Source: Bacteroidota bacterium (GTDB taxonomy: Bacteria; Bacteroidota; Bacteroidia; Cytophagales; Cyclobacteriaceae). Taken from it: DNA of 64,000 nt. The notes beneath the pieces were generated by a model, which was not told where the DNA came from, made no database searches, and saw only the letters and a program-made list of their open reading frames with translations. Shown in pieces: positions 1 to 64,000 of the stretch. Every line of letters begins with the position of its first letter. The first letter of the stretch is position 1. The stretch spans positions 1 to 64,000 of the forward strand of contig JAFEAM010000015.1 of assembly GCA_018266395.1 (NCBI GenBank), written 5' to 3'. The translations under genes and the position numbers were made by a program.

Positions 1-13
1 GTTTTTAACATAG

Positions 14-45
14 AAGGGGTGACATCATCTAGCCCGGGCTATTCT
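14..45. repeat. Dispersed repeat copy (GAAGGGGTGACAT type)
   Basis: The stretch GAAGGGGTGACATC followed by a CC(C/T)GGGCTATT tail recurs at 625-655 (GAAGGAGTGACATC...CCTGGGCTATT) and, more loosely, at 905-925. This is an intergenic repeat without coding potential that lies just 3' of the small gene at 59-289. Confidence 0.6.
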
Positions 46-58
46 GTCAGCGCGCTTG

Positions 59-289
59 TCAACTACGACTCTTTGCATTCTTCCTGACAGCCTTAACCTC
101 CTTTGTAATCTCGGCCATGGTCATGCTTGAAAGTCCATACCTCTCAGCCAACTCGACACACCTATTTAAAGCCTGTCTTGTTAGTTCCTTGCTTACGAGG
201 TCTACAAACTCCGAGAATGCAATTTTATCTTTCTTGATACCGAATTTTTCCAACTCCACGTCAGATATTGAAATATTTAGTGTTCTCAT
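59..289 (-). CDS. Small antitoxin-like protein
   Basis: A 76-residue, acidic-then-basic helical protein. The N-terminus (MRTLNISISDVELEKFGIKK) and the central SEFVDLVSKEL/AERYGLSSMTM pattern resemble small Bacteroidota proteins that I recall being encoded next to PIN-family toxins, so an antitoxin role is an inference from memory. The 58 bases downstream (below its stop) contain only repeat sequence and no toxin start, so within this window it appears to be an orphan; a partner beyond the left edge cannot be excluded. Function is not established. Confidence 0.55.
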   Translation of the reverse strand: MRTLNISISDVELEKFGIKKDKIAFSEFVDLVSKELTRQALNRCVELAERYGLSSMTMAEITKEVKAVRKNAKSRS

Positions 290-437
290 CTGTTTGAACT
301 TTGCTACTCAAATTTAACGGATTCCACATCAATTCGTTTTAGAGGTCCTAAAAGCAAAACGGATAAAAATCAACCTGGAAATCCTGGAGGGGCGCTTCGC
401 GCGGAGGGAAATTTTAATGCACGCACCTGGCCGGTAG

Positions 438-580
438 GCAGGAGATAGTAGATTTCACGCAGAGGCGCTGAGCTCGCAGAGGAGCGCTTCGCGCCGGGGA
501 AATGCTATTCGCGCTAAGGCGCAAAGCACGCAAGGTTTTTGATGAACGAAATATTCACATGAATACCTGGAATCCCGAAG
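438..580 (+). repeat. 142-bp direct repeat, copy A
   Basis: Begins GCAGGAGATAGTAGATTTCA, runs through CACGCAGAGGCGCTGAGCTC, GGCGCTTCGCGCCGGGG (a palindrome), CGCTAAGGCGCAAAGCACGC and ends ACCTGGAATCCCGAAG. It aligns almost base for base with 732-872. The GGCGCTTCGCGCC core is self-complementary and the CGCAGAGGCGC part is shared with the MITE-like elements near 11.3 and 17.5 kb. Confidence 0.85.
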
Positions 581-659
581 CCTGTATGTTTATGGCAACG
601 TGTTTCGATTTATAGCAGAACCCCGAAGGAGTGACATCGCCGAGCCTGGGCTATTTTTT

Positions 660-872
660 CAAGGCGCTTCGCGCGGAGGCAAGTTTATTTCGCGCAAAGG
701 CGCAAGGCTCGCAAAGAAGATTCTTTAGGGTGCAGGAGATAGTAACTTTCACGCAGAGGCGCTGAGCTCGGAGAGGGGCGCTTCGCGCCGGGGAAATGCT
801 ATTCGCGCAAAGGCAAAGCACGCAAGGTTTTTGATGAACGAAATATTCACATGAATACCTGGAATCCCGAAG
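660..872 (+). repeat. Direct repeat, copy B (extended)
   Basis: 732-872 matches copy A (438-580). The preceding segment 673-722 (GGAGGCAAGTTTATTTCGCG ... GGCTCGCAAAGAAGAT) matches 3011-3060 next to copy C. The repeat is therefore modular, with blocks combined differently at each locus. Confidence 0.85.
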
Positions 873-1040
873 GGATGGTAGGATTATAGCAAGAGTCATT
901 CGAAATGGTAGTTGAACCCTGAAGGGGTGGCATAACTGAAGCACGCGTAAAGAGCATGACATCTATCGAGCTTGCTTAAAATAAAACCGACAGTATTCAA
1001 TTAAGCTTTCTCCGCGAGCTTTGCGCCTTAGCGCGCCCAT

Positions 1041-1892
1041 CTACTCCCTCAATTCAATCTGGCGCCTTTCCCTCCTCGTCCTCACTAACCCATAAATCAC
1101 AAACCCCGCTCCCACCAACACAAACGGAATACTCAGTAGTTGCCCCATGTCCAGCGGCATTTGTTCTTCAAAGGCGACCTGTCTCTCCTTGAGGAATTCA
1201 ATGAAGAACCGGGCGATGAAGATCAACGCGATGCATAATCCGAAGAAGAACCCGTTTCGCAGGTTGGGGCGGTTCGTTTTGTACAGGTAGAGGATAAAAA
1301 AGAAAATCAACAGGTAGGCCAACGCTTCATAGAGCTGGGCAGGGTGTCTCGGCAGACTATCCTCACGTTCAAAAACAAATGCCCAGGGGACATCGGTTGG
1401 AAACCCTATGATTTCTGAATTCATCAGGTTGCCGAGCCGGATGAAGCAACTGCCCAGCGGGGCAACCACAGCGATCAGGTCGACGGTGTTCAATATCGAC
1501 TCCCCTGTTTTCCTTGAATAAAGTATCAGCGCTAAAATCAAACCTGCCGCGCCGCCGTGGCTTGCCAGGCCCTGGTATCCTGTGAACTTGTATTCGCCGC
1601 TCTCCGTCACCTGGATGGGCAGGATCATTTCCAGCGGGTGACTGAAATAATACGACGGATCATAAAACAGGCAATGGCCCAACCTTGCTCCTACAAAGAT
1701 CCCCACCACACCGTACAGGGTGAGTGTTTCCAGTTTGTCCAGCGAGATGTTCTCATTCCTGAAGACCCATTTCAGAATATACACGCAGAGCATAATGCCG
1801 CCGGCAAACAAGACCCCATAATACCTCAACGAGAACCCCATGATGTTGATGATCTCGGGGTTGATGTTCCAATGAATGAAATCGATGTTCAC
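1041..1892 (-). CDS. lgt: Prolipoprotein diacylglyceryl transferase
   Basis: Transfers diacylglycerol from phosphatidylglycerol to the lipobox cysteine of prolipoproteins at the inner membrane, the first step of lipoprotein maturation. The 283-residue protein is multi-spanning. Family signatures are visible: SHGG at about 111-114, the Lgt signature RLGNLMNSE at about 152-160, and RHPAQLYEA at 182-190. Length is normal and the ATG start gives an N-terminus typical of Bacteroidota Lgt. Many lipoproteins encoded in this window (NosZ, NosL, cytochromes, the PSD-like protein) are candidate substrates. It stands alone, between repeats on the 3' side and a 116-bp gap to the MBL gene. Confidence 0.96.
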   Translation of the reverse strand: MNIDFIHWNINPEIINIMGFSLRYYGVLFAGGIMLCVYILKWVFRNENISLDKLETLTLYGVVGIFVGARLGHCLFYDPSYYFSHPLEMILPIQVTESGEYKFTGYQGLASHGGAAGLILALILYSRKTGESILNTVDLIAVVAPLGSCFIRLGNLMNSEIIGFPTDVPWAFVFEREDSLPRHPAQLYEALAYLLIFFFILYLYKTNRPNLRNGFFFGLCIALIFIARFFIEFLKERQVAFEEQMPLDMGQLLSIPFVLVGAGFVIYGLVRTRRERRQIELRE

Positions 1893-2008
1893 TTTTTGTA
1901 AAGATTTGGTACAGGATTTAGCCTAGCCTTCAAAGGTTGGCTTTATTCAAGCGGCACAACATCGTCGTTGTTGGCTTAAAAACCAAAAAGGTTATATGAT
2001 ATGCAGCG

Positions 2009-2911
2009 CTATCTCTTCCTGGTCGTTTTCCGGGGCTTCATAACAAAAGGTGCTCCGGGTGCCAACACATGAATTCGTTCAGGATTTACAGCCAGTTTTT
2101 TCAGCCGCTTAGGGTCGCCATTGAATGGAGAAAAGTTCGGCGCGTCTACAAATCCCCAATGACTGAGTAAGACTGTTGCCTGGGGATACGCGTTTATGAT
2201 TTTTGCAGAACCTTCCAGACCGGCGTGCCAAACGCTGTCTTCGGAATAGAATAAGAGAATAACATCAGGTGCAGGCATGTGCAATTGCTCCGTTATCAGG
2301 CGTGAGTCTCCCGGTGCCCAGATCGAACCGTCCGGTGTATCAAACCAGAAACCACATGCGTCCTCAGGTTTAAAGAAACGCTTGCTTGCTCCGGGGTAAG
2401 CATTTTGCCAGGCATGGTCGGCAGGTGTCAGTTTCACCTTTATGTTTGCAAACTGGAAGCTTTCGCCGATGCCGTGTCCAAAGGAATGCAAACCGTCATT
2501 CTTCATTAATGAATCCACATAGACCGTGGAATGGTATTCCTTTGTGACCGGTGATAAATCCTTGAATGTTTCGACGCTGTAGTGGTCGTTATCACTGTGG
2601 GTAGCGAAAATGGCATCCACATGCGGAACCTCTTTTGGTGTAATGGGAAAGTTCATCAGAAGAGGCATATCATAGCCCTCCAGCAGTGGATCAATCATAA
2701 AGGTTGTCCCGCGGCTGTTTACGAGGAACCCAGCCATACCCAGCCACCGGATCGTAGTTTCTTTCGACGGCTGAAATGCCTCAGGACCGAAGAGCAGTGT
2801 TTTGGGCGCCTTCGCCTGTTCAAGTTTTTTTGGAGTGCTGTCGGCACCTGATTGAGCCAGGACAACGACAGCTGAAATGAAAAATGCAATGGTTATGAAA
2901 CCTGCTCTCAT
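2009..2911 (-). CDS. Secreted MBL-fold metallo-hydrolase
   Basis: A metallo-beta-lactamase-fold hydrolase of the UlaG/YtnP-like type, with ATHSDNDH as the HxDxDH-like metal motif, LTPADHAW and APGDSR further on, and a late LLSHWG histidine. The start at 2911 is preferred because it gives a clean signal peptide (MRAGFITIAFFISAVVVLAQ); an in-frame ATG at 2986 would add 25 hydrophilic residues in front of it. The substrate is not evident. Periplasmic location is inferred from the signal peptide. Confidence 0.85.
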   Translation of the reverse strand: MRAGFITIAFFISAVVVLAQSGADSTPKKLEQAKAPKTLLFGPEAFQPSKETTIRWLGMAGFLVNSRGTTFMIDPLLEGYDMPLLMNFPITPKEVPHVDAIFATHSDNDHYSVETFKDLSPVTKEYHSTVYVDSLMKNDGLHSFGHGIGESFQFANIKVKLTPADHAWQNAYPGASKRFFKPEDACGFWFDTPDGSIWAPGDSRLITEQLHMPAPDVILLFYSEDSVWHAGLEGSAKIINAYPQATVLLSHWGFVDAPNFSPFNGDPKRLKKLAVNPERIHVLAPGAPFVMKPRKTTRKR

Positions 2912-3010
2912 ATTTTCTTCGTTAGGGTAGCGATCCGTATCTGCTTTAACCGGAACAAAGTTAGCCCGGAGTTTGCATTCTGTCATTTAATCTGCCATCC
3001 TATCTCTTGC

Positions 3011-3133
3011 GGAGGGAAATTTTATTGCGTGCTAAGGCGCAAGGCTCGCAAAGAAGATATTTAAGGTGCAGGAGACCGTAAATTTCACGCAGAGGCGCTG
3101 AGTTCGCAGAGGGCGCTTCGCGCCGGGGAAATG
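3011..3133 (+). repeat. Direct repeat, copy C
   Basis: Third copy of the block seen at 673-800, from GGAGGGAAATTTTATT through GCAGGAGACCGTAAATTTCA, CGCAGAGGCGCTGAGTTCGC and the GGCGCTTCGCGCCGGGGAAA palindrome. It lies in the 310-bp gap between the MBL gene and the CHASE2-like gene. The following bases (3144-3190) hold two copies of CGCCCTTGTTGGTT and an inverted AACCAACAAG, giving a short stem. Confidence 0.8.
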
Positions 3134-3267
3134 TTTTTCACGTCGCCCTTGTTGGTTCCTCGCCCTTGTTGGTTTCTAGAACCAACAAGCCTGCTGCACC
3201 ATCAAGTCGCACGCACTCATAACCCATATAGATGATGAACCCACTAGTTTGCTCTTTCCTCCTATAA

Positions 3268-3353
3268 TTCATTAATTAACCTGGCAATCAGATGATATGA
3301 GACACATTGGATTCCTGTTCCTCGTTCTGACTTGCAATACATGTCTTGCCCAG
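3268..3353 (+). repeat. Duplicated 5'UTR plus signal-peptide cassette, copy 1
   Basis: TTCATTAATTAACC, a short spacer, ATATGAGACACATTGG and the codons for MRHIGFLFLV...AQ recur at 4374-4458. Similarity covers the untranslated leader and the signal peptide and stops at the predicted cleavage site, after which the two proteins are unrelated. Confidence 0.85.
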
Positions 3354-4035
3354 CCCCTCGTCAAGGACATTGTGCTCATCAATGTGGGGAATACAAATTA
3401 CAAAAAGACTGCAAAGGAGCTATCCATAATTAATTCTCTGAATCCGAAAGTGATAGCCATTGATATCGCATTCACAACCCAGAGGAATCAAAAACACAAT
3501 CAAATTCTTGTTGAGGCACTTTGGAAGTGCCAGAATCTTGTCATGGCTACTAAAGTCTATTCAACAGGAGAAAATCAAGTTTCCCATTGCACTCCTAAGC
3601 AGCTTAAAGTTCTTTCCCTCCCATGCAAAGACTGGCTTTGTAAGTGAGAAGGGAGAAAATGGATGGCCGCAAACCAAGAGGTTCAACACCTATCAAAAGG
3701 AAGCCTTTACTGATCAAATCGAGTATCACTTTTCAGTCAGTACAGCAATGTGCTATGACAGCATCAGGGCGGCTCGTTTCGTGGAGAACCAGCCCAAAGA
3801 AGTTAACATTGACTACAGGAATGGCAGGAGGTTTGCGAAGTTCAGCGCCAGGGAAGTTTTGCGGGGAAGAGTTTCCAAAGAGGACATCGAGGGCAAAATA
3901 GTGATGTTCGGTTTCCTGGGCCCAGGTGACATTGACAAGTTCTTCACCTCTTTAAACAGCGACCCAGGGCACCCTGATATGTACGGAGTAGAGATTCTGG
4001 CCAATATTGTTGCCCAGGTTCTTGAGGGCAACTGA
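3297..4035 (+). pseudogene. CHASE2-domain secreted protein, frameshifted
   Basis: Two overlapping frames together make one protein. The first (from ATG 3297) gives the signal peptide MRHIGFLFLVLTCNTCLAQ and the CHASE2 N-terminal part (INVGNTNYKKTAKEL, NPKVIAIDIAF, ALWKCQNLVMA). The second (ending 4035) gives HAKTGFVSEKGENGW, EVNIDYRN, AREVLRG, IEGKIVMFGF and MYGVEILANIV, which follow the CHASE2 pattern to its C-terminus. The shift must lie at about 3550-3600. CHASE2 is usually an extracellular sensor fused to kinases or cyclases; here it is alone and has a cleavable signal, so no output domain is present. It could be a real pseudogene or a one-base error. Confidence 0.7.
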
Positions 4036-4095
4036 TTGAGGATGATCAGTCAATAATTTCCAAACAACTTAGTTCCATTACCTAGCAAAGTAATT

Positions 4096-4317
4096 TCACG
4101 AAGCAACGCGCATTCTATGCTCACGTTCAGCTGCAAAAGAAAGGCAGGCAGTTATGTGCACTTCCTTTAATTCAGGGAAGTCCTTGATGATGTCATTTTT
4201 GGTCATCCCGTTGGCGAGCCAATTGAGGATATCGTAAACTGAAATCCTCGTTCCCTTTATACAAGGTCTTCCGAATCGCTTTTCGGGAGTAATTTCAATG
4301 TATTGGCTAAAATCCAT
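4096..4317 (-). CDS. DUF433 family protein (antitoxin-like)
   Basis: 73 residues with the DUF433 pattern: ITPEKRFGRPCIKGTRISVYDIL followed by WLANGMTKNDIIKDFPELKE and a helix. DUF433 is a winged-helix-like domain, often the antitoxin of a DUF5615 PIN-like toxin encoded directly downstream. The bases downstream of its stop (below 4096) run into the CHASE2 gene end and carry no toxin, so this is an orphan copy here. It lies between the two genes that share the duplicated leader. Confidence 0.85.
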   Translation of the reverse strand: MDFSQYIEITPEKRFGRPCIKGTRISVYDILNWLANGMTKNDIIKDFPELKEVHITACLSFAAEREHRMRVAS

Positions 4318-4373
4318 GAACCAAAATTAGTGTTTATTTTATTAGTGTCCATGTTGTGATAGGGCCTGCTTTT

Positions 4374-4458
4374 TTCATTAATTAACCGTCAATCACAGGA
4401 TATGAGACACATTGGATTCCTGCTGCTAGTTATCTCTTGCACTGCCTGTTTTGCCCAG
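4374..4458 (+). repeat. Duplicated 5'UTR plus signal-peptide cassette, copy 2
   Basis: Second copy of the 3268-3353 cassette: TTCATTAATTAACC, then ATATGAGACACATTGG and codons for MRHIGFLLLV...AQ. It shows one indel in the leader and several substitutions in the signal peptide that keep it hydrophobic. Confidence 0.85.
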
Positions 4459-4824
4459 GACGAGCAATCCAAACTCTCTGACACCTCCTCCATCAACATT
4501 GTAGAAATCCTGGGGACGTGGAGCAACGTGAGGAATTCAGCGGAGAAATTAAATGGACTAAAGACCGGTATTGGTCAGGTTTCGGATAACAAGAAGATCA
4601 CGATTCCTGTTCAGGGCGAATCCATAACTGGCTTCATTCGACTTGATCCCGATGGCAATTTCATAGATGTGAAGAATCCAAATTCAAAGTGGAAAATCAC
4701 AAACAACACCATCGTCGTCACAAATCAATTCGGGCAGGACATCAACCTGTTCCTGAGCAAAAGAGACTCCATCCGGACTTACTTCCTTACTTATAAGGGA
4801 GAAGTATTTGAAAAGAAGTACTGA
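4402..4824 (+). CDS. Small secreted protein of unknown function
   Basis: 140 residues with signal peptide MRHIGFLLLVISCTACFAQ, then a compact beta-rich domain (EILGTWSNVR, ITGFIRLDPDGNF, KWKITNNTIVVTNQ) with the look of a lipocalin-like or TIGR03067-type domain; this is only suggestive. The start is fixed by the cassette shared with 3297. No operon partner on the same strand. Confidence 0.7.
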   Translation: MRHIGFLLLVISCTACFAQDEQSKLSDTSSINIVEILGTWSNVRNSAEKLNGLKTGIGQVSDNKKITIPVQGESITGFIRLDPDGNFIDVKNPNSKWKITNNTIVVTNQFGQDINLFLSKRDSIRTYFLTYKGEVFEKKY

Positions 4825-4875
4825 CGGTCAATCCACTGTTCTGCAGCGGACGTCATGCTGGTTGAAGGGCTGTAT

Positions 4876-5412
4876 TTACTTCCCCTTTTGTTTGAATCCG
4901 ATCTTGCGCATGGGCTCTGCCGGTGGGTTTAACAATTCCTTCAAATACTTGAACACCACTTTGAAATTTTCGTCATGGTTGCTCATTTGTCGCTCCAGTT
5001 CTTCAAGCTTAAGTAATATGTTTTTGTTGGTGAGCAACATTTCACGCATCTGCGTAAATATTCTAACAATTTGCACGTTTACTTCAATGGCCCTTTCGCT
5101 GTTCAATACACTGGCCAACATCACCGCACCGTGTTCGGTAAAAACATACGGAAGGGTCGGTGAGTATTTTAGTCTATTTAAGTGTATATGGCTTTTGATC
5201 AGTTCTTCCTTTTCTGCCTGGTTCAATTGGAACATGAAGTCCTCCGGGAAGCGTTTTAAATTTCGTTTCACTTGCTCATTCAATCTTTTGGTCGGTACTG
5301 CGTAAAGCTCAGCCAGGTCGGAGTCGATCATCACTTTCTTTCCCCTGATCATAAATATTTTGTTGATCACTACCTCATCGGGAATGGACACTTCTGCTTT
5401 TTTCTTATTCAT
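4876..5412 (-). CDS. ORF6N domain-containing protein
   Basis: 178 residues. Residues ~10-100 match the ORF6N (KilA-N-related) DNA-binding domain: EVVINKIFMIRGKKVMIDSD, LAELYAVPTKRLNEQVKRN, RFPEDFMFQL and the terminal TEHGAVMLASVLNS. The C-terminal part is coiled coil (EELERQMSNHDENFK). Such proteins are common in phages and as accessory genes of Bacteroidota chromosomes; the role is probably DNA-binding regulation. A perfect inverted repeat sits 15 bp before its start codon and could be its own operator. Confidence 0.9.
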   Translation of the reverse strand: MNKKKAEVSIPDEVVINKIFMIRGKKVMIDSDLAELYAVPTKRLNEQVKRNLKRFPEDFMFQLNQAEKEELIKSHIHLNRLKYSPTLPYVFTEHGAVMLASVLNSERAIEVNVQIVRIFTQMREMLLTNKNILLKLEELERQMSNHDENFKVVFKYLKELLNPPAEPMRKIGFKQKGK

Positions 5413-5426
5413 AGTCAGGTTTGTCT

Positions 5427-5451
5427 AGGTGGTCGCAAAATGCGACCACCT
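5427..5451. promoter_or_regulatory. Perfect 11-bp inverted repeat upstream of ORF6N gene
   Basis: AGGTGGTCGCA, a 3-base AAA loop, then TGCGACCACCT. It lies 15 bp before the start of the ORF6N gene (minus strand). Either an operator or a leader hairpin; no T-run follows on the minus strand, while TCTTTGTTTA follows on the plus strand. Confidence 0.6.
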
Positions 5452-5485
5452 CTTTGTTTAATTCTATTCTCATTAGCGGAGCCAG

Positions 5486-5710
5486 TCAGCCGGAATAACT
5501 TCCACCCATGGTGTGGTTAACCAATGTGGCGTTGATCCCATATACGAGTACTAAATCGTTCCACGCGTCAAATGGAGCTAATCTGTTAGACTTTTGGGCT
5601 TCCCATGTGAAATGATAAGGAAAACCGGAATGTGAACTGTCTGGATATTCTTGGCTTGATAATGCGTAGTTTTTTTTGGTTCTGCCTGGAAGGTAGTCAG
5701 GATGAACCAA
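5486..5710 (-). pseudogene. Short coding remnant, unidentified
   Basis: A frame of about 75 codons without an ATG (the first usable codon is TTG) and with an in-frame TGA a few codons upstream. The translation (PFDAWNDLVLVYGINATLVN) has a composition and a WN...VN pattern loosely like the end of a DUF1080/LamG-type domain, but the match is weak. It is flanked by the GGCTAACCTTGAAC repeat. I read it as the decayed end of a lost gene; it could also be chance. Confidence 0.35.
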
Positions 5711-5752
5711 CAGGTACCGTGGTCAGCAGTCAACCTTATTCAGGCATAGACA

Positions 5753-5816
5753 CGGGGCTAACCTTGAACTCTGAACCCCGAGAATGAATGTCGGGGCTAA
5801 CCTTGAACCTGAATTT
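5753..5816. repeat. GGCTAACCTTGAAC repeat, two copies
   Basis: CGGGGCTAACCTTGAACTCT, AACCCCGAGAATGAATGT, then CGGGGCTAACCTTGAACCTG. The same unit occurs inverted at 15869-15913 (GTTCAAGGTTAGCCCCGACA, TTCATCGTCGGGTTCAA). Both copies sit directly against the 3' ends of minus-strand genes (5821 and 15917). Confidence 0.75.
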
Positions 5817-5820
5817 TTAA

Positions 5821-6285
5821 CTACTTCCCGTCACTATTCCAGCAATCCCTAAACAACTTCCACTGGCCGTTCTCCTGTTTCCACAGCACGATGTATTTTC
5901 CGTGATCCAGTTGGGTACCGCTGCCATCGAATAGGGACCAGGAGCCTTCCTCGCCGAGCAGGTCCTGGTTGCCCCAGACATCCACGGTGTTTAATCTAAA
6001 ATCCATGCCGCCATTAGCCATCATGCCGTGAGCAAAATGCTGGATGTTCTCCTTCGCAACGGCCGGAAAACCCGGAGCCATGATCTTGGCGCCTGCAGCG
6101 TACATGTTGGCCATCCCCACAGAATCGCCTTTCATGATGTGATCCATCATCATCTTGTTTCCTTCTTCGACAGCCTTTCGGGCTGCAACGAGATCAAAAT
6201 TATTTTGGGCGCCCTGATTGCAGGCGGACATCAACACGATGCCGGCAATGGCCAGAAAAGAAGACCAGTACTTCATGGTTTTCAT
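5821..6285 (-). CDS. SnoaL/DUF4440-like lipoprotein
   Basis: From the start at 6285 the protein begins MKTMKYWSSFLAIAGIVLMS with a lipobox (VLMSAC), followed by an NTF2-like fold of the SnoaL/DUF4440 kind: AARKAVEEGNKMMMDHIMKG, an AGAKIMAPGFPAV loop, and KYIVLWKQENGQWKLFRDCW at the C-terminus, the usual end of DUF4440 proteins. A longer frame to 6399 exists but would place 38 unrelated residues before the signal. Outer/inner membrane lipoprotein of unknown ligand. Confidence 0.85.
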   Translation of the reverse strand: MKTMKYWSSFLAIAGIVLMSACNQGAQNNFDLVAARKAVEEGNKMMMDHIMKGDSVGMANMYAAGAKIMAPGFPAVAKENIQHFAHGMMANGGMDFRLNTVDVWGNQDLLGEEGSWSLFDGSGTQLDHGKYIVLWKQENGQWKLFRDCWNSDGK

Positions 6286-6560
6286 AGGATTTGGGGTTAG
6301 ATGTAAAGGGACTGAAGAAATAATATACTCACTTGCAAGGAGTTCTCTAAGAACTATCCTTGAATTCTGACTCCCGGGTAGGAAAGTACTTGCAAACACC
6401 TTGCCGCAAAGGCCCTGCTAATTCTTTCTACTTATCTAAGATTAAAGAAGTGTGTGCGGTTTGATAGTGCGTGGGCTTGTCGGCTCGAAAAACCAACAAG
6501 GGCGGAGTGCGTGCTATTTGAAGGGGGAGGGCCAACGTCGGCGAAAATTCCCACTACATG

Positions 6561-6770
6561 TCACAGGTAGTAGGAATGTACCCAATTAGGAATGTCTACT
6601 TCAAGATCTCTAAGACCATAAATAAACTGCCTAATCATTCTTTTGGTCTCAGTCAACCTTTCCAGATTTTCCTCTGTTCTCGTGTTCACATACTGATGAT
6701 CAGCCTGAACAAACAGTATGCGGAGATGAGCTAAATGAATTAATTCCTCTTGGCTTATACAATTAATCAT
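6561..6770 (-). CDS. Hypothetical small helical protein
   Basis: 69 residues from ATG, fully helical in appearance (EELIHLAHLRILFVQADHQY, RTEENLERLTETKRMIRQFI). No family recognised. Isolated, in a region otherwise non-coding. Probably a real small gene, but the evidence is only frame integrity and composition. Confidence 0.4.
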   Translation of the reverse strand: MINCISQEELIHLAHLRILFVQADHQYVNTRTEENLERLTETKRMIRQFIYGLRDLEVDIPNWVHSYYL

Positions 6771-6889
6771 TAGAACAAAGTTAAGAAATAAATTGCGGCT
6801 GCCCTATCATAAAGAATCAGTCCATTGACTATTGCGAGCCGCTCTTGCAAATCTCCAAAAACCAGTAACTTTAGTTATGCCCCTACAAC

Positions 6890-7237
6890 ATGACTAGGCC
6901 AAAGAAAATGTTTTGGACGTTCATATTAGTCGCCTCAATATTTGGAGGAATCTGGTCTTTGGTAGTTTCTTATGCTTCAGGGACAATGATTCGTTTTGAC
7001 GGAGACTATTACAAGCTAGGGGCCATCATCGGTCTTATTTTAGGCAGAGTTATGGGTGGGACAGTGCTTTTTGCAGGATGTAGTTTGCCTATTCCTCTAC
7101 TATCCACTTTAATCATGAAGCTTGTTGGCAAGGAAAAGAAGTGGCATTGGGGTTTGTTCTATTTCTTGTCCTATACGATTCTTGGTGTCGTTACGTTTTA
7201 TTTCTTTCGTCAAGCCTACCTCAACCACTTCGTATAA
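6890..7237 (+). CDS. Hypothetical integral membrane protein
   Basis: 115 residues with about three to four hydrophobic segments: FWTFILVASIFGGIWSLVVS (near residue 8), LGAIIGLILGRVMGGTVLFA (near 43), IPLLSTLIMKLV and WGLFYFLSYTILGVVTFYFF (near 86). No catalytic motif. Family not recognised. It stands alone in a repeat-poor gap. Confidence 0.65.
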   Translation: MTRPKKMFWTFILVASIFGGIWSLVVSYASGTMIRFDGDYYKLGAIIGLILGRVMGGTVLFAGCSLPIPLLSTLIMKLVGKEKKWHWGLFYFLSYTILGVVTFYFFRQAYLNHFV

Positions 7238-7360
7238 TACTATTGAACAAGAATTTTTTTCATAAGCCCACACTGCCATGTTAATCAGTGCGGCTTGATA
7301 ATGGGAGCCTATTGGTTCGAAAAACCGAGGGCGGGAAGGCAATGTATGTATGACAAATCC

Positions 7361-8800
7361 TTATCGTCCAAGTTTAATTGTTTGCTGGTCGTAGTCTAAT
7401 TCAATTTTTCCAAAACGCTTTAATGCGCTCAAGCCGAACAAAAGAGGCGAATTGATATTGTGCAAAACTGTTGCCTCTACATCATTGATCTCAAATTGAC
7501 CTAACTTAATGGATCTTAAAATAACCTTTGTTCCTTCAGCGATCTGGCCGTTTGCAATTCTGTATTTTTCTACACCTTTGATATCTGTTTCTGCGAGATA
7601 GCCATTTTTAAGCATAAATAGAGCTTCAGTTAGCGATATTGAAACTTCGCTGGCTCCGGTGTCTATGATAAATGAAAGTGAAAGGCCATTAATTTTGCAC
7701 GGAACCTTATATACCCCATTCTCCTTGGACATTTTGATTGTCTGAGTTGATCCAGGGCTTGCAGATATAACTTCCGAATCACTGTTTGCTTTGAAGATAT
7801 CATCCTCAATATTCCAAATATGAACATTGCCCTGTAAGTTTGATTCTGTCTGACTATTCTTTGTCTCTATGCGTGCGCCGCTTGTACTTGCCGATGCGAG
7901 ATACTGACCGTTCGGTGAAAACATAAGGTTGGACACTTTAAGGTCATCGCTTAAACTGAGTTCTGTGACTAACTTCCCGCTGAAAGTCTCCCATACGAAT
8001 ATTTTCTGCTGCGAGCCAGCAGCCACTAGATCCCCGCTATTCGAAAGTGCAATTATAGGCCCAAATTGCCCAATTAATGTGTGTGGTATGTTATTAACCA
8101 TCAGAGCTCTATTAATGTCCCAAATTTGTATTGCTTGATCTTTTGAAGTCGCGAGGTATGTCAAGTCACTTGTTACACTTGGTAGCTGGTTGTATGGGTA
8201 GTCAATTTGTTCTAGGCTTTTTATCAGAACATTTTCACGTATACTCCAAAGTTGCATGATTCTCCCAAAACTCTCAGCTAACAGTTTTTCACCGTCAAAG
8301 GAAAATCCTACGAATGCTCGGCCGGGAAAAGTATTAATAAGTCCAAGGTTTGATGCATCCAATACTTTGATTGTATTTCCTTCGCCTTTTAGAGCCAAAT
8401 ATTTCCCATTAGGTGAAAACGCCAGAAAGTCTTCCCACTTACCAGCATTGCTGCCTAGCAAATTACCTTGCGAGATATCCCAATACTGTAATGTATGATC
8501 CTGACCTTCAAAGATTAGAGTTCTATTGTCAGGGAGTATAGCTAAAGGTGAGCAGCTATAATCCTTTGCAGCCAGAAATTCCGTTGTTTTCCTGCCCAAA
8601 TCAGCTATAATCAAGTAATGTGATCTATAGCTATAATCATTAGGGTCACAACTTCCACTTATAAGGCGTTTACCGTCCGGAGAAAACGAAAATGCCACAA
8701 TCCTACTTGTGTGCCCATAGCTCTGTAACAATTGACCCTTAACAATTGGCGTTGTCAATAGTATCAAAAACGTCAAGCTAATAATAATGATTCCTCTCAT
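7361..8800 (-). CDS. Secreted WD40 propeller fused to retropepsin-like aspartic protease
   Basis: 479 residues. A signal peptide (about 1-22, MRGIIIISLTFLILLTTPIV) is followed by WD40-type repeats across ~28-335 (VAFSFSPDGKRLISGS, LAFSPNGKYLALKG, IQIWDI, LMFSPNGQYLASAS, VHIWNIED). From ~362 comes a single-copy clan AA aspartic protease domain: GVYKVPCKINGLSLSF, IIDTGASEVSIS with DTG at 380-382, and the C-terminal SPLLFGLSALKRFGKIELDY. The domain is of the bacterial retropepsin-like type (TIGR02281-like), normally found in small membrane proteins. One DTG per chain implies it must dimerise to be active. The substrate is unknown. Confidence 0.85.
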   Translation of the reverse strand: MRGIIIISLTFLILLTTPIVKGQLLQSYGHTSRIVAFSFSPDGKRLISGSCDPNDYSYRSHYLIIADLGRKTTEFLAAKDYSCSPLAILPDNRTLIFEGQDHTLQYWDISQGNLLGSNAGKWEDFLAFSPNGKYLALKGEGNTIKVLDASNLGLINTFPGRAFVGFSFDGEKLLAESFGRIMQLWSIRENVLIKSLEQIDYPYNQLPSVTSDLTYLATSKDQAIQIWDINRALMVNNIPHTLIGQFGPIIALSNSGDLVAAGSQQKIFVWETFSGKLVTELSLSDDLKVSNLMFSPNGQYLASASTSGARIETKNSQTESNLQGNVHIWNIEDDIFKANSDSEVISASPGSTQTIKMSKENGVYKVPCKINGLSLSFIIDTGASEVSISLTEALFMLKNGYLAETDIKGVEKYRIANGQIAEGTKVILRSIKLGQFEINDVEATVLHNINSPLLFGLSALKRFGKIELDYDQQTIKLGR

Positions 8801-8848
8801 TGTGTAATATCTAGGTACTCAAGGTAACTGTTGGCAACTTCTCAGTGG

Positions 8849-9211
8849 TCACCTTCTATTCAGTCTTCCGAGAATCTTCAGTTTGTCAAAGTAGTCAGGC
8901 CAATTCTTCGGGTTTGAAGAAGGGTTTGTACGGTCGTTGTAAAAAAACACTCGCTCAATTTTTCCCTTGTTGTCAAGTTTGACTGCATCTTTGTCGTGTG
9001 CTAATTTCCTTAATTTAGATTCGGTCAGTCCGATGTACTTGGTGTAAATTGGGTTGTCACCATAAACATTGTCCTCATAAATACTTTTTTGATGCTTAAT
9101 GGAGTTCCAACCAATTGGTAAATATTCTCTATTAAAGGCGAACCATTCACCTTTCTTATTTCTCGAAATTCCATACGGCATGTTGATCCTGAAAAAATTC
9201 GAAAGTCCCAT
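8849..9211 (-). CDS. Conserved hypothetical protein
   Basis: 120 residues (a second ATG at 9181 would remove 10). Visible features are MPYGISRNKKGEWFAFNREY, PIGWNSIKHQKSIYEDNVYG and YIGLTESKLRKLAHDKDAVK, with many aromatic and basic residues. I have the impression that this type occurs in mobile or accessory regions of Bacteroidota, but I cannot name a family. It precedes no gene in an obvious operon. Confidence 0.55.
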   Translation of the reverse strand: MGLSNFFRINMPYGISRNKKGEWFAFNREYLPIGWNSIKHQKSIYEDNVYGDNPIYTKYIGLTESKLRKLAHDKDAVKLDNKGKIERVFFYNDRTNPSSNPKNWPDYFDKLKILGRLNRR

Positions 9212-9277
9212 ATGTCAGGCATGTTTTATTTCAGATGTTTAAAGGAATTGAATAACCAATATCTTCTTGATTTTCGC

Positions 9278-10084
9278 TCAGTTTAATTCAGCTATTAATT
9301 TTTCACAGCCTCTGATTAAATCTTCAATCTCATCAGGCTTAGGTTCTCTTTCTTTTGAATGCACACTCATATTTCTTATGTCTCCAAGTCGTTGAATGAG
9401 TCTCCATGTTGGTAGGTCAATTAATTCTTTTGACTTCAAAGCTTCATTAAAGTCTGAGATGGTTGGATTTGCCTTGGTTAATTTTATCTTGTGGTTAGTG
9501 CATACAGTTTTAAGATGTCCTTCAAGTGTAATCCCCGCTAATGCTCCAGCAACTCGAATATGTTTCTTTTTTAATGCATCCTTGGCAGTTTCAAGTTCGC
9601 TTTCATAAAGTTCTGACTGAAGTATCCCAACGATGTTTGCAATTTTTGAATCGAAAACTTTCAAGCATGAATTCAAAATCTCTAATTGTTGGTCAAATTT
9701 TGTCAAAAAGGCTGCCGCTCTATTTACTTCACTTCCATAACCTCGAGATACTTTCAAACCTATTAGGTAGTCAGAGATTGAATATGTTAGATAAGTTATG
9801 TCTTTGCTTCTCTTTTCGTCATGATACAATCTTTTGAACTCATCAATTCTGTCAGGTAGTAGTTGTTTGATAACGAGCATCGCTTCACTGTACCACCTCT
9901 GATACGAGGCTTGAACTGTATGGAACGATTTGAGAAAATCAGTATATTCCTTACTTTCCTTAAACTGTTTTACATTTTTCTTGTCCAATTTGTCCTCTGT
10001 CAGGGCCGCATGATAATAAAGTGTCCTACCTCGAGTTTGCAAGTCTCGAATTTGTTCCTTCATTGTATCTTTTGAATTACTCAT
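9278..10084 (-). CDS. HEPN-like C-terminal domain protein
   Basis: About 268 residues from the ATG at 10084 (another at 10099 is possible). The N-terminal two thirds are helical (EQIRDLQTRGRTLYYHAALT, FLKSFHTVQASYQRWYSEAM). The C-terminal third reads AGALAGITLEGHLKTVCTNH then RLGDIRNMSVHSKEREPKPD; the RNMSVH string fits the R-x4-H signature of HEPN RNases and the AG..LE..L helix is typical of DUF4145-type HEPN proteins. HEPN domains act in toxin-antitoxin and abortive-infection systems, but no partner gene is seen here, so a defence role is only inferred. Confidence 0.65.
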   Translation of the reverse strand: MSNSKDTMKEQIRDLQTRGRTLYYHAALTEDKLDKKNVKQFKESKEYTDFLKSFHTVQASYQRWYSEAMLVIKQLLPDRIDEFKRLYHDEKRSKDITYLTYSISDYLIGLKVSRGYGSEVNRAAAFLTKFDQQLEILNSCLKVFDSKIANIVGILQSELYESELETAKDALKKKHIRVAGALAGITLEGHLKTVCTNHKIKLTKANPTISDFNEALKSKELIDLPTWRLIQRLGDIRNMSVHSKEREPKPDEIEDLIRGCEKLIAELN

Positions 10085-10300
10085 CGTGTCCGAATGCATA
10101 TGGCAGCCAACCTGTATATACGACGTTTATGTTCGATATTCCTTGTTGTCTCAGTAAATTTACGCAGTCATTAATCTGATTCAATAGGCCTTTTACCAGC
10201 GTTTTGCTACTCGTCAGCCACCTGGCCTGAACCCTGAGCTCATCCGGCAGACACTTTTCACAGTCACGCATTACTATTAAGGAGTAGTGCCAGTACGCTT

Positions 10301-10420
10301 TGTAAGGATTCCGTAAGGTTCGTACATGGATTCTATAAGGATAGCATAAGGAATCTGGCCGGATGCATAAGCTCGTTTGCCGGATACGTAAGGATGTTTG
10401 CCGGATGGATATGGATGAGG
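10301..10420. repeat. Degenerate decamer array
   Basis: Units of about 10-11 bp in succession: TGTAAGGATT, CCGTAAGGTT, TATAAGGAT, AGCATAAGGAAT, CTGGCCGGAT, GTTTGCCGGAT, ACGTAAGGAT, GTTTGCCGGAT. It continues into AGGTCATTAAAGGTCACTTG with an 8-10 bp rhythm to about 10470. No gene is supported in 10100-10585. Confidence 0.65.
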
Positions 10421-10585
10421 GAGGGGAATATGAGGTCATTAAAGGTCACTTGAGGTCGTTAGGGGTCATCTGGGGACAGCGTGTCAGACGGCCGCCACAC
10501 CTTTGACCCAAGCACAGCGGAAAAGGCGCTCACCTGGACATCCCAGGCAAGAAGAGCCGGCCGGCCGTGTGAAACCAAAACAAAA

Positions 10586-11161
10586 ATGTGTATGAGTAAA
10601 TTATTTGATCAGACCAATCTCGGCGGTGTGCTGGGAGAAAGTGTAACCATCCGCAAACTGAGCAACCGGGTTGTGGTGACGAACCGGCCTGTTCGCAAGC
10701 GCGGCGAGCCGTCCGAAAAGACGGCCGAGTACCAGAAGAAGTTCCGCGAGGCCACGCAGTATGCCAACATGCAGATGGAACGGGAGGAGTCCCGTGCCCT
10801 CTATGCACGTGGCGCCGACAAGCAACGGAGAATCTCGCCCTTCATCGTGGCGCTCAGGGACTACATCAAGCCACCTGAAGTGACGTCCATCGACACCAGC
10901 GATTTCTACGGAAGGGCCGGCGACGTGATCCTCGTCAAAGCCACCGACGACTTCATGGTGACGAAGGTGAAAGTGACCATCCGCAACCAGGCGGGCGAAC
11001 TCATCGAAGAAGGCGAAGCGGTCGCCTCCTCCGACCTGGTCAACACGTGGGTCTTCCGGACAAGTGTGGCGATCAAGTCGCTAGCAGGCACGAGAATCAG
11101 AGCGATTGCCTACGATCGGCCGGGGAATAAGGGAAGTGGGGAGGCTGTGATGGAGGGGTAG
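10586..11161 (+). CDS. Conserved hypothetical protein with Ig-like C-terminus
   Basis: About 191 residues from ATG 10586 (or 10592). The N-terminal half is basic and helical (NRVVVTNRPVRKRGEPSEKT, EYQKKFREATQYANMQMERE); the C-terminal half looks like an Ig/CARDB-type beta-sandwich (GRAGDVILVKATDDFMVTKV, VTIRNQAGELIEEGEAVAS, GTRIRAIAYDRPGNKG). The upstream extension to 10481 is low-complexity repeat and is excluded. Cytoplasmic, since no signal is visible. Function unknown. Its stop codon is the last base before a heptad array. Confidence 0.65.
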   Translation: MCMSKLFDQTNLGGVLGESVTIRKLSNRVVVTNRPVRKRGEPSEKTAEYQKKFREATQYANMQMEREESRALYARGADKQRRISPFIVALRDYIKPPEVTSIDTSDFYGRAGDVILVKATDDFMVTKVKVTIRNQAGELIEEGEAVASSDLVNTWVFRTSVAIKSLAGTRIRAIAYDRPGNKGSGEAVMEG

Positions 11162-11262
11162 GTTGGTGAGAGGTGAGAGGTAAGTGGTGAGAGGTAAGTG
11201 GTGAGAGGTAAGTGGTGAGAGGTGAAAGGTAAGAGGTAAGTGGTGAGTAGTTGGCGACTACT
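11162..11262 (+). repeat. Heptad array, GTGAGAG/GTAAGTG type
   Basis: About thirteen units of 7 bp in register: GTGAGAG, GTGAGAG, GTAAGTG, GTGAGAG, GTAAGTG and so on, ending GTGAGTAGTTGG. It begins at the stop codon of the preceding gene. The same units recur at 12893-12986 and, inverted, at 13455-13495. Confidence 0.9.
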
Positions 11263-11298
11263 TGCTGCTCCCTCTTGCTGAATTTTGAAATGAATAGG

Positions 11299-11442
11299 TT
11301 CACGCAGAGGCGCAGAGCACGCGGAGATTATTGAAATTAAAGGGTGGTCTGTTCTAGTAATGAAGCATGATTGGACACCAAATGAAGTAAGGCCACTTAT
11401 TTTAAAATGCATTACTCTGCGCCCTCTGCGCCTCTGCGTGAA
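11299..11442 (+). mobile_element. MITE-like element, copy 1
   Basis: Left terminal repeat TTCACGCAGAGGCGCAGAGC (about 28 bp in all) and the inverted right end CTCTGCGCCTCTGCGTGAA. The interior is unique (GATTATTGAAATTAAAGGGT, GGTCTGTT, ATGATTGGACACC, AAATGAAGTAAGGC) and is conserved in copies 2 and 3. No coding capacity. Non-autonomous element inferred from the terminal inverted repeats, constant length and unrelated flanks. Confidence 0.8.
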
Positions 11443-11467
11443 ATACATTAAATACAGAAAATTAGGC

Positions 11468-11616
11468 TCACGCAGAGGCGCAGAGCTCGCGGAGATTATT
11501 GAAATTAAAAGGGTGGTCTGTTATTGTAATGAAGTGAAGCATAATTGGACACCATATGAAGCAAGGCTAGCTATTTCAAAATGCATTTCTCTGCGCTCTC
11601 TGCGCCTCTGCGTGAA
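11468..11616 (+). mobile_element. MITE-like element, copy 2
   Basis: Same termini as copy 1 and a matching interior (GATTATTGAAATTAAAAGGG, TGGTCTGTTATTGTAATGAA, ATTGGACACCATATGAAGCA). It lies 25 bp after copy 1 in the same orientation and 45 bp before the PSD-like gene, so it may carry or displace that gene's promoter. Confidence 0.8.
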
Positions 11617-11660
11617 ATATTCAATTCCTCACTACCTTCACTTCCCCAAACCCAATCCCC

Positions 11661-12935
11661 ATGAAAAAGTCCCTCCTCTCCCTTCTGGCCGTCATTCTTC
11701 TGGTGGTCACCTCCTGCGGGCCGAAGAAATCTGACAACAAGGCAACGTACGGCGAAGCCACTCAACAGCTGGTGGCGCTGGTGGAACAAAACCCGGAGCT
11801 GAAGGCCAACCTCCAGAAATCCATCGAGCAGGCCAAACAGATCAACCCCGACACGGCGACCAATCGCGCACAGACACTGGAAGACTACTACGCTTCCTTC
11901 TCCCGGATGGAGACTTCCATGCCATGGATGGTGCTGAAGAAAGAGAAGGTCAATGTATTCGACGATATCATGCAGGGATTCTGCTCCATATACTTCATCA
12001 TCGATCAGCCTCTCCCCGAACTGGAAGGCAAAGGTTTCCGCAACACGCTCCAGTATGTTCAACCTTTCTCGGGATGGATGACGCAGTTCAACAAGTCGTG
12101 GGGGAAATACCTCGACACGGAAGCCTCCTGGAACGAGAGCTACTACCAGCTCGTCCTCGCCGACCCGATGTTCGGACTGCAGAATGGATGGTATGAAGAT
12201 CCGTCCCACTGGAAGACGTTCAACCAGTTCTTCGCCCGTCACCTCAGCTCGCCGGCAGCGCGTCCCATCGCCTCTCCTGAAGATGACGCCGTGGTGGCCT
12301 CTTTCGCCGACTCCGAACCGCAAGGCGTGTGGGCGGTCGATGGCAGCTCCAACCTGGTGGAAGAGGCTGCGGTAAAGTCAGCCACTGTAAAATCTGTCAG
12401 CGACCTCCTCGGCAACGACAATCCCTACAAGGATGCATTTGCCAACGGCACGTTCATGCACTCCTTCCTCAACGTGAACGACTACCACCGCTATCACTTC
12501 TCACTGGGCGGCACGGTCAAGGATGCGCGCATCATCAACGGCATAAACCCCAGCGGCGGAATTTTGCAATGGCACCCTGATCAGAAAAGATATTCCTTCA
12601 CGCCTTCCTCCGTGGGATGGCAGATGCTGGAGACCCGCGGCGTGGTCATCCTCGAAACTGAAAAGTACGGCCTCGTGGCATTAGTGCCTATCGGCATGGC
12701 GGTAGTAGGCTCTGTCAACTTTGAAGCGAGCGTCAAGCCCGGCGCCGTGGTGAAGAAGGGCGACCCGCTCGGATGGTTCGCCTTCGGCGGCTCCGACTTC
12801 ATCCTCGTGTTCCAGGACAAAGTGAAGTTCGAGCTACAGGCTGCTAAAAACGAGAGTGGAAGTGGGTATAAGCATATGTTGATGGGAGAGCGACTAGGGG
12901 TGGTGAGTGGTGGGAAGGTAAGTGGTAAGAGGTGA
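11661..12935 (+). CDS. Secreted phosphatidylserine decarboxylase-like lipoprotein
   Basis: 424 residues. A lipoprotein signal (MKKSLLSLLAVILLVVTSCG) is followed by a helical N-terminal region and a PSD domain: FNQFFARHLSS, GTFMHSFLNVNDYHRYHFSL, VALVPIGMAVVGSVNF, VKKGDPLGWFAFGGSDF. GGS at about 376-378 occupies the place of the autocleavage GST/GGS that generates the pyruvoyl cofactor in PSD. The usual PSD is anchored on the cytoplasmic face, so a lipobox in front is unusual. The last dozen residues (VVSGGKVSGKR) are encoded by the heptad array, so the original C-terminus has been replaced or extended. Substrate unproven. Confidence 0.8.
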   Translation: MKKSLLSLLAVILLVVTSCGPKKSDNKATYGEATQQLVALVEQNPELKANLQKSIEQAKQINPDTATNRAQTLEDYYASFSRMETSMPWMVLKKEKVNVFDDIMQGFCSIYFIIDQPLPELEGKGFRNTLQYVQPFSGWMTQFNKSWGKYLDTEASWNESYYQLVLADPMFGLQNGWYEDPSHWKTFNQFFARHLSSPAARPIASPEDDAVVASFADSEPQGVWAVDGSSNLVEEAAVKSATVKSVSDLLGNDNPYKDAFANGTFMHSFLNVNDYHRYHFSLGGTVKDARIINGINPSGGILQWHPDQKRYSFTPSSVGWQMLETRGVVILETEKYGLVALVPIGMAVVGSVNFEASVKPGAVVKKGDPLGWFAFGGSDFILVFQDKVKFELQAAKNESGSGYKHMLMGERLGVVSGGKVSGKR

Positions 12936-12986
12936 GTGGTGAGAGGTAAGAGGTAAGTGGTGGGAAGGTGAGTGGTGAATGGTCAG
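12893..12986 (+). repeat. Heptad array, left arm flanking four-helix-bundle gene
   Basis: GGGGTGGTGAGTGGTGGGAA, then GTAAGTG, GTAAGAG, GTGAGTG, GTGAGAG, GTAAGAG, GTAAGTG, GTGGGAAG, GTGAGTG. It overlaps the last codons of the PSD-like gene and is complementary to the array at 13455-13495 on the other side of the next gene. Confidence 0.9.
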
Positions 12987-13064
12987 GAATTCCTCAATTA
13001 AATGAATCAGGTTTTAATTGGCCGGAAAGAGAGGAAGGGTTGGGCGGCTGCGCTACTTTTGTTT

Positions 13065-13451
13065 ATGCCGCTCGCAGACAGATTTATCGAACTGGAGGTT
13101 TACAAACTTTCCCGAAGCTTGAGTCTGGAGATCTATGAATTCAGTAAGTCGTTTCCTCCGCAGGAGGTCTACTCGTTGACCAGTCAGGTCCGCCGCTCAT
13201 CAAGGTCGATTGGTGCACAGATAGCCGAGGCTTGGGGCAAAAGGCAATACGCAAAACATTTCGTAAGCAAACTGACTGATGCAAATGCCGAACTATTGGA
13301 AACACAACATTGGATTGGGACTGCTGTCGATTGCGGCTATCTCGAAAAAGATAAAGGGGATCAACTTCATCATGACTACGACAGGTTTTCCAGGATGCTG
13401 AATTCAATGATCCTGAAAGCCGACAAGTTCTGCAAACCCTTCGAAAAGTAG
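13065..13451 (+). CDS. Four helix bundle protein (IVP/S23 family)
   Basis: 128 residues from the ATG at 13065 (MPLADRFIELEVYKLSRSLS); an in-frame upstream ATG at 13002 would add array-derived sequence. Family hallmarks: ELEVYKLSRSLSLEIYEFSK, FPPQEVYSLTSQVRRSSRSI, GAQIAEAWGKRQYAKHFVSK, ANAELLETQHWIGTAVDCGY. The family includes proteins encoded in 23S rRNA intervening sequences and the Avd accessory protein of diversity-generating retroelements; it binds nucleic acid through a basic pentamer surface. The gene is framed by inverted heptad arrays (12893-12986 and 13455-13495), with the right arm starting 3 bp after the stop. Confidence 0.9.
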   Translation: MPLADRFIELEVYKLSRSLSLEIYEFSKSFPPQEVYSLTSQVRRSSRSIGAQIAEAWGKRQYAKHFVSKLTDANAELLETQHWIGTAVDCGYLEKDKGDQLHHDYDRFSRMLNSMILKADKFCKPFEK

Positions 13452-13454
13452 AAC

Positions 13455-13495
13455 CGCTCACCTTTCACTACTCACCTCTCACCTCTCACCACCCA
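13455..13495 (-). repeat. Heptad array, right (inverted) arm
   Basis: CTCACCT, TTCACTA, CTCACCT, CTCACCT, CTCACCACCC: the reverse complement of the GTGAGAG/GTGAGTA units at 12893-12986. The two arms could pair around the four-helix-bundle gene. Confidence 0.85.
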
Positions 13496-13551
13496 AAAAC
13501 TGACAGCCTTACCCCTTTGCGCGCAACCATTTACCTCCTTACCTTCAGCGC

Positions 13552-15846
13552 ATGCTGCGATACCATTTCAAGCTCATCGTCCGCAGTCTTCTTAGAAGGA
13601 AGATCTATGCCCTGGTCATTCTGCTGAGCCTCACGGTTGCATTTGTCTGCTCCAATTTGCTTATCTCTTTCCTGGTCTATGAAAACAACACGGACCGATT
13701 TCATTTAAAAGGTGAACGGATATTCCAGGCATTCACGGATGATCCTTTCGGAGGCAACGGGCGGATCGCCTATATCCCATCCTACTTCTCCGACTACCTC
13801 CTCTCCAACTATGCCGAAGCCGAGGCGGTTTGCCAGATCGGTTCGATAGATGGAGCGCGGGTAACAGCGAATGGAAACACAGCAGACAATTTGATCATCT
13901 TGTCGGTTGACAGCAGCTTCTTCCAGATGTTTGACTTTCCTCTCAATGGTGATCGCAGGCATGACCTGGAGTCCGGTCAACTGGTGCTTTCCCGTGAGAA
14001 GGCGATCTCTCTTTTTGGAACAGGCGACGTGATAGGTAAAGACGTGACACTCCAGGTGTCTGACACTACACTGCACCTGGTGATCAGCGGGGTGACAGAT
14101 CAGCCGTCTGACAATAGCCATCTGAATTTCGATGCCCTGATCCATCACAGCGTACTTCCAAAATTCTGGACGGGAGGCGCGAGTTATGTGATGATGGGTA
14201 GCGCAGCATCAGCTGATGGGCTGCGTGAGAAAATAAACAAGGATCCTCAGCGCCCCGGTCTGCTTGGGGCCGGAACAATGACCTACACCCTTTCTCCCCT
14301 TAGTGAATCCTATTTCAATACCGATAACAGGATGAGCTACATGAAGACCAGGAGCCCGATGTTCATGAAGGTGGGCTATGTGGTGTGCGCGCTGATTCTC
14401 CTCATTGCCGGCTTCAATTCCTTCAACCTGTTTACCCTGTTCTGGCAGGACAGAAAGAAGGAAGTGGGAATCAAGAAGACCCTGGGCGTGTCCCCCACCA
14501 GCCTCCTGAGCTTTGCGGCGATGGAGACCGGGTTCTACATCCTGATCAGTTATTTGCTCTCATTACTGTTGACATACCTGCTCACGCCTTTGTTCAGCAT
14601 GGTGTTTGAAACCAAACTGACGATGGAATACCTGATGAATTTCAGGGTATCGTTATTAGTCGGTGCGGTACTGATACTGACAGCAATTCTGCTAATCCTC
14701 CTTTCACTGATCAGCCAATGGAGGATGAAGCCTGTCAGTCTGATGAGCCGTGAATCCGAACGCATGTCGTTCAGTCGCGGGTTGTTTACGATTCAATTCG
14801 TAATCTCCATTACATTGGTTATCTGCTCCATCACTGTCATCCGGCAGATGCAATATCTGGAATCAGCGCCCCTGGGCTTCAACCGGAACATCATCCAGTT
14901 GAACAGTCCCGACCAAAAGGAAAAAGAAAAATTGTTGGTGCTGAAGCAACGTGTGGTACAGCTGCCTGAAATCGCCCATGTGGCGGTGGGCAGCGGCAAT
15001 CCCATTGCAGGCAACCTGATCGTTCGGTATGAATTGGAGAACAAGCAGTTCTACACACCTTATTTGTTTGAAGGTGATGCTGACTACCTAAGTACCCTCG
15101 ATTTGAAACTAGTGGCTGGCGTGATGCCCTCCGCCGGTAATCAGGGAAAACTGGTTAATCAGGCCCTCGTAAGGCAGTTTCACCTGACCGATCCGGTCGG
15201 GGAAAAGATACCAGGTACGCGTGACATCATCGCTGGCGTTGTGGAAGATTTCACCTGCAGCTCGTTCAAAATGGCTGTCCCGCCAGTCATCATATCCTAC
15301 AACCCCACAGGGAGATCTTTGCTGATCGATTACAGTGACAGCGACATGGCTTCATTACTGCCGAGACTGCAGTCGGCCTGGAAGGAGGTTTTTCCTGATT
15401 ACGCGTTCAGTTACCAGATCATTCAGGAGGTGCTGATGAATAAATACAAAGAGGACACCTTCTTCTTCAGGATCGTCATTGCCTTTGCTGTGGTTACGAT
15501 GATCCTGTCCTGCTTCGGGTTGTTCGCGCTCTCCTGGGCCGTAGTGCAGCGCCGCACCCGGGAAATGGGGATTCGCAAAGTGCTTGGCGCCACGTCCATC
15601 GACATACTGAATCTCCTCACGCTGACCTTCACCAGGCGGATTGCGATAGCATTCCTTATTGCCGCGCCGATCGGGTACTATGCAATGAACCAGTGGCTGG
15701 TGCAGTTTGCCAATCGGGTTGAATTGAATCTATGGAGTTTCGTTCTGGCTGCCATGCTTATGACCGCAGTTGCGCTGCTCACCCTTGGGTTCCAGACGCT
15801 CAAAGCGGCGATGACCAATCCGGCGGAAGAGATCAGGGAGGAGTGA
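13552..15846 (+). CDS. ABC transporter permease (MacB/FtsX type)
   Basis: 764 residues with the double-FtsX architecture: N-terminal TM (LVILLSLTVAFVCSNLLISF), a MacB-type periplasmic domain (~50-270), three TMs to ~400, a second N-terminal TM (GLFTIQFVISITLVICSITV), a second periplasmic domain and three C-terminal TMs. RRTREMGIRKVLGATSIDIL is the signature before the last helices, mirrored by DRKKEVGIKKTLGVSPTSLL in the first half. Export or lipoprotein-handling is likely. No ATPase gene is adjacent, a common situation for the large Bacteroidota paralogue family. The substrate is unknown. Confidence 0.93.
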   Translation: MLRYHFKLIVRSLLRRKIYALVILLSLTVAFVCSNLLISFLVYENNTDRFHLKGERIFQAFTDDPFGGNGRIAYIPSYFSDYLLSNYAEAEAVCQIGSIDGARVTANGNTADNLIILSVDSSFFQMFDFPLNGDRRHDLESGQLVLSREKAISLFGTGDVIGKDVTLQVSDTTLHLVISGVTDQPSDNSHLNFDALIHHSVLPKFWTGGASYVMMGSAASADGLREKINKDPQRPGLLGAGTMTYTLSPLSESYFNTDNRMSYMKTRSPMFMKVGYVVCALILLIAGFNSFNLFTLFWQDRKKEVGIKKTLGVSPTSLLSFAAMETGFYILISYLLSLLLTYLLTPLFSMVFETKLTMEYLMNFRVSLLVGAVLILTAILLILLSLISQWRMKPVSLMSRESERMSFSRGLFTIQFVISITLVICSITVIRQMQYLESAPLGFNRNIIQLNSPDQKEKEKLLVLKQRVVQLPEIAHVAVGSGNPIAGNLIVRYELENKQFYTPYLFEGDADYLSTLDLKLVAGVMPSAGNQGKLVNQALVRQFHLTDPVGEKIPGTRDIIAGVVEDFTCSSFKMAVPPVIISYNPTGRSLLIDYSDSDMASLLPRLQSAWKEVFPDYAFSYQIIQEVLMNKYKEDTFFFRIVIAFAVVTMILSCFGLFALSWAVVQRRTREMGIRKVLGATSIDILNLLTLTFTRRIAIAFLIAAPIGYYAMNQWLVQFANRVELNLWSFVLAAMLMTAVALLTLGFQTLKAAMTNPAEEIREE

Positions 15847-15867
15847 GTTTTGGGTTAGGTTGAAAGC

Positions 15868-15914
15868 TGAGAGTTCAAGGTTAGCCCCGACATTCATCGT
15901 CGGGTTCAAAGTTC
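15868..15914. repeat. Inverted copy of the GGCTAACCTTGAAC repeat
   Basis: GAGTTCAAGGTTAGCCCCGA, CATTCATCGTCGGGTTCAAA. Matches 5753-5816 in the opposite orientation. It fills the gap between the convergent ends of the ABC permease and the esterase gene. Confidence 0.75.
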
Positions 15915-15916
15915 AA

Positions 15917-17326
15917 TCACTTCTTCACCTCCGTCATAATCACCTCCCAATCATCCGTCCTGAAGGGTGACACCGGCAGGCCTTCCTTGTTGAAGAGGTT
16001 GCCGACGGCGTCGTTGGAGAAGGAGAAGCGCACGGCAACCGGCACTTTCACTTCTTTGGCGGAGACGACCACGGTGCTGCCCTCGATCTTCGCGATGGCA
16101 GGATAGAACTTCTTGTCCTCGCCTGCAATAGAGAATTCCTTCGGATCGCCGCCAAAACTGATGAGTCCGACTTCTGCATAGTCGAAACTGATGCGAATCT
16201 TTCCTTTTTCCGCAGTCATCGACTTGTATACCGGCGACTTATACCCGGGAGTACGATGATTATACATCTCCGAAAGTGCCAACATGGCCAGTCTTTCACC
16301 AACTGGCTTTTTGAACTTCGGATGGATGTCTTTGATATTGTCCACCTTGTCGGACACCACCACCATACCGGTTTTGGGAACAGTCAGTGTCTTCGCCTGC
16401 TGTTCGCGGATTAGTGCCGCCTCAAAATCTCTGCCGTAGCCAGAGAACGGGGCAATCTGAACAAAGTAGAAAGGAAACTCCCTCCCGAAATCTGCGCGCC
16501 AGCTTTCAATCATGGTGCGCATCAGTTGCGCATATGTAGATGGTGAGGCAGTGTTGCTCTCTCCCTGGTACCAGATAGCGCCGGCAACACCATAAGGCAC
16601 GAGAGGGCGGATCATGGAATTGTATGTGGAGCCGGCATTCTTAGGCCACCACTTTATCTCGTTGAGCTTTTCCCACGAAGCCTTCAGATCGGCATTGGCA
16701 TTTACCTTTTCTTCCGGCGTCCACACCTCCGCAGGGGTTCCGCCCCAGCTCACGTTGATGAGACCCACGGGTATCTTCATGGTGGCATTTAACTTCTTAC
16801 CGAAGAAATAACCCACGGCACTGAAACGCTTCATTGTCTCAGGGCTGCACAGTTCCCAGGTTCCTTCACCGTGCTCCTGCGGTGTTGCTGCGCCGGACTT
16901 GTTCACATGAAATAGTCTTATATCAGGGAAGTTGGCCTTGGGCATGTCTTCCGCGGCATCGGCGACACCGTTGTTCATACTCCACTCCATGTTGGATTGT
17001 CCGGAACAAATCCACACTTCTCCGATCATCACATCATAAATGGTAAGGTCCGTGTTCCCACGGATAAGTATCGTATAGGGACCCCCGGCAGCCGGCGTCT
17101 TCACTTTAAGAGACCATTTGGCATAATTGGTGGCCATCGTCTTCACGGTATCCTCAGACCAGGATGGCTTAACCTTGATATCCTCGCCTGGGCCAGACCA
17201 ACCCCAGAGTGTCACTTCGGATTGCTGCTGCAAAACCATATGATCGCCGATGACGGCGGGGAGGCGGATCTGGGAAGAGGCGGCAAGCGCCGGGAGAAAG
17301 AAAAGGATAGGGAGAATACGTTTCAT
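15917..17326 (-). CDS. Sialate O-acetylesterase (SGNH family)
   Basis: About 469 residues from the ATG at 17326, which gives the signal peptide MKRILPILFFLPALAASSQ. An N-terminal beta-domain (LPAVIGDHMVLQQQSEVTLW) is followed by an SGNH hydrolase with GQSNMEW (nucleophile Ser in block I) and AIWYQGESNT further on; VQIAPF and the DIHP motif near the C-terminus fit the catalytic Asp/His block. It removes O-acetyl groups from sugars such as sialic acids or plant glycans. Periplasmic. Isolated, so the glycan context is unknown. Confidence 0.93.
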   Translation of the reverse strand: MKRILPILFFLPALAASSQIRLPAVIGDHMVLQQQSEVTLWGWSGPGEDIKVKPSWSEDTVKTMATNYAKWSLKVKTPAAGGPYTILIRGNTDLTIYDVMIGEVWICSGQSNMEWSMNNGVADAAEDMPKANFPDIRLFHVNKSGAATPQEHGEGTWELCSPETMKRFSAVGYFFGKKLNATMKIPVGLINVSWGGTPAEVWTPEEKVNANADLKASWEKLNEIKWWPKNAGSTYNSMIRPLVPYGVAGAIWYQGESNTASPSTYAQLMRTMIESWRADFGREFPFYFVQIAPFSGYGRDFEAALIREQQAKTLTVPKTGMVVVSDKVDNIKDIHPKFKKPVGERLAMLALSEMYNHRTPGYKSPVYKSMTAEKGKIRISFDYAEVGLISFGGDPKEFSIAGEDKKFYPAIAKIEGSTVVVSAKEVKVPVAVRFSFSNDAVGNLFNKEGLPVSPFRTDDWEVIMTEVKK

Positions 17327-17671
17327 CGGAATAGGTTTTCTGATGTTTGAATGTAGTGAGGGGGAGTGAGAAATCAAATGGATGGAGCTGTGGGCACGAG
17401 AGAAGAGAATGCAGGCTCACGCAGGAGGCGCAGAGCTCGCAGAGATTATTTTGGAAGAACAAGGTTATCTGATCATCATGTGAATACCCGATGCAGAAAG
17501 CGAAAGCTGAATGACAGGTTCACGCAGAGGCGCAGAGCTCGCAGAGTAATGCATGTAAATATATAGACCTACTTCATTTGATGTATCCAATCATCCCTAA
17601 TTTACAAGTACAGACTACCCTTTAACTTCAATAATCTCTGCGTACTCCGCGCCTCTGCGTGAAACAACTTA
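17327..17671. other. Non-coding gap with repeat elements
   Basis: Contains a half-copy of the MITE-like end at 17416-17450 (CTCACGCAGGAGGCGCAGAG, CTCGCAGAGATTATTTTGGA) and the full element at 17519-17663. No gene supported. Confidence 0.75.
17519..17663 (-). mobile_element. MITE-like element, copy 3 (inverted)
   Basis: Starts TTCACGCAGAGGCGCAGAGC and ends CGCGCCTCTGCGTGAA. Read on the minus strand, the interior (GATTATTGAAGTTAAAGGGT, AGTCTGTACTTGTAA, GGATGATTGGATAC, AAATGAAGTAGG) matches copies 1 and 2. It ends 9 bp from the stop codon of the GxxExxY gene. Confidence 0.8.
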
Positions 17672-18058
17672 TTATTCAAGCTTATTAACAATTCTTCTAA
17701 TTCCAAACTTGATTAGCTCCACATTGAAATTAATCAGCAGTCCAACGTGAACGTCCGCGAGCCTGAGGTATGTGAGCAGTTGTTTAGCATGAACTGGTAA
17801 TACCTGTTCCACGGACTTTATTTCCAAGATCACTCTGTTCTCAACAATCATATCAGCCCGATAGCCCATCTCGAGTTTCACACTTTCATATACAATAGGT
17901 ATGGGCACCTGTCTTTCAAACTTGAGCCCAGCCATATTCAATTCATACGCAAGTGTATGTTCATAGGCTGACTCCAGCAGACCCGGACCGAGCCGCCGAT
18001 GTATTTTCAACGCACAATCAATCACAACGCCAGTGATATGGTTTTCGCTAGTCATCAT
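17672..18058 (-). CDS. GxxExxY protein (PD-(D/E)XK nuclease-like)
   Basis: 128 residues, full length. The naming motif is at about 26-32 (GLLESAY within LGPGLLESAYEHTLAYEL). The nuclease-fold motif follows: GYRADMIVENRVILEIKSVE, with D69, E79 and K81 in the D...ExK arrangement, and HAKQLLTYLRL containing Q93, then GLLINFN near the end. The biological role of the family is not established. Here the gene is bracketed by the TTCACGCAGAGGCGC repeat: the complete element ends 9 bp 3', and three further repeat copies lie upstream (18150-18520). Confidence 0.93.
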   Translation of the reverse strand: MMTSENHITGVVIDCALKIHRRLGPGLLESAYEHTLAYELNMAGLKFERQVPIPIVYESVKLEMGYRADMIVENRVILEIKSVEQVLPVHAKQLLTYLRLADVHVGLLINFNVELIKFGIRRIVNKLE

Positions 18059-18099
18059 TTAAGTAAAAATAGCCTGGACCAATTTCCGGCGCAATCCGG

Positions 18100-18540
18100 T
18101 TTTCATTACAATGTGAAGCCTCTAAGCAATACAACAATCAATCACAAATAATCCTCTGCGAGCTCTGCGCCTCTGCGTGAAATAATTCCATCTTTTCACC
18201 CTCTCCAGTGTCTCCGGCACCACCGCGCATACCAGCGTATTCCCGTATGTCAAATCAATGATCTGGTTTTCATTACAATGTGGAGGCTCTAAGCAAGACA
18301 ACAATCAACAAATAATCCGCTGCGAGCTCTGCGCCTCTGCGTGAAATAATTCCAGCAATAGCCTCTTTTCACCCTCTCCACTGTTTCCAACACCACCGCG
18401 CAAACCAGCGTATTCCCGTATGTCAAATCAATGATCTGATTTTCATTACAATGTGAAGCCTCTAAGCAAGACAACAATCAACAAATAATCCTCTGCGAGC
18501 TCTGCGCCTCTGCGTGAAATAATTCCATCAATAGCCTCAG
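18100..18540 (-). repeat. Tandem repeat array of ~170 bp units containing YkgJ gene 3'-end fragments
   Basis: Units begin TTTTCATTACAATG at 18100, 18267 and 18440 (periods 167 and 173 bp). Each holds CTCTGCGCCTCTGCGTGAAA and, after it, CACCCTCTCCA...CGTATTCCCGTATGTCAAAT, the latter homologous to 18563-18635 inside the 3' end of the YkgJ gene. In translation the two fragments read IIDLTYGNTLVCAVV against IMDLTYKNTLVCPAV in the intact gene, then run into FTQRRRAR from the repeat. They are pseudogene fragments without start codons of their own. Confidence 0.85.
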
Positions 18541-18541
18541 G

Positions 18542-19030
18542 TCAGCTCTCGAATTCTCTTCTCACCCTCTCCACCATCTCCAGTACCGCAGGACAGACGA
18601 GCGTATTCTTGTAAGTCAGATCCATGATCTGCACCATCTTCTTCCGGTCTGTGTGGGGATACTCCCTGCAGGCCTTGGGCCGACTGTCATAGATTCTGCA
18701 CCTGTTATCATCTTCCAGAAACGGGCACGGCGATGATTTTAGTACCCAGTCCTTGTCCTCATCAACGCGAAGGTATTGCTCCACAAAAGAACCCGGCTTC
18801 ATTCGAAGGGCCTTTGCAGCACGCTCAATATCGGTTTGGTAAAATATGGGGCTTGTAGTCTTGCAACAGTTTGCACAAGTCAGACAGTCCATCTCAGCAA
18901 AGACCTCCTCATGCGCAGTATGAAAAGCATCGTCAACTTCTCTTGCATCGAGTTGAGAGAGTTTCTTGAGGAACGCCTTATTCTGCTTGGCCCGTGCCTG
19001 AGACGTTTTTCTGAACTGATCCAAATCCAT
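18542..19030 (-). CDS. YkgJ family zinc/iron-chelating cysteine cluster protein
   Basis: 162 residues. The cysteine cluster is CLTCANCC, SSPCPFLEDDNRCRIYDSRP and KACREYPH, the standard YkgJ (CxxCxxCC...C...C...C) pattern, preceded by a helical region (KNKAFLKKLSQLDAREVDDA type). Predicted metal-binding, possibly with an Fe-S cluster; role unknown. The 3' end is the source of the fragments in the tandem array just downstream. Its start codon is about 10 bp from a heptad array that would lie in its promoter region. Confidence 0.9.
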   Translation of the reverse strand: MDLDQFRKTSQARAKQNKAFLKKLSQLDAREVDDAFHTAHEEVFAEMDCLTCANCCKTTSPIFYQTDIERAAKALRMKPGSFVEQYLRVDEDKDWVLKSSPCPFLEDDNRCRIYDSRPKACREYPHTDRKKMVQIMDLTYKNTLVCPAVLEMVERVRREFES

Positions 19031-19040
19031 ACTTAAATAT

Positions 19041-19110
19041 ATCAGATTTCAGATTTCAGATCTCAGATAATCTCAGATCTCAAATTTCAGATCTCAGGTT
19101 TCAGGTGAAA
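19041..19110 (-). repeat. Heptad array TCAGATY, left arm
   Basis: TCAGATT, TCAGATT, TCAGATC, TCAGATAA, TCTCAGATC, TCAAATT, TCAGATC, TCAGGTT, TCAGGTG: period 7 with one interruption. It overlaps the last codons of the four-helix-bundle gene (encoding HLKPEI) and is the inverse of 19637-19665. Confidence 0.9.
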
Positions 19111-19500
19111 GGTTAAGGGGCGGAATTTTGTGCCGGTATATTCGCTTTGTTTAACGTAGTGAATAAAGCCCGCCAGCATTTTTGAAATGGATACAACATC
19201 TCTGTACAATTCATCGAATTCCTCTTGCGTGAAGTGACCTCTATCACGGGCTCTGTACAACTGCGACCTTAGCTCTCCCGCCGAACCTTTCGCAACAGAG
19301 AGGAATTGAATCAATTCTCTCCTCCCATCCCGCTCGTATCCTTCCGCAATGTTATCTGTAATAGATCCTGCGGATCTCAGGATCTGGTCTTTCAATCCAA
19401 AATCCTTCTTGAGCGAACTATTCTCGCTTAGTTCAAAAACTCTTCGGCATAGGTCATTTGCCTTTTGCCATACCGGTAGTTCTTCAAAAGTTGCACCCAT
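19087..19500 (-). CDS. Four helix bundle protein (IVP/S23 family), second copy
   Basis: 137 residues from the ATG at 19500 (MGATFEELPVWQKANDLCRR); the frame extends to 19602, but the family starts at EELPVWQKA. Typical strings: LPVWQKANDLCRRVFELSEN, FGLKDQILRSAGSITDNIAE, GYERDGRRELIQFLSVAKGS, AGELRSQLYRARDRGHFTQE. It belongs to a different subgroup from the copy at 13065 (LPVWQKA versus LEVYKLS), so the two are not a recent duplication. It is again framed by inverted heptad arrays, and the terminal HLKPEI is encoded by array sequence. Confidence 0.9.
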   Translation of the reverse strand: MGATFEELPVWQKANDLCRRVFELSENSSLKKDFGLKDQILRSAGSITDNIAEGYERDGRRELIQFLSVAKGSAGELRSQLYRARDRGHFTQEEFDELYRDVVSISKMLAGFIHYVKQSEYTGTKFRPLTFHLKPEI

Positions 19501-19636
19501 TGTTACGATGATCAGGCCCAAATAAAATCCGAATTTGTACATATAAGAATGGTAAGCCCTGCCTGTTTTCCTGATCTTCTTGCCGATCGTGGACAAATGC
19601 ATTCCACTTTTGTCAAAACCCGATCAGCGGAACCAT

Positions 19637-19665
19637 GAAATCTGAGATCTGAGATCTGAAATTTT
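19637..19665 (+). repeat. Heptad array, right (inverted) arm
   Basis: GAAATCTGAGATCTGAGATC followed by TGAAATTTT. It is the reverse complement of the units at 19041-19110 and lies between the divergent four-helix-bundle and DUF1801 genes. Confidence 0.85.
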
Positions 19666-19691
19666 ATATATTTAATCATTATCAATAAAGT

Positions 19692-20102
19692 ATGGCCGAA
19701 CTAAAGACAAAGAAATCAAAATCAAGCGTCAGTGAATTTTTGAAAGGAATCGAAAACCCACAACGGGTCAAAGACAGCAAGATCATGCTCAAAGTGATGA
19801 AGGAGGCCACAGGTGCCACCGCGAAGATGTGGGGACCGGCCATCATCGGGTTTGGTGATATGAAATTGAAATATGCCAGCGGGCGCGAACTCGACTGGTT
19901 TATCATGGGCTTCTCTCCCCGTAAGGAGGCGCTCGTGCTCTACCAACTGAGCCACGTCGATCCGAAAGCCCTCGGCACCATTCTGGGAAAAGTGAAAACC
20001 GGAAAAGGCTGCATCTACGTGAAGAGCCTCGAAGAAGTGGATACCGCTGCGCTCACCAAACTGCTTAAATCATCTGTGAAAACCTTAACCAAAGCCAAAT
20101 GA
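19692..20102 (+). CDS. DUF1801 domain-containing protein
   Basis: 136 residues of the YdhG-like DUF1801 fold: VSEFLKGIENPQRVKDSKIM, MWGPAIIGFGDMKLKYASGR, WFIMGFSPRKEALVLYQLSH, then TGKGCIYVKSLEEVD. A cytoplasmic protein of unknown biochemical function. Its stop overlaps the start of the M24 gene (ATGA at 20099-20102), so the two are probably co-translated although no functional link is known. Confidence 0.9.
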   Translation: MAELKTKKSKSSVSEFLKGIENPQRVKDSKIMLKVMKEATGATAKMWGPAIIGFGDMKLKYASGRELDWFIMGFSPRKEALVLYQLSHVDPKALGTILGKVKTGKGCIYVKSLEEVDTAALTKLLKSSVKTLTKAK

Positions 20103-21496
20103 CCTCCGACCGCCGATCTTTCCTCCGCAATATGGGACTGGGTCTCGCCGCCGCTTCACTGAGCGCCGAGGGACTTGCCGCCACACCTGCTGGAGGCTCT
20201 GAAAGTCTTTTCGTCACCGACCGTGTGCAACCCACCCCTGCCCCTATTGGCTATGACCGCCTCCCGTTGGAATGGTACAAGGCCACCACACAGCGGCTAA
20301 AAGACAAATTGAAAAGCAAAGGTGTCGACGCGATTCTGCTGGAGAGTGATCTGAACAAGGTGTACTTCTCAGGATGCTTCAGGCACAGCGGCGAGCGCAC
20401 GACCTGGGTCATGTTTCCCATGAACGAAAAGGACACAGCCTATTGGTATGCGCCTGCCATCGACCGTGACCTCATCCGCACGTGGTGGTGCACGGAGCTG
20501 GAATATTATTTCTGCTATCCCCATGCCGACGGTGGTTATCCCAACAAAGGCCAACTGGTCAAAGGAAACACGAAAGACATCTTTGTGTGGATGCTCGAAG
20601 GTCTGCGCAAGCGCGGTCTTGACGGAAAGACCATAGGCATTGACAAGAACCTCTCACCGGCACAACTGGAAACTGCCAAGAAGGTGTTGCCACAATCCAA
20701 GTGGGTGAACATCTTCGACGACTGCCTGGGGATGCGCATCATCAAGACGCCGGAAGAGATCGCATTGTTTCAGCGCGCTTACCGATACTTTGACAAGGTC
20801 CATGCCTTCTCCCGTGATTTCGTTCTGGAGCATGGTACGAATGTGACGGATTTCGAAATTGGCCAGGCCCTGCAGGCCTATGCCATCAAGCTCATGATGG
20901 CCGATGTGAAATATGACGGCCGTCCCCACACCGCTGTTGGTATCGACTCCACTGCCCACTATGTGCGCACGGGCGTGAGCACAGCCTATCCCCATCCGAA
21001 CCAGTTCTTCTACAACAAAGTGCAACGGGGACAACCCCTGTACATCAACACCGACATCAGCCTCGGAGGCATGGGAGGCGAAGGATACCGCAACTACCTA
21101 ATCGCACCGTGGACGGACAAGCAGGACAAGCTCTGGCAGGTCGTGGCGGAGACCGTGCAGATAATGGCGGAAGAAACCAAACCCGGCGTCCTCTGCTGCG
21201 ATGTGGCCTATAAGATCCACCAGCATCAGATCAAGAACGGCATGCAGGAATTTATCTATCACCGTCCGGGTCATGGAACCGGTCAGAATGGTGAAGGCCA
21301 CCAGGCGCCTTTCATAGCACTTGGTGACACCACGGTAATCCAGGAAGGAATGATGTTCTCCGTCGAGCCCGGAATGTATGACGAAGCCGGCGGCATCGGC
21401 GTCAACCCCAGCGACAATCTGCTCGTTACCAAAACCGGAAGCGTACTGCAGAGCAGGGTGCCGTTTTCGAAGGAGTGGAGTTATTTGAAAGTTTAG
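20099..21496 (+). CDS. Tat-exported M24 family (creatinase/Xaa-Pro peptidase-like) protein
   Basis: 465 residues. The N-terminus MTSDRRSFLRNMGLGLAAAS is a twin-arginine signal. A creatinase-N-like domain (~60-210) precedes the pita-bread domain. Motifs are recognisable but altered: INTDISLGGMGGEGYRN stands where the DxG...GYxxD block has its two Asp ligands (the second is Asn), GHGTGQNGEGHQAP keeps the His, FSVEPGMYDEAGG keeps the first Glu, and GVNPSDNLLVT has Ser where the second Glu ligand is expected. Catalysis may therefore be metal-independent, as in creatinase, or the site may differ. Export makes the periplasm the likely site. Confidence 0.88.
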   Translation: MTSDRRSFLRNMGLGLAAASLSAEGLAATPAGGSESLFVTDRVQPTPAPIGYDRLPLEWYKATTQRLKDKLKSKGVDAILLESDLNKVYFSGCFRHSGERTTWVMFPMNEKDTAYWYAPAIDRDLIRTWWCTELEYYFCYPHADGGYPNKGQLVKGNTKDIFVWMLEGLRKRGLDGKTIGIDKNLSPAQLETAKKVLPQSKWVNIFDDCLGMRIIKTPEEIALFQRAYRYFDKVHAFSRDFVLEHGTNVTDFEIGQALQAYAIKLMMADVKYDGRPHTAVGIDSTAHYVRTGVSTAYPHPNQFFYNKVQRGQPLYINTDISLGGMGGEGYRNYLIAPWTDKQDKLWQVVAETVQIMAEETKPGVLCCDVAYKIHQHQIKNGMQEFIYHRPGHGTGQNGEGHQAPFIALGDTTVIQEGMMFSVEPGMYDEAGGIGVNPSDNLLVTKTGSVLQSRVPFSKEWSYLKV

Positions 21497-21616
21497 GTGC
21501 TGGCGGCTGGGTGCTGGCGGCTGGCTTTGCACTCAAAGCCCAGGCATACTCTGCCTATTAAGTATTTGAGCCATGCCAGTCTTCGAACCCAGCAGCTAGC
21601 AGCCAGTAGCCAGCAC
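21497..21616. repeat. Inverted pair of heptad arrays, GCTGGCG type
   Basis: GTGCTGGCGGCTGGGTGCTG and continuing GCGGCTGGC units at 21498-21525, then an interior of ~60 bp, then AGCAGCTAGCAGCCAGTAGC, CAGCACC at 21590-21617. Period 7 in both arms and mutually complementary. It fills the whole gap between the convergent M24 and nuclease genes and reaches the stop codon of both. Confidence 0.85.
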
Positions 21617-24460
21617 CTATCTCCGACACATCCCTTTATACAAACACCACTCACATGCTGGCTCGTACGTGGTTTGCCTGAAGGGAACGGAGGGGTCAAA
21701 GATTTCCTGGACGGTTTGTTCCAGAAGTTTGCCGAATTCGTCGAGGTAGGGCGTTGCATCGGAGATCGTGGTCCTGGAGTAGACCTTGCCCATGGTATGA
21801 CCAAAACCTACACGGCTGTCGAAAAGACTTTTGCGGTTGATGAGTCCCGGCATGAGCTTTTCGCCCGACAAGGGATACATTAAGCGGAAGGCAAAGGCAT
21901 AGTGGAAAGTCTGGAATGCCGCCTTGTTGCGTTTGCCGTCACGGGTAAACAACGCAGGAATACTTTCAAAATTGGAGTCATCACCGCCGGTTTTGTAGTC
22001 GATGATGCGTGTCACGGTATCCTTTCTGTCTGCGCGGTCAATCTTCCCGCCAATCTTCACCACTCTCCCATCGGAGACTGTAATATCGTGAGCGAACTCA
22101 TGCTCCAATAACAATATCTGGAACGGTGCGTGTTGTTCGTCCTTCTCCAGGATCTTCAGCAGGAAGGCCAGTGCGCTCTCTTTAACCACCACCCGTTGCC
22201 CTTCATAGACAACAGCTTCATGCTCGCGCAATTTGTAGAGTTTAATAAAAGCCTTGTCGATGTACTGCTCCATCACGGCCCGTTGGTTGCGTAGATCCTC
22301 AGGCTTCACCCATCCGTTATCCTTTTGTCTCAGGTCGTCATAGAACCAGTGGATGGAGTCGTGGATGATATTCCCGAACACCCTTGCGTCCACGTCCTCA
22401 TCGATCTGATCTGCCTCCATTAGTCGTGCGACATGTTTGAGATAGAATCGCAGGCTGCATTCGATATAGTCATTGAGGTGCGATGGTGACAGCCCTCGTG
22501 CCTCGGGATTGGAGGCGGGAACATAGCGGTTGAGCTGTTCCATCACTGCGCTGGTCTTTGGAATTTCAATTTGCCTCGGCAGATGAGGATCAACAGGGTT
22601 GTAAAGAATCTTCCTTTCTATCTGCAGTCCGGACTCCAGCAGCACCTGCTGCACAAACCTGCTCATCTCGCCATTGCCGATGATGTCAGGTTCTGTGTTG
22701 TAATAGAAGTACACATTCTTCGATCGCTGGAGGAGCCGGTAGAACAGGTAGGCATAGATGGCGTCGCGGTGATCATTGGTTGGCAGACCATAAGCCCGTC
22801 GGACTGCGAAAGGGATGTACGACCCTTGAGATGCCGCGGCAGGCAACATCCCCTCATTGAGGGAGAGGAAGATCACGTTATCGAAATCCAGGTTACGCGT
22901 CTCCAGCACACCCATCACCTGGAGGCCGCGGAGTGGTTCGCCGCTGAAAGGCATGCGTTGTGATTGAATCACCTGACGCAACAGCTTCTGGTATCCCCTC
23001 CAGTCGATGGTAGTGGAATCTTTGAGTATGGCATCCAATCCGGCGAGCTGCTTGTAAAAATGGTATGCATATTCCCGGTCGAAACTCTGCTTGCCGGCAA
23101 AACTGGTTCCCAGGAAACGCACAACATCCAGCAGGTAATGCGTAACCTGTGTTGGCTCCACCAACCGGAACAAGAGCGGGAAGACAGGATGCTCGCTCTG
23201 TAGATCATCAATGTTCACAAATACCCTGTTCCGGGTAATGATCTCATTGCGCATGTCCTCCGCTTCCTTTGCAGCAAGGGACACCACGTAAGAGTGACCC
23301 AGGATAGCCAGCACCTCGCGGTAGCTGAAAGTATTTTTCCGCTGTCGCAGCTGCATTTCCACCAGGAGATCCACCAGGCTGTAGAGAGGCGTCTCGCGAA
23401 GGGGGTAACCCATCGTGACGTTGATATCTTGCAACTCATCGGGCAGGGAATGAAGCACAGGCAACAGCATGGACTCGTCCGGGAGGACAATGACAGTCCT
23501 TGCGAGTTCGACAGCCATATCTTCCCTCTTCATCCCTTCTAGAATCTCCGCCACCTTGCCTCCGGCCAATTTTGCCTGTCCAATGCGGAGTGGAACACCG
23601 GTCAGCTCAAGCTTCTTGGGCGACTTGCGAATATTGTCAGGCGCATCCGGTGGGAAGGTGGACTTCAGACTGGAATGATCCCGGTATTGGCGAAGGAACA
23701 AACCTGCCTCCTGCAGGCGGTCTTCCATATAATAGGCATCGGTATCCCAGAATACCTGGGCGCCGCCTTCAACCATCTTGCTGATGAGAACAGCCTCTGC
23801 CTTGGTGAGTGCATTGAATCCCGCGAAGACGACATTGGAATTGTCGGCGGTTTTGGCGGCCTTGGATATTCTTTCCGCCACCTCCCGGTGAATCATGCCC
23901 TCGTAACCCATCCCGTCCTTTCGGAGTCCCTTGGTGTAGTCTGAATATATCTTTGGAAGCTTCTGCCACAACAGCAGGAAGGCATCCTTGGTATTGGATT
24001 CTTTCTCGCTGAAGTGTATCCAGAAGTTCTTGAGGAAAGTCTTTTGTTCGTCGGTGAGGTAGTCAAACACTTCATCGAGTTCCTTGATCTTACTCAGGTC
24101 CTTGAACAGATGAGCAGCGTTGACCATGTACTTGTCCAACTCGTCGAAATCCCGCAACAACATGTCACCCCAGAAGTAGAAGCGGTCAAAGGCCTCCTGG
24201 CGCTTCAGTGTTTCATTGTAAACCTGGTGCAGCCTGTAGATGAGGGTAAGACGGTCAGGCTCCAGAAGTTTACTTTCCTTTCTGAAATACTCTTCAATAC
24301 TAAACAGTCGCGGTGCCCATTTGGGCTTTTCCAGGCTTTGAGCAAGGTGATGTTCGAAATAGAGTGCAGCCCTCCGGTTGGGAAAAATAAAAGTAAGCTC
24401 ATCGAGCGTGGTCCGCTCCTTCACCATCTTCTCAGCCAGCTCTTTCAGAAACGGTTTCAT
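21617..24460 (-). CDS. AddB/RexB-like PD-(D/E)XK nuclease, recombination repair
   Basis: 947 residues. Begins with an inactivated helicase-like half (LTFIFPNRRAALYFEHHLAQ, TVIVLPDESMLLPVLHSLPD, GLQVMGVLETRNLDFDNVIF) and ends with a RecB-family nuclease: GGKIDRADRK and RIIDYKTGG at about 804-825, where the D and DYK carry the metal site. Four cysteines suitable for the AddB-type Fe-S cluster are visible: one in IECSLRFYLKHVA near 670 and three in CEWCLYKGMC at 936-945. It partners the helicase encoded immediately upstream (1-bp overlap) for double-strand end processing. Confidence 0.92.
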   Translation of the reverse strand: MKPFLKELAEKMVKERTTLDELTFIFPNRRAALYFEHHLAQSLEKPKWAPRLFSIEEYFRKESKLLEPDRLTLIYRLHQVYNETLKRQEAFDRFYFWGDMLLRDFDELDKYMVNAAHLFKDLSKIKELDEVFDYLTDEQKTFLKNFWIHFSEKESNTKDAFLLLWQKLPKIYSDYTKGLRKDGMGYEGMIHREVAERISKAAKTADNSNVVFAGFNALTKAEAVLISKMVEGGAQVFWDTDAYYMEDRLQEAGLFLRQYRDHSSLKSTFPPDAPDNIRKSPKKLELTGVPLRIGQAKLAGGKVAEILEGMKREDMAVELARTVIVLPDESMLLPVLHSLPDELQDINVTMGYPLRETPLYSLVDLLVEMQLRQRKNTFSYREVLAILGHSYVVSLAAKEAEDMRNEIITRNRVFVNIDDLQSEHPVFPLLFRLVEPTQVTHYLLDVVRFLGTSFAGKQSFDREYAYHFYKQLAGLDAILKDSTTIDWRGYQKLLRQVIQSQRMPFSGEPLRGLQVMGVLETRNLDFDNVIFLSLNEGMLPAAASQGSYIPFAVRRAYGLPTNDHRDAIYAYLFYRLLQRSKNVYFYYNTEPDIIGNGEMSRFVQQVLLESGLQIERKILYNPVDPHLPRQIEIPKTSAVMEQLNRYVPASNPEARGLSPSHLNDYIECSLRFYLKHVARLMEADQIDEDVDARVFGNIIHDSIHWFYDDLRQKDNGWVKPEDLRNQRAVMEQYIDKAFIKLYKLREHEAVVYEGQRVVVKESALAFLLKILEKDEQHAPFQILLLEHEFAHDITVSDGRVVKIGGKIDRADRKDTVTRIIDYKTGGDDSNFESIPALFTRDGKRNKAAFQTFHYAFAFRLMYPLSGEKLMPGLINRKSLFDSRVGFGHTMGKVYSRTTISDATPYLDEFGKLLEQTVQEIFDPSVPFRQTTYEPACEWCLYKGMCRR

Positions 24461-27400
24461 CAGAACAATCCCAAGGTTGTATTGCGCACTACTTCCTCCA
24501 CGTGCAGGTCATCCAGGTATAGCAAGTAAGCTGTCACGGCCGGGTATCCCATCCTGGCCAATACGCCGGCGTACTGCTCCACTTGTGCACGATCGGCTGC
24601 TTTTCGTGCTCCTGTCTTGTAATCGACAACGATCGTCTGTTTCTTACCTACCATCAGCCGGTCCATCCGCTTCTGTCCTCCTCCCGGCAGCAACACCAGG
24701 GCTTCGTTGCGAACATCCCATTCTTTCCCATACCATTGACCAATTTGTGGATGCTGTACCACCGACATCACTTTATCCCGAATGTCCTTTTGTTCCTCCG
24801 GCAACAAGGTGACCTCGAGGAAGAAACTGTCCAGTGCAGTCTCAGCATCTGACTGGTGACGGATCAGGGAGAGTATCCGATGAACGAGAATACCGCGATT
24901 GATCTTTGTTCTCGCTTCCGAAATCTCATCCTCGAAGAATTCAGCTCCTTCCCTCTTGATGACCAGCTTCTTTCTCCAGTCGCAGGAGTGGTATCGATCC
25001 AGTTGAATGGTCTCAAGGGCTTCTGCACTCTCCTTCACCATCAATCCCTCCTCCAGGCTCCCTGAGCGGAAGGTACTGCCGTCAAAAGCATGAGAAAGTT
25101 CTGGCTGATTCATCACAGCATACATCAGGTCATTGACACTGCTAATGCCCTTGGAAGATTCACCAGGCCGTGGTGCAAAAACCATCAATCCTGCTTCTGC
25201 ACGGGTGAAGGCCACATATAACAGATTGAGGTTGTCCAGGTTCACCTTCACTTTTTCCAGTTCATATTCTTCTCGGAAAGATGTCTTTGCCAGGTCTGAT
25301 CCATAGCGTACTGCCACATGCCCAAGTCCGGACAGTGATTCCTCTTTTGGCTGCACCCACAACATATTGGACTGATGTTCGTGCTGCATGCGCCAGTTGC
25401 AGAATGGGATGATCACATACCTGAACTGAAGGCCTTTGGCTTTGTGGATGGTTAGGATGGTTGCTGCATCTCCGCCGTCAGAGACTTTAATCGATTTCTT
25501 GTCCACCTTGATACTGTCCCACCATTCCAGGAAAGTACCCAGGTCAGTCTTCTCACGCGAAGAGAATTCCAGCGTGATGTCCTGGAACGCCTGCAGGTAG
25601 GAAATCTCCGTGGTGTGTACCGACAGTTGGAATATCCTGATCAGCTCTTCCGTCAGCTCGAATACCGACAGCCTGCGGAGGTGAGGTTGTTGCCTGAGGA
25701 ACTCTTCGGGCAGCACTTCATCCAGTTTGCGGTGTCGTGCTTTCGCGAAGAGTGTGTCGAGCTGTTGTCCTCCCGTAACCTCATAGGCAAGGTGCCCCCT
25801 TGCCACAGCGTCGTCGGGATTGTGGAGGTACCGCAGTGCCGCCAGCAGAAGACCTACGGTATAGGATCCGTCCACACGCAGGGACTCGTTGGAGACCACT
25901 TTGTACTTGTACTTGCTGCGCTTCCGTTCCGCAAGGCCCTGCAGGCGTAGCAGGTGGTTGGCCACTTCCTGTCCTTCATCATTGCGACGGACAAGGATGG
26001 CGATGTCTCTCAGCGGTACTCCCTGGTCCTGAAGCCTTTCGAAAATCCTGGGAAGTTCATCCAGCACTTTCTTCTTCCATAAATCATCCTCGCCCCGTTC
26101 AAGGAAGGTTGCTTCCACAAATCCCGAGGTCTCAGGATAAAATATTTCCTGTGCCACATCGGCATACACCTCCGCGGGAAGCGGATGATTGAGCGTCATC
26201 GACAGCAGTGCTGCCGCCGAGGAGAAGAACTTGTTATTGAAGGAGACCACTCTCCCGCCGCTGCGGAAGTTTCTGTTCAGTTTGCGGATATCCACCTGAC
26301 CGGCGCCAAACTGTTCGGGCACCGAAGATTGCAGCAGTGAAAGATCACCCCCACGCCAACGATAAATGGATTGCTTAACATCGCCGACAATGAGGTTGAG
26401 TTTTCCCTGGTCGCCGGCTTCCTTCAACAGGGGGTGAAAGTTCTTCCACTGCAGGCTGCTGGTGTCCTGGAATTCATCGATGAGGAAGTTCTGGAAATAG
26501 GAACCCACCTTTTCATACACAAAGGGTGTATCGCTTTGTCGGATGATGCCATTCAGGAATTTGGACGCATCCACCAGCAGCATGAGGTTATTCTCCTCCT
26601 TGTAGGACTGCAGTTTCCGTGTGATGTCGGAAATGAGTCCGTAGGAGTAGTAGTTTTCCAGTATGGCCGTCGCGGCATGCCAACCGGGACCGTGGGTCTT
26701 TTCGTATTCGACCATCTCTAGGAGAATCGGTCTCAGCTCCGTCTCTGCTATCTCAAGAAGTTCCTTGTACTTCAATGACTGTTTGGCCATCCATTCTCCC
26801 GCACCTCCAATTGCACTTAGCATCGTAGGATTGGAACTGTCCACATACACACCTGCGGCAAACTCCCTGAAATATTTAAAAACGGTGCCTCTGTCCTTGC
26901 CTTTGAAATCATCCTTAGTCAGGCGGTGGGCTTCAATGATTCCCATGGCCTGGCGTGCCATGCCGCTCATGGCCTTCATGAACTCCCCGGATTCCTTTTC
27001 CAGAAGTTTTCTCACTGCCACGTGTCTTTCCGGTGTGGCCTTTAACACTTCTTCCTCGATCTCCTTGAACTGCTCCTTCATGATCTCCATGGCGAAGCTC
27101 TTCAGCGTTCTGGCCACATTCCAGTTTTCGCCATCCTGAAGTTTCCGCGAGGAGAATTGGATCATCCAGTCAGTCAGCTGCGGATCGCTGCCCAGTTCGT
27201 CAAGGAGTTGGGCGATGACTTCATCCAATACAATATCATAGTCCACTTCCAGCCTGAAGTTGCCAAGCAGACCAGCCTCTCTTGTGAACGAGCGTATTAC
27301 GCGCTGGAAGAAGGCGTCAATGGTGCTGACTGCAAATGATGAATACTCGTGCAGAATGGTGGACAGGACTTCCTCGCTCTTGCGTTTAAGCGCAGGTTCA

Positions 27401-27666
27401 TCCATGCCGAGTTCTTTCAGCAATTCATCGCGAAGGTTGTTGTGCCTGCCGTCCCTGAAGTCTGCGAGGTAACGAACAATGCGGTCCTTCATCTCCTGCG
27501 TGGCTTTGTTGGTGAAGGTGACCGCCAGAATATGCTTGAGATAGCCCGGTTCGCTGCTGAGCGCCAGCAACAGAAACTCCTTCGCCAGTGTACGAGTTTT
27601 ACCTGACCCGGCGGAAGACCGATAGATGATGTAAGGACGCGGATCCAAGGACTTGATTCCTGCCAC
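24460..27666 (-). CDS. AddA/RecB-like UvrD-family helicase-nuclease
   Basis: 1068 residues. Walker A is RSSAGSGKTRTLAKEF (~16-31), HILAVTFTNKATQEMKDRIV is motif Ia, NFLIDEFQDTSSLQWKNF is Walker B, LIVGDVKQSIYRWRGGD is motif III, TILTIHKAKGLQFRYVIIPF is motif V and LLYVAFTRAEAGLMV is motif VI. The C-terminal RecB-type nuclease shows KRMDRLMVGKKQTIVVDYKT. Together with the AddB-like protein it should form the heterodimeric helicase-nuclease that resects DNA ends and loads RecA. The genes overlap by one base (stop TGA/start ATG), implying translational coupling. Upstream is a heptad-like array. Confidence 0.93.
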   Translation of the reverse strand: MAGIKSLDPRPYIIYRSSAGSGKTRTLAKEFLLLALSSEPGYLKHILAVTFTNKATQEMKDRIVRYLADFRDGRHNNLRDELLKELGMDEPALKRKSEEVLSTILHEYSSFAVSTIDAFFQRVIRSFTREAGLLGNFRLEVDYDIVLDEVIAQLLDELGSDPQLTDWMIQFSSRKLQDGENWNVARTLKSFAMEIMKEQFKEIEEEVLKATPERHVAVRKLLEKESGEFMKAMSGMARQAMGIIEAHRLTKDDFKGKDRGTVFKYFREFAAGVYVDSSNPTMLSAIGGAGEWMAKQSLKYKELLEIAETELRPILLEMVEYEKTHGPGWHAATAILENYYSYGLISDITRKLQSYKEENNLMLLVDASKFLNGIIRQSDTPFVYEKVGSYFQNFLIDEFQDTSSLQWKNFHPLLKEAGDQGKLNLIVGDVKQSIYRWRGGDLSLLQSSVPEQFGAGQVDIRKLNRNFRSGGRVVSFNNKFFSSAAALLSMTLNHPLPAEVYADVAQEIFYPETSGFVEATFLERGEDDLWKKKVLDELPRIFERLQDQGVPLRDIAILVRRNDEGQEVANHLLRLQGLAERKRSKYKYKVVSNESLRVDGSYTVGLLLAALRYLHNPDDAVARGHLAYEVTGGQQLDTLFAKARHRKLDEVLPEEFLRQQPHLRRLSVFELTEELIRIFQLSVHTTEISYLQAFQDITLEFSSREKTDLGTFLEWWDSIKVDKKSIKVSDGGDAATILTIHKAKGLQFRYVIIPFCNWRMQHEHQSNMLWVQPKEESLSGLGHVAVRYGSDLAKTSFREEYELEKVKVNLDNLNLLYVAFTRAEAGLMVFAPRPGESSKGISSVNDLMYAVMNQPELSHAFDGSTFRSGSLEEGLMVKESAEALETIQLDRYHSCDWRKKLVIKREGAEFFEDEISEARTKINRGILVHRILSLIRHQSDAETALDSFFLEVTLLPEEQKDIRDKVMSVVQHPQIGQWYGKEWDVRNEALVLLPGGGQKRMDRLMVGKKQTIVVDYKTGARKAADRAQVEQYAGVLARMGYPAVTAYLLYLDDLHVEEVVRNTTLGLF

Positions 27667-27676
27667 TATTTACGAA

Positions 27677-27808
27677 ATGATTGCTGATTACTGATTAATA
27701 GTGATTACTGATTTCAAATTTCAGAATTCAGGTCGTCCGGACAGAGGAGCTTATTCTTCATTTCTGCATCGTGTAACTGGCATCAGAAAATTAGAAATCA
27801 GTAATTTA
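27677..27808. repeat. Heptad array GATTACT/GATTTCA with inverted remnant
   Basis: GATTGCT, GATTACT, GATTAATAGT, GATTACT, GATTTCA, AATTTCA, GAATTCA at 27679-27731, then CATCAGAAAATTAGAAATCAGTAATTT at 27781-27807 in inverted sense. It occupies the divergent promoter gap between addA-like and the patatin gene. Confidence 0.75.
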
Positions 27809-27839
27809 TCCCCTATCTTCAAAGATTATATAATTCTCT

Positions 27840-30125
27840 ATGGCGAGGCTTTCGAGGATCGTTGAGTCCATATTTTATTCCTTTCCTGTTCAGCTTCTCA
27901 TCAACGACCTGAAGCGAAACCACGTCCTTCTCCTCTCGTGGATTATACTGGTCGCCATGGTTACCGGGAATTTCGGCAAATACCTCGGCATCCCTTATTT
28001 GTTCCTCGATCCCGAATATTTGAATGAAGTGAGTTTCACCAGCTTCCTGATCATGGGAGCGCTGACCTCAGGCTTCACCATGGCTTACCACATCACCTGT
28101 TACATATCGGACGGTCACCGTTTTTCATTTGTTGGCGCTTTGTCCAGGCCCTTCACCAAATACAGCCTTAATAACAGCATCTTTCCCCTGATTTTTCTTG
28201 TCATCTATCTCTATCAAATCATCACCTTCCAGATTAACAACGAGTACACCACGACAACGGAACTCGCTATGGATCTGGCCGGGTTCTTTTGCGGCTTTTT
28301 CGCCATGGGAGGCATCCTTCATATCTACTTCCTCCTCACTCAAAAAGATATTTTCAAATACATGGTCTGTCGTCTCGACGACAGGCTGAAGAAAAGTGTA
28401 ACCGTTACGCGTGCCAGCGTGATGAAGAAGCTCGACATCGTGAAGCGCAAGCAGGTCAGGGTGGACAACTACCTCGACTTCAGCCTTCGCTTCAAAAAGG
28501 TGGTTCCCGAGGAGCGCGACTTCTATGACAAGAGCGCCATCGTCCAAGTCTTTGACCAGAACCAGTTCAACCTGGTCATCATCGAATTGTTCATCTTCGC
28601 CCTGGTACTTACCCTCGGCATTTTCAAGGACTATCCTGCCTTTCAGTTACCCGCGGCTGCCAGCTTCATGATTTTCCTGACCATCATGGTCATGCTCTCA
28701 GGAGCGTTCTCCTACTGGTTTGGGGGCTGGTCCATCTCCGTCTTTATTGTTCTGTTCCTGTTTTTCAATTACCTGGTCGGTGAAGGAGTCCTTACCCGCA
28801 AGTACCAGGCATTCGGGTTGAACTATAATGAATCGCCTGTCGCCTATTCTCCCGAAACCATCAGTCAGCTGAATGACAGTGCCCATGTGAAAGCATCTGA
28901 AATCCACACGCTGAATATCCTTGAGAACTGGAAGAAGAAATTTGATGGGCAACCCGCTCCGAAGATGGTTTTCATTTGTGCCAGCGGCGGCGGCAAACGC
29001 GCGGCGCTGTGGACCATGGCGGCGCTGCAGCAGGCCGACAGCCTCAGTCATGGCAAGCTCATGAACCAGGCTATGCTTATCACCGGTGCATCAGGAGGAC
29101 TCATTGGTGCTTCTTACTTCAGGGAAGTAATACTCCGGCAGCGGATGGGCGAAAAGATCGATCCGTATGCTGCAGAACACCGCCACAAGATTGCCACCGA
29201 CAATCTCAATCCACTCATCTTCAGTTTGCTGGCCAATGATCTGTTTGTGGGCTTCACGAAGTTCGAAGCCGGTGGTCAGCGCTATGCACGGGACCGGGGC
29301 TACACTTTTGAGGAACAACTCAACCTTGACACGGAAGGCCTGATGGACAAATCTATCTCCGGTTACCGTGAGCCGGAAATGAAGGCACTGGTTCCCATGA
29401 TCATCTTCTCTCCCACCATTGTGAATGACGGGCGTAAACTTTACATCTCTCCCCAGCCTGTAGCCTATCTCAATTCCGGTCTGCTCAATTTTCCTGACTA
29501 TACCAATTCCAAACAGGGCGGTGTGGACTTCCAGGAGATGTTCAGGGAAAGAGGCGGACCCAATCTCAGGTTCCTTACCGCACTGCGAATGAGTGCCACC
29601 TTCCCTTACATTACGCCCAACACCACGTTGCCAACGGATCCGCCCATTCAGATCATGGATGCCGGTATTTCAGACAACTTTGGAATTGCAGATGCCGTGC
29701 GGTTTATTTATCCTTTCCGGGAATGGATAGCAGCCAACACTGCCGGCATTGTGATTGTCTCCATACGGGATTCTCCCAAACTCACTCCTGTCAGCCCGCA
29801 GCAGAACAACGACATTATAGACGCCTTCACGCAACCCATCTCCAGCGTCTACAACAACTTTGAGAATTTTCAGGACATCACCAATGACGATTTGCTGGGC
29901 TACGCACGTTCCTGGTTCAAGGGTTCCATCGAGCGGGTGGACATTCAATATGCATCCTCCAGCTATGTCACCATTCTTCAGCAAATGGACAGCATTCGCC
30001 TGCACAACGCCCGTGCGTCACTGAGCTGGCGGCTGACCACCCGCGAAAAGCAAGGCGTGGTCGAAACCATACATGCACCCGCCAACCAGGAGGCTATCCG
30101 GAAGCTGGTGCAGCTGATTCAGTAA
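27840..30125 (+). CDS. Membrane-anchored patatin-like phospholipase
   Basis: 761 residues. The first ~340 contain about seven hydrophobic segments (LLLSWIILVAMVTGNFGKYL, IFPLIFLVIYLYQIITFQIN, LVIIELFIFALVLTLGIFKD and others). The patatin domain follows: VFICASGGGKRAALWTMA gives the oxyanion-hole GGGxR-like loop, ITGASGGLIGASYF the nucleophile G-x-S-x-G, and IQIMDAGISDNFGI the catalytic Asp block. It hydrolyses acyl-lipid esters; lipid remodelling at the inner membrane is likely. It runs convergently with the fasciclin gene, 2 bp apart. Confidence 0.92.
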   Translation: MARLSRIVESIFYSFPVQLLINDLKRNHVLLLSWIILVAMVTGNFGKYLGIPYLFLDPEYLNEVSFTSFLIMGALTSGFTMAYHITCYISDGHRFSFVGALSRPFTKYSLNNSIFPLIFLVIYLYQIITFQINNEYTTTTELAMDLAGFFCGFFAMGGILHIYFLLTQKDIFKYMVCRLDDRLKKSVTVTRASVMKKLDIVKRKQVRVDNYLDFSLRFKKVVPEERDFYDKSAIVQVFDQNQFNLVIIELFIFALVLTLGIFKDYPAFQLPAAASFMIFLTIMVMLSGAFSYWFGGWSISVFIVLFLFFNYLVGEGVLTRKYQAFGLNYNESPVAYSPETISQLNDSAHVKASEIHTLNILENWKKKFDGQPAPKMVFICASGGGKRAALWTMAALQQADSLSHGKLMNQAMLITGASGGLIGASYFREVILRQRMGEKIDPYAAEHRHKIATDNLNPLIFSLLANDLFVGFTKFEAGGQRYARDRGYTFEEQLNLDTEGLMDKSISGYREPEMKALVPMIIFSPTIVNDGRKLYISPQPVAYLNSGLLNFPDYTNSKQGGVDFQEMFRERGGPNLRFLTALRMSATFPYITPNTTLPTDPPIQIMDAGISDNFGIADAVRFIYPFREWIAANTAGIVIVSIRDSPKLTPVSPQQNNDIIDAFTQPISSVYNNFENFQDITNDDLLGYARSWFKGSIERVDIQYASSSYVTILQQMDSIRLHNARASLSWRLTTREKQGVVETIHAPANQEAIRKLVQLIQ

Positions 30126-30127
30126 AG

Positions 30128-30673
30128 CTATTTTTTCGGCGGTAAGATCACTGCATCAATCACATGCACGATGCCATTGGAGGCCGGAATCGATGCCACG
30201 ATATTGGCTCCGTTGATCTGTACCTTTCCATCTTTCACCGTGATGTTGGCATTATCGCCGTTCACCATGTTCAGCACCTGGCCGTCCTTGAAGTTCTCCG
30301 GCTTATAAACCGCAACCGCTACGTGGTATTGCAGAATGTTCTGGAGGTCTTCCTTGGATTCGGGCTTCAGCAAGTTTTCCACCGTTCCGGCAGGAAGCTT
30401 GTTGAACGCCTCATTGGTTGGGGCAAACACTGTAAAGGGGCCTGCATTAGAAAGGGCATCCACCAGTTCGGCCGCTTTCACTGCGGTGACCAGCGTGGTA
30501 TGATCAGGAGAACTTACCGCAACACCAACCACATTCTTTGCCGATTCATTATCCTGAACGGTAGATTGTCCACCCCCCAAGGGCTCATTGGTAGCAGTGG
30601 ATTCAGTAGTTTGTTGAGGATTGCTGCATGCCCAAATCAGGCAGACCAGCGTAAGGAATAGTTTGTTTTTCAT
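30128..30673 (-). CDS. Fasciclin domain lipoprotein
   Basis: About 181 residues from the ATG at 30673. Lipobox in LFLTLVCLIWACSNPQ, a Thr/Ser-rich linker, then one complete FAS1 domain: TTLVTAVKAAELVDALSNAG, PFTVFAPTNEAFNKLPAGTV, LQNILQYHVAVAVY, then NGIVHVIDAVILPP. FAS1 proteins act in adhesion or extracellular protein contacts. It is the last gene of the nos cluster (39 bp after nosY), and I recall fasciclin genes beside nos genes in other Bacteroidota, but its role in denitrification is unknown. Confidence 0.92.
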   Translation of the reverse strand: MKNKLFLTLVCLIWACSNPQQTTESTATNEPLGGGQSTVQDNESAKNVVGVAVSSPDHTTLVTAVKAAELVDALSNAGPFTVFAPTNEAFNKLPAGTVENLLKPESKEDLQNILQYHVAVAVYKPENFKDGQVLNMVNGDNANITVKDGKVQINGANIVASIPASNGIVHVIDAVILPPKK

Positions 30674-30712
30674 AACAGGTAGGTTAATAAGGTTGAAGAC
30701 GTGCAATTGATT

Positions 30713-31480
30713 TCATATGTCTTTTCTGCTGAATTTGCGCCAGGCCAGCAATACAGGTGCCACCGCCCACAGAATCAACAATACTCCAACCACCAGTACT
30801 CCCTGGCTTGAACCAAAGAAGTTTTGATAAAATGCTCCCGTGTATCCCATCAGCGCGGAAATATCCAGCTTAAGAAGGATAAGAATGCGGGCGAGATCGA
30901 CCGGATTGAGTGCAGTCAGCGCGAGCGTCACTTTTTCCAGCGGATAATCGCTGAACGCGTAGATGATATACAGCAGGAATCCGTCGTAAATAAGTTCGAA
31001 ATAGAACCAGAACAGAAGCGTGAGTCCGATTCCCTTGGCCTTGTCACGGGTACTCAAAGCCGCCACAAACGCCAGCGACACAAATACCCAGGTCAGCAGG
31101 AGTCCGGCCAATATCATATACCCGGTGGCTCCTCCGGGATTGAGAATGAGAAGGGGCAATCCGACGCCGATCATGAACGCCATCCCCAATGCCGCCGAAA
31201 GTGCCACCACCTCGCTGAAGAAAACAACTTTGCGATTGATGGGTTGGGAAAGCAGCAACTCAATGAATTCATATGAATTAAAGAAGTAGATCGTCGTGAA
31301 GATGATGCTCACCAGCGGCACCACCAGCAAAACGAGATTCAACAAGGACAAAGTAGCCTTGCCGGGATCGCTGTCCAGGCTGAACATGCTGACAGACAGA
31401 ACGAGCAACAAGCCCGTGTATGCGAGGATGAAGCGGTTCCGCATCAAATCCTGGACAATATGTTTACCCACCCTTATCAT
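30713..31480 (-). CDS. nosY: ABC permease of the Nos system
   Basis: 255 residues, about six TM segments (FILAYTGLLLVLSVSMF, LLNLVLLVVPLVSIIFTTIY, GYMILAGLLLTWVFVSLAFV and others) in the NosY pattern. With NosF it forms the ATP-driven complex that works with NosD in supplying sulfur/copper-site components for NosZ maturation. Its start overlaps the nosF stop (31477-31480), indicating translational coupling. Confidence 0.9.
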   Translation of the reverse strand: MIRVGKHIVQDLMRNRFILAYTGLLLVLSVSMFSLDSDPGKATLSLLNLVLLVVPLVSIIFTTIYFFNSYEFIELLLSQPINRKVVFFSEVVALSAALGMAFMIGVGLPLLILNPGGATGYMILAGLLLTWVFVSLAFVAALSTRDKAKGIGLTLLFWFYFELIYDGFLLYIIYAFSDYPLEKVTLALTALNPVDLARILILLKLDISALMGYTGAFYQNFFGSSQGVLVVGVLLILWAVAPVLLAWRKFSRKDI

Positions 31481-32199
31481 ACCGTTGTCTTTTCCGGTTG
31501 ACGCTGGAGCATCGCCACAATTGCTTTCCCCAGTCTGGATTCGCGGGTGGAAGATTTCAGGTCCTCAATGCTGCCGGCGTATCTCAGTTTGCCGGAATCG
31601 AGGTACGCAACCTCAGATGTGAGTTCTTCCAGCTCGCTCATGATATGCGAGGTGATCATAAAAAGTTTTTCGGAGGTGCGCTCATTCTGGATCTTGCTCT
31701 TGAGAATCTCCACTGCATACGGATCCAATCCGGCAGTGGGCTCGTCGAGGATCAGTATGGGAGGTGAAAACAAAAATGCAAGAGCTGCACTGACCTTCTG
31801 CCGCGTTCCTCCTGACAAAGTGTAGAATCTCTTATTGGAGATATCAGCCAATTGGTAGGCCTGAATCAATTCCTCATCCAGCACATAATGTCCGGGCCGG
31901 AGGTCTTTCATCATCTCCATGAGCTGTCCGACTTTCAGGTGATTCGGGAAGGTTGCAAACTGCGGCATGTAGCCGATCTTCTCGCGATAGTGCCAGTGAT
32001 TGAGTATGCTGGTGCCTTCACATTGAAGCTGGCCTTCATCGGGAATCACCAATCCAAGGATGGATTTAATCAACGTGGTCTTGCCTGACCCATTAGGTCC
32101 GATCACGGCATAAGACTTTCCCTTCTCAAAGTCAAGATAGAGATTGGAGAGCGCCTCCAACTTGCCAAACTTTTTATATAGTCCTCTCACGGTAATCAT
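31477..32199 (-). CDS. nosF: ABC ATPase of the Nos system
   Basis: 240 residues. Walker A VIGPNGSGKTTLIKSIL (~33-49), signature YTLSGGTRQKVSAALAF, Walker B PPILILDEPTAGLDPYAVEI, switch His in MITSHIMSELEEL. Energises the NosDFY complex. Lies 8 bp after nosD and overlaps nosY. Confidence 0.93.
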   Translation of the reverse strand: MITVRGLYKKFGKLEALSNLYLDFEKGKSYAVIGPNGSGKTTLIKSILGLVIPDEGQLQCEGTSILNHWHYREKIGYMPQFATFPNHLKVGQLMEMMKDLRPGHYVLDEELIQAYQLADISNKRFYTLSGGTRQKVSAALAFLFSPPILILDEPTAGLDPYAVEILKSKIQNERTSEKLFMITSHIMSELEELTSEVAYLDSGKLRYAGSIEDLKSSTRESRLGKAIVAMLQRQPEKTTV

Positions 32200-32207
32200 A
32201 CAGCACT

Positions 32208-33452
32208 TCAGGGAGTTTTGGTAATGAGGTCACTCTTAGTCTTATCAAACTTCATCAGGGGCGTTTTGTCGACCAGGTTTTCCGGCGTAACAGCGGGGAG
32301 GATCTTCTCTGTGCGGTCCAGCAACAGGACAAGGATACTCCTCCACAGGACAATCGAGATCGGCATTTTCTCCACCACCATGCCATAAAGACTTACAGGA
32401 CGGAAAGGAATGTCTCCCACGCCGTCCTTGTTCAGGTCATAGCCTTCATACTTATCCCAGTAGTTGTGATGGATATCATTCAGTGAAATGGATCCGTTGG
32501 TCGCCACATCAAAAGAGTTGGAGAAGAATCCATTGCGCGTGAACGTGTTGGCATCGCAGCTGGCCTGAACACGAAGGGCCCATCCGTTGCCGGTAAAGGT
32601 ATTATGGATAAATTCCCCTCGACTGCATCCTTCCATGTAGATTCCAATGGAGTTATTCCTAAAGATGTTGTCGATGATGCGACTATCGGCAATTTCTTTG
32701 AGAAGCAATCCGTATGAAGAGTTGCCGCTGTTTTCTTCAAAACGGTTGCCCTTCATTTTCACACCATTTGAATACATCACGGCAATGCCGGCTCCGTTGT
32801 TTCTGAAAATATTGGACTCGTACTCATCATCATGGGAGAACATAAAATGAAGTCCATAGCGCTGATTCTCATGCGAGAAATTGTCAGCTACTCTCGATTT
32901 TGTTACAAACTCAAAATAGATTCCATCCCGGTGTCCGCGAATCTCATTCTTCTCTATCGTCATGTGGTCGCATTTCCACATGTGAATTCCATTGCCGGCC
33001 TGGTTGTCGGATTTACTTTCACCAATGAGCGTGTTCTCCTGAACCCAGGAGTTGTTGGAATTAGCAAAGTAAATCCCGAAAAATGCGTTCTCAAATTTGT
33101 TCCGTATCACGCGGAGGTGCATGACATCCAATGCCTTGATGGCGGCTATATCTTCAATGTTGGCGGTACCGGTGTTAATGAATTTCAATCCCGTGATGGT
33201 GACATCCGGCCCGGTAACGGTGAGGATCTCATATTTATTCTCCCCGTCAAGTACAGGGTAGTCAATACCTGCCAGGGTCAGCGGTTTCTTTATGGTCAGA
33301 TTGCCTTCCCGATAGATTCCCTTTGCGATCAGGATGCTGTCGCCGGGCTGTGCCATTTCAATCGCCTGTCGGATAGTCTTTCCGTTTTCCACACGAATCA
33401 CGGCAGCCCATGCGGACAGCGGTAAAAGGCAGAAAAGGAGAAGGGCTCTCAT
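32208..33452 (-). CDS. nosD: Periplasmic copper-site accessory protein NosD
   Basis: About 414 residues from the ATG at 33452, giving the signal peptide MRALLLFCLLPLSAWA. The mature protein is a parallel beta-helix of CASH/PbH1 repeats (ITGLKFINTGTANIEDIAAI, NNSWVQENTLIGESKSDNQA, MTIEKNEIRGHRDGIYFEFV, NSIGIYMEGCSRGEFIHNTF), followed by HHNYWDKYEGYDLNKDGVGD, a NosD hallmark. It acts with NosFY in assembling the CuZ centre. The start overlaps the nosL stop by 4 bp. Confidence 0.95.
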   Translation of the reverse strand: MRALLLFCLLPLSAWAAVIRVENGKTIRQAIEMAQPGDSILIAKGIYREGNLTIKKPLTLAGIDYPVLDGENKYEILTVTGPDVTITGLKFINTGTANIEDIAAIKALDVMHLRVIRNKFENAFFGIYFANSNNSWVQENTLIGESKSDNQAGNGIHMWKCDHMTIEKNEIRGHRDGIYFEFVTKSRVADNFSHENQRYGLHFMFSHDDEYESNIFRNNGAGIAVMYSNGVKMKGNRFEENSGNSSYGLLLKEIADSRIIDNIFRNNSIGIYMEGCSRGEFIHNTFTGNGWALRVQASCDANTFTRNGFFSNSFDVATNGSISLNDIHHNYWDKYEGYDLNKDGVGDIPFRPVSLYGMVVEKMPISIVLWRSILVLLLDRTEKILPAVTPENLVDKTPLMKFDKTKSDLITKTP

Positions 33453-33883
33453 TTGAATTGGGCGACTACTTCCCCCCAGGCCATGTAGATTCCTGACCAC
33501 CGCTTTCTAAATGCTCTCATGTCTTCCTCCGTACTGAATGCAGCCAGCTTGCTGTTCATGGGCGCCCTGATCGTATCAGCCTTGATGTAATAAGCATCCA
33601 GGGCGGAGATCAGCTGTCCGGGGTGGTTGTAGTCCACCACGAGCCGGTGGGCATATTGTTCGTGAGGGTTTTCACCCTGATGATAGAAATCAAGAAGGCA
33701 GCGGATGTCGTCAAACTTGTGGACTTTGCCGGTATGGGTCACCAGTTCGGCGCCAAAGTGATTATCCATCAGTGTCATCTTGCAGAACTCGCACTGGTCT
33801 TTGCCATAGATAAGCGGCTCCGGTTCGGTTGAACAGGATGCCATCAAGAGAACCAGAGTGACCAGTCTTAAAAGAAGTTTCAT
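33449..33883 (-). CDS. nosL: Copper chaperone lipoprotein NosL
   Basis: About 144 residues from the ATG at 33883, preferred over an upstream in-frame start because it opens with the lipoprotein signal KLLLRLVTLVLLMASCS. The copper-binding motif QCEFCKMTLMDNHFGAEL is intact, followed by KFDDIRCLLDFY and the C-terminal SGIYMAWGEVVAQF. Delivers Cu(I) to apo-NosZ. 4-bp overlaps with genes on both sides. Confidence 0.95.
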   Translation of the reverse strand: MKLLLRLVTLVLLMASCSTEPEPLIYGKDQCEFCKMTLMDNHFGAELVTHTGKVHKFDDIRCLLDFYHQGENPHEQYAHRLVVDYNHPGQLISALDAYYIKADTIRAPMNSKLAAFSTEEDMRAFRKRWSGIYMAWGEVVAQFK

Positions 33884-34452
33884 GCAGTTTTTCTCGCTCG
33901 TCTCCACTCCATTACTACCACTGCCATCATAATCAGCCCTGAGCTGATGAATATCCAACCGCCGATATCCGGGCCGGAGAAGGCGGTGAAATTCAGCAGC
34001 ACTTTTGTACCGATCAGGGGTGGTTGATAGGCCATTCCTTCAATTTTGATCGGCGCGTCAGGGTTGAGGTTATGGCCGTAGTCATAGCCCCACATATAGA
34101 AATCAACCAGTGCTCCTATGGCCGCTGCCATCAGGAGCACAAAGAAAGCGTAAGCCATGAACCGCCGGTTCACGAGAGCCGTCAGAAGTCCAAAAGCAAT
34201 AATAAAGCCTACGATATAGATCATGTAGTTGAACTCAGGAAACATTCCCACTTCGATGTGCCGCATGCCAATGTAGTGGTTCAGGGCACTGATGATTTTG
34301 ACATCACCAGACAACGTATTGATCCATATTTTCATCTCCAGCCCTTCCGGATACTGAGGTGCCCACATCTGGATCTGCCACAGCGGCACAAAGTAGGCAG
34401 ACACGAGCATCAGCGCAGCGACGGCTACCAACAAACGCGAAACAGGATGCAT
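33880..34452 (-). CDS. Nos-cluster membrane protein of unknown function
   Basis: 190 residues with four to five TM helices (LLVAVAALMLVSAYFVPLWQ, FNYMIYIVGFIIAFGLLTAL, FMAYAFFVLLMAAAIGALVD, GGWIFISSGLIMMAVVVMEW) and a conserved-looking periplasmic segment MWAPQYPEGLEMKIWINTLS. Located between nosZ and nosL, with a 4-bp overlap to nosL. Similar proteins occur in clade II nos clusters; the position suggests a part in NosZ maturation or electron supply, which is inference. Confidence 0.85.
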   Translation of the reverse strand: MHPVSRLLVAVAALMLVSAYFVPLWQIQMWAPQYPEGLEMKIWINTLSGDVKIISALNHYIGMRHIEVGMFPEFNYMIYIVGFIIAFGLLTALVNRRFMAYAFFVLLMAAAIGALVDFYMWGYDYGHNLNPDAPIKIEGMAYQPPLIGTKVLLNFTAFSGPDIGGWIFISSGLIMMAVVVMEWRRARKTA

Positions 34453-34479
34453 AATATTTTTCTTTAGTGGGTTTTTATC

Positions 34480-34522
34480 AAAAGGGCGCTTTCGATAACG
34501 GGTACCGAAAGACGCCCCTTTT
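34480..34522 (-). terminator. Stem-loop between nosZ and downstream nos genes
   Basis: Arms AAAAGGGCGCTTTCG (34480-34494) and CGAAAGACGCCCCTTTT (34506-34522) pair with one mismatch and one bulge around an 11-nt loop. On the transcribed (minus) strand it lies 30 bp past the nosZ stop. The trailing tract (TTTTGATAAAAA) is weak, so partial termination or stabilisation of the nosZ part of the mRNA is more likely than full termination. Confidence 0.65.
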
Positions 34523-34551
34523 TCCCCTGTAAACTATGAATTGAAAACAGG

Positions 34552-36537
34552 TTACTTCGCTCCGGTTCCTTCATCCTCGATCTTGCCCGTCGAGAACTTG
34601 AGCGGAACCTTGCTTCCAGGAGCAGATACCCTTATGTATCCCTGCATCTCCTGGTGCAGTGCCGAGCAGAAGTCTGTGCAATAGAAAGGAAATACTCCTA
34701 CTGCGTCCGGCTTCCACTTCAGCGTCTGTGTTTCACCCGGCATGATCAGGATCTCTGCATTGAGAGCGCCTTTCACGGCCAATCCATGCGGTATATCCCA
34801 GTCCTGCTCGAGGTTCGTGACATGGAAATAAACCTCGTCTCCCAGCATCACACCTTCGATATTGTCAGGAGTAAAGTGGGAACGGATGGCGGTCAGATAC
34901 ACGTGAATCTGATTTCCTTTCCTTTCCACTTTGGCTTCCTTCTCGCCCTTGGCTACGTATGGGTTGGCATTATCTTCAATCCTGTAAAACTTGACTGAAT
35001 TAGGTGTGATCAGGCTGGCAGGGATCGCCTCGCCGTAGTGCGGTTCACCGGTAGTCGGGAAGTCGAGCAGGAGCTGCATTTTGTCACCAGAGATGTCATA
35101 CAACTGGGCTGACTGGGTCAGCTCAGGGCCTGTCGGCAGGTAGCGGTCTTTGGTGATCTTGTTGTAGGCGATCACATATTTACCCCAGGGTTTTGCTGTG
35201 GGGCCACCAGGCACGCAAAGGTGACCGATGGAATAGTAAGTGGGTACACGGTCCAGTACCTGGAGCGTTTTGACATTCCACTTAACGATTTCTGAAGAAA
35301 CAAAGAAGGAGGTGTAGGCGTTGCCATTTGCATCGAATTCAGTATGGAGCGGTCCAAGGCCTGGCTTCTTCACTTCACCGTGGAGAGCAGACTCATACTT
35401 GATAACCGGGATACCTGCAAATTCGCCTTCAAAATCCTTGTTGGCAATGGCCTGCTGAATTTTGGTGAACGAGAACACGGGGACCAGAGCAGCCAGTTTG
35501 CCGCTGCCTACAATATATTCTCCTGAAGGGTCAGTGTCACATCCATGAGGCGATTTAGGGCACGGGATGAAGTAGACCATGTCCTTCAATTCAGACGGAT
35601 CCAGGGTCATCACTTCGTCCATGATGGTTGAAGTGGCCATGTGTGTCTTCTCATCGAAAGTATTATGCGCATATTTTGCTTTCACTTTCTTGCCTTTGCC
35701 TTGTGCAAGATATTCCTCGGCTTTCTTCCAGTTCACCGCCATGATGTAGTCCTTGTCCTTTTGTGAGGCATTCACCTCAAGGAGCGTGTAGGCCTGTTCG
35801 GTGTTATAGCAGCTGAAGAAGAACCAGCCGTGTGACGGACCCTTTCCTGCACGGGACAGGTCAAAGTTGAATCCGGGAGTAAGAAGCTGGAAGGCGATCT
35901 TCATGTTTCCGCTCTCCTTGTCTATGCTGATAAAGCTTACCGTGCCCCTGAAGTTCTTTTTGTATGAACTGATAGGAACATCCGTCTTGTCGCCCATCGG
36001 TGTGCTAAAGCGCGTACCTGCTACGATGTATTCGGAATTCTCTGTAATGAAAGGTGAAGAGTGGTTGCCGCTACTGTTGGGCAATTCCAGAATCTCCTGG
36101 GTGGTGAAGGTTTTGAGGCTTACACGGGCCACGCGCGGCGTATTGTTGGCATTGCCAAATGCCCAACGGCCGTCATGCACACCGTTTGTCACAGACAATG
36201 CGATATGGTGAAGGTCATCCCATGGCACGAAACCATGTGATGTGTTCAGCATCGGCTTGGTTTCCTCGCTGAAGCCCCAGCCATTTTCAGGAAATTGGGA
36301 GAAGACCGGAAGAATGCGGAACAAACGGCCTGAGGGCAAACCATAAATTCCCATCTGGCCATTGAAGCCACCTGACACGATGTTATAGAATTCATCATAC
36401 TTGCCCGGTGCCACGTACACTTTGGCAGCGGCATTGCCGGTCACGGCCTCCTGTGGGCCTTTGGGTTTACAACTGTCGACCACGACAATTGTGAATGCCA
36501 CGCTGATCACAGCGAGGACTTTCATAAACATTTTCAT
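34552..36537 (-). CDS. nosZ: Sec-type (clade II) nitrous oxide reductase, lipoprotein form
   Basis: About 661 residues from the ATG at 36537. Reduces N2O to N2 in the periplasm. The N-terminus has a Sec lipoprotein signal (FTIVVVDSCKPKGP) instead of the Tat leader of clade I. The propeller carrying CuZ shows DDLHHIALS, SPHGCDTDPSGEYIV, GPLHTEFDANGNAY and VPTYYSIGHLC; the cupredoxin CuA domain shows FYCTDFCSALHQEM near the C-terminus, supplying the two Cys, His and Met ligands, and DIPHGL carries the remaining His. It follows the cytochrome c gene by 23 bp. Confidence 0.97.
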   Translation of the reverse strand: MKMFMKVLAVISVAFTIVVVDSCKPKGPQEAVTGNAAAKVYVAPGKYDEFYNIVSGGFNGQMGIYGLPSGRLFRILPVFSQFPENGWGFSEETKPMLNTSHGFVPWDDLHHIALSVTNGVHDGRWAFGNANNTPRVARVSLKTFTTQEILELPNSSGNHSSPFITENSEYIVAGTRFSTPMGDKTDVPISSYKKNFRGTVSFISIDKESGNMKIAFQLLTPGFNFDLSRAGKGPSHGWFFFSCYNTEQAYTLLEVNASQKDKDYIMAVNWKKAEEYLAQGKGKKVKAKYAHNTFDEKTHMATSTIMDEVMTLDPSELKDMVYFIPCPKSPHGCDTDPSGEYIVGSGKLAALVPVFSFTKIQQAIANKDFEGEFAGIPVIKYESALHGEVKKPGLGPLHTEFDANGNAYTSFFVSSEIVKWNVKTLQVLDRVPTYYSIGHLCVPGGPTAKPWGKYVIAYNKITKDRYLPTGPELTQSAQLYDISGDKMQLLLDFPTTGEPHYGEAIPASLITPNSVKFYRIEDNANPYVAKGEKEAKVERKGNQIHVYLTAIRSHFTPDNIEGVMLGDEVYFHVTNLEQDWDIPHGLAVKGALNAEILIMPGETQTLKWKPDAVGVFPFYCTDFCSALHQEMQGYIRVSAPGSKVPLKFSTGKIEDEGTGAK

Positions 36538-36560
36538 ATATGGGCGGTTGTTAAAAGGAA

Positions 36561-37031
36561 TCATTTTTGTCCATCATTATGCCTCATGAACTCAAGGATA
36601 TCCCTGGCATCGCCGATGGAGATGTTTTGATTGGGCATCCTTGTAAGACACAACTCGAGTAGTTTTTGGGCTTCGGTATCCTTGTCCAACATGACATCGG
36701 TATTGGTTACCATGTTCATGATCCACTCCGGTTTCCTTCTCTCAGTTACGCCGTGCCAGCCCGGGCCCACTACACGCTGATCATCCAGTTTATGGCAGGC
36801 CTGGCATTTCATCTCGTATATGGCCAAACCCCTGTCCACACGTTCTTTTTCCAGCGGAGATTTCAACGTAACATTCTTCACTGCCCCTATTCCTTTGGTG
36901 GGATCTGTCAACACGGCTTCAGGAGCTGAGGTGCTCGGCTGTGAGGGCAGATCTTCCACATTCTTTGGTTTTTCCGGCGCACAGCCGATCAAAAGACCAA
37001 ACATTACCGCTGTTATAAGTTCTTTTTTCAT
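36561..37031 (-). CDS. Monohaem cytochrome c lipoprotein, likely NosZ donor
   Basis: About 156 residues from the ATG at 37031 (an upstream ATG at 37073 lacks a better signal). Lipobox in AVMFGLLIGCAPEKP. One class I haem site: YEMKCQACHKLDDQRVVGPG with CQACH, and the Met ligand probably in CLTRMPNQNIS. Lying 23 bp before nosZ in the same direction, it is the likely electron donor to the CuA site. An FNR-like box lies 80 bp upstream. Confidence 0.93.
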   Translation of the reverse strand: MKKELITAVMFGLLIGCAPEKPKNVEDLPSQPSTSAPEAVLTDPTKGIGAVKNVTLKSPLEKERVDRGLAIYEMKCQACHKLDDQRVVGPGWHGVTERRKPEWIMNMVTNTDVMLDKDTEAQKLLELCLTRMPNQNISIGDARDILEFMRHNDGQK

Positions 37032-37110
37032 AGTTTTTTTGATTGGTTTGGTTGCATGAAGGTAGAGGCACAAAAGATAGTCACTTTATGCTTAAACGCA
37101 TATTAGAAAA

Positions 37111-37124
37111 CTGATTTAAGTCAT
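37111..37124. promoter_or_regulatory. FNR/DNR-like box upstream of cytochrome c-nosZ
   Basis: CTGATTTAAGTCAT fits TTGAT-N4-ATCAA with few mismatches (core TGAT-TTAA-GTCA). It lies 80 bp before the cytochrome c start and overlaps the last codons of the crp/fnr-type gene, so that gene is probably separately transcribed. Confidence 0.6.
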
Positions 37125-37736
37125 AACGGGGGCAGAAACGGCTATCTTATGGTTGATCAGGCTTAGCCTCCCTTCTTCGGACATTCGCTTCACCGTTCTA
37201 ATGACCGTTTCGACCCGCAAACCCGTCATATCTGCAATCTCCTGGCGGGTCAGTGGCACTATATAATGGAGTCCATCTTCTGCCTTCGGAAGGGGCTTTC
37301 GTTTGGAATAATAAAGAATCACATTCCAGATGACTTCCTCCGGTTCAAGAAATGATATGGAGGTCAGCAACATGGTTTTATATCTCAATCGCTCGCACAA
37401 GACTTTGTCAAACTCCAGGTGGGCATTGAAATTGTTTCGAAGCAACTCCATGAAGTGATCTTTAGGTAGCCTCCACACCGTTGAGGGTTCCATGGCAATT
37501 GCGGAAGACGGATAAGGGAAGGAATTCAATAGCGGTGGTTCTCCAAAACTTTCGCCTGACCTGAAAAGACCCTGAATCAATTCCTTACCGGAATTAGTGC
37601 GGGTGATCATCTTTACCGCGCCCTGCATGACCTGAAAATAATTGACGGCCTTTTCTCCTTCATAGAACAAGAATTGGCCTTTTCGGAGCTTCAACTTTGT
37701 GGCGCCATATTGGGTCAGGAGTTGTTCGGTCAGCAC
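37116..37736 (-). CDS. Crp/Fnr family transcriptional regulator
   Basis: 206 residues. cNMP-like beta-roll at ~10-125 (LRKGQFLFYEGEKAVNYFQV, RSGESFGEPPLLNSFPYPSS), dimerisation helix, and winged HTH at ~150-200 (VPLTRQEIADMTGLRVETVI, RTVKRMSEEG). I see only one cysteine (VLCERLRYK), so an FNR-type Fe-S cluster is unlikely; a DNR-like haem/NO sensor or another effector is more plausible. Position directly upstream of the nos operon makes it the obvious candidate regulator. Confidence 0.93.
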   Translation of the reverse strand: MLTEQLLTQYGATKLKLRKGQFLFYEGEKAVNYFQVMQGAVKMITRTNSGKELIQGLFRSGESFGEPPLLNSFPYPSSAIAMEPSTVWRLPKDHFMELLRNNFNAHLEFDKVLCERLRYKTMLLTSISFLEPEEVIWNVILYYSKRKPLPKAEDGLHYIVPLTRQEIADMTGLRVETVIRTVKRMSEEGRLSLINHKIAVSAPVMT

Positions 37737-37821
37737 AGTCTGATCCGCAATAAATTGGGCGGACAGGCAGTAAAAATATGGGAGGTCTATGGCGGTACTC
37801 CGTGACCGCGGTCAGCTTATT

Positions 37822-37839
37822 TGATGACGTTTGTCATCA
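37822..37839. promoter_or_regulatory. Palindrome upstream of the crp/fnr gene
   Basis: TGATGACGTTTGTCATCA: perfect 7-bp arms around a 4-bp spacer, 86 bp before the regulator start. The same motif (TGATGACATTTGTCATAA) lies upstream of ppdK at 58666. Core TGAC-N4-GTCA fits the Crp/Fnr superfamily, suggesting autoregulation. Confidence 0.65.
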
Positions 37840-37870
37840 CGATGTCTGCAAGGCAGTCAAATGGCCTAAT

Positions 37871-38761
37871 TCAAAGAATTACGCCCAAACCAAAAAGGAC
37901 GACAAACAGCAGGGTGGACAAGGCCATTTGTTTCAGGTAAGGATCAAGCTCGGCTGAAGATTTCCTGGTCACAGCCATTCCATTTCTTATGAATAGGGGA
38001 AGGGTGAGAAGAAAGAGGAGTTGGTATGGAGATTCGTACTGCAGCAAGGTATAGGCAACCCCTGCCAGGAGCCCGCCAGTAAGAAGGAACCAATGGTAAA
38101 CTGTTGCCTTCTCCTTTCCGATCCGTACAGGCACAGAGAATTTGCCCGCGTGAAGGTCTGAGTCGATATCCCGAATGTTGTTCACATTCAGGACAGCCAT
38201 GGCAAAAAAACCACATGAAAGGGCAGGCAATACGTCAGGCCCTTTAACATTTCCTGTAAAGAGATATAGTGAACCGAGTACACCCACCAACCCGAAAAAT
38301 ATCAGCACAGAGAGGTCGCCCAAGCCTGCATATCCATATGGTTTCCTCCCAACGGTATACGTTATGGCAGCAATGATACAAGCCACTCCCATCAGAAGGA
38401 AGTAGCTGACTGCCTGCCAGTTTGTTCCCAATGCGATCCAGAGAAGTGCCAATCCGCTGACGAGGCTAAGGAAAGAGAAGAGAATGACAGCGTTGCGCAT
38501 GGAGCGGGCAGGAATTGCGCCTGATTGAACTGCCCTTGAGGGACCGGATCGGCCAGCATGATCGGCGCCGTGAATCGAGTCGCCGTAGTCGTTCGCGAGG
38601 TTGGAAAGGATTTGCAATAGAACTGTAGTGAGGCAGCAAAGGGAAAATACGGAAAGCCTGAAATGTCCCTCAGACGCGGCCAGGAATGCTCCCATGCCGA
38701 TGCAGGAAAGAGACAAAGGCAAAGTCCGGAGCCGGAATGCAGAAATCCACGCACTCATCAT
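37871..38761 (-). CDS. menA: 1,4-dihydroxy-2-naphthoate prenyltransferase
   Basis: 296 residues, UbiA superfamily, eight to nine TM helices. The first Asp-rich motif is SNLANDYGDSIHGADHAGRS and the second is NNIRDIDSDLHAGKFSVPVR; the region GPSRAVQSGAIPAR is typical of MenA. Attaches the polyprenyl tail to DHNA to give demethylmenaquinone, consistent with menaquinone as the quinone feeding the NrfD-type module and denitrification. Followed 3 bp... upstream by the DoxX gene on the same strand. Confidence 0.93.
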   Translation of the reverse strand: MMSAWISAFRLRTLPLSLSCIGMGAFLAASEGHFRLSVFSLCCLTTVLLQILSNLANDYGDSIHGADHAGRSGPSRAVQSGAIPARSMRNAVILFSFLSLVSGLALLWIALGTNWQAVSYFLLMGVACIIAAITYTVGRKPYGYAGLGDLSVLIFFGLVGVLGSLYLFTGNVKGPDVLPALSCGFFAMAVLNVNNIRDIDSDLHAGKFSVPVRIGKEKATVYHWFLLTGGLLAGVAYTLLQYESPYQLLFLLTLPLFIRNGMAVTRKSSAELDPYLKQMALSTLLFVVLFGLGVIL

Positions 38762-38764
38762 AGC

Positions 38765-39169
38765 TTACCTTCTGAGAAGTTTGTCCAAGGAATATTTGCC
38801 GGGTCCTGCAAAAAACAAAGCAACAAAGGTCGAGAGATAAAGGATGGCACTTTCTTTCTCTCCAGGAGGGTCACTTCCGTGGATGACAAAAACGATTACG
38901 CTCATTGCAATGATCAGAGGAATCAGTACTGCCCTGCTGAACAATCCCAACACGAGGAAAAAGGAACAAATCAACTCGGCGAAAATGATGAGCATTAACG
39001 AAGGTGTGTGGCCAACGCCCAGCGGATCAGGAAACTTTTCGACACGTTGGCTGAATGACATCAACTTTGCCCAACCATGCGGCATCAGCAGCAATCCTGC
39101 CACCGCGCGCATAACAAGAAGTCCCAGATCCAAGGCGAGGGATGAAGAACTCCAGATCACTCTCAGCAT
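38765..39169 (-). CDS. DoxX family membrane protein
   Basis: 134 residues with four TM segments: LDLGLLVMRAVAGLLLMPHG, MLIIFAELICSFFLVLGLFS, RAVLIPLIIAMSVIVFVIHG, AILYLSTFVALFFAGPGKYS. The HGWAKL motif after TM1 and the terminal GPGKYSLD are typical of DoxX. Role in redox or quinone-linked stress is suggested for the family only. 2-3 bp from its neighbours, so probably in one operon with the peroxidases and menA. Confidence 0.9.
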   Translation of the reverse strand: MLRVIWSSSSLALDLGLLVMRAVAGLLLMPHGWAKLMSFSQRVEKFPDPLGVGHTPSLMLIIFAELICSFFLVLGLFSRAVLIPLIIAMSVIVFVIHGSDPPGEKESAILYLSTFVALFFAGPGKYSLDKLLRR

Positions 39170-39171
39170 TC

Positions 39172-39726
39172 TTATTCCAGAATTTTATCGAGCAAAGATT
39201 TGTCGAGGGGCTTCACGCCCGATTTGAAAAAAGTTACCTGGGTACCATCCTCGTTAACGAGATACTTTGCAAAGTTCCAGTCAGGTGTTTCCCCGGTCTT
39301 TGCTTCCAGCCACCGGTACAATGGATGCTTGTCGCCACCCTTCACCGATACCTTTTCAAACATTTGAAATCTTACACCATAGTTCTTCTCGCAGAAGGCC
39401 GCAATCTCCTGGTTGGTTCCGGGTTCCTGCCAGAGAAAATTATTGGCAGGGAAACCCATCACGCGCACTTTGCCGCCGTATTGTTCGTGGAGTTTCTCCA
39501 GGTCTGCGTACTGGGGAGTTTTGCCGCACTTCGATGCCGTATTGACGATGAGCATCTTCTTGCCTTTGAAGTTTGAAAAGTCGACCTCCTCTCCCATGAG
39601 GCCTTTCATTTTAAAATCATAGATAGAGTCCGGCAAGGGTTCATTCGATGCCGGACTCTTACCTGAAAAGAATGCGGTAATGGACATAACAACAATGGCA
39701 ATGCCGATTACGATTTTATAACTCAT
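39172..39726 (-). CDS. Glutathione peroxidase-like thiol peroxidase (membrane-anchored)
   Basis: 184 residues. An N-terminal TM anchor or signal (IVIGIAIVVMSITAFFSGKS) precedes the GPx fold: LIVNTASKCGKTPQYADLEK with the peroxidatic Cys (not Sec), GFPANNFLWQEPGTNQEI with the Gln, and TPDWNFAKYLVNEDGT with the Trp/Asn of the active site. Reduces hydroperoxides, probably with thioredoxin. It overlaps the next paralogue by 11 bp. Confidence 0.92.
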   Translation of the reverse strand: MSYKIVIGIAIVVMSITAFFSGKSPASNEPLPDSIYDFKMKGLMGEEVDFSNFKGKKMLIVNTASKCGKTPQYADLEKLHEQYGGKVRVMGFPANNFLWQEPGTNQEIAAFCEKNYGVRFQMFEKVSVKGGDKHPLYRWLEAKTGETPDWNFAKYLVNEDGTQVTFFKSGVKPLDKSLLDKILE

Positions 39727-40213
39727 CCGTGATCTCCTTGGACATCGGGTTCACCTTGGACGGGAAGAATTTTACTGTGCCATCGGGCTTCACCAGGTAC
39801 TTGCAGAAGTTCCATGAAGGTTCCTTTCCTGTCTTCTCTTTCAGCCATGCATACAAAGGATGCTGATCCGCACCAACAACGGATATTTTCTCAAACATCT
39901 GGAAAGTGACGCCGTAATTCTTTTTGCAGAAACCTGCTATCTCGGCATTTTCGCCAGGTTCCTGTCCGCCAAAATTATTGGCCGGAAAACCCAGAATGGT
40001 GACCTTGCTGCCATAGGTTTCGTTCAGTTTCTGAAGGTCTGTGTACTGTGGGGTATATCCGCACTTGGAAGCCACATTCACAATAAGCAGGGTCTTGCCC
40101 TTGTAGGCTGTGAAATCGATGTTCTTCCCATCGATTGCATTCATCTTGAAATCATACAGGGAGCCTGCCGGCATAAATGCCAGGAGCCCAAACAACAACG
40201 CTAAGGTTTTCAT
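39716..40213 (-). CDS. Glutathione peroxidase-like thiol peroxidase (secreted)
   Basis: 165 residues with signal peptide (MKTLALLFGLLAFMPAGSLY). Same motifs as its neighbour: LIVNVASKCGYTPQYTDLQK, GFPANNFGGQEPGENAEI, EPSWNFCKYLVKPDGT. Tandem paralogue, clearly homologous but diverged, overlapping the 39172 gene. Both seem to act outside the cytoplasm. Confidence 0.92.
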   Translation of the reverse strand: MKTLALLFGLLAFMPAGSLYDFKMNAIDGKNIDFTAYKGKTLLIVNVASKCGYTPQYTDLQKLNETYGSKVTILGFPANNFGGQEPGENAEIAGFCKKNYGVTFQMFEKISVVGADQHPLYAWLKEKTGKEPSWNFCKYLVKPDGTVKFFPSKVNPMSKEITDEL

Positions 40214-40320
40214 AAGATTTCTGGTTTATTATGGGTCAACAAATATGGGCATGATTTGTTCAAAAAGTAAACGATTGATTGCGGGCTGATGCCATTATTT
40301 GAGGAATGGGGCAAATATTG

Positions 40321-40355
40321 GGTGATTGGGTGATTTGGCGATTGCGTGATTTGAG
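40321..40355 (+). repeat. Octad array GGTGATTG/T
   Basis: GGTGATTG, GGTGATTT, GGCGATTG, CGTGATTT, GAGG: period 8. Related to the array at 63934-63980. Confidence 0.75.
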
Positions 40356-40376
40356 GCCACGCGTCCCTCCCATCAA

Positions 40377-40922
40377 TCAATAATCAGCCACTTTCAAATT
40401 GTACAACACATGGCGTCTGAGCCAGTTCCCTTCTGCAACCCTGGGATGATCGAACTCTCCTATTTTTACCATCCCGATGCGCTTCATCACACGCTCCGAC
40501 CTTGTATTGTGAATGGAAGTAAATGAATAGATCTCCTTTAGTCCTGAACTGAATCCAAAGTCCAGACAGGCGCGGGCTCCTTCCGTGGCGAGTCCTCTCC
40601 CCCAATATGCGGGCAGCAACCGCCAACCGATCTCCACGCAGGGAGTGAAATCACTGACAAACGTGGCCTCATGCAGTCCGATGAAACCGGTGAATGCTCC
40701 CGTATCTTTCAGTTCGGCCACCCATAGGCCATAACCCCTTTCATCGATTTCCTTCTGCAACCTGTCCATCATGGAACGGGTTTCATCAGCGGTAAGCACT
40801 GACGGAAAAAATTCCATGACGACTGGTGACGCGTTCATGGCTGCAAAGGGTGTGAAGTCTTTCTCTGTCCAGTCGCGCAGGATGAGTCTTTCGGTTTCCA
40901 GGAACTGCCTTGCCATCGGCAA
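40377..40922 (-). CDS. GNAT family N-acetyltransferase (RimJ/L-like)
   Basis: 181 residues. Starts FLETERLILRDWTEKDFTPF, has EIGWRLLPAYWGRGLATEGA as the acetyl-CoA binding motif A and EIYSFTSIHNTRSERVMKRI as motif B, the common Acetyltransf_3 pattern. Acetylates an amino group of a small molecule or protein terminus; substrate unknown. 4 bp from the argS stop. Confidence 0.92.
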   Translation of the reverse strand: MPMARQFLETERLILRDWTEKDFTPFAAMNASPVVMEFFPSVLTADETRSMMDRLQKEIDERGYGLWVAELKDTGAFTGFIGLHEATFVSDFTPCVEIGWRLLPAYWGRGLATEGARACLDFGFSSGLKEIYSFTSIHNTRSERVMKRIGMVKIGEFDHPRVAEGNWLRRHVLYNLKVADY

Positions 40923-40926
40923 TGAA

Positions 40927-42714
40927 TTACATTCTTTCGGGGACGTCGATTCCCAGCAGTCCCATGGCTTTCTTCAGCACATCGCCAACACAATTGGAGA
41001 AGGCTATACGCAGCTGGAGCCTTGCCGGATCCTCCTCACTGAAGATCGGAATGGTCTGGTAGAACTGGTTGTACTCTTTCGCGAGCTCGTAAGCATAGTT
41101 GGCAACAACAGCGGGTGAATAGGTTTGAGCGGCATCAAGGACCTTGGCGGGATACTGATACAATTTGGCGATGACGGCACGTTCTGAAGGATCGAGTACA
41201 GTGGCGTTTACTTTCATGCCCGGATCAACATGCATTCCCCGCTCAGCGGCTTTTCTAAGAATGGCCCGGATGCGTGCGTGGGTGTATTGGATGAATGGAC
41301 CTGTGTGCCCCTGGAGGGCGATTGATTCGTTTGGATCGAAGAGCATCCTTTTCTTCGGATCGACTTTCAGCAAGAAATACTTCAATGCGCCGAGACCAAT
41401 CATTTCTGATAACGCATTGAGATCGCTATCCGTCATCCCTTCTATCTTGCCGAGCTCCTGTGTCTGCCGTGCTGCCTCCTCTGCCATCTCGGCCATAAGG
41501 TCATCTGCATCCACAACCGTGCCCTCGCGGCTCTTCATCTTTCCAGATGGAAGATCCACCATGCCATATGACAGGTGGTAGCATTTCCTGGCCCATGCAT
41601 ATCCCAGCTTGTTGAGAATAAGGAAGAGTACTTTGAAGTGATACTCCTGTTCATTGCCAACGGTGTACACCTGGCCTTCAATGTTGGGGAAATCCCTGAA
41701 CCTGAGGATAGCCGTGCCGATGTCCTGCGTCATGTAAACCGAAGTGCCGTCCGACCGCAGCAGTACTTTCTGATCCAGCCCGTCTGAAGTGAGATCCACC
41801 CACACTGAGCCGTCCTCCTTTTTGAAGAATACACCTTGTTCAACTCCCCTCAGTACTTCGTCCTTGCCGAGCAGATACGTCTGGCTTTCATAATACAGTT
41901 TGTCAAACGATACTCCCATCCGGCGGTAAGTGGCTTCGAATCCCTCGTACACCCAGCCGTTCATCATCTTCCACAACGAAAGAATCTCAGGGTCCTTCGC
42001 CTCCCATCGCTGCAGCATGTCAACCGCCTGCTTCATGATAGGCGCCTCTTTCTCTGCAGCCTCTTTGCTTACTCCTTTTTCTTCCAGTGCTTTTATCTCT
42101 GACTTGTACGCCCTGTCGAACTCGACATAGTACTTGCCCACGAGTTTGTCGCCTTTCAATCCTGAAGAGGCCGGTGTTTCCCCTTTGCCGAAATTCTTCC
42201 ACGCCGCCATGCTCTTGCAGATGTGGATGCCGCGGTCGTTGATGATCTGCACCCTGCGGACTTTGTACCCCAGGGCTTCGTATATTTTAGCTACAGCATG
42301 TCCAAGGAAGTTGTTTCTCAGGTGGCCAAGGTGCAGGGGCTTGTTGGTATTGGGCGAAGAATATTCCACCATGATCTCCTTCCCTGAGGGAGGAACCACA
42401 CCATATTGTGGACTGCTGAGGATGTTGCCAAATACCTGAAGCCAGGTGGCATCGGAGAGTGAGAGGTTAAGGAAACCCTTCACCACGTTGAACTTACTTA
42501 CGATGCCTGCATGTTGCAGCAAATACTCCCCGATGAGCCGAGCGGTCTCCTCAGGTCCTTTGCCTGCAATTTTTGAAATAGGAAAACACACCAATGTATG
42601 CGTCCCCTCAAATTCAACATTGGTGGGCTGGATCTGAAGGCTTTCCGGACGCTTGCCGAAAAGGGCAGTGAGCGCCTCAAATATTCTTTCCTCTAATATT
42701 TGCTCTATGTCCAT
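40927..42714 (-). CDS. argS: Arginyl-tRNA synthetase
   Basis: About 595 residues from the ATG at 42714. Class I synthetase: HIGH motif in NTNKPLHLGHLRNNFLGHAV, KMSKS degenerated to GKMKSREGTVVDADDL as commonly seen in ArgRS, N-terminal Add1 domain (FPISKIAGKGPEETARLIGE) and C-terminal DALR anticodon-binding domain ending KKAMGLLGIDVPERM. Essential. The arginine theme continues with the nearby arginase and arginine decarboxylase genes, probably by coincidence. Confidence 0.97.
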   Translation of the reverse strand: MDIEQILEERIFEALTALFGKRPESLQIQPTNVEFEGTHTLVCFPISKIAGKGPEETARLIGEYLLQHAGIVSKFNVVKGFLNLSLSDATWLQVFGNILSSPQYGVVPPSGKEIMVEYSSPNTNKPLHLGHLRNNFLGHAVAKIYEALGYKVRRVQIINDRGIHICKSMAAWKNFGKGETPASSGLKGDKLVGKYYVEFDRAYKSEIKALEEKGVSKEAAEKEAPIMKQAVDMLQRWEAKDPEILSLWKMMNGWVYEGFEATYRRMGVSFDKLYYESQTYLLGKDEVLRGVEQGVFFKKEDGSVWVDLTSDGLDQKVLLRSDGTSVYMTQDIGTAILRFRDFPNIEGQVYTVGNEQEYHFKVLFLILNKLGYAWARKCYHLSYGMVDLPSGKMKSREGTVVDADDLMAEMAEEAARQTQELGKIEGMTDSDLNALSEMIGLGALKYFLLKVDPKKRMLFDPNESIALQGHTGPFIQYTHARIRAILRKAAERGMHVDPGMKVNATVLDPSERAVIAKLYQYPAKVLDAAQTYSPAVVANYAYELAKEYNQFYQTIPIFSEEDPARLQLRIAFSNCVGDVLKKAMGLLGIDVPERM

Positions 42715-42827
42715 TTTGGCAATCTCATATTTTCCCGCTGAAGAGCGGGGATTCAACTCAATCTTGTACAGGGCAAATCACACCAGGAAGTTTGCTTTCT
42801 GTATGTTGGCTCCGCACAATTTCTTCC

Positions 42828-43805
42828 TTACATATCCAGGATGTAGGCAAACATCAGTGGTGCCACGATAGTCGCATCACTCTCGACGATGAACTTCGGG
42901 GTATCGATGTTAAGCTTTCCCCAGGTGATCTTCTCGTTGGGTACGGCACCGGAGTAGGATCCGTAGCTGGTGGTTGAGTCGCTGATCTGGCAGAAGTAGC
43001 TCCAGTACGGAACATTGTCCCTCTCGAGATCCTGGTGCAGCATGGGCACCACACAGATCGGGAAGTCGCCCGCAATACCTCCACCAATCTGAAAAAATCC
43101 GATACCGTCCTTACCAGAATTGTTGGTATACCAGTCCGCGAGCCACACCATATATTCTATCCCCGATTTCATGGTGGAGGCCTTCAGTTCGCCGGTGATC
43201 ACATAGGAAGCAAAAATATTACCCATGGTAGAGTCCTCCCACCCCGGAACAACCATCGGCATGTTCTTTTCTGCTGCCGCAATCATCCAGGAATTCTTCG
43301 GATCGATTTCATAATACTGCTTGAGGTCGCCGCTATTCAGCATGCGGAACATGAATTCATGCGGGAAAAGCCGCTCACCTTTGTCTTCGGCGTCCTTCCA
43401 CACTTTATATAAATGCTTCTGCAGCCTTCTGAAGGCTTCTTCTTCCGGAATACAGGTATCCGTCACCCGGTTCAGGTGGTTCTGCAACAGATCCCACTCT
43501 TGCTCAGCGGTGAGGTTCCGGTAGCCTGGAACCCGGCGGTAATGACTGTGGGCCACCAGGTTCATGATATCTTCTTCCAGGTTGGCGCCTGTGCAGGAGA
43601 TGATATGCACCTTGTTCTGACGAATCATTTCCGCAAAGCTGATTCCCAGTTCTCCGGTACTCATGGCGCCTGCCAGGGTCACCATCATCTTCTTCCCGTC
43701 GGCAATATGTTTCTTGTAGGCCTTTGCTGCATCCACCAGCGCAGCCGCGTTGAAATGCAGGTAGTTCTTTTCGATGAATTCTGAGATCGGTCCTTGCTTC
43801 GTCAT
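42828..43805 (-). CDS. Deoxyhypusine synthase family protein (homospermidine synthase-like)
   Basis: About 325 residues from the ATG at 43805. Core motifs of the DHS family: VTLAGAMSTGELGISFAEMI, VHIISCTGANLEEDIMNLVA, IGFFQIGGGIAGDFPICVVP, and ITWGKLNIDTPKFIVESDAT with the lysine equivalent to the catalytic imine-forming Lys in WGK. Bacteria lack eIF5A, so such proteins are thought to transfer aminobutyl groups between polyamines (homospermidine synthesis). The arginase-family and arginine decarboxylase genes 3.5-6.6 kb away support a polyamine context. Confidence 0.92.
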   Translation of the reverse strand: MTKQGPISEFIEKNYLHFNAAALVDAAKAYKKHIADGKKMMVTLAGAMSTGELGISFAEMIRQNKVHIISCTGANLEEDIMNLVAHSHYRRVPGYRNLTAEQEWDLLQNHLNRVTDTCIPEEEAFRRLQKHLYKVWKDAEDKGERLFPHEFMFRMLNSGDLKQYYEIDPKNSWMIAAAEKNMPMVVPGWEDSTMGNIFASYVITGELKASTMKSGIEYMVWLADWYTNNSGKDGIGFFQIGGGIAGDFPICVVPMLHQDLERDNVPYWSYFCQISDSTTSYGSYSGAVPNEKITWGKLNIDTPKFIVESDATIVAPLMFAYILDM

Positions 43806-43912
43806 GGGGCAATAAAAATTTGGGCGAAAATACGAATTCGGTTCCACAAAAGTTTCAGCCTGAAGTTTCAGGCAGAAGCCGGCGTCAACGACCTAAAACA
43901 GTATATTTCGTT

Positions 43913-45535
43913 ATGCAACCCATCCGACACGTTATTCTTCTCGCTGCAATCTTTAGTGGCACAACGCTCATTGCACAGCCCACCGATACCCTGCGACAAA
44001 TCGACCAACTCTGCGCAGGCTGGAACAATGCCACGCCCGGCGGTGCCATCAGGGTATCGCGCAACGGCGTGGTGCTATATAATAAAGCGTTTGGACTTGC
44101 CGACCTGGAGCATGCCGTTCCCAATACTACAGAGACAATCTTTGAGAGTGGCTCAGTGGCCAAACAGTTTACCGCCATGGCCATACTTCTGCTGGCACAG
44201 GAGGGCAAACTGAACGTCAAGGATGAGATCCAGAAGTATGTTCCGGAAATTCCGCGGTACGAAGCCCCCATCACGATTGATCACCTTTTGCACCACATCA
44301 GCGGGCTTAAAGATTGGGGAACCATCGGCGCCATTTCTGGCTGGCCCCGCACCACGCGTGTTTACACCCAGGATCTTGCCGTGCAAATCATGGCCAGGCA
44401 GAAGTCGACGAACTTTCGGCCCGGGATGGAATACTCCTACAGCAATAGCAACTACTCCCTGCTGGTCACCATCGTTGAAAGAGTTTCAGGAAAGAGCCTT
44501 CAGGCATTTATGCAGGAAAAGTTCTTCGAACCACTGGGCATGCAACACACCCGCTGGCGCTACAACTTCAGGGAAATCATTCCCAACCGGTCAATTGCCT
44601 ACCAGTATAACGATGGTCTATACCAGCAGATGATGCCATTTGAGAATATCCATGGCCACGGCGGATTGTTGACTACCACCGCCGATCTGGAAAAATGGAA
44701 CACCCTGCTCTCCACCCATGCCATCGGCGGAGACAGGGTTTACCAGGAACGTATACGGAGAGGCCGTCTCACCGAGGGAAAAGAGATCAGCTATGCATCT
44801 GGGCTCGTGGTTGAGGATTTTCACGGCTTTCAGTCGATCTCACACAGCGGGGCCACTGCAGGCTACCGTGCATGGCTCGCCTGGTATCCTGAAAAGAAGA
44901 TCTCTGTAGTCGTGCTAAGCAATGCATCCAATGCAGATGTGGTGGGACTCGGCCATCGCATCGCTTCCATCTACCTTGGTGAAGGTCCAAAGAAATCAAC
45001 AAATACCAGAAAAGGAATAACGCTCGCAGCGGCAGATGCTGAACGTTTTGCCGGAGTCTACCGGAGCGCCCGTGGTTACGACGTCATCCGGCTTGAGCGA
45101 AAGGAGAATGGAATCTTGTCCGATGGTCATGAACTTACGCCATTCCATCGCGATACACTTTACCTGGATGGGAATTACTGGATTCAAAGGAAAGCGGGTG
45201 TACTGCTTCTTCAAAACCCCTATGACACCACGACCTATCGCAGGATGCCGCCACCTGCCGCGAACAATGCCGGCTGGAGTGCATTGGCGGGTTCCTACTA
45301 CAGCGAGGAGGCTGATGCTTTGTTCAAGATTGCTGTGAGGGAAAACAAGCTCTGGGCAGATGCGCCTAATCTACCGCCAATTGAATTGAAGCCGGTTTTT
45401 GCTGATGGATTTACTGCGCCGGACCTTGATCTTTATGAATTCACGAGAGACAAGAAGGGCCAGGTAACCGGCTTCCAGCTCAGCACGTCAAGAGCGCTGC
45501 ATGTACCATTCAAAAAGCAAAGTCAGAAGAAATGA
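43913..45535 (+). CDS. Serine hydrolase, beta-lactamase/DD-peptidase family
   Basis: About 540 residues from the ATG at 43913, which gives a signal peptide (MQPIRHVILLAAIFSGTTLI). Class C-like beta-lactamase domain with SxxK in ESGSVAKQFTAM, YxN in MEYSYSNSNYSLL and a KTG-like HSGATAGYRAW. A C-terminal beta-domain (~390-540) of the DUF3471 type follows. Acts in the periplasm on peptidoglycan peptides or esters; true substrate unknown. Overlaps the next gene by 4 bp. Confidence 0.92.
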   Translation: MQPIRHVILLAAIFSGTTLIAQPTDTLRQIDQLCAGWNNATPGGAIRVSRNGVVLYNKAFGLADLEHAVPNTTETIFESGSVAKQFTAMAILLLAQEGKLNVKDEIQKYVPEIPRYEAPITIDHLLHHISGLKDWGTIGAISGWPRTTRVYTQDLAVQIMARQKSTNFRPGMEYSYSNSNYSLLVTIVERVSGKSLQAFMQEKFFEPLGMQHTRWRYNFREIIPNRSIAYQYNDGLYQQMMPFENIHGHGGLLTTTADLEKWNTLLSTHAIGGDRVYQERIRRGRLTEGKEISYASGLVVEDFHGFQSISHSGATAGYRAWLAWYPEKKISVVVLSNASNADVVGLGHRIASIYLGEGPKKSTNTRKGITLAAADAERFAGVYRSARGYDVIRLERKENGILSDGHELTPFHRDTLYLDGNYWIQRKAGVLLLQNPYDTTTYRRMPPPAANNAGWSALAGSYYSEEADALFKIAVRENKLWADAPNLPPIELKPVFADGFTAPDLDLYEFTRDKKGQVTGFQLSTSRALHVPFKKQSQKK

Positions 45536-46512
45536 GCAGGGTTTTGAATTTTGGAATTCTCGGAGCGGGCAAAATTGCCAACAGGTTTGCCGACGCATTC
45601 AGGTACGTTGACGGCGCCGCTGTACTCGCTGCTGCGTCAAGGGAACAAAAGAAGGCGAGGGAATTTGCGGATAAGCACCAGATAAGGAAGGCCTACGGCT
45701 CGTATCAAGAACTGATTCACGATCCTGAGATAGACATTATTTATGTGGCCACCCCGCATCCCTTTCACCATGAACACACGCTGCTTTGCCTCAACGGAGG
45801 CAAGGCCGTGCTGTGCGAAAAGCCCATGGCCATGAATCTCAAGCAGGTAAAAGAGATGACAGACACGGCAAGAAAAAAGAATCTCTTTCTGATGGAAGGA
45901 ATGTGGTCGCGTTTCTTCCCTGCCTTGCTCAAAGCGCAGGAACTAGTTGCCTCAGGTGCCATCGGAAAGATCCAATACGTTCATGCCGACTTTGGCTTCT
46001 CCGCACCTGTCAACCTCGAGGGGAGAGTATATAACATGGCCCTGGGCGGCGGCGCGCAACTGGACGTAGGAGTGTATCCATTATTTCTTGTGCTTTGCCT
46101 GCTGGGGAAGCCGAATGAAATCAAGGCCATGAGTACCAAGGCTTCTACCGGTGCAGATGCCACCACCTCCGCTGAACTGAAGTTTGTAAGCGGTGCGATA
46201 GGTCACATCTTCTCGTCCATTGTTGCCGACTCGCCGAAAGACGCACACATCGTGGGCGACAAAGGACGCCTCGTCCTGCATGCACCATGGCACAAATCGG
46301 AAGCCGTCAGTTTCCTGCCCAACGGTGGAGAGCGGCAGGACTTTCGATACCCACATTCCGGCAACGGGTTTGAATTTCAGATAAGATCGGTTGTCGAATG
46401 CCTCAACGCCGGCAAGAAAGAAAACGATCTGATGCCTCATTCGCTTAGTCTCAACATGGCTGAAGCAGCCGATGAGATTCTGAGACAGGCGGGTGTGAGG
46501 TATGGGGGCTAG
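45532..46512 (+). CDS. Gfo/Idh/MocA family NAD(P)-dependent oxidoreductase
   Basis: 326 residues. Rossmann motif LNFGILGAGKIANRFADAF at the N-terminus, the CEKPMAMNLKQVKEM motif with the catalytic-region Lys (EKP) at ~100, and the C-terminal Gfo domain (GGGAQLDVGVYPLFLVLCLL). Oxidises or reduces a sugar or related polyol. ATGA overlap with the serine hydrolase gene points to co-expression. Confidence 0.93.
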   Translation: MSRVLNFGILGAGKIANRFADAFRYVDGAAVLAAASREQKKAREFADKHQIRKAYGSYQELIHDPEIDIIYVATPHPFHHEHTLLCLNGGKAVLCEKPMAMNLKQVKEMTDTARKKNLFLMEGMWSRFFPALLKAQELVASGAIGKIQYVHADFGFSAPVNLEGRVYNMALGGGAQLDVGVYPLFLVLCLLGKPNEIKAMSTKASTGADATTSAELKFVSGAIGHIFSSIVADSPKDAHIVGDKGRLVLHAPWHKSEAVSFLPNGGERQDFRYPHSGNGFEFQIRSVVECLNAGKKENDLMPHSLSLNMAEAADEILRQAGVRYGG

Positions 46513-46841
46513 AATTTTGAATGTTGAACAGATGAATTCAGAATTTCGAAGTAGACTGGAATAGTAAATGGCCTCTGGCTTCTGGCTTCTGGGAGCTAGC
46601 TGATTACTCAAGAGTTCAGTCTTACCCAACCTGATGACAGTTGCAAGCATGTTTGACTTGGGATTTTGCTTGTCAATGGCTGAATTGCCAGCAGGCACTC
46701 GGGAATGGCTCCTGGCTGGTGGCAGCTTACGGCTGGTGGACTTAAGTACTGATTTCATGTTCAACGGTTTTTTGATTTCACAAAGCCAACGGTGTAGTTC
46801 GGTCACCTTTCTGGTGCAAATGTGAAAAACTCGTTTGACGC

Positions 46842-46925
46842 ACTGGCCGGGTTTGGCCGGATCTGGCCGGTATTGGCCGGATTTGGCAGAACTTGGCAGG
46901 GCCTTCGGAACTTTTGGCAGAACGT
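46842..46925. repeat. Decamer array, TTGGCCGGAT type
   Basis: CTGGCCGGGT, TTGGCCGGAT, CTGGCCGGTA, TTGGCCGGAT, TTGGCAGAAC, TTGGCAGGGC in 10-bp register. Shares the GCCGGAT unit with the array at 10301-10420. Confidence 0.8.
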
Positions 46926-46990
46926 AACTGGGTAGTCAAAAGCGGTCTATAGAACGTGGCCGGGTCGTCTGAAGAATTCTCGAGCACAGT

Positions 46991-47098
46991 CAAAATACAT
47001 ACAAAACACATTCAAAAGCGCGCCTATACAACGTCTATAAAACGTCTATAAAAAGTGTATAGCGGGTCTATGGCAGGTGTATAGCGGGTATATAGCGG
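46991..47098. repeat. 10-11-bp array, TATA-rich
   Basis: CATACAAAAC, ACATTCAAAA, then ACAACGTCTAT, AAAACGTCTAT, AAAAAGTGTAT, AGCGGGTCTAT, GGCAGGTGTAT, AGCGGGTATAT: an 11-bp unit ending in CTAT/TGTAT, i.e. about one helical turn. Confidence 0.8.
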
Positions 47099-47133
47099 AA
47101 CATCGCGGATAAGAGTGGGGAGTCTGAAGGAAC

Positions 47134-47263
47134 GGCTGCTGGCTTTTGGCTTCTGGCCGCTGGCAGGACATCCCTGGCTTCGACTTGAGTCAAACTTACT
47201 ATCAGAAAAATCGCATCGAAATTGGAAGGCCAGCCAGTAGCCAGCAGCTAGCATCCAGCAGCC
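47134..47263. repeat. Inverted pair of heptad arrays, CTGGCTT/AGCCAGT
   Basis: Left arm GGCTGCTGGCTTTTGGCTTC plus TGGCCGCTGGCAGG; right arm GGCCAGCCAGTAGCCAGCAG plus CTAGCATCCAGCAGCC. Interior about 60 bp. It ends 6 bp from the stop of the arginase-family gene. Confidence 0.8.
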
Positions 47264-47269
47264 GCCCAA

Positions 47270-48235
47270 TCAATTCGCCAGTACCGGCCGCGACATAATC
47301 ACCCTGGCGGTTGCCTCCAGGATCTCGAACGCATTTTCTGCCATGCTGTTCTGTGTATCCAGTGTGGGATTGACCTCGCAGATTTCCCAGGCCACGAGTT
47401 TAGCGCTTTGTGCCAGTTCGACGTTGAGTTTTCTCGCCTCGTCCACCGTAAGGCCATTCGGCACCGGTGTTCCTGTCCCGGACGAAATACGGCTGTCCAT
47501 ACTGTCGACGTCAAATGAGATGTAGAGTATGTCGCAGTGATCCAGGTATTTCAAGGTCTCACTGGCCACTGAAACCGGTCCCATTTTCTTTACTTCATCG
47601 GCGGTGAAGTTGGGAATGCCGTACTTGTTGATGAGATAGTTTTCAGGCTTCTCCAGGTCGCGGACAGATATGTACACAATGTCTTCCGGGTAGATTTTGG
47701 CTCCCGGGGTGCCCACATTCATAATCTGTTCCCAGTATTCTACCGTCTCCCCTTTCGGGTCATTGATCTTGCATTCCAGGTTGTCGATGGCAGTGGCCAT
47801 GGCCAGGGTCATACCGTGCATATTGCCTGAAGGCGTGGTGTAGGGTGAGTGAAAATCAGCATGGGCGTCAATCCAGACTACACCCAACCTCTTTTTGGGG
47901 TAGGCTTTCTTGATTCCGGCGATGGTGCCGAAAGCCGTGCTGTGGTCGCCGGCGATCACGACCGGGAAATAGTCGTCCAGCAGTTGCTCATAGACTTCCA
48001 GGCAAACCCTCTCCTCCATTATAAGTACGCCGTCGATGAACTTGGCGTAGGCATGTTCGGCGCTGTTGAAGAGGAGCTCGTTCACGTTCTCCACCTCCAC
48101 CCGCTCATTTTCCCTGAAGAAGTCAGACTTCATATCGAGGCTGGCGATCTTGATGGCTTCGACGCCCAGGCTGGCACCGCGCGTACCCGCTCCGATTTCA
48201 GACTTTACTTCAATGATTTTTATTTTCTCGCTCAC
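47270..48235 (-). CDS. Arginase/agmatinase family ureohydrolase
   Basis: 321 residues. Binuclear Mn site motifs: VVIAGDHSTAFGTI, GVVWIDAHADFHSPYTTPSG followed by NMHGM, and LYISFDVDSMD, with AWEICEVNPTLD near the C-terminus. SGNMHGM and the EVNP motif are compatible with arginase or agmatinase. Divergent to the arginine decarboxylase gene (209-bp gap), so agmatine-to-putrescine or arginine-to-ornithine are both plausible. Confidence 0.92.
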   Translation of the reverse strand: MSEKIKIIEVKSEIGAGTRGASLGVEAIKIASLDMKSDFFRENERVEVENVNELLFNSAEHAYAKFIDGVLIMEERVCLEVYEQLLDDYFPVVIAGDHSTAFGTIAGIKKAYPKKRLGVVWIDAHADFHSPYTTPSGNMHGMTLAMATAIDNLECKINDPKGETVEYWEQIMNVGTPGAKIYPEDIVYISVRDLEKPENYLINKYGIPNFTADEVKKMGPVSVASETLKYLDHCDILYISFDVDSMDSRISSGTGTPVPNGLTVDEARKLNVELAQSAKLVAWEICEVNPTLDTQNSMAENAFEILEATARVIMSRPVLAN

Positions 48236-48444
48236 AAGACACCAGATTAAGAGGGAATGAACAGCCGAAAAGAGACAAAAGTGACCTCTCCCGCCTCACA
48301 GGTCGGGAAGCGAGTGCAGGTGTGCGAAGGAGCGTAGAAACTGCTGACTGGCCATAGAAGGCTTGTATTGCAAAGATGGCAAATTTATTCCAATATTGCG
48401 TTTTTTAGCGAGAGCCCCCAGATGACTAAACACCGTCAAGTGAA

Positions 48445-49869
48445 ATGAAGAGCTACCGTGAACTCATCGAACAGACGTTCGAATTTCCACAGGAAGAATT
48501 CAAGGTCTGGGAGCACGAGTTACTTTTCAACGATGTCCCTCTCATGGACATCATCAAGGAATACGGCACGCCGTTGAAGCTGACCTACCTTCCCCGCATA
48601 AGTGAAAACATACGCTTCGTCCAGGCGACTTTCAACAACGCCATGGAGCGGTTCAAGTACAATGCAAAGTACACCTACTGCTATTGTACCAAATCATCGC
48701 ATTTCTCCTTTGTACTGGAGGAGGCGCTGAAGAATAATGTGCACATCGAGACATCCTCAGCCTTTGATATAAACATTGTCAGGTCTCTTTTTGAACGGGG
48801 TAAGATCACCAAGGAAACCTACGTTGTGTGCAATGGGTTCAAAATGCCGCAGTACACAGAGAATATCTCCAACCTGCTGAACGAGGGCTTCGTCAACTGT
48901 ATCCCTTTGCTGGATACGCTGAAAGAAATCGACGTCTATGAACAGAAGGTGAATGTCCCCTACCAGGTAGGAATACGGGTCGCCTCTGATGAGGAACCCA
49001 AGTTTGAATTCTATACTTCCCGCCTGGGAATACGCTACAGTGATATCGTCCCTTTATATAAGGAGAAGATTGCAGGCAGCCCCAAGGCAACGCTGAAGAT
49101 GCTGCATTTTTTCATCAACACCGGCATCAAGGACACAGCTTACTACTGGAGTGAACTCAGCCGTTTTATTTTCAAATATTGTGAACTGCGGAAGATGTGC
49201 GATACGCTGGATTCAATAGACATCGGAGGTGGCTTCCCCATCAAAACTTCACTGACTTTCCATTACGATTACAAATACATGATCGAGCAGATCGTGGAGA
49301 ACATCAAATGGATCTGCGACAAGAATAATGTACCTGTCCCCAATATCTTCACCGAGTTTGGCAGCTACACGGTAGGCGAGTCCGGTGCCATCCTCTATTC
49401 CATTGTAGACCAGAAACTGCAAAACGACAAGGAACTGTGGTACATGATTGACGGCTCTTTCATCACCCAGATGCCCGACGCGTGGGGTCTAAATCAGAAG
49501 TATATACTTCTGGCTGTAAACAAATGGGATGATCCTTACCACAAAGTGAATATTGGCGGCCTCACCTGCGATAGCATGGATTACTACAATTCAGAAGCAC
49601 ATATCGGTGAGGTATTCCTTCCCATGATCAATGATGCAGAGCCGCTGTATATCGGCTTCTTTCATACAGGTGCCTACCAGGAATCTTTGGGCGGCTATGG
49701 CGGCATCCAGCACTGCCTGGTTCCCGCACCCAAACATGTACTTGTTACCCGCAATGAAGACGGCGAAATCGTTACCAGCCTCTTTGCGCCTGAACAGACC
49801 AGCGAAAGTATGATGAAGGTGCTCGGGTATGCGAAGGCGCCCGTTCTGGCGGTTCCGGGCGGGCAGTAA
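48445..49869 (+). CDS. speA: Biosynthetic PLP-dependent arginine decarboxylase (Bacteroidota type)
   Basis: 474 residues, alanine-racemase-fold (fold III) decarboxylase. YCYCTKSSHFSFVLEEALKN contains the PLP-binding Lys, DIGGGFPIKTSLTFHYDYK is the phosphate-binding glycine loop, and the C-terminal GGLTCDSMDYY has the CxSxD motif contributed to the neighbouring active site. Makes agmatine from arginine, the entry to polyamine synthesis. The divergent ureohydrolase gene and the DHS-like enzyme nearby form the rest of a plausible pathway. Confidence 0.9.
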   Translation: MKSYRELIEQTFEFPQEEFKVWEHELLFNDVPLMDIIKEYGTPLKLTYLPRISENIRFVQATFNNAMERFKYNAKYTYCYCTKSSHFSFVLEEALKNNVHIETSSAFDINIVRSLFERGKITKETYVVCNGFKMPQYTENISNLLNEGFVNCIPLLDTLKEIDVYEQKVNVPYQVGIRVASDEEPKFEFYTSRLGIRYSDIVPLYKEKIAGSPKATLKMLHFFINTGIKDTAYYWSELSRFIFKYCELRKMCDTLDSIDIGGGFPIKTSLTFHYDYKYMIEQIVENIKWICDKNNVPVPNIFTEFGSYTVGESGAILYSIVDQKLQNDKELWYMIDGSFITQMPDAWGLNQKYILLAVNKWDDPYHKVNIGGLTCDSMDYYNSEAHIGEVFLPMINDAEPLYIGFFHTGAYQESLGGYGGIQHCLVPAPKHVLVTRNEDGEIVTSLFAPEQTSESMMKVLGYAKAPVLAVPGGQ

Positions 49870-49959
49870 GACCAAAGTCGAACATCGATCAAGTTTAGTG
49901 AAGGCAACCTGAAAACCTGTGATGTTTGGTTTGGTGTCAACGCGAACAGTTGGCCCAAC

Positions 49960-50265
49960 TCATACCTGGAGGTCGTCAGGGTTTTGGCGCGTGTCGAACA
50001 CTGCAGCAATCAGTACAGTCTTCTGTTCTGATATGATTCTGTAGACAATTTTGTAATTGCCAGATACGAGGTAGCGGTATCCAATGGCAGCTACCAGTGG
50101 ATTGTTTTCTCTTTGACCTATTTCCGGGTGGCGTGAAAGCTTACCCGTCCTTTCGTAAATCTTTGATCTGATAGAAGCAGCCACCTTTGCACTCACAACT
50201 TCCTTGTAATATTGGCAGGCTTCTTTTAGCTGAGATCTCGCTAATTCGGTCCAGATTACCTTCAT
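49960..50265 (-). CDS. RelE/ParE family toxin
   Basis: 101 residues with the ParE/RelE pattern: MKVIWTELARSQLKEACQYY, SKIYERTGKLSRHPEIGQRE, YRYLVSGNYKIVYRIISEQK, LIAAVFDTRQNPDDL. Acts on gyrase or on ribosome-bound mRNA depending on subfamily; DTRQNP near the end is typical of ParE-like members. Its ATG lies 2 bp after the antitoxin stop. Confidence 0.93.
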   Translation of the reverse strand: MKVIWTELARSQLKEACQYYKEVVSAKVAASIRSKIYERTGKLSRHPEIGQRENNPLVAAIGYRYLVSGNYKIVYRIISEQKTVLIAAVFDTRQNPDDLQV

Positions 50266-50267
50266 TA

Positions 50268-50507
50268 CTACCAGCTCTCAGATTCCTTTTCCAGGGCTTT
50301 CTGGCTTGTTACCCTTCCTTTCTTATAATCCTTTTCAGAAGACTCCAACATGGACTTGTATGCCCTTGAAGTCATCGGCTTCAATTTGGCTTCGTAGGAT
50401 TCTTTGATGCTTTGATTTTTCAAATTCTCAACCTTCCTGATAGTTGATTTGTCATTCACCTTGGTCAGCCATTCTATAAGCTCTACCTTCTTTACTGCTA
50501 AATCCAT
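50268..50507 (-). CDS. Antitoxin of the RelE/ParE pair
   Basis: About 79 residues from the ATG at 50507 (a start at 50531 is possible). N-terminal MDLAVKKVELIEWLTKVNDK is a ribbon/helix likely to dimerise; the C-terminal KRVTSQKALEKESESW-like tail should wrap the toxin. Located directly upstream of the toxin gene, the normal order. Family not further assigned. Confidence 0.82.
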   Translation of the reverse strand: MDLAVKKVELIEWLTKVNDKSTIRKVENLKNQSIKESYEAKLKPMTSRAYKSMLESSEKDYKKGRVTSQKALEKESESW

Positions 50508-50540
50508 ACTCACAAAGGGTTGATGCTGCAAAGATAAAAC

Positions 50541-50940
50541 TATTCATACTTAATTCGGGATACCCGGGAAAAGCGCTTCCAGGATCATCGGGGTCATCGA
50601 GGTTCGGGCTGCAGGATTGGCCACCATCAGGGCCACCACCACTCATCGCTGAAGGATTGAGCGTGGTCACAATTTACCGGATGGAAACGGCGCCACCGCA
50701 TTCATCGCCGTGAGTAAGGGCCTGAATCCACTCCACAGGTCCGGGACGATTTCCAGTGACGATAACAATCGGAAGTTTTAAAGGAGTGCCATCCACATCT
50801 TCGGAGGGCACCAGGAAGGTTCTGACCTTCTCACCCGGAATTCCCTTTAATTCTCCAATTTGAATCTGGCCATAAACAGAAAACGCTGCTACCCAGATCA
50901 TGAGCAGCAGCGCGTTCTTCTTTATTTGTTGCATTGTCAA
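50541..50940 (-). pseudogene. Decayed M14/succinylglutamate desuccinylase-like deacylase
   Basis: The N-terminal part (50674-50940) reads MTMQQIKKNALLLMIWVAAF (signal peptide), PLKLPIVIVTGNRPGPVEWI and QALTHGDECGGAVSIR, the zinc-site HGDE of the AstE/AspA-like family, then hits a stop. The next 130 bases in shifted frames still encode TTLNPSAMSGGG and AFPGYPEL, resembling the VxxLNPxAx...LNRxFPG stretch that follows in intact members. At least one frameshift and a deletion have destroyed the gene, and its 3' part is gone. It abuts the toxin-antitoxin pair. Confidence 0.7.
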
Positions 50941-50996
50941 GAAGCCTATGTGGAAATGGGAAGAGTTGACATCATGTTAAGGTCAGCTGCTTCAAA

Positions 50997-51833
50997 TCAA
51001 TTCATGCCCATCCCCATCTTGGTCTCTTTGTAGTCTGCGGGTACGGTCATATCCGCTGCATTAATACTCTCGCGTTTGATTTCTGTCACCTCCATCACCA
51101 TCTTCCCTTCCTCGGTGGTAGCTTCGATTTTCAAAGGCACACCGTCGATCTGGTCGCTGAAGAATGGGCGGCCTCCCGGGCCGCGCTGACGGGCCAGTGA
51201 CTTCATATCCATATCCTTGATATCGGTTGTGGTCCAGATATTCTGCGTGATTGTTCTTCCCCGATCCGAGGTTTCCATTATATACTTCGTGCAGTTGTAT
51301 CCGAGGATCGTGGCTGTTTCTCCGGTTTTGGTAACCTTGGAAGAAACATTCATGCCTTCTTTACCCGTCTGGCCATTGCCTCCCGGCATTGCAGACCATG
51401 TCTTATTGGCGCGGTCGATCCGGATGCTGGGCTTGTCTTTCTGATGTAGAATTTCCATGCCATCCATCATCCCTCCGTCCATTTTTGTAAGTGTGGAAGT
51501 TCCTTTCACTTTCACTGTCATGCCGGTCGGCATCATGCTGTTCATTCCGCCTCCGTTCATCTTCTTCATGTTTTCCATCTGCGCCTTCATCTGCGGGTTG
51601 GCCTCCATCATGGCTTTGAACTGAGGGTCGTTCATCTTGGCTTCCATCTCCTTCATTTTGGCCTGATTGGCTGGATCGTTCATCTTCTGCTGGGCGCTTT
51701 CCATTTTGGCTTTCTTTTCAGGATCTGTGATTTCCATTTTCATGGACCATTTCACGGTTCCTTCAAATGACTGGGCGCTCACGCGTAGACATATCGTCAC
51801 CATAATGAGCAACATGATTCCTTTCTGTTTCAT
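50997..51833 (-). CDS. DUF4412 domain secreted protein
   Basis: About 278 residues from the ATG at 51833, with signal peptide MKQKGIMLLIMVTICLRVSA. FEGTVKWSMKMEITDPEKKA leads into a Met/Lys-rich helical repeat (KMNDPANQAK, KMNDPQFKAM, MEANPQMKAQMENMKKMNGG) inserted before the conserved DUF4412 part (ILGYNCTKYIMETSDRGRTI, FSDQIDGVPLKIEA, VTEIKRESINAADMTVPADY). Met-rich stretches of this sort can bind Cu(I), an inference only. Divergent to the haem-protein cluster. Confidence 0.88.
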   Translation of the reverse strand: MKQKGIMLLIMVTICLRVSAQSFEGTVKWSMKMEITDPEKKAKMESAQQKMNDPANQAKMKEMEAKMNDPQFKAMMEANPQMKAQMENMKKMNGGGMNSMMPTGMTVKVKGTSTLTKMDGGMMDGMEILHQKDKPSIRIDRANKTWSAMPGGNGQTGKEGMNVSSKVTKTGETATILGYNCTKYIMETSDRGRTITQNIWTTTDIKDMDMKSLARQRGPGGRPFFSDQIDGVPLKIEATTEEGKMVMEVTEIKRESINAADMTVPADYKETKMGMGMN

Positions 51834-51958
51834 AAGGTTTAGGGTAATAGGCAAATGTAATCAAATAATGAACCGCTGAGATTGACTTCTCAACATCCAG
51901 CCACACAAGTGCCCAAGCTTGGGATTGAGCCTGCCCAAAGAAGTCACCACTGCGTTTT

Positions 51959-51972
51959 GTGACTTAAATCAC
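51959..51972. promoter_or_regulatory. FNR/DNR-like box upstream of the haem-protein cluster
   Basis: GTGACTTAAATCAC, near-palindromic; its core TGAC-TTAA-ATCA is the reverse complement of the box at 37111 (TGAT-TTAA-GTCA). 135 bp upstream of the TTG start at 52107 and 126 bp from the DUF4412 gene. Confidence 0.6.
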
Positions 51973-52106
51973 TGAACACCGCGATGCACGTCATTACTAA
52001 ACTTGATAATAGTGCGAAGATTCGATGATTAAATGCATTGCAAAACAACAACGCTCGGCTACGAGAATCACTTACTAAACTAATGGAATAACCTATTAAG
52101 ACTATT

Positions 52107-53484
52107 TTGTCCAGAACATTCCTGAAGCTCCCCATCCTCATCTCCATTTTCGGTTATGTGGGATATATCGTGAGCTGCACACAGAAGGATCAGATTATTC
52201 TTACCAATCCATCTGAAAACACCACTGAACTGCTGTCGGTGAAAGCAGGCTCAGCTCCCACCATTGACGGCACCATAGAGTCCATGTGGGAGAACGCACC
52301 GAAACTGAAGATTACGCCCACAGTACCGGATCCTGGAAACGGTTTATTCACCGGATACATCGGTGAACAATACCCAGTTACACTGAGGTCCATGTATGAC
52401 GGTACGAACATCTACTTCCTCGCTGAGATTACGGATGACTCCCAGACCATTCTGCCCTCACCTTGGTACTTCAATCCGGCCGCCAACACGACAGGCAAAA
52501 CCGGTTGGGCCAAGGAGCCTGGCAGCAGGAGTTATGATGCCAATGGGAATTTATCCCGGATAGCTTTTGGCGAAGACCGGCTTGCAATGCTCTGGAATGT
52601 GAATGCTTCTACCCCTAAGTTCATCACACAGACCTGTTACGCCAGCTGCCATGTCTTTGGACCATATATGGATTACTCCAAAAAATCCGGCAGTCTATAC
52701 CTCCAACGCCGGAAACGGAAATCACTACACCAATGGTCAAGCTGAGAAAATAGATATGTGGTGGGGTCGACTTGGGTATATCAGCAGAGATGCTACTCTT
52801 AACTTCATAGACGATAATTACCAGGACTGGGCCGGTGGTCCTGCCATCACCAACCTGACCGGTGGCAATGCGAATGGTCGTCATGTCGATGGCATTGCAC
52901 CTGATGGAACATTTTCAAGCACCTGGCCAGGCAGGCCCAACTATACGGTAACGCCACCCAAACAGGGAGAATTCAGCAATTCACAGAGTCTCAAACTGGA
53001 TGGAACCGGAGCCTCTGTTTCAGTTCCCCTTTGGGTTCTGGTCACCGGCACGAGCACAGGTTTCATTCTCCCGGCAGACACCCTGAGTGGAAATGCCAAA
53101 AAGGTGATCGGTATCAGTTCTGCAGGAGTCTTGACACTAAGCGATAATTCGAAAATTGATCCGACCGTCGGCACCGACTATCAAAGAACGGGTGATCCCA
53201 TCACAGGCCCTACCGCCGTCAAGGCCATCGCAAACTACATAGGAATGCCATTGCTCAACGGAAGATCAGATATCAAAGCAGCAGCCGTTTACACGGGCAC
53301 AGGCTGGGTTGTTGAGTATACGAGAGCCATGAAGACCGCCGATGCACAGAAGCAGGATATTGACTTCACGGTTCAGAATTCAGATGGCACGCTCCAGGAC
53401 CAGCCGTTTGGACTGGCTTTCTTCAACAACTCCAATAATCAGCACGGTATTTACCCTGGCATGGTGCTGAAATTCCAGAAGTAG
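52107..53484 (+). CDS. Ethylbenzene-dehydrogenase-like haem protein, interrupted by a frameshift
   Basis: Starts at TTG 52107 (no in-frame ATG or GTG upstream) with a lipoprotein signal (GYVGYIVSCTQKD). Frame 1 gives APTIDGTIESMWENAPKLKI, the usual EB_dh/DOMON-like N-terminal strand, and CYASCHVFGPYMDYSKK with a CxxxCH site. Frame 2 continues NPAVYTSNAGNGNHYTNGQA, EKIDMWWGRLGYI and, near the end, QPFGLAFFNNSNNQHGIYPG, again family-typical. The switch lies in TCCAAAAAATCC (52676-52687): one A fewer restores a single ~458-residue protein. Probably binds haem and passes electrons in the periplasm. First gene of the eight-gene cluster. Confidence 0.78.
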
Positions 53485-53511
53485 TCTTACATGCCAACTC
53501 ATTCAAAGATC

Positions 53512-53910
53512 ATGATCAGAAAACTAAACTGGAAAATACTCGCCTTCCTGGCACTGCTGTTGGTGATGCAGGGTTGCTATGATGCAACCACGGTAAAGAT
53601 CGACAACAGCCAGACCATAACCAGAACCGTGAGTTTCAAAGCCGATGTAATTCCACTCTTCAACAAGAGTTGCAATACAGCCGGCTGTCATGCCACCGGA
53701 GGCAGGAAGCCCAACTTATCAGAAGCCAATGCCTATAATGCTCTTATCACAGGCAATTATGTAAATGTGGGCGCTCCTGAGCAAAGTGTCATTTACCTGT
53801 ACCTCACCGGCAAGAAGACTCCCCAGATGCCGTTGGGATCCGCAGCCAATCCGAATAACATCAACCAGTTCGTACTTGCCTGGATTATCCAAGGGGCAAA
53901 GAACAACTAA
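53512..53910 (+). CDS. Cytochrome c-like lipoprotein with CX4CH site
   Basis: About 132 residues from the ATG at 53512. Lipobox in LALLLVMQGCYDA. VSFKADVIPLFNKSCNTAGC followed by HATGG gives C-NTAG-CH, a CX4CH haem site of the type seen in Bacteroidota and Planctomycetes outer-membrane cytochromes; TPQMPLGS probably holds the Met ligand. 27 bp after the haem-protein gene. Confidence 0.88.
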   Translation: MIRKLNWKILAFLALLLVMQGCYDATTVKIDNSQTITRTVSFKADVIPLFNKSCNTAGCHATGGRKPNLSEANAYNALITGNYVNVGAPEQSVIYLYLTGKKTPQMPLGSAANPNNINQFVLAWIIQGAKNN

Positions 53911-53920
53911 CCGACACACC

Positions 53921-54829
53921 ATGAACAAGATCAAAGAATTATATAAGGCCCTTTCAGGAATCATCATCCTGTCGCTCCTGATAGCCTTGCCTGCCCTGGC
54001 ACAGGAACCTTCAGATTCAGTGCAGCAGGCGTTGACCGCTGGCAGAAAGCCGGTCAAAAATACTTTTGACGGCAACTTCATTATTGACAATCAAACAGTG
54101 ATGGTAAATCCCAAGGGGACTTTTGAGTTCGATTTCCAGCACCGCTTTGGCCTGGTCACCCATGGCATTCAGGACATGTTTGGCCTTTATGAAGGTGCCA
54201 CTATCCGCCTGGGAGTATCTTATGTCCCCATCAAGAATCTTCAGGTAGGCATTGGATCCTACAGTGACCCCATGCAGGTCGATGGCAATGTCAAATACTC
54301 CATCTGGCAGCAGACAAGGGATAACAAGATGCCGGTGAGTGTAACAGCATTCGGCAACATGATTGTAGATACCCGGTCTGCGGACAATTTCGTCAACAAC
54401 ACGGATCGCCTTTCTTATTTCGGCCAATTGATTATCGCCAGGAAATTCACTGACAAGTTCTCCGCACAGGTGGCGCCGAGCGTTTCCCACTTTAACAACA
54501 TTCAGGGTTATCTTGATGAACAGGGCAACGTTCAACCGTCGATGCACAACACGCATATCGCAGTTGCATTCTCAGGCCGATACAAGATTACCGAGGGAAC
54601 CACTATACTGGTGAATTACGACCAGCCCATCACGCAGCACCAGACAAACAACCCACACCCCAATGTCAGTTTTGGCTGCGAGTGGGTTACCAGCGGTCAC
54701 CAGTTCCAGGTGTTCTTCAGTAACTACAGTTATATCGCTCAGCAGCGCAATAACTTTTTCAACACCAATGACTATACGAAAGGGCAATACCTGATTGGTT
54801 TCAACATCTCAAGATTGTGGAACTTCTAA
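53921..54829 (+). CDS. DUF5777 family outer-membrane beta-barrel protein
   Basis: 302 residues from the ATG at 53921 with a signal peptide (SGIIILSLLIALPALAQ). Alternating strands (FEFDFQHRFGLVTHGIQDMF, IRLGVSYVPIKNLQVGIGSY, FSAQVAPSVSHFNNIQGYLD) and a terminal aromatic (SRLWNF) suit a beta-barrel. DUF5777 proteins are commonly encoded with c-type cytochromes and Fe-S/NrfD modules; a porin or cytochrome-holding barrel is a reasonable guess. Confidence 0.85.
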   Translation: MNKIKELYKALSGIIILSLLIALPALAQEPSDSVQQALTAGRKPVKNTFDGNFIIDNQTVMVNPKGTFEFDFQHRFGLVTHGIQDMFGLYEGATIRLGVSYVPIKNLQVGIGSYSDPMQVDGNVKYSIWQQTRDNKMPVSVTAFGNMIVDTRSADNFVNNTDRLSYFGQLIIARKFTDKFSAQVAPSVSHFNNIQGYLDEQGNVQPSMHNTHIAVAFSGRYKITEGTTILVNYDQPITQHQTNNPHPNVSFGCEWVTSGHQFQVFFSNYSYIAQQRNNFFNTNDYTKGQYLIGFNISRLWNF

Positions 54830-54839
54830 TAATGGCGTG

Positions 54840-55055
54840 ATGGCAAACAGAAGGAAATTTCTACTGGCAGGCTTGGGAGCGGCTTCCCTGTGGGCTCTCA
54901 CCAAATCAATTTTTGTCCGCAAGCAACCGGGTGCAAAGGCGCGGTTCCTGACCCATGATGGAAAGCTGGTGGAGGTGGACATCCAAAAGTTGCCCCTAAC
55001 AGGAAGGGTAGCAGGTAAGGAGGAAATGCAAAAGTGGGTGCAACGTAGAAAGTGA
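54840..55055 (+). CDS. Small Tat-signal protein, stand-alone N-domain paralogue of the ferredoxin
   Basis: 71 residues from the ATG at 54840. ANRRKFLLAGLGAASLWALT is a twin-arginine signal. The mature part (KARFLTHDGKLVEVDIQKLP) aligns with the segment KVQLLSVTGEVIEVDKAFLK of the adjacent ferredoxin, as does VAGKEEMQKWV with VVTNEEARRGM, and then the protein ends where the Fe-S domain would begin. No cysteine is present. Stop overlaps the ferredoxin start (TGATG). Confidence 0.75.
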   Translation: MANRRKFLLAGLGAASLWALTKSIFVRKQPGAKARFLTHDGKLVEVDIQKLPLTGRVAGKEEMQKWVQRRK

Positions 55056-55987
55056 TGAGCGCAATGACTGACTCAGACAAAACAGAGAAGCGGGTTCCCA
55101 GAAGAAATTTTCTGGAGGCTGCGCTTCTGACCGGAATAACCGCCGCAGCCGATCCTTTTACTGCCTTCGGTTCAAGTGGTGTTGCTCCCAGTGGAGAAAA
55201 GGTCCAGCTGCTCTCCGTAACAGGTGAAGTCATCGAAGTAGACAAAGCTTTCCTGAAAGAGGTGCCGGAATCTGTTGTAACCAACGAGGAGGCAAGGCGC
55301 GGCATGCCGGGGAAAAAGTTTGTGATGGTGATTGATCTCTCACACTGTCACAATCTCAAAAAGTGCCAGGCCGCCTGTAACAAGGCACACTTTGTACATG
55401 AGCACCAGAACTGGATCAAAGTATATCCAATGCAGGAAGGTGAACACGAGGCTCCTTACTGGCAGCCCACCACCTGCATGCATTGCGATGAACCTCCATG
55501 CGTGAAGGTCTGTCCTGTAGACGCGACATTCAAGCGGCAGGATGGAATTGTGCTGATTGACAATGAACGATGCATCGGCTGCAGATTCTGCATGGCGGCT
55601 TGCCCCTATTCGACCCGCGTCTTTAACTGGGAGAAACCCGAGGCGCGTCCGGAGTTGGAAAATGTTCCATACTCACCTGAAACAAGTTGCCCGCCCAAGA
55701 TGGGAACCGTTTCCAAGTGCGACTTCTGCCCTGACATGACCCGGAAAGGAGAACTGCCCCATTGCGTTTCCGCCTGCCCTAATGGTGTCTTCTATTTTGG
55801 AGATATGAACGAAGATGTGGTAACCAATGGATCGGAGACCGTCAGGTTCAGTGATTTAATCAAAGATCGTTCAGGCTACAGGCTGATGGAGGATCTGGGC
55901 ACCAAACCCAGCGTCTATTACCTGCCACCCGTCGAACGGCTGTTCCCCTTCGAAGACGGACTGAAAGACAAAGCTTCCAAACCCTGA
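55055..55987 (+). CDS. Tat-exported 4Fe-4S ferredoxin subunit (PsrB/NrfC/DsrO type)
   Basis: 310 residues from the ATG at 55055. RRNFLEAALLTGITAAADPF is a Tat signal. Four clusters are indicated by CHNLKKCQAACNKAH, CMHCDEPPCVKVCPVDATFK, CIGCRFCMAACPYSTRVFNW and CDFCPDMTRKGELPHCVSAC with PNG. The family carries electrons between the NrfD-type quinone site and a periplasmic partner. NrfD follows 3 bp downstream. No molybdopterin catalytic subunit is encoded in the cluster. Confidence 0.95.
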   Translation: MSAMTDSDKTEKRVPRRNFLEAALLTGITAAADPFTAFGSSGVAPSGEKVQLLSVTGEVIEVDKAFLKEVPESVVTNEEARRGMPGKKFVMVIDLSHCHNLKKCQAACNKAHFVHEHQNWIKVYPMQEGEHEAPYWQPTTCMHCDEPPCVKVCPVDATFKRQDGIVLIDNERCIGCRFCMAACPYSTRVFNWEKPEARPELENVPYSPETSCPPKMGTVSKCDFCPDMTRKGELPHCVSACPNGVFYFGDMNEDVVTNGSETVRFSDLIKDRSGYRLMEDLGTKPSVYYLPPVERLFPFEDGLKDKASKP

Positions 55988-55990
55988 GCC

Positions 55991-57307
55991 ATGGAGACCA
56001 CTGTGCACGATAAAGTTGTGAAAGATCTCATGCCTGCCAGGTTTGGAAAGGCTGGCATCATATGGACTTCTACTTTGGTAATCATTTGTATTGTCGGTCT
56101 GGTTGCCTATATCAAGCAGTTGAGGGAAGGATTGAGTATTACGGCGATGCGGGATTACGCCTCATAGGGCATCTACATTTCCAACTTTGTTTTCTTCGTT
56201 GCCATCAGCCTTGTAGGTTCCTTGATCACGGCCATATTCAGGCTTACCAATGTGCAGTGGCGAACACCCCTCACCAGAATTTCCGAGATCATTGCTGTAG
56301 CAGCCATCATTTTTGCAGCGATAGGCATTATCATCGACATGGGACGGCCAGACAGGCTGTGGCACTTGTTTGTCTACTCCAGACTGCAGTCGCCCATTAT
56401 CTGGGACGTTATTGTAATCACGACCTACCTGGTGCTGAGTGTGCTCTTCCTGTATTTCCCGTTGCTGCCCGATCTGCCAATGCTGATCAAAAGCAAGGAG
56501 GCCAACCCAAAAGACTTTACAGGGAAATTGTACAGATTTCTTGGGTCCTTCTGGAGGGGAAAAGATGATCAAAGGAAATACAGTGAGACCGCCATCCGCA
56601 TCATATCTGTCATGATCATTCCGGTGGCGCTTTCCATTCACACTGTGACTTCCTGGTTATTTGCCACCACCTATCGCCCGGGCTGGGACAGCACCAACTT
56701 CGGCGCCTATTTTGTTTCAGGAGCTTTCCTGGTGGGTGCTGGCGGGGTGGTCATTGCCATGTATGTCTTCCGCCGCGCCTATCATCTCGAGGAGTATATC
56801 ACCGACAAGCATTTCGATAATATGGGGAAAGTTCTTGTCATGCTAGCCCTGCTTTACCTGTACTTCAATCTCAACGAATACCTTGTGCCAGCCTTTAAAA
56901 TGAAAAAAGCGGAAGAGCATCACCTCAAGAGTCTCTTTACAGGTGAATATGCCATGCTCTTCTGGTCTGTAATTGTATTGGGGATGATCGTGCCGGTTAT
57001 TGTCCTGATGTTCAAGAAAGGAAGGCGACCGCTGCCCATGTTTATCATGGGAATCCTGGTGGTGGTCGGCGCCTGGTACAAAAGGTTTCTCATCGTAACC
57101 CCAACTTTGCTGAGCCCCTTCCTCCCCATGTATGATGTACCTGAGTCCTACACAAACTATCATCCTACACTGGCAGAATGGGCCATCACCTTCAGCACAC
57201 TTTCAGGTGCGTTGCTGGTGATTACTTTCTTCGTGCGGTATTTCCCCATCATCCCCATCCATGAGACCATCGAAGAAAAGGAGGCCATCTTAAATCCAAA
57301 GTCATGA
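55991..57307 (+). CDS. NrfD/PsrC-type quinone-interacting membrane subunit with internal TAG
   Basis: 438 residues if codon 59 is read through. The start ATG at 55991 (METTVHDKVVKDLMPARFGK) lies 3 bp after the ferredoxin gene; the frame is open except for TAG at 56165-56167 in RDYAS-stop-GIYISNFVFFVAIS, where NrfD proteins normally have Trp (TGG). About ten TM helices follow, with the NrfD signature IIDMGRPDRLWHLF and YVFRRAYHLEEYITDKHFDN. Oxidises menaquinol or reduces menaquinone, coupled to the ferredoxin subunit. Without readthrough, translation might restart at 56222 and lose the first helices. Confidence 0.85.
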
Positions 57308-58164
57308 AGCAAGGTGCCCTCATATTTACATTTCTGATCTGTGTGGTCTCTGCAATCGCACAGGACAAGGCCTCTGTCAGGCTCGGTCTTACGTTCAGGA
57401 AGGTCAACGATGAGCCGGCGGTGCTGCGGTGCGAAGCCAAAACCAAAGCAGGCAAGCGATTCGAACCTGTAGAAAATGCCATAGTAAATATCTATTTCTC
57501 TGAAGAGAACAACAGCAATCTGATTGGGACAACAAAAACCAATGGCAAAGGAATTGCGGATGTAAACGTGCCCGCCTCATTTCTTACACGGATGGACAGC
57601 ACCGCATCCTGGCACTTTGTGGCCACACTCACAGAAGGGGAAACATATAAAGGCGCGTCTGCCGAGGCAGATGTAACAAGAGCCAGATTACAGGTGGACT
57701 TCCAGGAGGCTGACAGTACCCGTACCATTGTTGCCATTCTTTCAGAATGGAAAGACGGCAAGTGGACACCCGTGCCTCAAACAGAGGTGAAGTTGATTGT
57801 CAAAACCCTCTTCAGTGATCTGCCTGTGGGCGAAGACACCTATACAACAGATGATGAAGGGAAAGCGTCAACCACATTTGATATGAAGCTTCCGGGGGAT
57901 GCTGAGGGAAACCTGACCCTGGGTGCCAAACTCGAAGATCATGAAGCCTATGGCACGCTGTTTGCGACCAGTAAAATGAAATGGGGAGTTCCGACGCCAC
58001 CGGACAACAGCTTTTCGCAACGGACGTTGTGGGCTTCCAGGGATAAGACGCCGTGGTGGTTGCTTATCGGACCCAACCTGATTATTCTGGCGGTTTGGGG
58101 ATCTATATTTTATCTTGTATATCTGTTTGTGAAGATCAGAAGAAGCGGGATGCAAAAAACTTAA
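57304..58164 (+). CDS. Secreted Ig-like protein with C-terminal membrane anchor
   Basis: 286 residues. Signal peptide (MKQGALIFTFLICVVSAIAQ), two beta-sandwich domains of carboxypeptidase-regulatory/Ig type (FEPVENAIVNIYFSEENNSN, GTTKTNGKGIADVNVPASFL; VPQTEVKLIVKTLFSDLPVG, YTTDDEGKASTTFDMKLPGD) and one C-terminal TM (LLIGPNLIILAVWGSIFYLV). Probably holds a periplasmic complex partner at the membrane. ATGA overlap with NrfD and 29-bp gap to the next cytochrome gene. Confidence 0.8.
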   Translation: MKQGALIFTFLICVVSAIAQDKASVRLGLTFRKVNDEPAVLRCEAKTKAGKRFEPVENAIVNIYFSEENNSNLIGTTKTNGKGIADVNVPASFLTRMDSTASWHFVATLTEGETYKGASAEADVTRARLQVDFQEADSTRTIVAILSEWKDGKWTPVPQTEVKLIVKTLFSDLPVGEDTYTTDDEGKASTTFDMKLPGDAEGNLTLGAKLEDHEAYGTLFATSKMKWGVPTPPDNSFSQRTLWASRDKTPWWLLIGPNLIILAVWGSIFYLVYLFVKIRRSGMQKT

Positions 58165-58193
58165 CTCAGACTAAACCTATTATTGAATCTGTT

Positions 58194-58598
58194 ATGAAAA
58201 GATCACTTTCATTCCTTTTGGTACTCAGCCTGGTGCTGAGCATGTCATCCTTTCGGATCTTCCAGGCAAAGCCATGGAATGCGCCTGAAGCATTTGTCAA
58301 GAAAAGTAACCCGGTCAAGTCCGATGCTGAGTCGCTCAAAACCGGAAAAGAAGTATGGTCCAAACATTGTCAGTCGTGCCACGGAAAAGCCGGGGCCGGA
58401 GATGGCACCAAAGCCGCCACGCTCGAAACCGAAATGAAGGATTTCTCAACTGCTGACGTCCAGAGCCAGTCTGACGGATCCATGTTCTACAAGATATCTG
58501 AGGGCCGGGACGAGATGCCGACTTTCAAGAAGAAGATCCAGGATGAAACAGAGATATGGAGCGTCATTAATTTCATCCGGACGCTTAAAGCCAAATGA
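58194..58598 (+). CDS. Monohaem cytochrome c (class I)
   Basis: 134 residues from the ATG at 58194 with a signal peptide (RSLSFLLVLSLVLSMSS). CQSCHGKAGAGDGTKAATLE carries the CXXCH haem site and GRDEMPTFKKKIQDE the Met ligand. Last gene of the electron-transfer cluster; a soluble or anchored carrier that could link the quinol module to terminal reductases such as NosZ (inference). Confidence 0.93.
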   Translation: MKRSLSFLLVLSLVLSMSSFRIFQAKPWNAPEAFVKKSNPVKSDAESLKTGKEVWSKHCQSCHGKAGAGDGTKAATLETEMKDFSTADVQSQSDGSMFYKISEGRDEMPTFKKKIQDETEIWSVINFIRTLKAK

Positions 58599-58665
58599 GA
58601 GATTAGGGTTCAACGGGGATTTATTCAGGAAGGGCGAAAGCCCTTTCTTTATTTCCTGCCCGTCC

Positions 58666-58683
58666 TGATGACATTTGTCATAA
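58666..58683. promoter_or_regulatory. Palindrome upstream of ppdK
   Basis: TGATGACATTTGTCATAA, 17 of 18 positions self-complementary outside the 4-bp spacer or matching the 37822 site, 72 bp before the ppdK start. Same TGAC-N4-GTCA core as the site in front of the Crp/Fnr gene. Confidence 0.65.
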
Positions 58684-58754
58684 CCCGTATACGATTAAGT
58701 CATTCCCTTGCTGAGTATGCAACGGTATGTTGCTTAACGATAATCATTCACACC

Positions 58755-61502
58755 ATGAAAAAGAGCGCTAAATCACCAAGGAAAATTTCGAAGTGGGTTT
58801 TCCCTTTCGGGGGAAAAGACACTGCAGGCAATGGTGGCATGAAGGAGTTGTTGGGTGGCAAGGGGGCCAACCTGGCCGAGATGGCTAAACTGGGAATGCC
58901 CGTGCCTCCGGGTTTCACCATCACAACGGAAGCCTGCAACTACTATTACGATAACAAGCAGAAGATGCCTGACCAGCTGGTCGAACAGGCGGAGAGGGCA
59001 CTGGCCAGCGTGGAGAAAATCATGAAGTGCGGATTCGGCGACCCTGAGAATCCGCTTTTGCTTTCTATACGGTCAGGTGCACGCAAATCCATGCCGGGCA
59101 TGATGGAAACGGTTCTTAATGTGGGCCTCACCGACGTAACCCGTGAAGGGCTCATCCGCAAGACCGACAACCCGCATTTTGTATATGACAGTCAGCGCCG
59201 TCTCATCCAAATGTATGCCGACGTAGTCATGGAAAAGGGAACCGGCCGCCAGGTAAACGGCGACGGTATCCGTAAGAAACTGGATGCCGAACTCGAAGCT
59301 CTGAAAAAGAAAAGGGGCGTCGAATTCGACCGTGACCTTTCTGCCGATGACCTGAAGCAGCTTGTGGTGATTTACAAGAAGAAGGTAAAGGAAGAAATGG
59401 GCGTCGAGTTTCCGGAAGATCCAAATGTTCAGCTATGGAATGCCGTCAAAGCAGTATTCGCCAGCTGGAACGGAGACCGCGCCATCGCATATCGCAAAAT
59501 CGAAGCTATCCCTCACAACTGGGGCACCGCCGTGAATGTGCAAGCCATGGTATTTGGCAATATGGGCGACACTTCGGCCACCGGTGTAGGCTTCTCGCGC
59601 AACCCGGCAACGGGTGATAAAGGATTCTATGGAGAATGGCTGCCCAATGCACAGGGTGAAGACGTAGTCGCCGGCATCAGGACTCCCAACCCTGTTAACA
59701 CATTCAGTCAGAACAACCAGAACGCCAAACTGCAAACCCTTGCCGACGCCATGCCGCATCTCTATAAAGAGCTGACCGGATACGTCAACAAACTGGAGAA
59801 ACATTTCCACGACATGCTGGACATCGAGTTCACCATTCAGGAAGACAAACTCTGGATGTTGCAGTGCCGGGTGGGCAAGCGCACAGGGCCTGCAGCCATG
59901 AAGATGGCGTTGAACATGCTTTCAGAAAAGCTCATCAACAAATTTGAGTCAATCAACAGGGTAAGTCCTGCTCAACTGGAAGAACTGCTTCACCCTATAC
60001 TGGATCCTAAATCCGAAAAGAGTGCCACCATTCTGGGCAAAGGCCTGCCTGCCGGTCCAGGCGGCGCGTGCGGCCAGGCCGTGTTTACCGCATCTGCGGC
60101 AGTTGCGTGGAAGAAGGAGGGCAAGGATGTGATCCTGGTGCGCGAAGAGACAAACCCGGAAGATGTGGAAGGCATGCGTGCCGCGGAAGGAATACTCACG
60201 GCCCGTGGTGGCATGACGAGTCACGCCGCACTGGTGGCCAGGGGATGGGGCAAATGCTGTATTGTGGGCGCCGGCGAGCTGGAGATCCATGCAGACCAGA
60301 AAATCCTCATCGCCAACGGAAAGAAGATATCTGAAGGTGACTGGATCTCATTGAATGGAACACATGGCAATATTTATGAAGGGAAACTCGGCATGATGAA
60401 AGCGGCTGAGGACAACCCTGAATTTGACAAATTCATGAAGCTCTGCGACGGTGTGAGAAGACTGAAGATCCGCACAAATGCAGATACCCCTGAAGATGCA
60501 GCCAAGGCCAGGGCATTTGGTGCGGAAGGCATTGGGCTGTTCCGGACAGAACACATGTTCTACGGCAAAGGATCAGAACAACCGCTCTTCCTGTTGCGCA
60601 AAATGATCATGGCAAAGACTACTGAAGACCGCATTGCAGCGCTCAATGAGCTCTATCCTTTTGTCAAGGCTGACGTAAAAGCCACCCTTGCTGCGATGAG
60701 CGGTTTGCCGGTTACCATCCGGACCCTTGATCCTCCTCTCCACGAGTTTGTACCCAAAGATCATGAGGACCGCGTGAAGATGGCCGAGAGTCTGAAAATA
60801 ACCTCGGCAGCCTTTGACAAGCGTGCTGAAGAATTGGTTGAAAATAACCCGATGATGGGTCACCGCGGTGTTCGGCTCTCCATCACCTATCCAGAGATTA
60901 CCGAAATGCAGTTGAGGGCAATCTTTGAAGCCAGTGTGGAACTTACCCGTGAAGGCAAAAAGCCGATTCCAGAAATCATGTTCCCGCTCGTTGGGCATGA
61001 GCGTGAGCTGAAGCATGAGATGGAAATTGCACACCGGGTTCACGCAGAAGTATGTCAACGTTTGAAAGTGAAAAACATTCCTCATACGCTGGGCACCATG
61101 ATTGAAGTTCCACGCGCTTGCCTTACAGCAGACAAGATTGCGCAGGAAGCAGAATTCTTCAGTTTCGGAACAAACGACCTTACACAAATGACTTTTGGGT
61201 TCAGCCGTGATGACATCGGATCCTTTGTTCCCGCATACACTACAAAACGCATTCTGCCGGCCGATCCATTCCAGACGATAGACCAGTCCGGCGTAGGCGT
61301 CCTGATGGAAATGGCCATTCAGAAGGGTCGCAAAGTGAAGAAGGATCTGAAGATTGGTATATGCGGCGAGCATGGTGGAGAGCCCAGGTCGGTAATATTC
61401 TGTCATAACGCCGGCCTGAACTATGTGAGCTGTTCACCTTTCCGTGTGCCGGTGGCGCGACTGGCCGCAGCGCAGGCTGTCATCCAGGAAAAGAAGAAAT
61501 AG
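58755..61502 (+). CDS. ppdK: Pyruvate, phosphate dikinase
   Basis: 915 residues from the ATG at 58755, the usual length. N-terminal ATP-grasp domain (GGKGANLAEMAKLGMPVPPG, FTITTEACNYYY; RSGARKSMPGMMETVLNVGL), phosphohistidine domain (LTARGGMTSHAALVARGWGK with the catalytic His) and C-terminal PEP/pyruvate TIM barrel (GIGLFRTEHMFYGKGS, FGTNDLTQMTFGFSRDD, IGICGEHGGEP). Interconverts pyruvate + ATP + Pi and PEP + AMP + PPi, saving energy in glycolysis or allowing gluconeogenesis. A Crp/Fnr-type palindrome precedes it. Confidence 0.97.
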   Translation: MKKSAKSPRKISKWVFPFGGKDTAGNGGMKELLGGKGANLAEMAKLGMPVPPGFTITTEACNYYYDNKQKMPDQLVEQAERALASVEKIMKCGFGDPENPLLLSIRSGARKSMPGMMETVLNVGLTDVTREGLIRKTDNPHFVYDSQRRLIQMYADVVMEKGTGRQVNGDGIRKKLDAELEALKKKRGVEFDRDLSADDLKQLVVIYKKKVKEEMGVEFPEDPNVQLWNAVKAVFASWNGDRAIAYRKIEAIPHNWGTAVNVQAMVFGNMGDTSATGVGFSRNPATGDKGFYGEWLPNAQGEDVVAGIRTPNPVNTFSQNNQNAKLQTLADAMPHLYKELTGYVNKLEKHFHDMLDIEFTIQEDKLWMLQCRVGKRTGPAAMKMALNMLSEKLINKFESINRVSPAQLEELLHPILDPKSEKSATILGKGLPAGPGGACGQAVFTASAAVAWKKEGKDVILVREETNPEDVEGMRAAEGILTARGGMTSHAALVARGWGKCCIVGAGELEIHADQKILIANGKKISEGDWISLNGTHGNIYEGKLGMMKAAEDNPEFDKFMKLCDGVRRLKIRTNADTPEDAAKARAFGAEGIGLFRTEHMFYGKGSEQPLFLLRKMIMAKTTEDRIAALNELYPFVKADVKATLAAMSGLPVTIRTLDPPLHEFVPKDHEDRVKMAESLKITSAAFDKRAEELVENNPMMGHRGVRLSITYPEITEMQLRAIFEASVELTREGKKPIPEIMFPLVGHERELKHEMEIAHRVHAEVCQRLKVKNIPHTLGTMIEVPRACLTADKIAQEAEFFSFGTNDLTQMTFGFSRDDIGSFVPAYTTKRILPADPFQTIDQSGVGVLMEMAIQKGRKVKKDLKIGICGEHGGEPRSVIFCHNAGLNYVSCSPFRVPVARLAAAQAVIQEKKK

Positions 61503-61557
61503 AAATTTTGGCTTGGGGTTGATACCCTGTGGAATGAATTATTGGTTAACTGAAAAC

Positions 61558-61599
61558 GCAGCAGGCCCCGACTCCTCCCGGAAGTCGGCGGCCTGCTGC
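61558..61599 (+). terminator. Strong hairpin downstream of ppdK
   Basis: GCAGCAGGCC (61558-61567) pairs perfectly with GGCCTGCTGC (61590-61599), and the inner bases CCGACT/AGTCGG extend the stem. TCTTTTTGCC follows 13 bp later. It lies 55 bp after the ppdK stop. Confidence 0.75.
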
Positions 61600-61789
61600 C
61601 TATCTGACAAGTCTTTTTGCCATAACGGCAAGCCTGAAAACTTTATCCGTCCGGTTGTGCATTCTCCCGGATTACTGTGTAACTTCATTCCACTCCCGTA
61701 TCGGCTATCCTGATTTATAAGGCAATGACTTTGTTATTGACTCAACTGACTATCCCCTAAAGATTTCAACAACCTTAAAGCATACTGTT

Positions 61790-63922
61790 ATGAAAATCTA
61801 CGACGACAAACACATCAAAAATATAGTCCTTCTCGGGGCGCCGAAGGCCGGCAAGACCTTGCTGGCCGAGGATATGCTTTTTGAAGCCGGTATAACACAC
61901 CGCCGCGGAACAATAGAAGGAAAGAACACGGTTTCGGACTACCACGAGGTCGAGCAGGAACGTGGAAATTCGGTATTCGCAACCTGCCTTCATACGGAAT
62001 GGAAAGACTACAAGATCAATATCATTGACACCCCCGGCTTTGATGATTTTGCAGGTGAAATGATTGCCTCTCTTCGTGTTGCAGACACCTGCGTGATCGT
62101 CACCAATGCCCAGCACGGCGTGGAAGTGGGTACTGAGTTGATCTGGGACTACGTGAAGAAGTTTGACAAGCCGGTCATTTTTGCAGTCAACCAGGTAGAC
62201 CACCCAAAAGGGGATTTTGAAAATGCATTGGCATCATTGAAAAAGTCCTTTGGTCCCGCTGTTACACAGATGCAGTATCCCGCCAACCAGGGTGAGAATT
62301 TCAATTCAATCATCGATTTGCTCAAGATGGTGATGTATAAGTTCCCCGCAGATGGTGGCAAGCCGGAAAAACTCCCGATACCCGATTCAGAGAAGGAAAA
62401 GGCCAACAAACTTCACAATGAACTTGTGGAGAAAGCTGCTGAAAACGACGAGAAGCTGATGGAGAAATACTTCGCCACCGGCAACCTCGACGAAGATGAA
62501 ATGCGTGAAGGCCTAAAGTTAGGAATGGTGCATCACGACGTGTTCCCGGTATTCTGTATGAGCGCCAAGAAAAACATGGGCAGTGGACGAATGATGGGAT
62601 TCATCGACAACGTCGCGCCTACTCCGCGCGAAGCAAAACCTGAAAAAACAACCGAAGGAAAAGAACTTCCATTTGACCCTGCGAAACCGGCAGTATTGTT
62701 TGTATTTAAATCACACATAGAACCCAACCTTGGTAAACTCACATTCTTTAAAGTGATTTCCGGTGAGGTTACCGGATCGTCTGAACTTATCAATAGCCAG
62801 ACTGGCGCCCTGGAACGTTTCCATCAGCTGTTCATCATGGACGGCAAGAGCCGTCAGCCTGTTGAAAAGCTTGTGGCCGGTGACATCGGAGCTACGTTGA
62901 AATTGAAAGACACTTACACCAACCAGACGCTTCACAGCAAGGGCTTTGACGTTACCATCGCACCTATTGACTTCCCTGAACCGAGAATACGTACGGCAGT
63001 GGTGGCCAAATCAAAAGGCGACGACGAAAAGATCGGGGAGGTATTGAGCAAGATTCACCAGGAGGATCCCACCCTTGAGGTGGGCTATTCCAGGGAATTG
63101 AAACAACTCATTATCTCAGGCCAGGGTGAGTTGCACCTTACTGTGTGCAAATGGTTCCTTGAAAAAATGTACAACCTGCACGTTGACTTTGTGAGTCCAC
63201 GGATTTCTTATCGTGAAACGATCCGTAAGCCAGCAAGCGCCAATTACCGGCATAAGAAACAATCAGGCGGTGCAGGACAGTTCGGTGAAGTCTGGCTCAA
63301 AATCGAGCCCTACTATGAAGGCATGCCTGAGCCTACCGAATTCAGCGTTCGTGGCAAAGAATTCATTGACCTGGAGTGGGGCGGCAAACTCGCCTTTTAC
63401 AATTGCATAGTCGGCGGTGTTATTGACACGCGGTTCATCCCTTCCATACTTAAAGGTGTCATGGAAAAAATGGAGGAAGGGCCGATCACGGGTTCCTATG
63501 TACGCGATGTGAGGGTGCTTGTGCATGACGGCAAAATGCACCCGGTGGATTCCAATGATATCTCCTTCAAGATCGCCGGCATGATGGCGTTCAAGGACGC
63601 TTTCATGAAAGCTGAACCCCAGCTGCTCGAGCCGATCATGGACCTTGAGGTGATGGTACCCGAAGAAGTGGTGGGAGACGTAATGGGCGATCTGCAAACA
63701 CGTCGCTCCATGATCATGGGAATTGACAACAAAGCCAATTACCAGGTGATCAAGGCAAGGACTCCGCAGGCTGAGCTTGACCGCTACTCAACCACACTAA
63801 GGAGTCTCACGCAAGGCCGCGGACGGTTTACGCAGAAGTTTGCGGAATTCGCTCCGGTTCCTTTCGAAGTTCAGCAGAAGCTGGCGAAGGAAGCGAAAGT
63901 GGCAGAACCTGAACTGGCGTAG
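61790..63922 (+). CDS. EF-G2-like elongation factor with degenerate GTPase motifs
   Basis: 710 residues, five-domain EF-G architecture: G domain ~8-270, domain II ~310-390, domain III around GYSRELKQLIISGQGELHLT, domain IV with SGGAGQFGEVWLKIEP, domain V to ~685. The P-loop is GAPKAGKT (16-23; usually GHVDAGKT), G3 is DTPGFDDF (80-87), which has Phe where the catalytic His of DTPGHVDF stands, and G4 is NQVD (134-137; usually NKMD). GTP hydrolysis should be impaired. I recall a GTPase-deficient EF-G2 under Crp-family (Cur) control in Bacteroides during carbon starvation; this protein looks like that type. Downstream of ppdK, 287 bp. Confidence 0.9.
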   Translation: MKIYDDKHIKNIVLLGAPKAGKTLLAEDMLFEAGITHRRGTIEGKNTVSDYHEVEQERGNSVFATCLHTEWKDYKINIIDTPGFDDFAGEMIASLRVADTCVIVTNAQHGVEVGTELIWDYVKKFDKPVIFAVNQVDHPKGDFENALASLKKSFGPAVTQMQYPANQGENFNSIIDLLKMVMYKFPADGGKPEKLPIPDSEKEKANKLHNELVEKAAENDEKLMEKYFATGNLDEDEMREGLKLGMVHHDVFPVFCMSAKKNMGSGRMMGFIDNVAPTPREAKPEKTTEGKELPFDPAKPAVLFVFKSHIEPNLGKLTFFKVISGEVTGSSELINSQTGALERFHQLFIMDGKSRQPVEKLVAGDIGATLKLKDTYTNQTLHSKGFDVTIAPIDFPEPRIRTAVVAKSKGDDEKIGEVLSKIHQEDPTLEVGYSRELKQLIISGQGELHLTVCKWFLEKMYNLHVDFVSPRISYRETIRKPASANYRHKKQSGGAGQFGEVWLKIEPYYEGMPEPTEFSVRGKEFIDLEWGGKLAFYNCIVGGVIDTRFIPSILKGVMEKMEEGPITGSYVRDVRVLVHDGKMHPVDSNDISFKIAGMMAFKDAFMKAEPQLLEPIMDLEVMVPEEVVGDVMGDLQTRRSMIMGIDNKANYQVIKARTPQAELDRYSTTLRSLTQGRGRFTQKFAEFAPVPFEVQQKLAKEAKVAEPELA

Positions 63923-63933
63923 TGCATTTACTG

Positions 63934-63980
63934 ATTTGGTGAAATGGTGATGTGGTGATTCTCATCCACATCACCATTTC
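63934..63980. repeat. Octad array forming a 15-bp hairpin after the EF-G2-like gene
   Basis: GGTGAAAT, GGTGATGT, GGTGATTC in 8-bp register; GAAATGGTGATGTGG (63941-63955) pairs perfectly with CCACATCACCATTTC (63966-63980) around a 10-base loop, followed by ATTTTCC. May double as the terminator. Confidence 0.8.
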
Positions 63981-64000
63981 ATTTTCCAAGGCGAACAATC

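Follow-up and report, generated by a model that had tools for sequence, protein, structure and literature searches.

Of the systems described so far, the intervening sequences (IVSs) of 23S rRNA that carry an ORF are the closest to the element reported here. The IVS of Coxiella is 428 nt long; according to the available passages of PMC4990558, its ORF is preceded by tandem heptamers, the first of which begins where RNase III cuts, and the terminal stem measures 28 bp. On account of this stem and of the heptamers at the cleavage site, we regard the 23S IVS as the nearest described relative. The same passages state that IVSs have replaced hairpin tetraloops, and note that, more than 25 years on, it is still not clear what 23S IVSs and the S23/IVP proteins do or where they come from (PMC4990558). 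The original prediction for the locus had likened it to ORF-bearing 23S IVSs, a comparison that the heptamers upstream of the Coxiella ORF make apt. No 23S k-mers were present in the loci of the four-helix-bundle (FHB) family collected when this was checked, and the link to IVSs therefore rests on what is available of PMC4990558. The element in our window (the whole stretch of DNA analysed, 64 kb) resembles an ORF-bearing 23S IVS in its IVP/S23-family protein and in its complementary ends, which are predicted to form a stem around the ORF. It differs in that FHB elements occur in protein-coding operons and on plasmids rather than in rRNA, have many lineage-specific heptads, insert near stop codons and have empty sites.

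The STRR, or heptamer repeats, of cyanobacteria are intergenic arrays of 7-bp units, and the units of the element described here are likewise tandem, intergenic and 7 bp long. MITEs and RAYT/REP (IS200-like) elements are small and hairpin-ended and have gene-less relatives; FHB elements share these properties, but have no fixed terminal sequence and no internal transposase. Intergenic arrays of 7-bp units are also described for GGGAATC in Xanthomonas, where they often form inverted pairs (PMC4692102), and for TAACTGA (PMC4679880). As far as the available parts of these two papers extend, STRR, Xanthomonas and TAACTGA arrays lack the FHB partner that distinguishes the present elements, and the repeats treated in PMC4692102 are said there to be generally unassociated with mobile elements. 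Diversity-generating retroelements, in turn, have an FHB protein related to ours, Avd; this homology is noted in the accessible text of PMC10053308, and the FHB proteins match Avd models weakly (NF033474, 20 bits against a cut-off of 80). Unlike those retroelements, the FHB unit is a single ORF without a reverse transcriptase. The full-text literature searched, outside which most subscription papers and preprints lie, yielded no account of FHB genes flanked by inverted heptads.

The elements in the window

The features on which the comparison is based are as follows.

11165..11247, plus strand: solitary GGTGAGA/GGTAAGT array, same unit as the 13-kb element (TRF, array detector)
about 12899..12986, plus strand: left heptad array of GGTGAGA/GGTAAGT units (TRF 12900-12983, inspection, arm alignment)
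13065..13451, plus strand: IVP/FHB gene (PF05635, TIGR02436; distant relative of Avd)
about 13455..13494, minus strand: right heptad array, inverse of the left (TRF 13453-13490, arm alignment)
19036..19108, minus strand: 3'-side array of the second element, CAGATCT/CAGATTT units (TRF, arm alignment)
19087..19602, minus strand: second IVP/FHB gene (PF05635; domain 19171-19485)
19636..19662, plus strand: 5'-side array of the second element, TGAGATC units (TRF, arm alignment)
21497..21619, no strand assigned: gene-less heptad hairpin, CTGGCNN units, loop of ~60 bp (sequence, array detector)
47131..47264, no strand assigned: gene-less heptad hairpin, CTGGCNN units (array detector)

The left array of the 13-kb element is built of GTGAGTGG/GGTAAGT-type units and covers the last codons of the upstream ORF, 11661-12935, together with its new stop. 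In profile searches, the FHB gene matches PF05635 (E = 4.4e-31) and TIGR02436 (E = 4.7e-29); its stop codon lies at 13449-13451, and an alternative in-frame ATG upstream, at 13002, is possible. The two arms align with a score of 50, compared with a maximum of 25 in 20 shuffles, and both have a period of 7, in agreement with the original prediction of an IVP gene set between a heptad array and its inverse. It had also been suggested that a transcript could fold into a stem around the ORF, and the predicted fold of the unit's RNA (z = -3.39, with none of 20 shuffles equally stable) is consistent with this. The unit has one ORF, which matches only models of the IVP/Avd type, and contains no transposase or recombinase. 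The proposed location of this IVP-type module outside rRNA is borne out: nothing in the whole window matched Rfam at the gathering threshold, and the neighbours of the element are protein-coding ORFs. Three genes homologous to the upstream one, at 61-66% identity, diverge from it at the start of the left array and continue for a few residues past that point to stops of their own; neither an FHB gene nor a match to the window's downstream permease was found within up to 1.5 kb on each side of them.

The second element (19.04-19.66 kb, minus strand) has arms that score 57, compared with 20 when shuffled, and a predicted RNA fold with z = -3.85, and the reading frame of its FHB gene terminates within the 3'-side array. 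Of the earlier description of a non-paralogous-looking second example at 19.0-19.7 kb, the inverted arrays were found and the absence of paralogy was not, as this gene also belongs to PF05635 (E = 1.6e-34); it is 28% identical to the first and has a different unit, CAGATCT. The genome carries five PF05635 genes, all five with inverted arms and each with its own unit (CAGATCT, GGTGAGA, CTGGCTN, TGAATGC and GATTTGN). The weakest case is the fifth gene (L005; 32 against 23, best lag 8), the arms of which were missed by our array detector. That detector reported only 15 period-7 arrays in a 484-kb sample of the genome, 11 of them inside the window, and heptad arrays are therefore not a common background.

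Arrays also occur in the window apart from an FHB gene. For the solitary array at 11165-11247, no convincing inverted partner was found within 900 bp. The hairpin at 21497-21619 sits exactly between convergent stops, the TAG of 20099-21496 (plus strand) and the stop of 21617-24460 (minus strand), and is possibly a shared terminator. The stretch 21490-21625 matches just two short sequences elsewhere in the genome, both through its arms, and its loop is therefore not common to other hairpins. Two CTGGC arrays, at 46.57 and 47.13 kb, enclose short tandem arrays (TGGCCGGATT, CTATAAAACGT) at 46844-47098.

Inverted arrays across the family

Arms were assessed by scoring the upstream flank against the reverse-complemented downstream flank and comparing the result with 20 shuffles. 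The pooled set comprised 150 of 153 loci, three with short flanks being dropped, from Bacteroidota, cyanobacterial plasmids and other phyla, with IMG/VR left out. It includes near-duplicates (L066/L020 and L074/L025, on the same contigs, L171/L172 and L175/L176), and one of the searches for relatives took the best 80 matches and is probably biased towards a thiolase-linked subfamily. Complementary flanks scored above all 20 shuffles at 130 of these loci, where about 7 would be expected, and detectable arms were absent at the other 20. Arms of at least 21 bp (n = 108) had a best lag of 7 in 91 cases and of 8 in 12, and the 5' arm was richer in G than in C in 102 of them, C making up 9.8%. Every shuffle was exceeded at 63 of 80 FHB loci of many phyla, at 30 of the 35 scorable loci (of 38) representing relatives of the window gene and plasmids, and on 35 of the 41 scorable contigs among the 42 from IMG/VR on which FHB genes are present; a phage collection gave no match to the single query used.

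The enrichment of inverted short-period arrays that had been proposed as a check was found on comparison with control genes. When arm length and a period of 7 or 8 were both required, 16 of 23 FHB genes qualified, compared with 2 of 261 non-adjacent ORFs from the same regions (20 regions of up to 20 kb, hand-picked around FHB hits, the flanks taken for FHB genes reaching 30 and 10 bp further inwards than those of the controls). Direct neighbours, which may share an array with the FHB gene, qualified in 5 of 42 cases, and a version of the control that used the score only gave 13/23 for FHB genes and 9/297 for controls. The inverted-array architecture thus holds family-wide.

Insertion sites and the pairing of unit with protein

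FHB genes were found by tblastn on 29 plasmids, 23 of them cyanobacterial, and the first nine examined were all framed by arrays. Seven pairs of filled and empty sites were obtained, with an exact duplication in one, a partial one in two and none that is clear in four. Plasmids of Trichormus (L176) and Scytonema (L256) are filled where those of Tolypothrix, N. linckia and Aulosira (L254, L255, L259) are empty; the flanks are 96.9-98.5% identical, the blastn pieces overlap by five bases, and a 5-bp duplication, GTAAT, which includes the TAA stop of the upstream gene, flanks the element on both sides. In Nostoc, the pieces overlap by three bases for pNsp_c (L186) against L184, and L173/L174 has a TTCTA-like repeat at the stop; the plasmids pNsp_a/pC052_D also enter into the comparisons. 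Insertion without clear duplication is seen in Calothrix (L171), N. edaphicum (L169, antisense to its operon), Pseudanabaena (L177) and Picosynechococcus, where PCC 7003 (L301) is filled and PCC 7002 (L303) is empty. The spacers of the empty sites measure -1 to 40 bp in annotated coordinates. Nested arrangements were found as well: in L187, the FHB gene is split, compared with L174, by a hairpin that has the same unit but no gene, and in L174 and L182, gene-less hairpins lie in the loop of another hairpin. From the filled and empty sites of the cyanobacterial relatives we conclude that the unit inserts, as expected from the suggestion that protein and inverted repeats form a mobilisable whole. 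The search for empty sites succeeded for these relatives and failed for the 13-kb copy, for which no near-identical empty site was found.

The left edge of the element is frequently close to the end of a gene. In 95 of 107 loci (from 121, a redundant set), no more than 30 bp separate it from the stop of the upstream gene, gene ends being those of open frames and the heptads themselves containing stops. With one representative for each upstream gene family, 117 of the 121 loci gave 70 groups, of which 58 are inserted in sense and 12 opposite, compared with 126 and 93 for control genes (Fisher p = 1e-4). In-sense sites lie within 15 bp of the upstream stop in 35 of 58 cases and within 30 bp in 47, the control for this distance being measured from an arbitrary pseudo-edge placed 70 bp before each gene. 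A coarser grouping, by any shared flank, reduces 151 loci (the 121 framed ones plus 30 from IMG/VR, the latter excluded from the 70-group analysis) to 16 groups, one of which holds 128 loci; the representatives divide into 9 in sense and 7 opposite, with 6 of the 9 within 30 bp of the upstream stop. The strand preference therefore depends on the way in which redundancy is removed. We judged grouping by any shared flank to be too coarse and prefer that by upstream gene.

The similarity of heptads grows with the identity of the proteins between them. Among protein pairs that are at least 65% identical and have non-homologous flanks (no blastp match at 1e-4 within 1.5 kb, a definition under which contig ends can hide homology), mean heptad similarity was 0.466 (44 pairs, some from near-duplicate loci), compared with a mean of 0.204 and a maximum of 0.241 in 60 shuffles of the same set. 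Three relatives of the window gene from other genera (L140, L144, L145) have units of the GGTAAGT, GGTAAGA/GGTGAGA and GGTAAAA/GGTTAGA types, and no flanking family in common with it. The heptad, in short, differs between FHB lineages and accompanies the protein to unrelated flanks, and for this reason an origin of the heptads in the target site was rejected.

Interpretation and competing explanations

With a probability of roughly 0.77, we take the locus to be an IVS-like insertion element of ~0.5-0.7 kb, consisting of one FHB/IVP gene between inverted arrays of ~7-bp units; the ORF-bearing IVS of 23S rRNA is probably this same element residing in a different host RNA. Such an element would have no promoter of its own and would be expressed from the host transcript. 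Its FHB protein, a relative of Avd, may recognise its own heptad arrays, as DNA or as RNA. Pairing of the arrays would give a hairpin stem, and this hairpin, as for the IVSs of 23S rRNA, would be what is mobilised or processed, with the enzyme for breakage and joining presumably supplied in trans. Gene-less heptad hairpins would then be non-autonomous relatives. FHB proteins match the PDB entries 2gsc and 2rld, and the family is described as a pentamer of four-helix bundles (in a title cited in PMC10053308, and in the available text of PMC4990558). Two tests count against a stem at the level of RNA: the order of unit variants was matched between arms in only 5 of 68 cases at p <= 0.05, and the mismatches of the arms showed no bias towards G.U in the sense RNA (88 against 98). 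Given the unmatched order, we do not claim exact copying of the hairpin. Stops in all three frames were found in 44 of 108 5' arms (mean 29.8 and maximum 43 in 200 phase shuffles), an excess too weak to build on. Co-occurrence does not support a reverse transcriptase or Y1 transposase as an obligatory partner: RVT_1 had no match in this genome nor, for instance, in G018 or G001, both of which have nine FHB genes, and Y1_Tnp had none in G018. A wider proposal, which we make tentatively and consider rather doubtful, is that of a separate class of mobile element, with lineage-specific inverted ~7-bp arrays as ends that are read by an Avd-like FHB ring, targeting of stop codons in sense, possibly via host RNA, and a common origin for 23S IVSs and many orphan heptamer hairpins (STRR).

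A different account would have the FHB genes inherited vertically as members of operons, with the arrays acting as hairpins between cistrons in the processing or stabilisation of polycistronic mRNA and with heptads that change by slippage. The strength of the predicted folds in the window is in keeping with it, as is the recurrence of neighbours: 34 of 106 FHB genes, at 27 of the 20-kb and genome-contig loci and in many genera, have a thiolase gene no more than two genes away, further neighbour families recur, and an FHB gene of Flavobacterium columnare is tabulated between guanylate kinase and nicotinic acid mononucleotide adenylyltransferase in the available part of PMC5524665. The thiolase-linked share strengthens this account slightly; these genes may be old, inherited insertions with a changed unit, or may result from repeated insertion. 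Precise empty sites in closely related plasmids, the retention of the same heptad by related proteins at non-homologous flanks and a copy number that ranges from 0 to 15 per genome all run counter to vertical inheritance, which we therefore regard as unlikely. Among thiolase-adjacent genes, those at L043, L046 and L052, in the window's genus, and at L055, in another family, have different heptads.

Were the arrays instead a separate repeat family, akin to the heptamers of cyanobacterial STRR, with the FHB gene as a passenger in some hairpins, one would expect hairpins without the gene, and these do occur; heptamer arrays have been published for Xanthomonas and Nostoc, and neither 'four helix' nor 'S23' appears in the available text of PMC4692102. 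Against this stand the rarity of arrays in a genome where all five FHB genes have inverted arms, the framing of 130 of 150 loci and the predictability of the heptad from the lineage of the protein, and we consider the passenger role improbable. That the arms are an accident of chance or composition in low-complexity intergenic DNA is scarcely credible: the arms are of low complexity, and 19 of 261 control ORFs beat 20 shuffles on score alone, but few controls remain when arm length and period are required, and the other sets of loci are concordant. The insertion element thus remains our preferred reading, and the occurrence of inverted-heptad FHB units across many bacteria points to a family of very small mobile elements that has so far escaped notice. 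The heptamer arrays of bacteria have so far been catalogued without an owner; empty sites, stop-codon bias and the pairing of protein with unit link them to IVSs, so that the ownership of the arrays and the role and origin of IVSs become testable in laboratory strains.

FHB elements were observed inside CRISPR operons, between cas6 and cas4 in L177 and between cas10 and cmr3 in L301. A figure legend in the available text of PMC10910872 lists 23S rRNA IVP among its abbreviations, an entry that may reflect such insertions. FHB genes in CRISPR or metabolic operons may accordingly be insertions rather than functional partners.

A further gene of the window, encoding a GxxExxY protein (PD-(D/E)XK-like, PF13366) at 17672-18058 on the minus strand, has a CGCAGAG-type array on either side, near 17519-17546 and 18154-18181, the two being inverted relative to each other. 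Inverted arms frame 27 of 32 PF13366 loci, and among arms of at least 21 bp the best lag is 8-10 in 17 of 22, many of them based on CGCAGAG or CGCAAAG, which suggests that GxxExxY is a second protein using the inverted-array architecture. Tandem units of ~174 bp at 11295-11619 and 18094-18538 contain CGCAGAG-type repeats, as around the GxxExxY gene, and may be gene-less relatives of GxxExxY elements.
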